From contig CADEDU010000074.1 in the NCBI GenBank assembly GCA_902826155.1, forward strand, positions 1 through 36,801: a stretch of DNA of 36,801 nucleotides, in the 5' to 3' direction. This DNA is from an uncultured beta proteobacterium. GTDB taxonomy: Bacteria > Pseudomonadota > Gammaproteobacteria > Burkholderiales > SG8-39. The notes beneath the pieces are model-generated. The model was given only the letters and a program-made list of their open reading frames with translations, ran no database searches and had not been told where the DNA came from. Position 1 is the first letter of the stretch; every line of letters starts with the position of its first letter. Below are positions 1-36,801 of the stretch, one piece after another. Position numbers and translations under genes: made by a program.

Positions 1-15
1 TCGACCATCGCCACC

Positions 16-1038
16 ATGACGCAACGAACGATCGCTGCACGAACCACTGCCGGTCACGCTCCGGCGCGGCGCGCGGTCATCACATGCGCCCTGCTCGGGC
101 TGTGGCTGGCCGGGGCACCGTCGCACATCGCGGCGCAGGACTATCCGGCACGTCCGGTGAAGATCATCGCGCCTTCGACGCCAGGTGGTGGCTTCGATCT
201 CGTCGGGCGAGTGCTGGGAGTGAAACTCTCCGAGCAACTCGGGCAGCAGTTCGTCGTGGAGAACCGGCCGGGCTCGGGCACATTGCTCGGCTCGCAAGCT
301 GCCGCGCGCGCTGTGGCCGACGGCTACACGCTACTGGTCGGCGGGCTGTCCAACATCGCCCTCAACATGGGGATCTACAAGGATCCGGGCTACGACGCGC
401 TCGCCGATCTCGTGCCGATCTCGCTGGTGGTGGCCCACTCGTACATCATGGTGGGGCGCAAGGATCTGCCGCACTCGACCCTGCAAGAGGTGTTCGCGTT
501 CGCGCGCGCCAATCCAGGCAAGCTGACCATCGCCACCAGCGGACCGGGCACCGGGCAGTTCGTCGGGGCGTCGATCATCACTGCGCTGGCGAACGTCGAC
601 ATCCTGCGCGTGCCGTACAAAGGCGCGCAGCCGGCTTATCAGGATCTGCTCTCGGGCCGTGTCGATCTGTTCTACGACAACACCACGACCGCGCAGACCT
701 ACATCGACACACAGCGCGTGAAAGCGCTCGGGCTGGCCAGCCGCGCACGCACGCCGGCGTTGCCCGACGTACCCACCATCGCCGAGACCAAGGTGCTCGA
801 CTGGGAGATGGAATCATGGTTCGGGCTGTTCGCGCCGGCGAAGACGCCGCGGCCGATCGTGGAGAAGCTGCGCACCCAGATCGACCAGGCGCTGGAATCG
901 CCCGAGGTGCGCACGCGGTTGCAGCAACGCAGCGGGCGCATCCTGCGGATGACGGCGGCGCAGACCGACGCGCTGGTCAAGGCCGAAGTCGCGAAGTGGG
1001 TGGCGCTGGTGAAGAAAGTCGGTGTCACGGCGGAGTAG
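16..1038 (+). CDS. Bug-family (TctC-like) periplasmic solute-binding protein
   Basis: Extracytoplasmic binding protein of the tripartite tricarboxylate transporter (Bug) family, expected to capture a carboxylate or other small organic solute in the periplasm. The 340-residue product has a signal peptide (hydrophobic stretch around residues 20-38, probable cleavage after AAQ) followed by the family opening DYPARPVKIIAP. The second family motif, GGGFDLVGRVLG, the segment QQFVVENRPG and the later VPYKGAQPAYQDLLSG are all typical of Bug proteins. The length fits the family (about 320-340). The chosen ATG lies 15 bases into the window with no strong ribosome site visible, so a start further downstream is possible. 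No TctA/TctB membrane partners occur in the window, which is common for this expanded family. A dehydrogenase gene follows 84 bases downstream. The substrate cannot be read from the sequence. Confidence 0.9.
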   Translation: MTQRTIAARTTAGHAPARRAVITCALLGLWLAGAPSHIAAQDYPARPVKIIAPSTPGGGFDLVGRVLGVKLSEQLGQQFVVENRPGSGTLLGSQAAARAVADGYTLLVGGLSNIALNMGIYKDPGYDALADLVPISLVVAHSYIMVGRKDLPHSTLQEVFAFARANPGKLTIATSGPGTGQFVGASIITALANVDILRVPYKGAQPAYQDLLSGRVDLFYDNTTTAQTYIDTQRVKALGLASRARTPALPDVPTIAETKVLDWEMESWFGLFAPAKTPRPIVEKLRTQIDQALESPEVRTRLQQRSGRILRMTAAQTDALVKAEVAKWVALVKKVGVTAE

Positions 1039-1122
1039 CGGCCCGCTCGCCCGCGATTACCCGCTCGCGCGCTCGTCCCGTGCGCTTGCGAGCACCCGAT
1101 CCCTTGTCACCCGAGAAGACCG

Positions 1123-1902
1123 ATGGCGCACTCAACCTCTCACTCCGCCGGACCATTCGCGGGGCGCACCGCACTCGTGACCGGCTCGGGCCGTAATATC
1201 GGCAAGGCGATTGCGCTGGAGCTGGCGCGCGGTGGCGCAAACGTAGTGGTGAACGGCCATCGAGATCGCGAGGCCGTCGATGGGGTGGTCAGGCAGATCG
1301 AGGCAGCCGGCGGGCGCGCGATCGGCATCATGGCCGACGTGTCCTCGCACGACGAAGTGCGCGCCATGGTCGAACGCATCGTCGCCACGTTCGGCGCGAT
1401 CGATATCACGGTGTCGAACGTGGCGCTCCGTCCGAAGCAGGCGTTTCTCGATATCACGCTGGAGGACTGGCAGCGCATCCTCGGCAGCAATCTGTCGGCG
1501 CCGTTCTACATTGCGCGCAACGCGATTCCGCACATGCGCGCGCGCAAGTGGGGGCGGCTGATCCACATCTCCGGATTCGATGCGTTCTGGGGACAGGTCA
1601 CCGAGCGTGCGCACAGCATCGCCGCAAAGGCCGGCATGCACGGGCTCACGAAGGCGCTCGCGCGCGAATTCGGCCGCGATGGGATCACCGTCAACACCGT
1701 CGCGCCGGGTGCCATCGATACCGAGCGCGACTGGTCGCAGTACGCGCATCAGCCCAAGGAAAAGCTCGAAGCGGAGATTCCGGTGGGCCGCTACGGAAAG
1801 GTGGAGGAGATAGCCGCTGCCTGCGCGTTCCTTTGCGCCGAGACAGGCGCGTTCGTGAACGGGCAGGTGATTCACGTCAACGGCGGGCACTACATGTACT
1901 GA
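1123..1902 (+). CDS. SDR-family oxidoreductase lacking the catalytic tyrosine
   Basis: Short-chain dehydrogenase/reductase fold of 259 residues. The nucleotide-binding motif TGSGRNIGKAIA sits at the N-terminus (TGxxxGxG type). The structural Asn is present in ILGSNLSAP, the active-site Ser in HISGFDAF, and the C-terminal GQVIHVNGGHYMY matches the usual SDR ending. Two things are odd. The NNAG motif is replaced by SNVA. The YxxxK motif reads S-I-A-A-K, so the catalytic Tyr is replaced by Ser while the Lys remains. The protein may therefore be inactive as a classical dehydrogenase or use another acid-base residue. It lies 84 bases after a Bug binding protein on the same strand and is convergent with another one. 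The physiological substrate is unknown. Confidence 0.9.
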   Translation: MAHSTSHSAGPFAGRTALVTGSGRNIGKAIALELARGGANVVVNGHRDREAVDGVVRQIEAAGGRAIGIMADVSSHDEVRAMVERIVATFGAIDITVSNVALRPKQAFLDITLEDWQRILGSNLSAPFYIARNAIPHMRARKWGRLIHISGFDAFWGQVTERAHSIAAKAGMHGLTKALAREFGRDGITVNTVAPGAIDTERDWSQYAHQPKEKLEAEIPVGRYGKVEEIAAACAFLCAETGAFVNGQVIHVNGGHYMY

Positions 1903-1915
1903 CTGCCAAGTTTCG

Positions 1916-2899
1916 CTACTCCGCCTGAATCCCGGCCGCTTTCACCAATCGCCCGCGCTTCTCAACCTCGTTGCGCACGGTCGCTGCCAACTGCTCGGCC
2001 GTACTGCCGACGACGACTAACCCCGACGGTTCGAGCTTCGCTTTCACTTCGGGCGTCTGCAACGCCTTGACGATCTCGCCGTTCAATCGCGCCTGGATCG
2101 GTTGCGGCAGACCTGGTGGGGCGAAGAACGCCAGCCACGACGCCAGCTCGAATCCCTTGACCGTCTCGCCGATCGTCGGCACTTCGGGCAGGCCGCTGTA
2201 GCGCGTCGCTTCGATGACGCCGAGCGCGCGCACCTTGCCCGATCTGATGTGCTGGGCCACCGTCACCAGGCTGGAGAACATCAACGGTATCTGCCCGCCT
2301 AAGAGATCGGTGATCGCGACACCGCCGCCCTTGTACGGCACGTGCACGATGTCCACGCCGGCAAGCTGCTTGAGCATCTCACCGGCCAGGTGATGCGGCG
2401 AACCGTTGCCGGAGCTGGCGAAGGCGAGCTTGCCGGGGTTCTTCTTCATGTGCTCGATCAACTCGCCCATGTTCTTCGCGGGGACCGAAGGGTGTGCCAC
2501 GAGCACGATGATGTTCGCGGCGGCAAGGGTGAGCGGGGTGAAGTCCTTGACCGGGTCGTACGGAAAATTCTTCGCCAGATGCACGTTGGTCCCGTGCGTC
2601 GCGTCGTTGGCCATCAGGAACGTGTAGCCGTCGGCAGGCGCCTTGGCGACGAAGTCCGAGCCGATGTTTCCGCTCGCGCCGGGACGGTTCTCGACGATCA
2701 CCTGCTGTCCCATGCTCTCGGTGAGTCGGGTGGCAACCAGGCGGGCGGTGGTATCGGTGGCGGCGCCAGGCGGGTAGGGCACCACGATCTTGATCGTGCG
2801 GCTCGGGTAGGGCTGCGCGTATAGCGAAGGCGCGGCAACCAGCGCGATCAGCATCAGGCACGCGAGCGGTACGGCCCGCAGCGGGATCCTTCTTGACAT
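1916..2899 (-). CDS. Bug-family (TctC-like) periplasmic solute-binding protein
   Basis: Second orphan binding protein of the tripartite tricarboxylate transporter family, 327 residues. The start at 2899 was chosen because it gives a clean signal peptide (MSRRIPLR, then a hydrophobic core ending in SLYAQ) and has GAGGAG a few bases upstream. The open frame continues further upstream but without family similarity. Family motifs are visible in order: QPYPSRTIKIVVPYPPGAATD near the mature N-terminus, QQVIVENRPGASGNIGSDFVAKAP, VDIVHVPYKGGGVAITDLLGGQ and LPEVPTIGETVKGFE. It is convergent with the preceding dehydrogenase (13 bases between the stops) and divergent from the TAXI transporter genes. No membrane components of its own are nearby. 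The ligand cannot be predicted. Confidence 0.9.
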   Translation of the reverse strand: MSRRIPLRAVPLACLMLIALVAAPSLYAQPYPSRTIKIVVPYPPGAATDTTARLVATRLTESMGQQVIVENRPGASGNIGSDFVAKAPADGYTFLMANDATHGTNVHLAKNFPYDPVKDFTPLTLAAANIIVLVAHPSVPAKNMGELIEHMKKNPGKLAFASSGNGSPHHLAGEMLKQLAGVDIVHVPYKGGGVAITDLLGGQIPLMFSSLVTVAQHIRSGKVRALGVIEATRYSGLPEVPTIGETVKGFELASWLAFFAPPGLPQPIQARLNGEIVKALQTPEVKAKLEPSGLVVVGSTAEQLAATVRNEVEKRGRLVKAAGIQAE

Positions 2900-3143
2900 G
2901 CGAACTCCTCGTTGGTGGCGGCGCGTTCTGGAGCGCATCCCTACTTTAATACACACCACAATCGAATCGCGTTGCCGGCTCATCGAAGAGCGAATCGTGC
3001 GGCGATCGCGCGGGCAGCGCTGGCTTTCGAATGACGTATATTCCGGCCCGTGTTCACGCTGCGTGGCGGCGATTGATGCGAGCACAAGGCCCGCACATCC
3101 GACCCGCATCTGGTGAACTTTCCCCGATTGAGGAGATCGTACG

Positions 3144-4114
3144 ATGTTCAAGCACGGTTCGACTTCGGCTGCGATCGCGGCCATCTCGCTGCTCTGGATC
3201 GGCGTGGCCGGCACCGCGCATGCGCAGGCCACCGTCGGCTTCGCCTCGCTGCCACCGGGCACGATTCTGCATGCGCAATCGTCGGTGATGGCCAAGGCGA
3301 TCCAGGACAACTCCAAGCTGCAGGTGCGGGTGATCGGCTACGGCGGTGATGCGCCGATGTTCGATGCGGTGAACACGCAGAAGGCCGATTTCTTCATCCT
3401 CGATATCGGTGAGACCTCTGATGCTCGCCAGGGCGTGCGCAACTGGGATGGCAAAGCCAAGCCCAATCTGCGTCTGGCGATGACCTTGGCGCCATTCCAG
3501 GTTGGTCCGTTCGTGCGCAAGGACTCGCCATACAAGACGATCGCGGACCTCAAGGGCAAGCGCGTGCCCTCGGGATGGGTGCAGCAGACCGGCAACCTGC
3601 CACATTCGATTGCCGTGCTGGCGGCCGGCGGGCTTACGTACAACGATGTCGTGCAGGTGCCGGCGGTGAACGTGGTTCGTGCCGCCGACGATTTCAAATC
3701 GGGCAAGATCGATGTGTTCTTCTTCGCGGTCGGCGCGCCCAAGGTCGCCGAAGTCGCCGCGAGTGTCGGCGGTGTGCGCTACCTCGGATTCAGCAAGGAT
3801 GAGGAGGCCAAGTTCAAGGCAGTGCGCGAGGAGTACTACCTCTCTCCGGTTAAACCTGCGCCGCACATCGCGGGCGTGGAGACCGAAGTACTCGCGCAGA
3901 CCTTCGACAACATCATCGCGGTCGGCGCTCACGTCAAGGACGAAACGTCTTCGATTTCGTGAAGGCAGTGAGCGGTGCCAAGGCAGCGCTGGTCGAGGGG
4001 CATCCGACCTTCCGTGCCTTCGAACCGCAGAATGCCGCCAAGCCGCAGCCGCGCCTGCCGTTCCATCCGGGCGCGGTGAAGTTCTTCAAAGAAGCAGGCA
4101 TCTGGAAGGGCTAG
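3144..4114 (+). pseudogene. TAXI-family TRAP solute-binding protein, interrupted by a one-base frameshift
   Basis: Periplasmic binding component of a TAXI-type TRAP transporter. Translation from the ATG at 3144 (AGGAG eight bases upstream) gives a signal peptide ending in AHAQ and then the typical opening ATVGFASLPPGT. The similarity runs to ...AHVKDE at about 3944. The same frame then ends at a TGA at 3960-3962 after a few unrelated residues. The family's C-terminus continues in the -1 frame from AAC at 3944 (NVFDFVKAVSGAK ... FKEAGIWKG) to a TAG at 4112-4114. Adding one A to the AAA run at 3943-3945 restores a full-length protein of about 323 residues. There is no canonical slippery heptamer, so a sequencing error in a short A-run or a recent mutation is more likely than programmed frameshifting. 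The restored stop overlaps the GTG of the permease gene. Confidence 0.85.
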
Positions 4115-6030
4115 TGAACGAATCCGCTTCGACCGGGCACGCCGGCACTGCCCGGCGTACCCAGGCCGCTCTCGCTGCGCTGCTGATTCTCGGTTCGATC
4201 GCCTGGTCGCTCGACGCGTTCCGCAAGATCGGGCTGGTGCTGTTCACCGAGCAGTTCGCCGCTGCCGCCTACGGCATCGGGCTCGCGCTTACGTTCCTGC
4301 GCTTCCGTGTGCGCGGCGGTCGCGAACGGGCGAGCGCACCGTGGTACGACTTGCTTGCGGCGATCGCGTCGCTCGTCGCCTGCGGCTACCTGACGCTGCA
4401 CTTTCCTGAACTCACCGCGCTCGCGGGCAGCGTGACGCCCGGCAATCTCCTGCTTGGTGCGGTGCTCACGTTGCTGACGATCGAAGCGGTGCGGCGCACG
4501 CTGGGCTGGTCGCTGGTGGTGATCCTGCTCGTCATCGCCGGCTATGTGCTCATCGGTCATCTTGTGCCAGGTCAGTTGCAGACACGCGACGTCGGTCTGG
4601 GCGAGATGCTGGTGTATCTGAATCTCGACAACAACGGCCTGCTCGGTCTGATCCTGCAGATCACAGTGGTCGTGATCATCCCGTTCGTGCTGATGGGGCA
4701 GTTGCTGATGCGCTCGGGCGGGTCGGGGTTCTTCCACGATCTGGCGATCGCGCTGATGGGCAAGTTTCGCGGCGGCGCGGCGAAGATGGCGGTGCTGGGC
4801 TCGAGCTTGTTCGGCATGATCTCCGGCATTGCCGCGGCGAATGCGGTGGCGGTGGGCGTGGTGACGATTCCGCTGATGAAGCGATCCGGCATGCCCGCTC
4901 GGCTGGCGGCTGCAGTCGAGGCCTGTGCATCGAACGGCGGACAGCTGATGCCGCCGGTGATGGGCGCTGTGGCGTTCGTGATGGCCGATTTCCTGCAGCT
5001 GCCGTATCGCGACGTCGCGATCGCCGCAGTGTTGCCTTCGGTTCTCTACTACGCGGCGCTGTTTTTCCAGGCCGACCTTGAAGCGGCACGCCATCGCTAC
5101 GGCAAGATCGAAGCCGCCGAGATCCCGCGTACACGCAAGGTGTTGGCCGGTGGCTGGATCTTCCTGGCGCCGTTCGCGGTGCTGGTGGGCACGATGTTCT
5201 GGCTCAATTGGGAGCCCGAACTGTCGGCGATGGCCGCATGCGCGGTGATCATCGTGGTCGGCTTCACGCTGGGCTATGGCGGCACCCGCATGCAGCTCAA
5301 GGATGTCTGGGACGCCGTGGTCGAAACCGGCACCAGTCTGTGCGAGATCCTGGTGGTATCGGCGGCGGCGGGCTTCATCATGGGCCTGTTCCAGGTAAGC
5401 GGACTGGCGTTCGCGTTCGCGGCCTATCTGGTCAACCTCGGCGGGCAGAGCCTGATCGCCTTGCTGCTTCTGGCGGCCGTGGTGAGCATCGTGTTAGGCA
5501 TGGGCCTACCGACGCTGGGTGTCTACGTGATGCTCGCGATCCTGGTGGCGCCGGCGCTGGTCAAGGTGGGCGTGACGCCGCTCGCCGCGCACATGTTCAT
5601 CCTGTACTTCGGGATGATGTCGCTCATCACACCGCCGGTTGCGCCGGCAGCGTTCGTGGCCGCGGCAATCGCCAATGCGCCATCGATGGCCACCGGCTGG
5701 ACCGCGATGCGATTCGGCTGGACCGCGTACATCGTGCCGTTTCTGTTCGTCTACTCGCCGGCGATCCTGATGCTGGGAAGCTGGACCGATATCGTGATCG
5801 TGACCGTCACCTCGCTAATGGGCATCTGGCTGATCTGCGTGGCGATGACCGGCTACTTCGTGCGGCTGCTGTCGATGCCGTTGCGCCTGGCGTTTTTCGT
5901 CGCAGGCGTGCTGCTGATGCTGCCGCACCAGGTGTCGGATCTGGTCTTCTGGCTCAACGTGGTCGGCGGCGTGGTCGGCGTGCTGCTGATGATGCTCGAG
6001 TGGAGGGCGCGCCGCCCTGCGCCCGCATGA
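4114..6030 (+). CDS. TRAP transporter permease, fused DctQ/DctM type (TAXI system)
   Basis: Inner-membrane permease of a TAXI-type TRAP transporter, in which the small (DctQ-like) and large (DctM-like) subunits are one polypeptide. It drives secondary uptake of the solute delivered by the upstream binding protein, normally using a sodium gradient. The 638-residue protein starts at a GTG whose G is the last base of the binding protein's TAG (TAGTG), which indicates translational coupling. Many hydrophobic segments run through the whole length. Conserved blocks include FGMISGIAAANAVAVGVVTIP, SNGGQLMPPVMGAVAF and GMGLPTLGVYVMLA, followed by LITPPVAPAAFVAA, the repeated loop motifs of DctM proteins. 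The C-terminal 100 residues add further membrane segments. It is convergent with the next dehydrogenase gene, with nine bases between them. Confidence 0.93.
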   Translation: MNESASTGHAGTARRTQAALAALLILGSIAWSLDAFRKIGLVLFTEQFAAAAYGIGLALTFLRFRVRGGRERASAPWYDLLAAIASLVACGYLTLHFPELTALAGSVTPGNLLLGAVLTLLTIEAVRRTLGWSLVVILLVIAGYVLIGHLVPGQLQTRDVGLGEMLVYLNLDNNGLLGLILQITVVVIIPFVLMGQLLMRSGGSGFFHDLAIALMGKFRGGAAKMAVLGSSLFGMISGIAAANAVAVGVVTIPLMKRSGMPARLAAAVEACASNGGQLMPPVMGAVAFVMADFLQLPYRDVAIAAVLPSVLYYAALFFQADLEAARHRYGKIEAAEIPRTRKVLAGGWIFLAPFAVLVGTMFWLNWEPELSAMAACAVIIVVGFTLGYGGTRMQLKDVWDAVVETGTSLCEILVVSAAAGFIMGLFQVSGLAFAFAAYLVNLGGQSLIALLLLAAVVSIVLGMGLPTLGVYVMLAILVAPALVKVGVTPLAAHMFILYFGMMSLITPPVAPAAFVAAAIANAPSMATGWTAMRFGWTAYIVPFLFVYSPAILMLGSWTDIVIVTVTSLMGIWLICVAMTGYFVRLLSMPLRLAFFVAGVLLMLPHQVSDLVFWLNVVGGVVGVLLMMLEWRARRPAPA

Positions 6031-6039
6031 CGCACGCGT

Positions 6040-6831
6040 TCATCCCGCCGTCGCGCCGCCGTCGATCGGAATCACCGCGCCGGTGAGATAGCTCGCGGCC
6101 GGTGAAGCGAGCAGCAGCGCCAGTCCCTGCATCTCGTCGGTGGACGCGAGCCGGTTCATCGGCGACAGCGTCGCGGTCTGCCGGGCGATTTCCGGGTCGC
6201 GCAGCTTGCCGCCTGCGATGTTGGTGAGGAACGTGCCCGGTGCGATCGCATTGACGCAAATGTTGTAAGGCGCCAGTTCCACTGCGGCATGTCGCACCAG
6301 ATTGGCCACCGCAGCCTTGGTCGCGACATACGCGTAGCCGCAGATCACCTCCGAGCGCAACCCGGCGATCGAGGACGTGACGATGATGCGGCCCGACTTG
6401 CGCGGCTTCATGTGTGCGGCGGCGGCCTGCATCGTCACGAACACGCTGGTCAGATTGATGTCGAGCACGTTCTGCCAGCTCGGCAACTGCACTGCGGTGA
6501 GATTGCCGACCTCGGTCAGGTGCCCAGGGCCGGCGCTGATGCCCGCATTGGCAAACACGACGTCGAGGCGTGCGTTGCGTGTGGCGACATCATCGATCGC
6601 CCGGCGCAACGCATCGCTGTCGCGCACGTCGACCACTGTCGTCGTGACCGAGCCGCCGCGCGCGCGCAGCTTCGCCGCCGCGGTTTCCAAGCCGCCGGCA
6701 TCGACATCGAACATGGCCACGCTCGCACCGTTGTCCGCCATCACTTCGGCCATGGCCAGGCCCAGGCCGCTGGCCGCGCCGGTGACGATCGAAATCGATC
6801 CGCGCACGTCGAAGAGTTGTTCGAGCTTCAT
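6040..6831 (-). CDS. SDR-family NAD(P)-dependent oxidoreductase
   Basis: Classical short-chain dehydrogenase/reductase, 263 residues, cytoplasmic. Motifs in order: TGAASGLGLAMAEVMAD (cofactor-binding TGxxxGxG), an acidic FDVD after the second strand that suggests NAD preference, FANAGIS (NNAG variant), DINLTSVF, and the catalytic set Ser (TSSIAGLRS) plus YVATK. The C-terminus GAVIPIDGGATAG is the usual SDR ending. The start at 6831 is supported by GGAGG nine bases upstream; the frame is open further upstream without similarity. It is divergent from another SDR gene (6991) with 159 bases between, so the two may share a control region. The substrate is not predictable from sequence. Confidence 0.93.
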   Translation of the reverse strand: MKLEQLFDVRGSISIVTGAASGLGLAMAEVMADNGASVAMFDVDAGGLETAAAKLRARGGSVTTTVVDVRDSDALRRAIDDVATRNARLDVVFANAGISAGPGHLTEVGNLTAVQLPSWQNVLDINLTSVFVTMQAAAAHMKPRKSGRIIVTSSIAGLRSEVICGYAYVATKAAVANLVRHAAVELAPYNICVNAIAPGTFLTNIAGGKLRDPEIARQTATLSPMNRLASTDEMQGLALLLASPAASYLTGAVIPIDGGATAG

Positions 6832-6990
6832 GGGTGCCTCCGGGGATGAGTACGTGTGATTGTCGCGCGGGCGGGTTCGCGCGACACTCGCCCGATGTTG
6901 TGAGCGGGAGCGAGGGGCTGAATCCTGCGCCCCGACCGCAGCGTGCGTATAGACGAGGAGACAAGGCGTGCGGACCGAGACAAGGAGCGA

Positions 6991-7812
6991 ATGATGGACT
7001 TCAACGGTAAGGGCGCGGTGGTGACGGGTGCCGCTTCGGGCATCGGCCTGGGCATCGCGCGCTCGCTGGCTGGCGCCGGCTGCAACGTGGCGCTGCTGGA
7101 CATCGAGAGCGACGCACTCGAACGCGCGCGAGCCGAGCTTGCCGCCAAAGGCGCGCGGGTGTTCGCGCGGCGCACTGACGTGTCCGACGCCGCTGACATG
7201 GCGCTCGCCGCGCAAGAGATCGAGGAGGCGCCGGGCAAGGTGCATCTGCTGTTCAACAACGCCGGCGTTGAGATCGGCGGCACGCGGCTCGAAGACTTGA
7301 GCGATGCCGACTGGCAGTGGTTGTTCGGCGTCAATGTGTTCGGTGTCATCAATGGCATTCGTCGGTTCGTGCCGTTATTGCGCAAGCACGGCGAGCCGGC
7401 CCACGTGGTCAATACCGCATCGCTGGCTGGGTTCTGGGTCAATCCCGACTTCCGGCTCGGGCCGTACGCGGCGACGAAGTACGCGGTGGTCGCGCTCTCG
7501 GAGGGCTTGGAGCAGGACTTCGCCGGATCGAATATCGGCGTGTCGGTCTTGTGCCCCGGAGCCGTCAACACCGGCATCACCCGATCGGGCCGCAATCGTC
7601 CCGAGCGTTTCGGCGGGGCATACGAGCGCGCAGGCACGGAAGGGTTGCAAGCAGCCCTCGCACAAGGACTTACGGGTGACCAGGTCGGCGCGCGCGTGTT
7701 GCGTGCGATTCGCGATCGCGAGTTCTATGTGTTCACGCACGAGGCACCGAAGAAGTGGTTCGAGGCACGCTTCGCACGCGTGCTCGCGGCGTTCGCGCGC
7801 GTGGCTGGTTGA
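6991..7812 (+). CDS. SDR-family NAD(P)-dependent oxidoreductase
   Basis: Classical short-chain dehydrogenase of about 273 residues. It shows GAASGIGLGIARSLAG (cofactor loop), LLDIESD (acidic residue after strand 2, suggesting NAD), FNNAGVEIGG, VNVFGVINGI, Ser in NTASLAGFW, and the catalytic YAATK followed by CPGAVNTGI. The C-terminal part (REFYVFTHEAPKKWFEARF) resembles SDRs that lack the usual DGG ending. Two ATG codons stand in tandem at 6991 and 6994. AAGGAG at 6982-6987 is better spaced for the second, so the true start may be 6994. The gene is divergent from the SDR at 6040-6831. A longer N-terminal reading from 6943 exists but shows no family similarity. Confidence 0.92.
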   Translation: MMDFNGKGAVVTGAASGIGLGIARSLAGAGCNVALLDIESDALERARAELAAKGARVFARRTDVSDAADMALAAQEIEEAPGKVHLLFNNAGVEIGGTRLEDLSDADWQWLFGVNVFGVINGIRRFVPLLRKHGEPAHVVNTASLAGFWVNPDFRLGPYAATKYAVVALSEGLEQDFAGSNIGVSVLCPGAVNTGITRSGRNRPERFGGAYERAGTEGLQAALAQGLTGDQVGARVLRAIRDREFYVFTHEAPKKWFEARFARVLAAFARVAG

Positions 7813-8102
7813 GCCTCGCTCGGTAGGCGGACTGATGCGCAACTTCGCATGCGATCGAACGCGAGGCTAGTGCCGCAGTGAGGTTGTGTCGAAGTGCCGG
7901 CGAGATGAGTTGCGTTCGCTGCGCACCAGTTCCACTTGCGCGACGCATTTCACGATCGATTCCATCCGCATCGGTGCGCGACGGCACAAGCGTTCGCATG
8001 GCACAGACGTAACCAGATCGCTATGCGACATTGTCAAATACGTCTGCAGCGCTCGCGCGCGTGAACTAATGCGCGCGACCCCAATCGATCGAGATTCGGC
8101 GC

Positions 8103-9992
8103 ATGAGCGATCGCTTCCCCAAGATCACGGTGGATCAACTGACTGTCGGCATGTTCGTGTCCGATCTGGACCGGCCATGGCTCGACACGCCTTTCATCGT
8201 TCAAGGCGTGCTGATCGAGGCCGAAGACGATCTCCAGGTGTTCCGCGAGCTGTGCCAGTACGTGTACATCGATCCGCACCGCTCGACGGTCAAGATCAAG
8301 ATCCTGGAAGACGAGTCATCGCGTCCGCGCGAGGTCGCGAGGGCACTCAAGGGCAAGGCGACCGAATACGTCGTCATCGATCGACGTGCTCAGCCGGCCG
8401 AAACCGGCAAGACCCTCGAAGACGAGAAGGTGGAAGTCGAGGAGAAGGTGTCGCTGAACAGCGCGCGTGCTGCGCTGTCCTTCGGCGGCTGGCGCCACGG
8501 CAACGTGCCGCGCGCGGAGCCGCGACCTGTTCAGCCGCCGAAGACCGAACCAGTTCCGGCTCAAGCACCGGTACCACCCGCGACTCCACAGGCTCCCGCT
8601 CAATCGGTTGCGCAAGTTCACGCCCAGGGTACGCCGCAGACGCAAGCCAGTGGCGGCGTTTCAGGGCCGGTGGGTTCCGCCGCTCAGCAGACCGCTCAAC
8701 AGACAGTAGGCAACCAGGCCGACGCCCGACTCGGTCCGACCACTCAGCAGCCGTTGCCGAGCGATCTCGAGCCCAACGTCAACGCGCTGCGCACCGGCGC
8801 TGAAGGCCGGATCGTGAATTCGTCGGAGTCGGTGCGCAAGCTGGCGCAGGCGATCGCACGCCTCGAATCGCGCCTGGCGAGCATGGGCAATACGCAACCC
8901 GGACAGCCGGGGCAACCCGGTCAACCTGGCACTGCCACGGACGGTCCGGTCCTGCCGGTGCCGCAGACGCTGGTTCCGCCGACGGTCACCAAGCTCGTCG
9001 AGTATCGCGAGGAGCGTGCGATCGAGGCCGAGTTGCCGCGCGCGCAGCAGACGCTCGCCAACACCGAGCAGACGCTCGAGCGGATCGTGCAGGACATCGA
9101 GATGGGCAACACCCTGCACATGGACAAGGTGCAGCAGACCTCGAACGATCTGGTCGACACGATGGTTGCCAACCCCGACGCGATGATGTGGGTCGCACGG
9201 CTGCGCAACACCGACAAGAAGACCTACGCGCACGGCTTGCGCGTGGCGGTGTACCTGCTGGCGCTCGGCCGGCACATGGGCTTTCCGCGCAACGAGCTGC
9301 GCAACCTGGGCATGATCGGCATGCTCATCGACGTGGGCAAGGTGCGCGTGCCGCGCGAACTGCTCGACAAGCGCGGCAAGCTCACCAACGCCGAATACGA
9401 AGAGATCAAGCGCCACGTCGATTACGGCCTGGAGATCCTGCAGGGCACGCGCGGCATTTCACGCGAGGTGCTCGAAGGCATCGCTCAGCACCACGAGCGC
9501 ATGAAGGGTCAGGGCTATCCGCAGGGTTTGCGTGACAACCAGATCTCGGTCTACGGCCGCATGGCCGGATTGGCGGATTGCTTCGCGGCACTCGTCTCGC
9601 CGCGACCCTACGCCGAGGCGATGGCGCCGAGCGATTCGATGCTGCGCCTGTTCGAGTGGAGCGGCGAATACTTCCAGCCCGCGCTGGTCGAGCGCTTCGT
9701 ACAGGCGATCGGGGTCTTTCCGGTCGGTACGCTGGTCGAGCTGTCCACCGGTCATGTAGGGGTCGTGCTGCGGCACAACCGTCTGCGGCGGCTGCAGCCG
9801 AAGGTGCTGCTGCTGACCGATTCCCAGAAGAAGCCGCGCTCGCAGCCGACGGAAGTCGATCTCCTGCGCGACGGCGCCCGGGTCGACGGCGAGCCGGTGC
9901 GAATCGTGCGCGGCCTGCCCGCCGGGGCGTTCGGCCTGGATGTCGATGGCTACACCGCCTCGGCCCAGCCGGCGATGCTCGATTCCAACTGA
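8103..9992 (+). CDS. DUF3391 / HD-GYP domain protein with a degenerate HD motif
   Basis: Predicted cyclic-di-GMP phosphodiesterase-family protein of 629 residues, probably cytoplasmic. Residues 1-130 form a DUF3391-like N-terminal domain (DQLTVGMFVSDLDRPW at the start). Residues about 131-295 are a low-complexity Pro/Gln/Ala linker that includes PGQPGQPGQPG. The HD-GYP domain lies at about 340-540. His377, Lys413, His438, His463-His464-Glu465 and Gly471-Tyr472-Pro473 are present. The metal-binding His-Asp pair, however, reads Ile409-Asp410 (LIDVGK where LLHDIGK is usual), and DG before GYP reads KGQ. Loss of the HD histidine should weaken di-iron binding, so it may act as a c-di-GMP sensor or scaffold instead. 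An EAL gene follows 27 bases downstream, probably co-transcribed. The 290 bases upstream contain no gene I can support. Confidence 0.92.
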   Translation: MSDRFPKITVDQLTVGMFVSDLDRPWLDTPFIVQGVLIEAEDDLQVFRELCQYVYIDPHRSTVKIKILEDESSRPREVARALKGKATEYVVIDRRAQPAETGKTLEDEKVEVEEKVSLNSARAALSFGGWRHGNVPRAEPRPVQPPKTEPVPAQAPVPPATPQAPAQSVAQVHAQGTPQTQASGGVSGPVGSAAQQTAQQTVGNQADARLGPTTQQPLPSDLEPNVNALRTGAEGRIVNSSESVRKLAQAIARLESRLASMGNTQPGQPGQPGQPGTATDGPVLPVPQTLVPPTVTKLVEYREERAIEAELPRAQQTLANTEQTLERIVQDIEMGNTLHMDKVQQTSNDLVDTMVANPDAMMWVARLRNTDKKTYAHGLRVAVYLLALGRHMGFPRNELRNLGMIGMLIDVGKVRVPRELLDKRGKLTNAEYEEIKRHVDYGLEILQGTRGISREVLEGIAQHHERMKGQGYPQGLRDNQISVYGRMAGLADCFAALVSPRPYAEAMAPSDSMLRLFEWSGEYFQPALVERFVQAIGVFPVGTLVELSTGHVGVVLRHNRLRRLQPKVLLLTDSQKKPRSQPTEVDLLRDGARVDGEPVRIVRGLPAGAFGLDVDGYTASAQPAMLDSN

Positions 9993-10019
9993 GTTCGACT
10001 CGCGCGGCGCATCGATTCC

Positions 10020-11372
10020 ATGTCCGATAACGCCGTCGTCGCACTCGAGACGTTGCCGCATGCGCTGGCGCCTGCTGCTTTTGTGGCGCATCTAGATGCA
10101 CTTGCGCGGCGCGGCGACTCGCTCAGCGCGATGCTGGCGATCGAGTTGCGCCAGACCGATCGCATCGGGGCACTGATCGGTGCGGCGCACGCGCAACGGC
10201 TGGTCCAGCGTATCCATCAGCGCCTGGGCGAGTTGCTCCAGCCCGGCGATCGCTATTGCATGGTGTCGGCCGATGAGCTTTGGATCGCGCTGTACGACAT
10301 CGCCCACGAGCGGTTCGCCAGCGTGACGGCGCATCAGGTGCTGCGCGTGCTCGCCGGCGCGGCAGACTCGAACGAGGGGTACATCGGTCTGCATCCGTGC
10401 GTCGGCGTGGCGATCGCACCCGCGCACGGCCGGACCAGTCTGCAACTCATCGAGGCTGCCGATCTCGCACGCCGCGCTGCGCATCTCGATGATCAGGCCG
10501 TAGTCGGATTCCAGCCCGAGCACATGGCCTCGCGTGCCGATCCGCTGCTGCTGGACGAACTGCGCGACGCCATCCGCGGCAACTTGATTACGGTGGCATA
10601 TCAGCCGCAGATTGACCTGCGCACCGGTCGCTGCTCAGCCGTTGAGGCATTGATGCGCTGGACGCGGCGCAACGGCGAACGTGCCTCGCCGTTGGCCGTT
10701 GCGGAAGTCGCCGAACGGACCGATCTGCTCTATCCGCTCACCGAACTGGTGCTCAACACGATCCTGCGGCAGTTGGTCAGCCTGCAGAATGACGGCATCC
10801 GATTGCGCGTCGGCGTCAACCTGTCCGCGCGACTGGTGGGCGACAACGATCTGCCGGAGCTGGCGCTGCAGATGCTCGATTCCTGGAACGTCGCGCCCTC
10901 GCAGATCACCCTTGAAGTCACCGAGACGGCGTTGATGACACGCTCGGAGCGCGCCGAGGCGATGTTCGCGGCGTTGCGCGAGCAGGGTATTCGCGTGGCA
11001 ATGGACGACTTCGGCACCGGCTACTCATCGCTTGCGCAGTTCCGGCGCTTTCAGTTCGACGAGATCAAAATCGATAAGTTGTTCGTCACCAATCTGCTGC
11101 ACGACAAGGGCGACCGGCAGATCGTGCGCTCGATGATCGAGCTGGCGCACGGCTTCGGCATGGATGTCGTGGCCGAGGGTGTCGAAGACGAACGCACGCT
11201 GGGGCTGTTGCACGAGATGGGTTGCGATCTCGCGCAGGGCTATCTGTTCGCCAAGCCGATGACCGACGTCGACCTGCGCAAATGGTGGCTCGAAGCCTCA
11301 GCGCGGGCTGGCGCGCCGGCGCACGGCGAAGTCCATCAACTCGGCGGCCAGTCCCCGGAATTGCTCGTCTAG
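10020..11372 (+). CDS. EAL-domain cyclic-di-GMP phosphodiesterase with degenerate GGDEF domain
   Basis: Predicted to hydrolyse cyclic-di-GMP to pGpG. The 450-residue protein has no obvious membrane segment. Residues about 20-165 look like a GGDEF fold whose signature is degenerate: SADEL at 83-87 stands where GGDEF would be, so no cyclase activity is expected. Residues about 175-420 are a well-preserved EAL domain: Glu209-Ala210-Leu211 (VEALMRW), Asn267 (VGVNLSAR), Glu299 (TLEVTET), Asp329-Asp330 (MDDFGTGYSSL), Lys350 (IKIDKLFV), Glu386 (VAEGVE) and QGYLFAKPM near the end. All recognised metal and catalytic positions are kept. It follows the HD-GYP gene by 27 bases. The last 75 bases overlap the convergent flavin reductase gene; the corresponding tail lies outside the EAL domain. 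Confidence 0.93.
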   Translation: MSDNAVVALETLPHALAPAAFVAHLDALARRGDSLSAMLAIELRQTDRIGALIGAAHAQRLVQRIHQRLGELLQPGDRYCMVSADELWIALYDIAHERFASVTAHQVLRVLAGAADSNEGYIGLHPCVGVAIAPAHGRTSLQLIEAADLARRAAHLDDQAVVGFQPEHMASRADPLLLDELRDAIRGNLITVAYQPQIDLRTGRCSAVEALMRWTRRNGERASPLAVAEVAERTDLLYPLTELVLNTILRQLVSLQNDGIRLRVGVNLSARLVGDNDLPELALQMLDSWNVAPSQITLEVTETALMTRSERAEAMFAALREQGIRVAMDDFGTGYSSLAQFRRFQFDEIKIDKLFVTNLLHDKGDRQIVRSMIELAHGFGMDVVAEGVEDERTLGLLHEMGCDLAQGYLFAKPMTDVDLRKWWLEASARAGAPAHGEVHQLGGQSPELLV

Positions 11373-11891
11373 ATCGGGCACGAGACAGTCGCCCTGGTCG
11401 TCGAACAGGCGTCCGGTGGTGATTGCGGCCACGCCGGTGGGGGTGGGCCAGGCGCCCAGCGCGTGCACCACCGAGCGCAGCGACAGCATCGTCGTACCGA
11501 TCGCCTGCCAACCGAACGCCGTGGCAATACAGCCCACCGCGCGGCCACGCAGATAGGGTTGCGGATCGTGCTCGGTGTCTTCGAGGTAGTCGAGGACGTT
11601 CTTGAGCAGGCCGGAAAAGCTGCCGTGGTAGCCGGGGCTGGCGAGGATCACGCCGTCGGCTTCGCGCGTGGCCGCCAGGATGCGTTGTGCGACCGGCGGA
11701 CGTGGCGTTTCTTCGGCGTGATACATCGGCAGAATCAGCTCGGGGCCGGCGAACACCTCCACCGCGCCACCGGCCCGCTCGATGAGTTTCGCGGTGTAGC
11801 GCAGCGCGCGCTCGGTGGATGATCCGGCGCGCGTGGTGCCGCCGATGCCGACGAAGAAGGGATGCTCACGCATTGCGCTTGCAGTGCTCAT
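11298..11891 (-). CDS. NADPH-dependent FMN reductase family protein (copy A)
   Basis: Flavodoxin-fold protein of the NADPH-dependent FMN reductase family, 197 residues, expected to reduce FMN or another acceptor with NAD(P)H. The phosphate-binding loop GGTTRAGSSTERALRY is near the N-terminus. SPGYHGSFSGLLKNVLDY and GWQAIGTTMLSLRSVVHAL follow, as in this family. It is paralogous to the gene immediately upstream (11894-12556) and shares FAGPELILPMY and WPTPTGVA with it, which points to tandem duplication. The ATG at 11891 lies five bases past the upstream gene's TGA; a GTG at 11897 would overlap that stop, so translation is probably coupled. Its 3' end overlaps the convergent EAL gene by 75 bases. 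Confidence 0.88.
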   Translation of the reverse strand: MSTASAMREHPFFVGIGGTTRAGSSTERALRYTAKLIERAGGAVEVFAGPELILPMYHAEETPRPPVAQRILAATREADGVILASPGYHGSFSGLLKNVLDYLEDTEHDPQPYLRGRAVGCIATAFGWQAIGTTMLSLRSVVHALGAWPTPTGVAAITTGRLFDDQGDCLVPDLDEQFRGLAAELMDFAVRRRASPR

Positions 11892-11893
11892 GA

Positions 11894-12556
11894 TCACCCC
11901 GCCTGTTCCGGATACGCGCCGTACATGTTGAGCAACGCGTCCTCGTAGAAGCCCGGCTGCACCTGCGGCAGCATGCGTTCGAAGAACGAGCGCATGCGCG
12001 CGAACTCGATCACCTGCCCGGCGAGCGTGCGCAGACTGCGTTCCAGTTCCGGCGACACGCAGGCTCCCGTATCGTCGAACGCCGGAACCGTGGTGTTGAT
12101 CGCCACGCCCAGTGGAGTCGGCCAGCCGCGCAACGCGTGCACGACCGAGCGCAGCGACACCAGGGTCGTACCGACCGCCTGCCAGCGCTTGGCCACCGCG
12201 ATGCAGCCGATCGCGCGGCCATGCAGGTAGGGCGAGGCGTCCTTGGCCATGTCCTCGGTGTAGTCGAGCGCGTTCTTCACCAGACCGGAGATCGCGCCGT
12301 GGTAGCCGGCGCTGGCGAGCATGACGCCGTCGCAGGCGCGCAGGCTCTGGATCAACGCGCGAGCGACCGGCGATCGCTCCGGATTCTCCGGTGCGTACAT
12401 CGGCAGGATCAGTTGCGGTCCGGCGAATACTTCGGTGCGTCCGCCCAGGCTCTCGACAATGCTCGCGGTGAAGCGCAACGCGCGCTCCGAGATCGACGAG
12501 GGGCGCGAAGTGCCGCCGATGAAGGTGATGAGCGGCGAGGGATTGGCTGGTGTCAT
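11894..12556 (-). CDS. NADPH-dependent FMN reductase family protein (copy B)
   Basis: Second member of a tandem pair of flavodoxin-fold FMN reductases, 220 residues. It carries GGTSRPSSISERALRF (phosphate-binding loop), FAGPQLILPMY, SAGYHGAISGLVKNALDY and RWQAVGTTLVSLRSVVHAL, all aligned with copy A. It has a C-terminal extension of about 25 residues (FFERMLPQVQPGFYED...) that copy A lacks. The start at 12556 was chosen because similarity begins at MTPANPSPLITFIGG; the upstream reading in the same frame overlaps the dehydrogenase gene antisense-free and carries no signal. It lies 14 bases after the tartrate dehydrogenase-type gene, so the three genes probably form one operon transcribed leftward. 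Confidence 0.88.
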   Translation of the reverse strand: MTPANPSPLITFIGGTSRPSSISERALRFTASIVESLGGRTEVFAGPQLILPMYAPENPERSPVARALIQSLRACDGVMLASAGYHGAISGLVKNALDYTEDMAKDASPYLHGRAIGCIAVAKRWQAVGTTLVSLRSVVHALRGWPTPLGVAINTTVPAFDDTGACVSPELERSLRTLAGQVIEFARMRSFFERMLPQVQPGFYEDALLNMYGAYPEQAG

Positions 12557-12570
12557 CGCTAGCTTGTCGA

Positions 12571-13641
12571 TCAGAGCGCCTCGGCGATCGCTTTGCCCAG
12601 GTCGGCCGTCCTGGCGCGGCCGCCGAGATCCGGGGTGCGCGGGGCGCTGCTGCCGCCGCCCAGTACCGACTCGATCGCGCCGAAGATGCGATCGTGAGCG
12701 TTCTTGTAGCCCAGGAAATCGAGCATCAGTGCAGCCGACCAGATCTGCCCGACCGGATTGGCCACGCCCTTGCCGGCGATGTCGGGCGCCGAGCCGTGCA
12801 CCGGCTCGAACAGCGACGGGAACTTGCGCTCGGGATTGATATTGCCCGAGGGCGCGATGCCGATCGTGCCGGTGCATGCGGGTCCGAGGTCGGACAGGAT
12901 ATCGCCGAACAGGTTGGAGGCCACCACCACGTCGAACCAGTCCGGGTGAAGCACGAAGTTAGCCGCCAGGATGTCGATGTGATACTTGTCGGTGCGGATG
13001 TCGGGATAGGCCTTGGCCATCTCGGCGAAGCGCTCGTCCCAATACGGCATGGTGATCGAGATGCCGTTCGACTTGGTGGCCGAGGTGACGTGCTTCTTCG
13101 CCCGGCGCTGCGCCAGCTCGAACGCGAAGCGCATGATCCGATCGGTGCCGTGCCGCGTGAACGTCGACTGCTGCATGCACACTTCGCGATCGGTGCCTTC
13201 AAAGATGCGACCACCCACCGCGGAGTACTCGCCCTCGGTGTTCTCGCGCACCACGAAGAAGTCGATGTCGCCGGGCTTGCGATCGGCGAGCGGACATTTC
13301 ATCCCGGGCATCAGCCGCACCGGCCGCAGGTTCACGTACTGATCGAACTCACGTCGGAACTTGATGAGCGAGCCCCACAGCGAGACGTGATCGGGGATCT
13401 TCGCCGGCCAGCCCACCGCGCCGAAGAAGATCGCGTCGTGGCCGCCGACCAGTTCGCGCCAGTTGTCCGGCATCATCTGGCCGTGCTTCTCGTAGTAGTC
13501 CCAGCACGCGAAGTCGAAGTGATCGAGCTGCAGCTCGATGCCGTACTTGCGGGCTGCGGCGTCGAGCACGCGCACGCCTTCGGGCATCACTTCCTTGCCG
13601 ATGCCGTCGCCGGCGATGACGGCGATGCGATGTTTGGCCAT
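12571..13641 (-). CDS. Tartrate dehydrogenase / D-malate dehydrogenase-type decarboxylating dehydrogenase
   Basis: Member of the isocitrate/isopropylmalate dehydrogenase family, 356 residues, closest by motif to tartrate dehydrogenases and D-malate dehydrogenases: NAD- and divalent metal-dependent oxidative decarboxylation of a 2-hydroxy acid. Visible landmarks are IAVIAGDGIGKEVMPEG at the start, VVRENTEGEYSAVGGRIF with QQSTFTRHGTDRIMRFAFE (the tartrate dehydrogenase-type substrate loop), VASNLFGDILSDLGPACTG (metal-binding Asp residues) and FEPVHGSAPDIAGKGVANP (NAD-binding). The length matches the family (about 350-360). The ATG at 13641 is preceded by AGGAG at good spacing. Two flavin reductase genes follow on the same strand. 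A Bug binding-protein gene lies upstream beyond two strong hairpins and could supply the acid substrate, which is inference. Confidence 0.92.
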   Translation of the reverse strand: MAKHRIAVIAGDGIGKEVMPEGVRVLDAAARKYGIELQLDHFDFACWDYYEKHGQMMPDNWRELVGGHDAIFFGAVGWPAKIPDHVSLWGSLIKFRREFDQYVNLRPVRLMPGMKCPLADRKPGDIDFFVVRENTEGEYSAVGGRIFEGTDREVCMQQSTFTRHGTDRIMRFAFELAQRRAKKHVTSATKSNGISITMPYWDERFAEMAKAYPDIRTDKYHIDILAANFVLHPDWFDVVVASNLFGDILSDLGPACTGTIGIAPSGNINPERKFPSLFEPVHGSAPDIAGKGVANPVGQIWSAALMLDFLGYKNAHDRIFGAIESVLGGGSSAPRTPDLGGRARTADLGKAIAEAL

Positions 13642-13705
13642 CGTTCCGCTCCTAGGGGGGAGCGGAGTATAGCGACTAGGGTGGGGCGCATCACCTCGGT
13701 GCACC

Positions 13706-13749
13706 CCGCGATTTGAGCGTCGAGTCGTATCCGACGCTCGAAATCGCGG
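13706..13749. repeat. Imperfect inverted repeat (hairpin 1 of a tandem pair)
   Basis: Left arm 13706-13722 pairs with right arm 13732-13749: 17 base pairs with one bulged G at 13740 and a nine-base loop. It sits between the Bug gene (stop at 13788, leftward) and the tartrate dehydrogenase-type gene (start at 13641). No T-tract follows on either strand, so it is not a standard intrinsic terminator. It could be a transcript-stabilising or attenuating structure. Confidence 0.75.
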
Positions 13750-13786
13750 AGTTAGTGCGTCACCGCTTCATCCTGACGCACTAACT
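13750..13786. repeat. Perfect 13-bp inverted repeat (hairpin 2 of a tandem pair)
   Basis: AGTTAGTGCGTCA at 13750-13762 pairs perfectly with TGACGCACTAACT at 13774-13786 across an 11-base loop. It begins one base after hairpin 1 and ends just before the Bug gene's stop codon. On the minus strand it is the first structure after that stop, so it may protect the 3' end of the Bug message or partly terminate it. There is no U-run. Confidence 0.8.
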
Positions 13787-13787
13787 G

Positions 13788-14768
13788 CTAGTCGGCGTAT
13801 ACGCCCGCCTTCTTGATCAACGGCCCCCACTTCGCCGTCTCCGCCTTCAACTGCGCTCGCAGCGCATCGGGCGTCGCGCGCGCCGCCGCCACCGGCTCGG
13901 TACCCAGATCGGCCATGCGTGACTTCACGCCACCATCGGCCAGTGCTGCCTGCAATGCGCCAACGAGTTTGTCGACCGCTTCCTTGGGCGTGCTCTTCGG
14001 CGCATAAATGCCGTGCCACACCGCGACTTCGAAGCCCTTGAGCCCCTGTTCATCCAGCGTGGGCACATCCTTGAGGGAAGGCACGCGTGTCTTCGTGGTC
14101 ACGCCGTAGACCTTGATCTTGCCGCCCTTGATCTGGCTGGTGGTGTTGGTGGTCTGGTCGCACATGAAATCGACCTGGCCGCCGAGCAGATCGTTCATCG
14201 CCGGGCCGGTGCCTTTGTATGGAACGGTGGTAAGGTCGGTCTCGATGGCGCTCATGAACAGCATGCCGCACAGATGCGAGGCCGAGCCCAGGCCGGCGTT
14301 GGCGTACGACACCTTGGTCTTGTTCGCTTTCACGTACGCGAGAAGATCTTTGAAGTTGGCGGCCGGGAAGTTGCCGCGCGCCACCAGCGTCATCGGCACG
14401 TCGGAGACCAGTCCGACCGGCTCGAAGTCTTCCATCGGCTTGAAGCGCAGCCGCTGATACAACGCCGGCGCGGTCGACATGCCGATGTGATGCAGCAGCA
14501 CCATGTAGCCGTCGGGCTTCGCTTTGGCGACGCGTTCGGCGCCGATCGTGCCGCCGGCCCCGGCCACGTTCTCGACGATCACGGTCTGCTTGAGTGCAGT
14601 GCCCATCGCCTGGGCGATCGAGCGGGCCAGCGTGTCGGTCGGACCGCCAGCGGCGAACGGCACGACCATCGCGATCGGCTTTTCGGGATAGGCGCTCTGC
14701 GCGACGCAGCTCCATGCTGCCATCGCGAAGGTCATGAGGCCTGACGACAGCTTGCGCGGATTCATCAT
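13788..14768 (-). CDS. Bug-family (TctC-like) periplasmic solute-binding protein
   Basis: Third Bug-type binding protein in the window, 326 residues. The start at 14768 (first of two tandem ATGs) has GGAGA at suitable spacing. The signal peptide runs to SCVAQS. Mature landmarks are AYPEKPIAMVVPFAAGGPTD, QTVIVENVAGAGGTIGAERVAKA, TTVPYKGTGPAMNDLLGGQVDF, LKDVPTLDEQGLKGFEVAVWHG and a C-terminus rich in KAETAKWGPLIKKAG. Its promoter region carries one of the three TTGAC-N4-GTCAA palindromes found here, also present before formate dehydrogenase and fhs. Downstream on the same strand come two hairpins and then the tartrate dehydrogenase-type gene. The ligand is unknown; a small carboxylate would fit the neighbours. 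Confidence 0.92.
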   Translation of the reverse strand: MMNPRKLSSGLMTFAMAAWSCVAQSAYPEKPIAMVVPFAAGGPTDTLARSIAQAMGTALKQTVIVENVAGAGGTIGAERVAKAKPDGYMVLLHHIGMSTAPALYQRLRFKPMEDFEPVGLVSDVPMTLVARGNFPAANFKDLLAYVKANKTKVSYANAGLGSASHLCGMLFMSAIETDLTTVPYKGTGPAMNDLLGGQVDFMCDQTTNTTSQIKGGKIKVYGVTTKTRVPSLKDVPTLDEQGLKGFEVAVWHGIYAPKSTPKEAVDKLVGALQAALADGGVKSRMADLGTEPVAAARATPDALRAQLKAETAKWGPLIKKAGVYAD

Positions 14769-14845
14769 CTCAATTCTCCAGGGTTGATCGCTCGGTTGAT
14801 TCTTGTGATTGTTTCTTGTTGTCGCGACACATGGTCGCAGCCGGC

Positions 14846-14887
14846 AGTCTCGAACGGCTGGCGCGATGGTTGGTTGACTCACGTCAA
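14846..14887 (-). promoter_or_regulatory. Putative activator site and promoter of the Bug gene
   Basis: TTGAC-GTGA-GTCAA (minus strand, 14887 to 14874) is a perfect palindrome. Twenty-two bases downstream on the minus strand is GAGACT (14851-14846) followed by GCCGG, similar in position and in its ACTGCCG part to the element before fhs. The palindrome centre would lie near -41 of the predicted start of transcription, the class II position for CRP/FNR-family activators. The Bug start codon is about 105 bases downstream. The -10 match is weak (3 of 6). Confidence 0.5.
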
Positions 14888-14918
14888 CATCGAGCGGCAC
14901 ATGCTGTGTCCAGGACCG

Positions 14919-16406
14919 TCAATCCTGATGCCATTCACGCGCCCGATCCACCGCGCGGCGCCAGTGTGCGAGCCGGCTCGCGCGCTCATCGGCGCCGATG
15001 CGCGGCTCGAATCGCGCTGCTCCGCGCCAATTGTCGGCGATTACGCTCGCTTCCGACCACAGCCCCACACCCAGTCCAGCCAAATATGCCGCGCCCAGTG
15101 CGGTGGTCTCGAGCGTGCGTGGCCGCACCACGGGCACACCGAGCAGATCGGCCTGGATCTGCATCAGCAGGTCGTTGGCCGCCGCGCCGCCGTCCACGCG
15201 CAGCTCCGACAATGCGATGCCGGCGTCGAGTTGCATGGCTTCGAGCACGTCGGCCGATTGCAGCGCGATCGCCTCGAGCGCCGCGCGCGCCAGGTGTGCA
15301 CGGGTGGTCCCGCGCGTGAGCCCGACCATCGTGCCGCGCGCGCGCGGGTCCCAATACGGCGCGCCTAACCCGGCGAACGCGGGGACGAACTGCACTCCGC
15401 CCGCATCGGCCACGGTCGCCGCGAGCGCTTCGATTTCGTGCGCGGCGCTGATCAGCCCCAACCCGTCGCGCAGCCACTGCACCACCGCACCGGCGATGAA
15501 CACGGCGCCTTCGAGGGCGAACTGCCGCTCGTGCGCGTCGGCGGCACGGGTGGTGAGCAGGCCCGCTCGCGAATCGACGCGTCGATTGCCGGTGTTGAGC
15601 AGCATGAAGCAGCCGGTGCCGTAAGTGTTCTTCGCCATGCCCGGTTGCACACATGCCTGGCCGAACAGCGCCGATTGCTGATCACCGGCGATCCCGGCGA
15701 TCGGAATCGGCGCACCGAACAGATCCGGATCGGTCTCAGCGACGACTCCGCAGGATCGGACGATCTCGGGCAACACGGCGCGCGGGATGTGCAAGCGTGC
15801 GAGCAACTCATCGTCCCAGGCGTCGGCATCGATATCGAACAGCATGGTGCGCGCGGCGTTGCTCGGGTCGGACACGTGGACGCGCCCGCCGGTGAGTTTC
15901 CAGATGAGCCACGAGTCGATCGTGCCGAACGCCAGTTCGCCGGCCTCGGCGCGCGCGCGTGCGTCGGGTACTTCGTTCAACAGCCACGCGAGTTTGGTCG
16001 CTGAAAAATACGGATCGAGGATCAGACCGGTCTTGGCGCGCACCGTGGGCTCGAACCCTTGTTCGCGTAGTGCCTCGCAATGCGCGGTGGTGCGCCGGTC
16101 CTGCCACACGATGGCGGGCGCGATCGGCGTGCCGGTCCGGCGATCCCACAGCAGCGTCGTCTCGCGCTGATTGGTGATACCGATTGCAGCGATATCACGC
16201 GCGCGCAGGCCGGCCTTGGCGATTGCTTCGCGCGCGACGTCGAGCTGCGTTGCCCAGATCTGCGCGGCGTCGTGCTCGACCCAGCCCGGCGCGGGAAAGA
16301 ACTGCTGGAATTCGCGTTGCGCCACGGCGCGTGCAGTGCCCTGGACATCGAACACGATCGCCCGGGAACTGGTGGTGCCCTGATCGAGTGCGAGGAGAAA
16401 CGTCAT
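14919..16406 (-). CDS. glpK: Glycerol kinase
   Basis: ATP-dependent phosphorylation of glycerol to sn-glycerol 3-phosphate in the cytoplasm. The 495-residue protein matches the family length and pattern. [17 protein letters not shown] (phosphate-binding loop) is at residues 4-20. Glycerol-binding Arg81-Glu82 occur in [10 protein letters not shown]. The FGGY-kinase blocks [26 protein letters not shown] (probable catalytic base Asp242), [14 protein letters not shown] and [16 protein letters not shown] are intact. The start at 16406 has GAGGTG upstream. No glpF, glpD or glpR is adjacent, so glycerol uptake and onward oxidation must be encoded elsewhere. It is divergent from the DUF2889-sucCD operon with 214 bases between. 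Confidence 0.96.
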
Positions 16407-16474
16407 GCCGACACCTCGATAGACCGGTTATGAATGCGCGGGTCACGGTATTGTTATTCGCTGTCACATCTGCG

Positions 16475-16483
16475 TGCTAGAAT
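16475..16483 (+). promoter_or_regulatory. Putative extended -10 promoter element before the DUF2889-sucCD genes
   Basis: TGC-TAGAAT matches the extended -10 consensus (TGn followed by 5 of 6 bases of TATAAT). No good -35 hexamer is at 17 bases; TTGTTA at 16451-16456 is 21 bases away. The distance to the GTG at 16621 is about 140 bases, leaving a long leader that contains the tandem 15-bp repeat. Confidence 0.35.
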
Positions 16484-16501
16484 TTTCGCATCGCAGCAAT
16501 T

Positions 16502-16531
16502 CGGTTGTTCGCTGACCGGTTGTTCGCTGAC
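16502..16531 (+). repeat. Perfect tandem duplication of 15 bp
   Basis: CGGTTGTTCGCTGAC occurs twice head to tail (16502-16516 and 16517-16531) in the leader between the putative promoter at 16475 and the DUF2889 start at 16621. It could be a recent slippage duplication or a pair of protein-binding sites; nothing in the sequence decides this. Confidence 0.85.
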
Positions 16532-16620
16532 GATGGGAAATCGATCGTCCACTCGACATTTCCCGTCGTGTCGCCAGCGATCCGCATCAATCGAATCCCG
16601 AACAGAAAGACCCGCTCCCC

Positions 16621-17175
16621 GTGCCGCTTTCGACTCCGGCCGTTGCCCGCGAGCCGTTCCACACGCGCCGCATCGAGTTCAACGCCTACCGTCGTGCCGA
16701 CGCGTTGTGGGACCTGGAATTGCGACTGATCGACGTCAAACCCCACGATTGTCCGCTCGAAAGCGGCGTGCGTCCGGCGGGCGTGCCGATGCACGACATG
16801 TGGATCCGCCTCACCGTCGACGAAGACTTCAAAGTGGTCGACGCCGAGGTGGTGATGGACGGCATGCCCTACGAACCGTTCTGCAGCCGGATCACGCCCG
16901 AGTACAAGAAGCTCATCGGCCTGAACCTGCGCTTCAATTTTCGTATGCAGGCCGCACAGATTTTTCGCGGCACTGCGGGCTGTACCCACCTCACCGAGAT
17001 GCTCTCGCTGTTCCCGACGGCGGCGGTGCAGAGTATGTTCCAGAAGCCGCTCGACACCGACATCAAGCCGTTTCAACTGGATCGCTGCCACGCGCTGGAC
17101 ACCAGCGGCGAGGCGGTGCGCCGCTTCTATCCGCGTTGGGTCCGCGACGCGGCCTCCGCAACGAGAAAGGTCTGA
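16621..17175 (+). CDS. DUF2889 family protein
   Basis: Conserved protein of unknown function, 184 residues, starting at GTG. It matches the DUF2889 family as I recall it: [24 protein letters not shown] near the N-terminus, [36 protein letters not shown] and [13 protein letters not shown] in the second half. Cys and His residues in that last block (Cys, Thr, His in GCTH) and the conserved acidic residues suggest a possible metal or ligand site, but no activity is established. It has no signal peptide or membrane segment. It lies five bases before sucC, so it is almost certainly co-transcribed with sucCD. The ribosome site before the GTG is weak. Confidence 0.85.
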
Positions 17176-17180
17176 TCCGC

Positions 17181-18350
<1,170 letters not shown>

Positions 18351-18432
18351 GGCGCAGCGGTCAAGCGCCTCGGTTGCTTTCGTCGGATCTCGAGTTGAAC
18401 AGGTACGAGCAGTCCTTTCCCGGAGCAGAGCG

Positions 18433-19317
18433 ATGTCCATCCTGGTGAACAAGAACACCCGCGTCGTCACCCAAGGGATCACCGGCAAGACCGGCCAGTT
18501 CCACACGCGCACTTCGCGCGAGTACGCGCTGGGCCAGCAGTGTTACGTCGCCGGCGTGAATCCCAAGCGCCCGGGCGAGAACTTCGAGGGCATTCCCATC
18601 TTCGCCACCGTGCGCGAGGCCAAGGAAAAAGCCGGCGCCAATACCTCGGTGATCTACGTGCCGCCGCCCGGTGCCGCGGCCGCGATCTGGGAGGCAGTGG
18701 AAGCCGATCTCGATCTGGTGATCTGCATCACCGAAGGCATCCCGGTGCGCGACATGATCGAAGTGCGCGATCGCATGCGCAAACAGAACCGCCGCACGTT
18801 GCTGGTGGGGCCGAACTGTCCGGGCGTGATCACGCCCGAGGAGATCAAGATCGGCATCATGCCTGGCCACATCCACAAAAAGGGCCCGATCGGCGTCGTG
18901 TCGCGCTCGGGTACGCTCACCTATGAAGCGGTCGGCCAGTTGAGCGAACTCGGATTGGGACAATCGAGCGCGGTGGGCATCGGCGGCGATCCGGTCAACG
19001 GGTTGAAGCACATCGACGTGCTCAAGCTGTTCAACGACGATCCGCAGACCGAAGCGGTGATCATGATCGGCGAGATCGGCGGGTCGGATGAAGAAACCGC
19101 CGCGCAGTGGGTCAAGACCAACATGAAGAAACCGGTGGTCGGCTTCATCGCCGGCGTCACCGCTCCGCCCGGAAAGCGCATGGGGCATGCCGGCGCGATC
19201 ATCTCCGGTGGGAAAGGTACCGCGCAGGAAAAGCTGTCAGTGATGGAGGCCTGCGGAATCAAGGTCACGAAAAATCCCGCGGAGATGGGCAAGCTGCTCA
19301 AGTCGGTGCTGAAGTAG
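18433..19317 (+). CDS. sucD: Succinate-CoA ligase alpha subunit, or related malate-CoA ligase
   Basis: CoA-binding and phosphohistidine-bearing subunit that pairs with the preceding ATP-grasp subunit. The 294-residue protein starts [15 protein letters not shown], with GGAG before the ATG at 18433. The CoA-binding region [39 protein letters not shown], the active-site [14 protein letters not shown] (phospho-acceptor His252) and the ending LKSVLK are all present. Compared with E. coli SucD it has a short insertion before VGPNCPG ([11 protein letters not shown]), similar to the one in malate thiokinase MtkB, and an unusual [12 protein letters not shown] in place of VTPGKGG. Substrate assignment between succinate and malate is therefore uncertain. 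A GNRA-loop hairpin lies nine bases after the stop. Confidence 0.92.
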
Positions 19318-19325
19318 CACGGGCC

Positions 19326-19341
19326 GACGGCGCGAGCCGTC
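19326..19341 (+). other. Short GNRA-loop hairpin after sucD
   Basis: GACGGC-GCGA-GCCGTC forms a six-pair stem with a GCGA tetraloop nine bases after the sucD stop. There is no T-run, so it is at best a weak or Rho-assisted terminator, or an RNA-stabilising stem. Confidence 0.3.
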
Positions 19342-19350
19342 CCGACAAGG

Positions 19351-19393
19351 TTGACCTGAGTCAATCGCCGCGTTCGCGCGTCGGGGCTACCAT
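19351..19393 (+). promoter_or_regulatory. Putative CRP/FNR-family activator site and promoter of formate dehydrogenase
   Basis: TTGAC-CTGA-GTCAA at 19351-19364 is a perfect palindrome of the general TTGA-N6-TCAA type. Twenty-three bases later TACCAT (19388-19393) is a plausible -10 (4 of 6), giving a palindrome centre near -42, the class II activator position. No -35 hexamer is needed or seen. The -10 lies inside a small inverted repeat, CGGGGC (19382-19387) with GCCCCG (19395-19400). The same layout precedes fhs with identical spacing. The formate dehydrogenase start codon is 116 bases past the palindrome. Confidence 0.55.
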
Positions 19394-19480
19394 TGCCCCG
19401 CCCTCACCATCGCCAAACGCCCGGCGGCTGCGCGACCCTGCGCGGCTCGTTCGCGCGCGGAACGCTCGCCTCCACGCCCC

Positions 19481-21247
19481 ATGACCAGCCGCGTCATCCC
19501 GCTCAAAGAAATGAAAGTGCGCCCTACGCCCAAGGGGCGCCAGGTCGACCCCGCCGCGCTGGCCGAAGTGCAGGCGCTGATCGGCCACGAATCGCGCCGA
19601 CGCGATCTGCTGATCGAGCATCTGCACAAAATCCAGGACAGGTTCGGCCATATCGCCGATCGGCATCTCGTGGCCCTCGCCGCGGAGATGAAGATGGCGA
19701 TGACCGAGGTGTACGAAGTCGCCACGTTCTATCACCACTTCGACGTGGTGAAGGACGGCGAGGCCGCCCCGGCCGCGATCACCGTCCGCGTGTGCGAATC
19801 GTGGGCGTGCGAGATGGCCGGTGCGCGCGAATTGCTTGAGAAGTTGCCGGCGATCCTCGGTGCCGAGGTGCGCGTGTTGCCCGCGCCATGCATCGGCCGC
19901 TGCGAATCGGCGCCCGCGTGCAGCGTCGGCCAGCATCCGGTGCTGGGCGCGACGGTCGATGCGGTCAAGGCCGCGGTGGACGCTCGCGCGGTGAAGCATC
20001 CGCCCTCGATCCCGGTCGCCAACGCCAACGCGCTCGACGTGCAGGCGTATCAGCCGCCCGGTGAAGTCAGTCCCGCCTACGTCGATTTCGAACGCTATCG
20101 GGCGAGCGGCGGCTACAACCTGGCCAAGGCGTGCATCGAGAACAAACCCGCCGGCGACCGCAAGCCGCTCACACGCGAAGCCGCGATGACGGCGATGGAG
20201 CACTCGGGCCTGCGCGGTTTGGGCGGTGCTGGCTTCCCGGCCGGGCGCAAATGGAAGATCGTCGCCGCCGAGCCCGCGCCGCGGCTGATGGCGGTCAACA
20301 TCGACGAAGGCGAAGTGGGCACGTTCAAAGACCGCTTCTATCTCGAGCGCGATCCACATCGCTTTCTCGAAGGCGTGCTGATCGCCGCGTGGGCGGTCGA
20401 CATCTTCGAGGTGTACATCTATCTGCGTGACGAGTACGCCGGCTGTCGCGCGATCCTCGAGCAGGAACTCGCTCGGCTGCACGCCAATCCGCCGTGCCGG
20501 CTGCCGGCGATCCATCTGCGACGCGGCGCCGGGGCGTACATCTGCGGCGAAGAGTCCGCGATGATCGAGTCGATCGAGGGCAAGCGCGGCATGCCCAGGC
20601 TGCGTCCGCCGTACGTGGCGCAGGTCGGGCTGTTCGGGCGGCCCACGCTCGAACACAACATGGAGACGCTGTTCTGGGTGCGCGACATCCTCACGCGCGG
20701 GCCCGAGTGGTTCTCCGGACAGGGACGTAACGGCCGCAAGGGGCTGCGCTCGTTCTCGGTTAGCGGACGCGTCAACAAGCCCGGTGTGCATGTCGCGCCG
20801 GCGGGCATCACGGTGCGCGAGTTGATCGAGGAACACTGCGGCGGCATGCAAACGGGTCACGAGTTCTATGCGTACCTTCCAGGTGGCGCGTCGGGGGGCA
20901 TCCTGCCTGCGTCGATGGGCGACATCCCGCTCGATTTCGACACGCTGAATCAGTACGGCTGCTTCATCGGCTCGGCCGCGATCACGATCATGAGCCAACA
21001 CGATCGTGCGATCGATGCCGCGCGCAACTTGATGGGATTCTTCCGCGACGAATCGTGCGGGCAATGCACGCCGTGTCGCGTGGGCACGGCCAAGGCGCTC
21101 GCGTTGATGCGTCAGCCCACTTGGGACGAGCCGCTGCTGCAGGAGCTGTCGGCCGCGATGATGGACGCCTCGATCTGCGGGTTGGGGCAGGCGGCGCCGA
21201 ATCCGTTGCTGTGCGTAATGAAATACTTCCGGCACGAGCTGACATGA
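19481..21247 (+). CDS. fdh1B: NAD-dependent formate dehydrogenase beta subunit (NuoE-NuoF fusion, FDH1 type)
   Basis: Diaphorase subunit of a soluble NAD-dependent formate dehydrogenase: it passes electrons from the catalytic subunit to NAD through FMN. The 588-residue protein is a fusion. Residues 1-170 are NuoE-like with a [2Fe-2S] site (VCESWAC and PCIGRC supply four Cys). Residues about 190-588 are NuoF-like, with RGLGGAGFPAGRKW (FMN/NADH loop), GAGAYICGEESAMIESIEG (NADH-binding) and SCGQCTPCRVGT plus a later Cys in SICGLGQ for a [4Fe-4S] cluster. The fusion and size match the beta subunit of tungsten FDH1 from Methylobacterium rather than the separate FdsG/FdsB subunits. The ribosome site is weak. 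The stop overlaps the alpha subunit start (ATGA), so the two are translationally coupled. Confidence 0.92.
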   Translation: MTSRVIPLKEMKVRPTPKGRQVDPAALAEVQALIGHESRRRDLLIEHLHKIQDRFGHIADRHLVALAAEMKMAMTEVYEVATFYHHFDVVKDGEAAPAAITVRVCESWACEMAGARELLEKLPAILGAEVRVLPAPCIGRCESAPACSVGQHPVLGATVDAVKAAVDARAVKHPPSIPVANANALDVQAYQPPGEVSPAYVDFERYRASGGYNLAKACIENKPAGDRKPLTREAAMTAMEHSGLRGLGGAGFPAGRKWKIVAAEPAPRLMAVNIDEGEVGTFKDRFYLERDPHRFLEGVLIAAWAVDIFEVYIYLRDEYAGCRAILEQELARLHANPPCRLPAIHLRRGAGAYICGEESAMIESIEGKRGMPRLRPPYVAQVGLFGRPTLEHNMETLFWVRDILTRGPEWFSGQGRNGRKGLRSFSVSGRVNKPGVHVAPAGITVRELIEEHCGGMQTGHEFYAYLPGGASGGILPASMGDIPLDFDTLNQYGCFIGSAAITIMSQHDRAIDAARNLMGFFRDESCGQCTPCRVGTAKALALMRQPTWDEPLLQELSAAMMDASICGLGQAAPNPLLCVMKYFRHELT

Positions 21248-24060
21248 CCGCGATCACCCCACAAGAGATTGCCGCGCTGCCCGTGGAGTTCAAGCTCAAC
21301 GGCCAGACCGTCGTCGGCCGCGCTGACGAAACGATCCTGCAGACGGCGAAGCAGTACGGCATCGAGATTCCGCACCTGTGTTTCAAGGAAGGGCTGCGGC
21401 CCGACGGCAACTGCCGCGCCTGCGTAGTCGAGATCAAAGGCGAGCGCGTGCTGGCGCCTTCGTGCTGCCGCACCCCGCGCGACGGCATGGAGGTCACCAC
21501 CGACAGCGAGCGCGCGGTCAAATCGCAGAAGATGGTGCTGGAGCTGCTGCTCTCCGATGTCGCCGAGCAGGCCTACACGAAAAACTCCGAACTCGATCAG
21601 TGGGCTCGCAAGCTCGAGGTCGGCAAGCCGCGCTTCGAAGCGCGCGAGCAGACCAAGGCCGATCTGTCGCATCCGGCGATCGCGGTGAATCTCGATGCGT
21701 GCATCCAGTGCACCCGTTGCCTGCGCGCCTGCCGCGAGGAGCAGGTCAACGACGTGATCGGCTACGCTTTCCGTGGCGATCACTCGAAGATCGTGTTCGA
21801 TCTCGACGATCCGATGGGTGCCAGCACCTGTGTGGCCTGCGGCGAGTGCGTGCAGGCGTGCCCCACCGGCGCGCTCATGCCCGCGCACAACGTCGGCTTG
21901 CAGCAGGTCGACAAGACCGTCGATTCGGTGTGCCCGTACTGCGGCGTGGGCTGTCAGCTCACGTATCACATCAAGGACAACCGCATCCTGCACGTGGCGG
22001 GTCGGCAGGGGCCGTCCAACAAGAGCCGGCTGTGCGTGAAGGGCCGCTACGGCTTCGACTACGTGCACCACAAGCAACGGCTCACCAAACCCCTGATCCG
22101 CAAACCGGGCGTGGCGAAGAATGCCGAGCAGCTGCTCGATCCGGCGCGCTGGGACGACGTGTTCCGCGAGGCGAGCTGGGAAGAAGCGCTGGAGGTTGCC
22201 GCCAAAGCGCTGCGTGACATCCGCGATCAGCACGGCAAGCGCGCGCTCGCGGGCTTCGGCTCGGCCAAGGGTTCGAACGAAGAGGCGTATCTGTTCCAGA
22301 AACTGGTGCGCACCGGCTTCGGCACCAACAACGTCGACCACTGCACGCGGCTGTGCCACGCCTCGTCGGTGGCCGCCCTGATGGAAGGCATCAATTCCGG
22401 TGCGGTGTCCAACCCGGTGCGCGACGTGGTGCACGCCGAGGTGATCTTCCTGATCGGCGCCAACCCGACGGTGAATCATCCGGTTGCCGCGACCTGGATG
22501 AAGAACGCCGTCAAGAACGGCACCAAGCTGATCGTGGCCGATCCGCGCCGTGGTGAACTCGGGCGCCACGCCACGCACTATCTGCAGTTCAAGCCCGACA
22601 CCGACGTGGCGCTGCTCAACGCGATGCTGCACACGATCGTCGAAGAAGGCCTGGTGAACGAGGCGTTCATCCGCGATCGCACCGCCGGCTACGAGGCGCT
22701 GCGCGACAACGTCAAGAAATTCAGCCCCGAGGCGATGGCGCCGATCTGCGGCGTTCCGGCGCAGACTATCCGCGAAGTGGCACGCCTGTACGCCACCTCG
22801 AAGGGCTCGATGATCCTGTGGGGCATGGGCATTTCGCAGCACATCCATGGCACCGACAATGCGCGCTGCCTCATCGCGCTCGCACTGTCGACCGGTCAGG
22901 TCGGCCGCCGCGGTACCGGGCTGCATCCTTTGCGCGGGCAGAACAACGTGCAGGGCGCTTCCGATGCCGGACTGATCCCGATGGTGTATCCGGACTATCA
23001 GTCGGTCGCCAACCCTGAGGCGAAGAGCCGCTTCGAGAAGTTGTGGGGTATGGAGCTCGACGCGAAACCGGGTCTGACGGTGGTGGAGATCATCAAGGCG
23101 GCTGCGGCGAAAGAGATTCGCGGCATGTACGTCATGGGCGAGAACCCGGCGATGTCCGATCCGGATGTGAACCATGCGCGTGAGGCGCTGGCCACGCTCG
23201 ACCACCTGGTGGTGCAGGACATCTTCCTCACCGAGACCGCATCGCTCGCCGATGTGGTGCTGCCGGCCACCGCGTTTCCCGAGAAGACCGGCACGTTCTC
23301 CAATACCGACCGGCAGGTGCAGCTCGGTCGCAAGGCGATCGAACCACCGGGCGAGGCCAGGGAGGATCTGTGGATCATCCAGGAGCTCGCGCGGCGCATG
23401 GGGCTGGACTGGCGCTACGGCGGACCCGCCGACGTGTTCAACGAGATGCGTCAGGCGATGGATTCGATCAAGGGCATCACCTGGGACAGGCTGGAGCGCG
23501 ATTCATCGGTGACGTATCCGTGCGAGGAAGAGGGCGCACCGGGCGACGAGGTGGTGTTCGTCTCGCATTTCCCGACCGCGACCGGTCGTGCGAAGTTCGT
23601 GCCGGCCGATCTGATCAAGGCGGCCGAGCAACCCGATGACGAGTATCCGATGGTGCTCATCACCGGCAGGCAGCTCGAGCACTGGCACACCGGCGCGATG
23701 ACGCGTCGCGCGAGTGTGCTCGATGCGATCGAGCCCGAACCGGTAGTGTCGATCCATCCGCTCGATCTCGATCGACTCGGCGCGCGTGCTGGCGAGGTGG
23801 TGACGGTCGCCTCACGGCGCGGCGAGATCAGCCTGTATGCCCGTGCCGACGAAGGCACGCCGCTCGGTGCCGTGTTCATCCCGTTCGCGTTCTACGAGGC
23901 CGCGGCCAACAAGCTCACCAATCCGGTGCTCGATCCGTTCGGCAAGATTCCGGAGTTCAAGTACTGCGCGGTGAAAGTGACCGCGGGCGGTGCTGCGCCG
24001 GCGCGCGTGTCAGACGGTTTCGGCGGCGGCAGGTCGATCAACGAGATCGCGCCCGCCTGA
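21244..24060 (+). CDS. fdh1A: NAD-dependent formate dehydrogenase alpha subunit (molybdopterin W/Mo, Cys type)
   Basis: Catalytic subunit that oxidises formate to CO2 at a bis-MGD tungsten or molybdenum centre, cytoplasmic, 938 residues. Domains in order: a NuoG-like [2Fe-2S] domain with Cys46, 57, 60 and 74; a two-cluster ferredoxin domain with Cys153/156/159/163 and Cys196/199/202/206; the molybdopterin [4Fe-4S] motif Cys230/233/237/264 (SVCPYCGVGCQ); then the molybdopterin oxidoreductase body. The metal ligand is Cys371 followed by His372 (VDHCTRLCH), so it is not a selenoprotein. The C-terminal dinucleotide-binding domain ends with PEFKYCAVKV. I see no Cys between 75 and 153, so the His-Cys cluster of NuoG/FdsA is absent. 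The adjacent tungstate-type importer favours tungsten. The 3' end overlaps the convergent regulator by 23 bases. Confidence 0.94.
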   Translation: MTAITPQEIAALPVEFKLNGQTVVGRADETILQTAKQYGIEIPHLCFKEGLRPDGNCRACVVEIKGERVLAPSCCRTPRDGMEVTTDSERAVKSQKMVLELLLSDVAEQAYTKNSELDQWARKLEVGKPRFEAREQTKADLSHPAIAVNLDACIQCTRCLRACREEQVNDVIGYAFRGDHSKIVFDLDDPMGASTCVACGECVQACPTGALMPAHNVGLQQVDKTVDSVCPYCGVGCQLTYHIKDNRILHVAGRQGPSNKSRLCVKGRYGFDYVHHKQRLTKPLIRKPGVAKNAEQLLDPARWDDVFREASWEEALEVAAKALRDIRDQHGKRALAGFGSAKGSNEEAYLFQKLVRTGFGTNNVDHCTRLCHASSVAALMEGINSGAVSNPVRDVVHAEVIFLIGANPTVNHPVAATWMKNAVKNGTKLIVADPRRGELGRHATHYLQFKPDTDVALLNAMLHTIVEEGLVNEAFIRDRTAGYEALRDNVKKFSPEAMAPICGVPAQTIREVARLYATSKGSMILWGMGISQHIHGTDNARCLIALALSTGQVGRRGTGLHPLRGQNNVQGASDAGLIPMVYPDYQSVANPEAKSRFEKLWGMELDAKPGLTVVEIIKAAAAKEIRGMYVMGENPAMSDPDVNHAREALATLDHLVVQDIFLTETASLADVVLPATAFPEKTGTFSNTDRQVQLGRKAIEPPGEAREDLWIIQELARRMGLDWRYGGPADVFNEMRQAMDSIKGITWDRLERDSSVTYPCEEEGAPGDEVVFVSHFPTATGRAKFVPADLIKAAEQPDDEYPMVLITGRQLEHWHTGAMTRRASVLDAIEPEPVVSIHPLDLDRLGARAGEVVTVASRRGEISLYARADEGTPLGAVFIPFAFYEAAANKLTNPVLDPFGKIPEFKYCAVKVTAGGAAPARVSDGFGGGRSINEIAPA

Positions 24061-25159
24061 GCGTGGCGCTGCGCGCATCGTCAAGCGGCGCGTCGGGTTC
24101 GAAGGCGGCAGCCACCGGTGCGGTGTCGCCTGCGCCGGTGATCGTGTAACCAGCCCAGCGTCGCGCCATTCGCGCAAAGGGGGCGTCGCGCAGTCCTTCG
24201 CACAACGTGCGCACGAGTTCGCCGTTCGCCCGACGGATCGGTGCCGCGAGCCAGTAGCGCTCACGCCTGATCGTAACGAAGCCAAGACCGTGCCGCTGCG
24301 CGGCAGCTTTCAAGCCGAAGCTTGCATCAGCCTCACCGGAGGCCACCAGCGCCGCGACCGCGGAATGCGTGTGCTCTTCCGCGCTGTACCCACGGACGTC
24401 GTCGGGCGCGATGCCCTGTTCGCGCAGCAACTGATCGATCAGCATGCGCGTGCCCGAGCCCGCCTGGCGGTTGACGAAGCGGATGCGCCGGCGCGCGACG
24501 TCGGCCAGGCCCCGCAGGCGCAGCGGGTTGCCGCGCGCAACGATCAATCCCTGCTCGCGCGCGGCGAAGCGGATCAGCGTCACGCTTCGCTGCGGCAGCA
24601 ATCGATGCACGGTTGCGCTGTTGGTGCGATCGAGCGGCAGCGCCAGATGGAAGCCGGCCAGATCGGCACGACCCGCGCGCAACGCTTCGAGACTTTCCAG
24701 GCTGCCGCGAAATTCCACCGAGGTGACCACTCCGGCCGTCCGCGCCCAGCGATCGCACCAGTCCGCAAGCAGCAGATCGTGACTGGCGACGATGCGCAAC
24801 CCCGGGCGTGTGCGCGCAGCGGGCGATGACCTCGTTGCGCCAGTCAGCGCGAACGGTTCGATTCCGGCGAGCGCCTTGGCCGTGTACTCGAGCAGCGCCT
24901 CGGCGTTCGCGCTCAGCGCGGCGCCCGTGCCTCGCTGCATCAGCACGAGCGGCTCGCCCACCAGACGGGCGGCATCGTTCACCAACCCCCAGGCGGCGCG
25001 ATAGGAAATACCGCTCTCCGCTGCGGCGTGGCGCAACGTGCCGTGTTTGCGCACACCGGCGAGCAGACCCAGAACCCTGGCGTCGAGGGCAGTTCCGGCT
25101 GCGTCAGTGCGCCAGCTGATCTGCGGGTGGAGGCGCCTCATATATGCAGAGACCGACAT
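24038..25159 (-). CDS. ModE-like winged-helix regulator with oxyanion-binding (PBP-like) domain
   Basis: Predicted transcription factor of 373 residues that probably senses tungstate or molybdate. Residues about 25-95 form a ModE-type winged helix (LLAGVRKHGTLRHAAAESG, then ISYRAAWGLVNDA), the same pattern as the ModE DNA-binding domain. Instead of ModE's Mop domains, residues about 115-340 resemble a periplasmic-binding-protein fold (RIVASHDLLLADW, FVNRQAGSGTRMLIDQLL, GEADASFGLKAAAQ), as found in one-component regulators of metal oxyanion uptake. It is divergent from tupB and convergent with formate dehydrogenase. A repeated element, ATATGCA-N7-ACATATT, covers the region of its start and a second copy lies 98 bases upstream, suggesting autoregulation. 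The start is uncertain: ATG at 25141 would give a protein six residues shorter and place the first element wholly upstream; neither has a clear ribosome site. Confidence 0.87.
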   Translation of the reverse strand: MSVSAYMRRLHPQISWRTDAAGTALDARVLGLLAGVRKHGTLRHAAAESGISYRAAWGLVNDAARLVGEPLVLMQRGTGAALSANAEALLEYTAKALAGIEPFALTGATRSSPAARTRPGLRIVASHDLLLADWCDRWARTAGVVTSVEFRGSLESLEALRAGRADLAGFHLALPLDRTNSATVHRLLPQRSVTLIRFAAREQGLIVARGNPLRLRGLADVARRRIRFVNRQAGSGTRMLIDQLLREQGIAPDDVRGYSAEEHTHSAVAALVASGEADASFGLKAAAQRHGLGFVTIRRERYWLAAPIRRANGELVRTLCEGLRDAPFARMARRWAGYTITGAGDTAPVAAAFEPDAPLDDARSATLRRARSR

Positions 25160-25162
25160 ATT
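25142..25162. promoter_or_regulatory. Putative operator 1 of the ModE-like regulator
   Basis: ATATGCA-N7-ACATATT, containing the inverted half-sites ATATG and CATAT ten bases apart. It coincides with the regulator's 5' end (ATG candidates at 25159 and 25141), so binding would block its own transcription. The second copy, with identical fixed bases and spacing, is at 25240-25260. Confidence 0.5.
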
Positions 25163-25239
25163 GGGATGAAGTGGCGATGGTCGCTATGCTCGCGCGTTTG
25201 CCGCGATCGATAAGCAGCGGATGCGCGGCGCGATCCATG

Positions 25240-25260
25240 ATATGCACGATGGTACATATT
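25240..25260. promoter_or_regulatory. Putative operator 2, upstream of tupB
   Basis: Second ATATGCA-N7-ACATATT; the seven variable bases differ completely in character from copy 1 while all fourteen fixed bases match. It ends 73 bases before the tupB start and includes AT-rich sequence (CATATTAA) that could be the tupB -10 region, so binding would be expected to repress the importer when metal is plentiful (inference). Confidence 0.5.
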
Positions 25261-25333
25261 AAACAGCAGCGGGCTGCAGGTCTCCACCCTGTAGCGGCCA
25301 AGCGCAGCGGCGCCGCGGCGCACTGAATCCGCC

Positions 25334-26038
25334 TTGGACACCCTCGTCACGGCGATCGGCCACGGACTGGCGCTGATCGCCACGTTCGATTCGAAGCTGC
25401 TCCAGATCGTCGGTCTGAGTCTGGCGGTGAGCCTGTCGGCCGTCGCGCTCGCCAGCATCGTCGCGCTGCCGCTGGGTGCGGTGCTGGCGATCGAACGGTT
25501 CCGCGGACGCGCGCTGGTCATCGTGGTGCTCAACGCGCTGATGGGGCTGCCGCCGGTGGTCGTGGGGCTGCTGGTGTATCTGCTGCTCTCGCGCGCCGGA
25601 CCGCTCGGTGCGTTCGGTCTGCTGTTCACGCCGCAGGCGATGATCATTGCGCAGACCGTCCTGATCGCGCCGATCATCGCCGCGCTGGTGCGTCAGGCGA
25701 TCGAGGATGCCTGGGTGGAGTACGAGGAGCAGTTGCGGTCGCTGGGCGTGCGTGGCTGGCAGGCGGCGCTGACGCTCCTCTGGGACACGCGCTTCTCGCT
25801 GCTCACCGCGGTGCTCGCCGGCCTGGGTCGCGCCGCCGCCGAAGTCGGTGCGGTGATGATCGTCGGCGGCAACATCGACGGCGTCACGCGCGTGATGACC
25901 ACCGCGATCGCACTGGAGACCAGCAAAGGCGATCTGCCGCTCGCCCTCGGGCTCGGTGTGGTGCTGGTGGTGATCGTGGTGCTGTTGAACGCCGCTGCTT
26001 ATCTGGTCAAGGAAGCGGCGCAGCGGCGCCTGGGCTGA
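25334..26038 (+). CDS. tupB: Tungstate-type ABC transporter, permease
   Basis: Inner-membrane permease of an oxyanion ABC importer, 234 residues, TTG start. Several hydrophobic segments are visible (about residues 25-55, 62-88, 98-118, 150-180, 200-225). The family blocks NALMGLPPVVVGLLVYLLLS and LLFTPQAMIIAQ are typical of TupB. The permease motif that docks with the ATPase occurs as EQLRSLGVRGWQAALTLL, and GRAAAEVGAVMIVGGNIDG follows, as in TupB. It is the first gene of tupBCA, six bases before tupC. No clear ribosome site precedes the TTG, so the start is uncertain by a few codons. Probably controlled by the divergent ModE-like regulator through the operator pair upstream. Confidence 0.9.
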   Translation: MDTLVTAIGHGLALIATFDSKLLQIVGLSLAVSLSAVALASIVALPLGAVLAIERFRGRALVIVVLNALMGLPPVVVGLLVYLLLSRAGPLGAFGLLFTPQAMIIAQTVLIAPIIAALVRQAIEDAWVEYEEQLRSLGVRGWQAALTLLWDTRFSLLTAVLAGLGRAAAEVGAVMIVGGNIDGVTRVMTTAIALETSKGDLPLALGLGVVLVVIVVLLNAAAYLVKEAAQRRLG

Positions 26039-26044
26039 GCCGAC

Positions 26045-26773
26045 ATGCCGAACATCGATTCGATCCTGCCGCTGGCCCTCGAGGACGTTTCATTCGAGGC
26101 GGGCGGACGCTCGATCATCGATCGCGTGTCTCTGGTGCTCGAAGACGGTGCGCGCACCGTGATTCTCGGTGCGAACGGCGCCGGCAAGAGCGTGCTGATG
26201 CGGTTGTGCCATGGCCTGCTGCAGCCGACGCGCGGGCGAGTTGCCTGGGCGCACGCCGATGCCGAGCAAGCGCATCGCCGCCAGGCGATGGTGTTCCAGC
26301 GTCCGGTGATGCTGCGTCGATCGGCGCTTGCCAACATCGAGTACGCGTTGGCCGTGGCCGGACGCCCGGCTGGTCAGCGCGTGCACGACGCCCGCGCGGC
26401 GCTGGCGCTGGTCGGTCTGGAGGCATTGGCCGCGAGCCCGGCACGACGGCTGTCCGGGGGCGAGCAGCAGCGCTTGGCGCTCGCGCGTGCGCATGCCCTG
26501 CATCCGCAAGTGCTGTTCCTGGATGAGCCCACGGCCAATCTCGACCCGACCGCGACTGCCGAGGTGGAGCGGATCATCCGCGCGATCCACGCAGGCGGCA
26601 CCAAGATCGTGATGAGCACCCACAACCTCGGTCAGGCGCGGCGTCTGGCCGACGAAATCGTGTTTCTGCACCAGGGGCGCCTGGTCGAGCGCACATCGGT
26701 CGAGCTGTTCTTTACCGAACCGCGCTCACCGGAAGCCCGCGCTTTTCTCAACGAGGAACTCCCATGGAAATGA
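26045..26773 (+). CDS. tupC: Tungstate-type ABC transporter, ATP-binding protein
   Basis: ATPase subunit of the same importer, 242 residues, peripheral on the cytoplasmic side. It has Walker A GANGAGKS, Q-loop VFQRPVMLRRSALANIEYA (the typical form in TupC/WtpC proteins), signature LSGGEQQRLALARA, Walker B VLFLDEPTANLDP and the switch His in MSTHNLGQARRLADEIVFL. No C-terminal regulatory Mop/TOBE domain is present, so inhibition by metal must occur elsewhere, presumably through the regulator. It starts six bases after tupB, and its 3' end overlaps tupA by ten bases. Confidence 0.93.
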   Translation: MPNIDSILPLALEDVSFEAGGRSIIDRVSLVLEDGARTVILGANGAGKSVLMRLCHGLLQPTRGRVAWAHADAEQAHRRQAMVFQRPVMLRRSALANIEYALAVAGRPAGQRVHDARAALALVGLEALAASPARRLSGGEQQRLALARAHALHPQVLFLDEPTANLDPTATAEVERIIRAIHAGGTKIVMSTHNLGQARRLADEIVFLHQGRLVERTSVELFFTEPRSPEARAFLNEELPWK

Positions 26774-27612
26774 CTTCGATTCGCGCGATCCGCAGCAGGT
26801 TCGTTGCTGTGGTTGGAGCGGCTTGCGCGTTGGCGAGTACTGCCGCCGTGCAAGCGCAAGGTTCGTTCATCACGGTAGCGTCCACCACCTCGACCGAGCA
26901 GTCGGGCCTGTTCGGGCACCTGCTCCCGCTGTTCGAGAAATCGAGCGGCATCAAGGTCCGGGTCGTGGCGTTGGGTACCGGCCAGGCACTCGACATGGGT
27001 CGGCGCGGCGACGCCGACGTGGTGTTCGTGCACGATCCCGCCGCGGAGAAGAAGTTCGTCGATGAGGGTTACGGCATAGGCTACAAGCAAGTGATGTACA
27101 ACGATTTCGTGCTGATCGGACCGAAGGCCGATCCCGCGAAGATCGCCGGCGGCAAGGACATCCTCGAAGCATTGCGCCGCGTCGCGTCCTCGCAGGCCGC
27201 ATTCGTGTCGCGCGGCGACAAGAGCGGTACCCATGCCGCGGAGCTGCGCTACTGGAAGCAAGCCGGCGTTGATCTGGCCGCGCAAAAAGGCGCCTGGTAT
27301 CGCGAAACCGGATCGGGCATGGGGCCGGCCCTCAACACGGCTTCGGGCATGAACGCCTACATCCTGACCGATCGCGGCACATGGCTCGCATTCAAGAATC
27401 GTGGCGAACTCGCGATCGCCGTCGAAGGCGACCAGAAACTGTTCAATCAATACGGGATCATGCTGGTCAACCCTGCCAAGCACCCGCACGTGAAGAAGGC
27501 GCAGGGCGAAGCGTTCATCGCTTGGGTGGTCTCGGCCGCCGGACAGGGTGCGATTGCCGCGTACAAGATCGGCGGCGAGCAGCTGTTCTTTCCGAACTAC
27601 AAGGCGCAATGA
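26764..27612 (+). CDS. tupA: Tungstate-type ABC transporter, periplasmic binding protein
   Basis: Periplasmic oxyanion receptor of 282 residues. The signal peptide has a hydrophobic core at about 13-29 with cleavage near VQAQ. The mature protein opens with FITVASTTSTEQSGLF; the TTST stretch at residues 41-44 is the TupA-type ligand loop. The blocks VVALGTGQALDMGRRGDADV, VHDPAAEKKFVDEGYG, NDFVLIGPKADP, SRGDKSGTHAAELRYW and GMNAYILTDRGTW all follow the TupA family, which prefers tungstate over molybdate. The ATG at 26764 lies inside the end of tupC, with GAGGA upstream. Its position next to a formate dehydrogenase of the tungsten-using type supports the tungstate assignment over molybdate. Confidence 0.93.
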   Translation: MEMTSIRAIRSRFVAVVGAACALASTAAVQAQGSFITVASTTSTEQSGLFGHLLPLFEKSSGIKVRVVALGTGQALDMGRRGDADVVFVHDPAAEKKFVDEGYGIGYKQVMYNDFVLIGPKADPAKIAGGKDILEALRRVASSQAAFVSRGDKSGTHAAELRYWKQAGVDLAAQKGAWYRETGSGMGPALNTASGMNAYILTDRGTWLAFKNRGELAIAVEGDQKLFNQYGIMLVNPAKHPHVKKAQGEAFIAWVVSAAGQGAIAAYKIGGEQLFFPNYKAQ

Positions 27613-27759
27613 CGCGCGCCATTCGGATTGCGATGGTCGGGGTGTAGCAGCGCTGCGGGGCACGGTTCATGCGATCATCGCCGGCTCCTTGCAATGTCCG
27701 GCGTCATCGCGCTCGCCGGGTGAAGATCCCTCTCGCTGCCAAGGCCTGCGACAGCATCC

Positions 27760-29499
27760 GTGGTGACCTCGAGTTCTACCGACGCGGTTCGTCCCGTATC
27801 GTCGGGCGTCGCCTGCCTGGTTGAGCTTGCACGTACGCGCGAAGTTCCGTTCGATTCGAGCGTGTTCGTCGGCCAGCAGCCCTCGGCGCTCGGCGATCCG
27901 TCCTCGCTGGCGAATCTGTCGACGCGTGCCGGGCTCCCGCTCGAACCGATCCGCGCGACCATCAGTGAGCTGCGTGATCTGAAGCTTCCCGTCATCGCGC
28001 GCGGCGAGGACGGTGAGTATTTCCTCATCGAAGCGTTGCGCGATGACAGCGTGGCGATCACCGAGCCTCGCGCCCGCGACAACCATGACCACCAAGGCGA
28101 CGAAGGCAACGAAGGCAACGAAGGCAACGAAGGCAACGAAGGCGACCATGGCGAGCGCGGGCAGGCCGTGCTGTCGCTGGAGCAGTTCACCATGCGCTGG
28201 TCGGGCGTGGTGCTGCTCGAACACACCGGAGCTCGTCACGGCGCATCGCTCGGTGCCGATCGTGGTGTCGCCGGCGCAGACCAAGCGCGAATACGGCATC
28301 GCACGGGTCTCGTCGTTGGCGGATTGATTCTCGGCGGCGTGCTGGTGGTGCTCGCCGCGGTTGCATGGTGGGCTTCGCAGCGAACCGTAGAGGTCGCGGC
28401 ATGGGGATCCGCGCAGCTCCCGCCCGCGCCGGCGATGGTGTCGTTGCGCGCGCCGCAAGCCGGGACGCTGCGGCGCATGCGCGTGCAGGAGGGCGACGTG
28501 GTGGCGGTCGGCGATGTGCTCCTCGAGTTGTCCATCAAGGAGCCGGTGCCGGAGGCGGCGGACCCCGATGCCTTGATCGATGCCGAGCTCGATGTTGCGC
28601 GCGCCGATGCGATGGTTGCGGCGATCTCGCTCGATGCAACGCCACGTCTGCGCGCGATTGCCGGCGTCAACGCGACGCGCCGGGCGAGTGAAGAGCGTGC
28701 GCTGGCGACGCGCTTCGAGGAATACCGCAACCGCGCCGGCATGCTCGATGCAGCGATCGAAAAGAACAAGGCGCAGCAGCGTGCCGCCGACGAAGCCATC
28801 GCGAGCCTGCGCGACGGACTGGCAAGTGCCCAGAAGCGCGCAAGTGAGGCGAAGGCGCTGTTCGATCAAGGATTCATCTCGCGCAATGCATTGATCGAGC
28901 GCGAGGAGCGCGTTGCGCAATTGCAGCGTGATCTCGAGAAGCAGGCCGGACTCGCTGCCGATGCTGCGCAAACCATGACCGATGCCGTCGATGCGCGCCG
29001 TGCTCTCGCGGCCGAGGTGCGCAAAACGATCGAGACAGAGCGCAGCGAGGCGCAGCAGCAGTTGAGCGGCTTGCGCGCGGCGGCGGCCAAACCCCGGCAG
29101 GCCGAGCGCGTGCTCGAAGTGCGGGCCGAGCAGGCAGGAGTGGTGCGCGCCGTTCCGGGGTTGCGCGACGGCGATACGGTTGCGCCTGGACAAACGCTCG
29201 CGAGCGTGCGGCCCGCCCTACATGTCTCGGAGATCATCGCGACACTCGATGATGTGCGCGCACGTGAGGTCAGACCGGGAATGGTCGCGACGCTGATGCA
29301 GACACCCGGAGGGCCGTCCGCAATGTCGATTGCGGCGCGTGTCGTTGCGGTGGCCGAGGACGGTCGAGCCACCTTGCGACTCGAACGTCCGCTTGTACCG
29401 GCCGAACTGCCGAACGCGGCAGCTGACTACGCCTCGCCGCTGATGGTGCGCGTCACCGTCGGCACACGCTCGCTCCTTGCCAGCTTGATTCGTCCTTGA
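27760..29499 (+). CDS. HlyD-like membrane-fusion protein fused to a C39-peptidase-like domain
   Basis: Predicted inner-membrane-anchored adaptor of a type I secretion or efflux system, 579 residues, GTG start. Residues 1-155 resemble the C39-peptidase-like domain found at the N-terminus of RTX-exporter ATPases: SSGVACLVELA aligns with the DCGxxCL start of C39 domains but with Ser for the catalytic Cys, and LPVIARGEDGEYFLIEA and LSLEQFTMRWSGVVLLE fit the later strands. A Gly/Asn/Glu repeat interrupts this domain at about 113-129. Residues 183-205 form one membrane helix. A biotinyl-lipoyl-like half site (GTLRRMRVQEGDVVAVGDVLL) follows, then a coiled coil at about 300-440, a second half site and a beta domain. 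Neither an ABC ATPase nor a TolC gene is in the window. Start choice is tentative. Confidence 0.8.
   Translation: MVTSSSTDAVRPVSSGVACLVELARTREVPFDSSVFVGQQPSALGDPSSLANLSTRAGLPLEPIRATISELRDLKLPVIARGEDGEYFLIEALRDDSVAITEPRARDNHDHQGDEGNEGNEGNEGNEGDHGERGQAVLSLEQFTMRWSGVVLLEHTGARHGASLGADRGVAGADQARIRHRTGLVVGGLILGGVLVVLAAVAWWASQRTVEVAAWGSAQLPPAPAMVSLRAPQAGTLRRMRVQEGDVVAVGDVLLELSIKEPVPEAADPDALIDAELDVARADAMVAAISLDATPRLRAIAGVNATRRASEERALATRFEEYRNRAGMLDAAIEKNKAQQRAADEAIASLRDGLASAQKRASEAKALFDQGFISRNALIEREERVAQLQRDLEKQAGLAADAAQTMTDAVDARRALAAEVRKTIETERSEAQQQLSGLRAAAAKPRQAERVLEVRAEQAGVVRAVPGLRDGDTVAPGQTLASVRPALHVSEIIATLDDVRAREVRPGMVATLMQTPGGPSAMSIAARVVAVAEDGRATLRLERPLVPAELPNAAADYASPLMVRVTVGTRSLLASLIRP
28094..28147 (+). 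repeat. Six-copy 9-bp tandem repeat inside the HlyD-like gene
   Basis: The unit AAGGCAACG is repeated from 28094 to 28147 (six copies, the outer two with GCGAC in place of GCAAC). In frame it encodes repeated Asn-Glu-Gly within the C39-like domain's loop. The unit is a multiple of three, so copy-number change would alter loop length without breaking the frame. Confidence 0.9.
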
Positions 29500-29527
29500 C
29501 GTGCATCGCGCGAACGCTGCCGCTAAC

Positions 29528-29557
29528 ATATCAGTCGAATATCAGTCCGAAGATCAG
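29528..29557 (+). repeat. Short tandem direct repeats upstream of the PanB-family gene
   Basis: ATATCAGTCGA (29528-29538), ATATCAGTCCGA (29539-29550) and a partial AGATCAG (29551-29557) lie head to tail about 50-80 bases before the GTG at 29606. The spacing of about one helical turn would suit a multimeric DNA-binding protein, such as the GntR regulator encoded downstream, but this is inference only. Confidence 0.6.
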
Positions 29558-29605
29558 CGGGCCGGGCAGCGCAGCCGGGGCCCCTTCACCAGACAAGGAG
29601 CGCGC

Positions 29606-30520
29606 GTGGCCGACTCGAAACCCGATGCGAAGTCCGACAACAAAGCACCGGCCAAACCGCCGGAGCGAAAGAAACGCACCATCACCGAGATCCGCGATTC
29701 AAAGAAGACCGGCGAGAAGATGGTGTACACCTCGGTGCTCGACTACACCTCGGCCAAGTGGGCGGAGATGGCCGGCGCCGACGTCGCGGTGGTGGGCGAT
29801 TCGCTGGCGATGACCTGTCATGGCCATCCCAACACGATTCCGGCGACGATGGACATGATGATCCTGCATTCGCAGGCGGTGCGTCGCGGCGCGGCCAACA
29901 CCTTCGTGCTGGGCTGCATGCCGTACCAGAGCTACAACACCATCGATCGCGCGCTCACCAACGCAACGCGCTTCATGCAGGAGGCCGGCTGCGACGCAGT
30001 CAAGCCGCAGGGCGGGAAATCGCAGGCGCACATCCTCAAGGCGCTGGTCGATTCGGGCATTCCGACGGCTTCGCATATCGGGCTCACGCCGCACACCGTG
30101 GCGATGTTCGGCGGCTTTCGCATCCAGGGCCGCACCGCCGAGACGGCGATGAAGATCCTCGAAGACGCACTGGCGATCCAGGATGCAGGCTGCTTCATGC
30201 TGGAGTTCGAGGCGGTGCCGGCGAAGATCGCAAAGGTGATCTCCGAGCAGCTCGAGATCCCCACCATCGGCATTGGTGCCGGGGTGGGTACCGACGGGCA
30301 GATCCTGCTTTCGTACGATCTGCTCGGCGTGTTCACCGATTTCAAGCCGAAGTTCACCAAGCGCTTCGCCAATCTCACCGAGGTTGCCGTCAACGGGCTC
30401 AAGCAGTACGTGGCCGAAGTGAAGGCGGGCACCTTCCCTGACGATGATCACAGCTACGCCGTCGACGACAAGGAGTACGAGAAATTCCTCGGCCTGGTGC
30501 AGAAGCGTCGGCAGATCTGA
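29606..30520 (+). CDS. PanB-family (ketopantoate hydroxymethyltransferase-like) protein with altered metal site
   Basis: 304-residue TIM-barrel protein of the PanB family; true PanB adds a hydroxymethyl group from methylene-tetrahydrofolate to 2-oxoisovalerate. GTG start with AAGGAG at 29595-29600. A charged N-terminal extension (residues 1-35) precedes the barrel. Family blocks are clear: VVGDSLAMTCHGH, AVRRGAANTF, SHIGLTPHTVAMFGG, GIGAGVGTDGQILLSYD. Relative to E. coli PanB, Asp45 is kept (Asp65), Lys112 is kept (Lys133), His136 is kept (His157) and Glu181 is kept (Glu202). The metal ligand Asp84 is replaced by Cys104 (LGCMPYQ), and Glu114 by Gln135 (VKPQGG). No panC or panD is nearby. A paralogue with a different 2-oxo acid or reaction is likely; a GntR gene follows 65 bases downstream. 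Confidence 0.85.
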   Translation: MADSKPDAKSDNKAPAKPPERKKRTITEIRDSKKTGEKMVYTSVLDYTSAKWAEMAGADVAVVGDSLAMTCHGHPNTIPATMDMMILHSQAVRRGAANTFVLGCMPYQSYNTIDRALTNATRFMQEAGCDAVKPQGGKSQAHILKALVDSGIPTASHIGLTPHTVAMFGGFRIQGRTAETAMKILEDALAIQDAGCFMLEFEAVPAKIAKVISEQLEIPTIGIGAGVGTDGQILLSYDLLGVFTDFKPKFTKRFANLTEVAVNGLKQYVAEVKAGTFPDDDHSYAVDDKEYEKFLGLVQKRRQI

Positions 30521-30585
30521 AACGCACCGCAGATCCGAAGCGCGCGCGCAACCGTCGCTCACCCGCACGCGCGTCGCGATCCGTC

Positions 30586-31293
30586 GTGGCAAATCGCGAT
30601 GCGTTGCCGGGTCGCCCGGCAGCGAAGCGTCGCTCCGGCAATGGCGTGGCGAGCGAAACGCTCACCGATCGGGCCTATCTCGATCTCGAGGAGCGGATCG
30701 TCACGTTGCGACTCGCGCCGGGCACTGCGGTTTCCGAGCAGATGCTCGCCGAGCAGCTCGGCATCGGTCGAACGCCGATCCGCGAAGCGCTGCAGCGGCT
30801 GGCGCGTGAACGACTGGTGCAGATCCTGCCGCGGCGCGGCGTGATCGTGTCGGACATCAATGTGAAGAGCCAGCTGCGCCTGCTGGAGGTGCGTCGCGAG
30901 GTCGAGCGGTTGGTGGCTCGCAGTGCAGCAAAGCGCGCCACGAACGAAGAACGGGAACAGTTCGCCGAACTGGCACGCGCGTTCGAGCGGGCGGCTCGAA
31001 CCAACGACGACACGGCGTTCCTGCGGGTCGATCGTGCCTTCAACGAGCTGTGCCTGGAGGCTGCGCGCAACGAGTTCGCCGCCGGCGCGATGGGGTTGAT
31101 GAACGCCCTGTCGCGGCGCTTCTGGTACCTGCACTACAAACAGGCGGCCGACATGCCGGTCGCAGCGAAGCTGCATGCCGATGTCGCGCGGGCGATCGCT
31201 CAGGGCAACGGGCGGGCGGCGGGTGCCGCGCTCGACCGGCTTCTCGACAACATCGAGGCGTTCACCCGCGGCACGGTCGATACGGACTTGTGA
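30586..31293 (+). CDS. GntR-family transcriptional regulator (FadR/FCD subgroup)
   Basis: Predicted metabolite-responsive repressor or activator of 235 residues, GTG start. Residues about 24-92 are a GntR winged helix (LTDRAYLDLEERIVTLRLAPG, then LAEQLGIGRTPIREALQRLARERLV and PRRGVIVSDI). Residues about 95-225 are an all-helical FCD effector domain. In FCD domains an Asp and three His usually bind a metal; here Asp149 is present but the first His is Asn153 (DRAFNEL where DxxFHxx is usual), while His183 and His197 remain possible ligands. It lies 65 bases after the PanB-family gene and 97 before the hydroxylase-family gene on the same strand, so it probably controls this cluster. Confidence 0.92.
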   Translation: MANRDALPGRPAAKRRSGNGVASETLTDRAYLDLEERIVTLRLAPGTAVSEQMLAEQLGIGRTPIREALQRLARERLVQILPRRGVIVSDINVKSQLRLLEVRREVERLVARSAAKRATNEEREQFAELARAFERAARTNDDTAFLRVDRAFNELCLEAARNEFAAGAMGLMNALSRRFWYLHYKQAADMPVAAKLHADVARAIAQGNGRAAGAALDRLLDNIEAFTRGTVDTDL

Positions 31294-31390
31294 CGGCGGG
31301 TGCGGGGTGGGGCGGCTCGACAGCGCCGCAGATATACGCCTAATATGTCAGTGAACGAAGTCAGTGGACGGGTCACGCTTGGAGGAAGCC

Positions 31391-32206
31391 ATGGCAGCGC
31401 TGGAAGAACGCCACAACATGAGCGAGCGGCAAAAGAATTTTCGCGCCGAGTATCTGGCGCAGATACGACCCGGCTACAGCGGGAAGGTGCATATCGGGGT
31501 GATCTACATCGTCGGCCTGAGCGCGATCGCCTGGTGCGTGACCCAGCTGCAGAACGCGAGCTGGGAATGGCTGCTGGTGATTCCGGTGCTGTTCTTCTCC
31601 AATATGTTCGAGTGGTGGATCCACAAGTACGTCATGCACCGGCTGGTCGACGTGTGGGCGCTGCGCGCGATCTACGACCGCCATACCCGCCAGCATCATC
31701 AGTACTTCACCGACAACGAGATGACGGTGGAGTCTCCCCGCGAGTGGCGGATCATTTTCTTTCCATGGCGCGCGTTGTTCACGTTCATGGGGTTGGGGGT
31801 GCCGTTTGCCTGGCTGCTGGCGCAGGCCGTGAATGCAAACGCCGGATACATCCTGATGGTGACGATCATCGGCAACTACCTGCTGTATGAGGCGTTCCAC
31901 TACTGCTGCCACGTGCACGACAACTGGTTCGTGCGCAACGTGCCGTTCGTGAACACCATCCGACGCCACCACACCGCGCACCACAATATGGGGATCATGA
32001 TGGCGCGCAACTTCAATCTCACCTTCCCGGTCGCCGACTGGTTCATGGGTACGAGCGACCTCGATCGTGGATTGGTCGGGCATGTGTTCAACGGCTACAG
32101 CGAAGACCATGTGAAGCCCGAGTTGAAGTCCACCATCGAGCGATTCCGCCGGCACGACGCGCCGGTGAGCATCGACGGTCCGATCGACGAAGCGCAGACG
32201 GCATAG
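31391..32206 (+). CDS. Sterol desaturase / fatty acid hydroxylase-family membrane protein
   Basis: Predicted di-iron membrane oxygenase, 271 residues. The start at 31391 is chosen because GGAGGAAGCC lies directly before the ATG; an in-frame GTG at 31364 lacks such a site. Hydrophobic segments occur at about 38-56, 62-76, 120-145 and 150-170. Histidine clusters expected of the family are visible: HKYVMH, HTRQHHQYF, FHYCCHVHD and RRHHTAHHN. The natural substrate (a fatty acyl chain, sterol, carotenoid or other lipid) cannot be told from sequence. It lies between a GntR regulator and TRAP transporter genes on the same strand and may be part of the same expression unit. Confidence 0.88.
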   Translation: MAALEERHNMSERQKNFRAEYLAQIRPGYSGKVHIGVIYIVGLSAIAWCVTQLQNASWEWLLVIPVLFFSNMFEWWIHKYVMHRLVDVWALRAIYDRHTRQHHQYFTDNEMTVESPREWRIIFFPWRALFTFMGLGVPFAWLLAQAVNANAGYILMVTIIGNYLLYEAFHYCCHVHDNWFVRNVPFVNTIRRHHTAHHNMGIMMARNFNLTFPVADWFMGTSDLDRGLVGHVFNGYSEDHVKPELKSTIERFRRHDAPVSIDGPIDEAQTA

Positions 32207-32246
32207 GCGCCGAACCGCTGCCCCCAAACATACAAGGAGGAGACCG

Positions 32247-33308
32247 ATGAAGAAGCGCGATTTTCTGAAGGCCGGTGCGGCGGGCTCGTTGGCCGCGCTC
32301 GCAACGAGTGCGAACGCCCAAGGCGGCGCGCACAGCTGGAAGATGGCTACCGGTTGGGCCGGCGGTCCGCTGATGGACATCGGCGCCAAGCTGTTCGCCG
32401 ATCGTATCGGCGAGCTGAGCGGCGGGCGCATCAAGGTGCAGACCTTTCCCGGCGGGGCGCTGGGCAATGCGCTCAAGGTGCCCGAGACCGTCAAGAACGG
32501 CGTGGCCGAGTGCGGCCATACCTGGATCGGTTACGACTGGGGCAAGGACCCCACGACCGTCTTGTTCGGTGGTTACGCCGGGTCGTTCGACACCGAGCGC
32601 ATGCTGCACTGGCTCTATGAAGCCGGCGGTGCCGACTTGCAGCGCCAATATCGCGACGAGATGGATGGCGTGGTCTCGTTGCCGCTCTTCATCCGTACCG
32701 CAGAGGTGTTCCTGCATTCGCGCAAGCCGGTCAAGACGCTGGCCGACCTGAAAGGGCTGAAGCTGCGCACAGCCGGAGCTTGGCTCGAGATGGCCAAGGA
32801 TCTCGGCGCCGCGCCGGTCACGACCGCGGGCGGTGACGTGTATCCGATGCTCGAGCGCGGCGCCATCGACGCGACCGAGTGGGGCACGCTCTGGGAGAAC
32901 ATCGCACCGGGCTTCTACAAAGTGGCGAAGTACCTGATCTATCCGGGCGTGCATCAACCGACCGCGCCGTTCGAACTGGTCATCAACAAGGATGCCTGGA
33001 ACAAGCTGTCGGCGGCCGACAAGAAGCTGGTCGAAACCACCGCGAAGCTGGTGACGTTCGAGTCGTGGCTGAAGATCGGCCAGGAAGACGCCAAGGCGCT
33101 CGATTTCTACAAGAAGGCCGGCAACGAGATCATCGAGTTGGATGCCGAGGTGCAGTACGCCGCGCGCAAGATCGGCCTGGACTGGGCCGACAAGATGGCG
33201 AAGGAAGGAAAGCACAAGTGGTTCGCCCGCATCCACAAGAGCCTGCAGGACTTCGATGGGCAATGGAAGAACGCCGAGAGCTGGCGCAAGGTGAAAGTCA
33301 AAGCCTGA
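32247..33308 (+). CDS. TRAP transporter solute-binding protein (DctP family)
   Basis: Periplasmic receptor of a TRAP transporter, 353 residues, preceded by AAGGAGGAG. The N-terminus MKKRDFLKAGAAGSLAALATSANAQ looks like a Tat-type signal with Lys-Arg in place of Arg-Arg (KRDFLK). The mature protein shows DctP-like blocks: WKMATGWAGGPLMDIGAKLFADRI, GRIKVQTFPGGALGNALKVPETVKNG, LADLKGLKLRTAG (including the conserved Arg that binds ligand carboxylates) and GAIDATEWGTLWENIAPGF. It is the first gene of a three-gene TRAP set, 40 bases after the hydroxylase-family gene. The Arg in LKLRTAG supports a carboxylate-containing ligand, but its identity is unknown. Confidence 0.93.
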   Translation: MKKRDFLKAGAAGSLAALATSANAQGGAHSWKMATGWAGGPLMDIGAKLFADRIGELSGGRIKVQTFPGGALGNALKVPETVKNGVAECGHTWIGYDWGKDPTTVLFGGYAGSFDTERMLHWLYEAGGADLQRQYRDEMDGVVSLPLFIRTAEVFLHSRKPVKTLADLKGLKLRTAGAWLEMAKDLGAAPVTTAGGDVYPMLERGAIDATEWGTLWENIAPGFYKVAKYLIYPGVHQPTAPFELVINKDAWNKLSAADKKLVETTAKLVTFESWLKIGQEDAKALDFYKKAGNEIIELDAEVQYAARKIGLDWADKMAKEGKHKWFARIHKSLQDFDGQWKNAESWRKVKVKA

Positions 33309-33342
33309 AAGCGACGTCAATCGCGCCGCCGAACATCGATCC

Positions 33343-33849
33343 TTGAACATCAGCACCCGATCCATCGAACGAGTCGTCGGCGCCGTCGGCATTTTCGCCG
33401 CGTTGCTGTTGGTGCCTCTCACGCTGGCCACCTGCTGGGAGGTGTTCTCGCGCTACGCCATGGGTGCGCCGACCGTGTGGGCCTACGAGGTCGGCTACCT
33501 GCTCACCGGTTCGCATTTCCTGCTGGGGCTCGCGTACACGCTGCGAGCCGGCGAGCACATCCGCATCGACATCTTCTCGGGCCGGTTCTCGCCCCGCGCG
33601 CGGGCGGTGATCGACATCCTCGCCTACTGCGTCGTCATACCTCTGCTGGTGTGGCTGTCCTACGCGCTGATGCAGCACTTCTGGACCGGCTGGTCGCGCA
33701 GCGAGCGCACCGGCCAATCGGCCATGAATCTGCCGGTGTGGCCGTTCCGCGTGGTGTTCGTGGCGAGCTTCGTACTGTTCGCGCTGCAGTCGCTGGCCGA
33801 GCTGATGAAATCGGTGCGGCGCGCGCGCGGCGTGGGAGATGCATCGTAG
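33343..33849 (+). CDS. TRAP transporter small permease (DctQ family)
   Basis: Small membrane subunit of the TRAP transporter, 168 residues, TTG start. Four hydrophobic segments are visible at about residues 10-32, 45-65, 85-108 and 130-150. The loop VFSRYAMGAPTVWAYEVGYLL, followed by LRAGEHIRIDIF, is a hallmark of DctQ proteins. It lies 34 bases after the binding-protein gene and ends directly before the large permease ATG (stop at 33847-33849, ATG at 33850), so the two permease subunits are translated in close coupling. The TTG start lacks a strong ribosome site. Confidence 0.9.
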   Translation: MNISTRSIERVVGAVGIFAALLLVPLTLATCWEVFSRYAMGAPTVWAYEVGYLLTGSHFLLGLAYTLRAGEHIRIDIFSGRFSPRARAVIDILAYCVVIPLLVWLSYALMQHFWTGWSRSERTGQSAMNLPVWPFRVVFVASFVLFALQSLAELMKSVRRARGVGDAS

Positions 33850-35169
33850 ATGGAACTCCTGCCGTTCCTGATGCTGCCGATGGCCTTCGTGCTGATGTTC
33901 CTCGGCGTGCAGGTCGTGTTCTCGATGATGATCACCGCGCTGGTGTTCGGTCTGTTCACGTTCGGCAATCGGGTGGTGTTCCAGTTCGTCGAGAAGATCG
34001 AGGATCTGTCGTCGAACTTCGTGTTCGCCGCGGTACCGTTGTTCGTGTTCATGGGCGCGATGCTGGAGCGTTCGGGCATCGCCGATCGGTTGTTCGAGGC
34101 GATCCACATCTGGACGCGCCGCTTGCCCGGCGGTCTGGCGATCGCGACGGTGCTGATGTGCGTGATCTTCGCGGCCTCCTCGGGCGTGATCGGCGCGACC
34201 GAATCGGTGGTGGGCCTGCTCACCATCCCGGTGATGCTGCGCTACGCGTACGACCGCGGCCTGATATCGGGCACCATCTGCGCCGGCGGGTCGCTGGGCA
34301 CGATCATCCCACCGTCGGTGGTGGCCGTGGTGATGGGGCCGCTGGCTGATATCTCGGTGGGTGATCTGCTGTACGGCATGGTGTTTCCCGGCTTGATCAT
34401 GGGAGCGCTCTACGTCGCGTACATCTTCGTGGTCTGCTCGCTGCGTCCAAAGTACGGACCGCGCATTCCGCCCGAGCCCGGCGACCCGCGCTTCGGCGCG
34501 AAGGTGTGGATCACCACGCGCAACCTGATCCCGCCGGTGTTGATGATCTTCGCGGTGCTCGGCTCGATCCTGCTCGGCTGGGCCTCACCGACCGAGGCAG
34601 CGGCAATCGGTGCGCTCGCTTCCGTGTTGTTGACGATGCTCTACCGTACCTATTCGAACACCGCGCTGTTCGAAGCGTTGATCAAAACGCTCAAGGTCAC
34701 CTCGATGATCATGGCGGTGCTGCTTGCCGGCACGCTCTTCACCGGCGTGTTCGTCGGCGGCGGCGGTATCAACGCGGCGAATCAGGCGATAGCGAAGATG
34801 CAGCTCTCGCCCTGGCTGCTGCTCGCGCTGATGATGTTGATCCTGTTCATTGCCGGGTTCTTCCTCGACTGGATCTCGATCGTGCTGATCTTCGTGCCGA
34901 TCTTCACCCCGCTCATCAAGACCGCGGGCTTCGATCCGGTGTGGTTCTGCATCCTGTTTCTCATCATGATCCAGACCAGCTACCTCACCCCGCCGATGGC
35001 GCCGGCGATCTTCTACCTGCGCGCAGTGGCGCCGCCGCAGATCACCATTCGCGACATGTATCGCGGCGTGGTCCCGTTCATCGCGCTGCAGGTGCTGACC
35101 ATGGTGATCGTGATGATCTGGCCGGCACTGGTGACATGGTTGCCGGGCACGATGTTGAAGTTCAAGTGA
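33850..35169 (+). CDS. TRAP transporter large permease (DctM family)
   Basis: Large membrane subunit of the TRAP transporter that moves solute with a cation gradient, 439 residues, about twelve membrane segments. Family blocks are AVPLFVFMGAMLERSGIADRL, FAASSGVIGATESVVGLLTIP, GTICAGGSLGTIIPPSVVAVV (the GSLGxxIPPS motif), GWASPTEAAAIGALASV and LTPPMAPAIFYLRAVAPP. The length matches the family. It is the last gene of the DctP-DctQ-DctM set. A short heptamer repeat array follows before the dioxygenase-family gene, so transcription may continue into that gene. Confidence 0.94.
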   Translation: MELLPFLMLPMAFVLMFLGVQVVFSMMITALVFGLFTFGNRVVFQFVEKIEDLSSNFVFAAVPLFVFMGAMLERSGIADRLFEAIHIWTRRLPGGLAIATVLMCVIFAASSGVIGATESVVGLLTIPVMLRYAYDRGLISGTICAGGSLGTIIPPSVVAVVMGPLADISVGDLLYGMVFPGLIMGALYVAYIFVVCSLRPKYGPRIPPEPGDPRFGAKVWITTRNLIPPVLMIFAVLGSILLGWASPTEAAAIGALASVLLTMLYRTYSNTALFEALIKTLKVTSMIMAVLLAGTLFTGVFVGGGGINAANQAIAKMQLSPWLLLALMMLILFIAGFFLDWISIVLIFVPIFTPLIKTAGFDPVWFCILFLIMIQTSYLTPPMAPAIFYLRAVAPPQITIRDMYRGVVPFIALQVLTMVIVMIWPALVTWLPGTMLKFK

Positions 35170-35190
35170 AGTTGAGCAACGGTGACGAAT

Positions 35191-35225
35191 GAAGAGTGAA
35201 AAGTGAAGAGTGAAGAGTGAAGAGG
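35191..35225 (+). repeat. Five-copy heptamer tandem repeat
   Basis: Five head-to-tail heptamers based on GAAGAGT (35191-35197, 35198-35204 with one change, 35205-35211, 35212-35218, 35219-35225 with a final G). The array fills most of the 66 bases between the TRAP permease and the dioxygenase-family gene. Because the unit is seven bases and contains TGA across its junctions, it places stops in all three forward frames. Confidence 0.9.
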
Positions 35226-35235
35226 GGAGCCAGCC

Positions 35236-36135
35236 ATGACACCGGAACAGATTTTCGCCATCCCGCCGCGCGTGCTGTCCCAGGCACAACGCGAGTTTTA
35301 TCTTCGCGAGGGCTACATCCTGCTCGAGCGGGTGATTCCCGATGAGTGGATCAAGCGGTTGCGCGCGGCCACCGAGGAACTGGTCGAACAAAGCCGCAAG
35401 GTGACGAAGTCGGACAAGAAGTTCGATCTGGAGCCCGATCACCGCTCCGACGCGCCGCGCCTGCGCCGGGTGTCGAGCCCCGACATCCACCATCCGGTGT
35501 TCTGGGAGTACGTGACCAAGGGGCCGATGGCCGACATCGTCGCCGACCTGGTCGGGACGGACGTGAAGTTCCATCACTCCAAGCTCAATTTCAAATGGAA
35601 GCAGGGCGGCGAAGAGGTGAAGTGGCACTACGACATTTCGTTCTGGCCGCACACCAACTATTCGCCGCTGACGGTTGGCACGTATCTGTACGACTGCGGC
35701 ATGGATCAGGGGCCGCTCGGCGTGCTGCCGCGCAGCCACGAGATCGAGCCGATGCTCACGCAGTACGACGAGGGCGGCAAATGGATCGGCTGCCTGCGCG
35801 ATAGCGACGTCGCCCGGCTCGACGCGTCGAAGACCGTCTATCTCACCGGTCCGGCGGGCTCGCTGACCATCCACAACTGCCGCACCCTGCACAGCTCTCC
35901 GCGCAACGACTCCGACCTGGGGCGGCCTTTGTTGCTCTACACGTTGTCGAGCGCCGACGCGTTCACTTACATGTGTAATCCGCTCGGTACGAAGCACAGC
36001 GGTGCGATCGTGCGTGGCAAGCCGGCAGCCTTCGCGCATCACGATCCGCGGCCATGCCTGATTCCGCCGGACTGGTCGGGCGGTTACAGCTCGATCTTCT
36101 CGCTGCAGCAAGAGGAGGCGCAGAAGGCTGCATAA
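35236..36135 (+). CDS. Phytanoyl-CoA dioxygenase (PhyH)-family protein
   Basis: Predicted Fe(II)/2-oxoglutarate-dependent hydroxylase, 299 residues, cytoplasmic. The double-stranded beta-helix iron site is visible as His131 and Asp133 (WHYDISFW) with the distal His219 (LHSSPRN). Arg230 (LGRPLLLY) is in the place that binds the 2-oxoglutarate carboxylate. The N-terminal FYLREGYILLERVIPDEWI and middle GPLGVLPRSHE are usual for the family. GGGGAG precedes the ATG by a few bases. It follows the TRAP transporter on the same strand, so a substrate imported by that transporter may be hydroxylated here (inference). The family acts on very different small molecules, so the substrate cannot be named. 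Confidence 0.9.
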   Translation: MTPEQIFAIPPRVLSQAQREFYLREGYILLERVIPDEWIKRLRAATEELVEQSRKVTKSDKKFDLEPDHRSDAPRLRRVSSPDIHHPVFWEYVTKGPMADIVADLVGTDVKFHHSKLNFKWKQGGEEVKWHYDISFWPHTNYSPLTVGTYLYDCGMDQGPLGVLPRSHEIEPMLTQYDEGGKWIGCLRDSDVARLDASKTVYLTGPAGSLTIHNCRTLHSSPRNDSDLGRPLLLYTLSSADAFTYMCNPLGTKHSGAIVRGKPAAFAHHDPRPCLIPPDWSGGYSSIFSLQQEEAQKAA

Positions 36136-36260
36136 CGCCAGGCGTCGCACGTTGAGTGCTGCGCTGGGTAGAACGCGGCGCGCGATGTAGGCATCCGGTC
36201 CACACCTTCCGCTGCGCTGCAGGCATGCCGCGTGCGGTTCGCGCGCGCGTTCCTGGACCC

Positions 36261-36303
36261 TTGACGCCCGTCAATGTTGTGGGCTTGGCCCACTGCCTAC
36301 ACT
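36261..36303 (+). promoter_or_regulatory. Putative CRP/FNR-family activator site and promoter of fhs
   Basis: TTGAC-GCCC-GTCAA at 36261-36274 is a perfect palindrome. Twenty-three bases later TACACT (36298-36303, 4 of 6 matches to the -10 consensus) gives exactly the same layout as before formate dehydrogenase. A second inverted repeat, GTGGGC-TTG-GCCCAC (36279-36293), lies in the spacer. The fhs start codon is 85 bases past the palindrome. The rest of the 36136-36359 gap holds no gene that I can support. Confidence 0.55.
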
Positions 36304-36359
36304 GCCGCGCCTCGTCGGTACGTGCGCCTTGATCACGCCCGCTTTCATTGGAGACACCC

Positions 36360-36801
36360 ATGGCATCGGATATCGAAATCGCCCAGGCTGCCAAGATGCA
36401 GCGCATCGCCGCCGTCGCGCGCGACAAGCTCGGCATCGGCGACGAGCACCTGGAGCCGTTCGGACACTACAAGGCGAAGGTCTCGCTTGCGTATCTCGAT
36501 ACGCTCAAGAGCAAACCCGACGGCAAGCTGATCCTGGTCACGGCCATCAGCCCCACGCCGGCGGGCGAAGGCAAGACCACCACCACGGTCGGTCTGGGCG
36601 ATGCGCTCAATCACATCGGCAAGAAGGCGATGATCTGCCTGCGCGAACCCTCGCTCGGTCCGGTGTTCGGCGTGAAGGGCGGGGCAGCGGGCGGCGGCTA
36701 CGCGCAGGTCGTGCCGATGGAAGACATCAACCTGCATTTCACTGGTGATTTCGGCGCGATCCAGCTCGCCAACAATCTGCTGGCGGCGATGATCGATAAC
36801 C
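36360..36801 (+). CDS. fhs: Formate-tetrahydrofolate ligase, 5' part (cut by window end)
   Basis: ATP-dependent joining of formate to tetrahydrofolate to give 10-formyl-tetrahydrofolate, the entry step from formate into folate C1 metabolism. Only the first 147 codons are in the window; the full protein is usually about 550-560 residues. The N-terminus [16 protein letters not shown], then [14 protein letters not shown], the ATP loop [16 protein letters not shown] and the family signature beginning [19 protein letters not shown], followed by DINLHFTGD, leave no doubt. The ATG has GGAG upstream (TTGGAGACACCC). It shares a putative activator-promoter layout with formate dehydrogenase at 19.4 kb, which fits two enzymes competing for or sharing formate. 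Confidence 0.95.

Follow-up and report, generated by a model that had tools for sequence, protein, structure and literature searches.

Two of three palindromes of the form TTGAC-N4-GTCAA in 36,801 bases of DNA from an uncultured beta proteobacterium (the window, by which the whole stretch is meant) and, less surely, the remaining one are probably operators of an oxalate-to-formate regulon of the Burkholderiales, which would be activated by a protein of the CRP/FNR family. Oxalate, an acid common in plants and fungi, is broken down by bacteria, which feeds formate metabolism and the formation of carbonate in soil. The original prediction pointed out that two of the targets handle formate, and this stands for the genes behind sites 2 and 3 (Table 1), but the wider theme appears to be oxalate catabolism with formate as its product, since the order and content of the gene island to which they belong suggest that the formate genes form the later steps of an oxalate pathway.

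In the proposed scheme, a wingless CRP/FNR-family protein with no conserved cysteine, whose gene is divergent from that for oxalyl-CoA decarboxylase (oxc) or formyl-CoA transferase (frc), would bind the palindrome as a dimer centred near −41.5/−42.5 and recruit RNA polymerase, by class II activation, to promoters that have a good −10 element and no −35. In the presence of oxalate, or of a product such as formyl-CoA, oxc and frc would be switched on jointly for oxalate breakdown, along with tctCBA, whose position suggests that it probably serves oxalate uptake, and with fdhBA for formate oxidation and fhs for formate assimilation. Carbon would then pass through frc and oxc to formate and CO2, with the formate either oxidized to CO2 by fdhBA or drawn by fhs into the one-carbon pool.

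Table 1. Palindromes, predicted promoter elements and genes of the window
Feature	Position	Strand	Basis or remark
Site 1 palindrome TTGACTCACGTCAA (minus strand: TTGACGTGAGTCAA), operator of uncertain membership	14874..14887	.	
Site 1 −10-like GAGACT, weak, spacer 22	14846..14851	-	
tctC-type tripartite tricarboxylate transporter receptor, downstream of site 1	13788..14768	-	
Tartrate dehydrogenase, downstream of site 1, after the tctC-type gene	12571..13641	-	TIGR02089, 573 bits, cut-off 470
Site 2 palindrome TTGACCTGAGTCAA, predicted class II operator of fdhB	19351..19364	.	Sequence scan, spacing
Site 2 predicted −10 TACCAT, spacer 23	19388..19393	+	Spacing, composite score
fdhB, fused NuoE/NuoF-like formate dehydrogenase subunit	19481..21247	+	
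fdhA, formate dehydrogenase alpha subunit	21244..24060	+	TIGR01591 over cut-off (searched as 21055-24060)
GntR/FCD regulator gene	30586-31293		Sole DNA-binding regulator recognised in the window
Site 3 palindrome TTGACGCCCGTCAA, predicted class II operator of fhs	36261..36274	.	Sequence scan, spacing
Site 3 predicted −10 TACACT, spacer 23	36298..36303	+	Spacing, composite score
fhs, formate-tetrahydrofolate ligase, cut by the window end	36360..36801	+	247 bits, model residues 2-147

The Palindromes and Their Predicted Promoters

A recount agreed with the original prediction in the number and positions of the palindromes: TTGAC-N4-GTCAA is present exactly three times, and no further TTGA-N6-TCAA was found across the window. 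Dinucleotide shuffles gave an expectation of 0.05 for the ten fixed bases, close to the 0.04 or so first estimated, with at least three occurrences in 0 of 100 shuffles, and of 0.32 per window for the looser TTGA-N6-TCAA. All three sites are outside called genes, 105, 116 and 85 bases ahead of a start codon for sites 1, 2 and 3, respectively, just as had been claimed (85–116 bases), in a window that is 92% coding by the gene caller used here rather than about 95 percent.

Among the relatives' sites that precede the regulator-linked gene, fhs or fdhB, a TAnnnT element follows the palindrome at a distance of 22–24 bases in 75 of 89, while each of the eight other spacer triplets tried yielded TAnnnT in 0–5 of the same sites. 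This spacing places the palindrome near −41.5/−42.5, which is the position of class II activation, and bears out the proposal of a CRP/FNR-type operator near −41/−42; if the first −10 base is taken as −12, the centre of the palindrome comes to lie at −41.5 for a spacer of 22 and at −42.5 for one of 23, and transcription starts are predicted on that footing. In the 74 promoters with a spacer of 22 or 23, the C and G at positions 5 and 10 are present in 82 and 85%, the palindrome is followed by G or T and then by G, and T and A are conserved within the −10, while the remaining spacer is close to background (mean 0.11 bit); the conserved bases reported here are those left out of the selection. 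The −35 position overlaps the end of the palindrome and the first spacer bases, where GG/TG is found and no TTGACA, so the absence of a −35 was correctly called.

The three sites of the window fare differently when judged by this architecture. The −10-like element announced at 22–23 bases is recognisable at sites 2 and 3 and weak at site 1. A composite model trained on the relatives scored site 2 at 28.5 and site 3 at 25.5, compared with a minimum of 17.7, a 10th percentile of 26.2 and a median of 31.2 for the training promoters; site 1, at 15.9, falls under every one of them, and the best scores in 12 first-order random sequences ranged from 0 to 20. A small spacer term is included in the scores of the window sites and omitted from those of the training promoters. 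Sites 2 and 3 thus fit class II operators, with starts that are predicted from the spacing to the −10.

Site 1 lies upstream of a tctC-type gene and a tartrate dehydrogenase gene. At the syntenic place in G382, the nearest relative examined, no palindrome was found within 3 mismatches; the tartrate dehydrogenase and an FMN reductase are kept there and another gene replaces tctC. No tartrate dehydrogenase homologue was found in the stretches beside the FGGY kinase of G015, G346 and G347. The palindrome at site 1 is real, and its membership of the same regulon is uncertain; that the pattern marks three promoters is well supported for sites 2 and 3 and is not borne out for site 1, given its weak −10 and the lack of a G382 counterpart.

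Two neighbourhoods of fdhBA may be mentioned in their own right. Directly 5' of fdhB (17181-19317) is a succinate-CoA/malate-CoA ligase pair of the sucCD or mtkAB type, which is kept before fdhB in G382, G383, G015, G346 and G347. Beside fdhA (24038-27612) are genes for a tungstate-type ABC transporter, TupB- and TupA-like and below cut-off, and a gene resembling the C-terminal part of a molybdopterin biosynthesis protein. It is possible that the formate dehydrogenase is tungsten-dependent.

Distribution in Related Genomes

The palindrome outnumbered a reversed control pattern by 61 to 13 in eight genomes and by 43 to 4 in another set of five, with a weaker excess (25 to 11) in the first five genomes. 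Scatter at random or within genes was not what the relatives displayed: outside the window, in ten related genomes, 89 of 93 sites were not in called genes, compared with 86.5% of random positions falling in genes. Of the four in-gene sites, one (position 3164574 of G027) arises because a spurious long ORF covers fdhB; it is still counted. The collection of 93 took in five of the seven palindromes of G027, four of the six of G057 and three of the four of G382, with those of G383, G389 and G148 outside it, and the genes of the GC-rich G142, G346 and G347 were called with a codon model trained on known genes.

TAnnnT at spacer 22–24 was present in 30 of 96 collected sites, against a random rate of 0.8%, and absent in 66. 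Two denitrifying relatives, G346 and G347, have this same TTGAC palindrome ahead of cytochrome cd1 genes, and further sites lie before a tetrapyrrole methylase gene in the former and a gene for a Fer4/FMN-bind protein in the latter; some sites in these genomes belong to other regulons. FNR-type regulators of different signals can evidently share the word, which means that C/G at the fifth base does not by itself name the regulator. The original prediction had read the C/G variant as the mark of a family member other than FNR; a non-FNR binder is indeed likely, but the variant is not diagnostic, as the cd1 genes indicate and as do the TTGAT half-sites that are also used at fhs and oxc in the closest relatives of the window. 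Clusters of TTGAC-N4-GTCAA were also seen, six in about 25 kb (L326, L327; G346 C59) and four in about 18 kb (L328, L329; G347 C37), in which TAnnnT at spacer 22–24 is mostly missing.

An Oxalate-Catabolism Island

In Burkholderiales relatives, the palindrome was found before fdhB, before fhs, before oxc or frc and, in G015, G346 and G347, before tctC, and so it spans what can be described as an oxalate-catabolism island. The gene order of the window recurs, whole or largely, in G382, G383, G015, G346 and G347. In G382, as in the window, tartrate dehydrogenase, FGGY kinase and two succinyl/malate-CoA ligase genes are followed by the palindrome, fdhB and fdhA, and, after an interval, by panB, a fatty-acid hydroxylase, dctPQM, phyH, one other gene, the palindrome and fhs; beyond fhs come terC, tctCBA, a CRP/FNR-type gene, the palindrome, oxc and frc. 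The run from fhs into terC, tctCBA, the regulator and oxc is on a single contig in G382, G015 and G346. The island was also seen, with variations, in G015, G346, G347, G180, G142, G102 and G007, and its parts are dispersed along one contig in G027. In G180 the identity of oxc and frc is firm, at 1003 and 563 bits, both above cut-off. In G347, a palindrome with TAAAAT lies ahead of a PanE-family gene, which fits an oxalate regulon.

FdhB matches were present in 76 of 300 sampled Burkholderiales genomes, and the best within the family of G015 were those of G383 (81% identity) and G382 (80%). FdhB sequences 74% and 72% identical to that of the window also occur in records titled Acidobacteria and Bryobacteraceae (L001, L002), either through transfer or because the contigs were mis-binned.

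The pattern had been expected before fdh and fhs orthologues, and it was found there in company with the candidate regulator described below. A palindrome before fdhB was present in 16 of 48 regulator-bearing genomes, with 32 lacking it, and in 0 of 19 others (Fisher p 0.003, kinship ignored); before fhs the figures were 26 of 42 and 1 of 8 (Fisher p 0.017, kinship again ignored). Both tallies count a TTGA-N6-TCAA anywhere between 350 bases ahead of the start and 20 bases beyond it, and two TTGAG sites (G081, G230) at odds with class II are among those counted. Left out were 9 of the 76 fdhB genomes (G153, G221, G035, G130, G233, G275, G184, G054 and G215), none with a regulator match, and 7 of 57 for fhs (G137, G295, G047, G235, G092, G247 and G175); G109, with 24 bases in view, was entered as a negative for fhs.

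The Candidate Regulator

The candidate is a CRP/FNR-family protein of about 200 residues whose gene is divergent from oxc or frc. It was matched in 53 of the 300 Burkholderiales genomes and in 0 of 369 drawn from the wider class, the latter being weak evidence. A TTGA-N6-TCAA lies upstream of its gene in 41 of the 53, which suggests self-regulation, and the exact palindrome is missing in 12; two more upstream regions have the palindrome with one mismatch, followed by CTATAGT. Of the 41 palindrome-bearing loci, 34 have oxc or frc as the divergent gene, and the other seven (L139, L142, L144, L164, L169, L170, L172) have an acetolactate-synthase/2-hydroxyacyl-CoA-lyase-like enzyme, which scores below the cut-offs of those models because the locus end cuts the genes. 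Should this neighbour be a lyase, formyl-CoA would be a shared product or substrate. A cobalamin riboswitch (RF00174, 75–80 bits) was noted upstream of the regulator in the small genomes G036, G081 and G230 (L174, L175, L176), on the strand leading away from the regulator; these three have no palindrome there.

The regulator gene is absent from the window. It is about 6–8 kb from the fhs start in G382, G015, G346 and G347, and synteny would place that of the window's organism 6–8 kb past the start of fhs.

The protein matches PF00027, a cyclic-nucleotide-binding-like domain, over cut-off; PF13545 was unreported for L119 and precomputed for a few homologues. All 53 regulators have a recognition helix of the form (P/A)-E-T-(L/M)-S-R, which aligns with E-T-V-S-R of FNR proteins from the same order minus their wing: in the alignment, the candidate has no wing region and its chain ends a few residues past the helix. 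No invariant cysteine was seen among 17 and 23 aligned homologues, so the regulator is not an FNR-type iron-sulfur sensor, and no match to the cAMP-contact residues of CRP was seen by eye in the alignment. Searches for homologues scored 8000 clusters, all but four at E 1e-20 or better; among the 120 matches listed, the names are solely CRP-like or CRP/FNR family, and relatives in plasmid records are all below 60% identity. The closest PDB sequence is 3dn7, and the predicted structure (mean pLDDT 58.8) was too poor for use.

This protein is the best candidate for the binder of TTGAC-N4-GTCAA. More tentatively, with chances put somewhat short of even, it may be a dedicated sensor-activator of the oxalate-to-formate pathway in the Burkholderiales, whose direct signal is oxalate or a formyl-CoA/oxalyl-CoA ester instead of oxygen, nitric oxide or cAMP. 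One type of class II operator would then tie together decarboxylation, uptake, and the oxidation and assimilation of formate, and a formyl-CoA ligand would explain the 2-hydroxyacyl-CoA-lyase-like divergent neighbour in some genomes.

Other Binders

The sites could instead belong to FNR/ANR (oxygen) or DNR (nitric oxide), with a general regulator tolerating C/G at the fifth base and fdh and fhs being induced by low oxygen or NO, a reading that is unlikely although it has real points in its favour. The TTGA-N6-TCAA core is identical, the palindrome lies ahead of cytochrome cd1 genes in G346 and G347, and the Fnr model matched 56 of 72 genomes. Class II-like sites are also present in two genomes with no regulator match, before fhs in G217 and, in G389 (2.5 Mb, outside the 300-genome draw and reported apart from the tallies), before both fdhB (TTGAT-N4-GTCAA with TAAAAT) and fhs (TTGAC-N4-GTCAA with TATAGT), although in both genomes incomplete assembly may be the cause. 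Against FNR is the finding that, of 19 regulator-lacking genomes, none has a site at fdhB although an FNR match is present in 15, whereas 5 of 9 regulator-bearing genomes with no FNR match do have one. Genomes with no FNR match carry the palindrome upstream of the regulator just as often (8 of 10) as those that have one (33 of 39), and G382 and G383, the closest to the window, lack an FNR match but carry the regulator and palindromes at fdhB and oxc, with G382 having the fhs palindrome too. In beta-proteobacteria, moreover, DNR has been reported with CTTGATnnnnATCAAG (PMC1274295). FNR is a worse predictor of the sites than the candidate regulator, with FNR presence defined as an NCBIfam Fnr match at E ≤ 1e-30, beyond which more distant DNR-type proteins may lie.

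It is rather improbable that another CRP/FNR paralogue is the binder and the oxc-linked protein a mere neighbour or co-regulator. Such paralogues are many, with 8–15 HTH_Crp_2 matches per genome in eight genomes (E ≤ 0.001, weak ones included), and the 12 regulator genes without the exact upstream palindrome would be in keeping with this. Taken as a group, none of them was found to be island-linked as the oxc-linked gene is, and the suggested self-regulation of that gene also speaks against them.

Chance palindromes or ordinary TTGAC −35 boxes make a very improbable explanation. TTGAC does resemble a −35, and site 1 has no good −10, but the excess of three palindromes over the chance expectation and the position of the relatives' sites outside genes count against chance, and the fixed 22–23 bases from palindrome end to −10 are too long for a −35 box. 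This reading is contradicted for sites 2 and 3, and not fully for site 1. The GntR/FCD regulator, put forward by being the only DNA-binding regulator recognised within the window, can practically be dismissed, as GntR/FCD operators are built differently and G382 has the palindromes while no GntR gene was found there between panB and the fatty-acid hydroxylase.

Comparison with Known Systems

The candidate activator resembles FNR/ANR and DNR in its E-T-x-S-R recognition helix and in the TTGA-N6-TCAA core, and class II activation is used by FNR. FNR proteins of the same order have 5–9 cysteines and a wing, whereas no cysteine of the candidate is invariant and it lacks a wing. A likeness was also seen to short CRP/FNR proteins of the Bacteroidota (3dn7), which share a length of about 195 residues, a T-P-E-x-L-S motif and an alignment that reaches both chain ends, although identity is below 30% among the plasmid matches listed; no function is known to be common to the two.

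The closest precedent for the operator is that of HcpR, a CRP/FNR-family protein of delta-proteobacteria and two cyanobacteria, with the operator wyTTGACnnnnGTCAArw, or ATTTGACCNNGGTCAAAT (PMC1274295, PMC545781). The palindromes of the window match the HcpR operator TTGACnnnnGTCAA, so an operator of this type is already known. Rodionov and colleagues noted that Ser or Pro at the position of CRP R180 in HcpR correlates with wyTTGACnnnnGTCAArw (PMC1274295), and the candidate has Pro or Ala there (numbering from the alignment made here). The sites described for HcpR precede hcp and frdX, in contrast to oxc/frc, fdh and fhs here, and the candidate differs from HcpR in that its chain ends right past the recognition helix.

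As for the pathway, the same one operates in Cupriavidus necator, where frc-oxc has in its vicinity apbA2, the gene for a panE2-type enzyme, without which growth on oxalate is slower (PMC7486775); the portion of that account drawn on here names no CRP/FNR regulator. Nor was a dedicated regulator of oxalate catabolism, of the CRP/FNR family in particular, found in titles or abstract beginnings among the matches listed from the open-licence literature. The regulon and its regulator thus appear to be undescribed, while the mechanism is of a known kind. The analysis offers a concrete candidate regulator gene, an operator, several target promoters and predicted start sites, all directly testable, and a CRP/FNR protein that has the recognition helix of its relatives but not their wing could help to show how members of the family select their operators.
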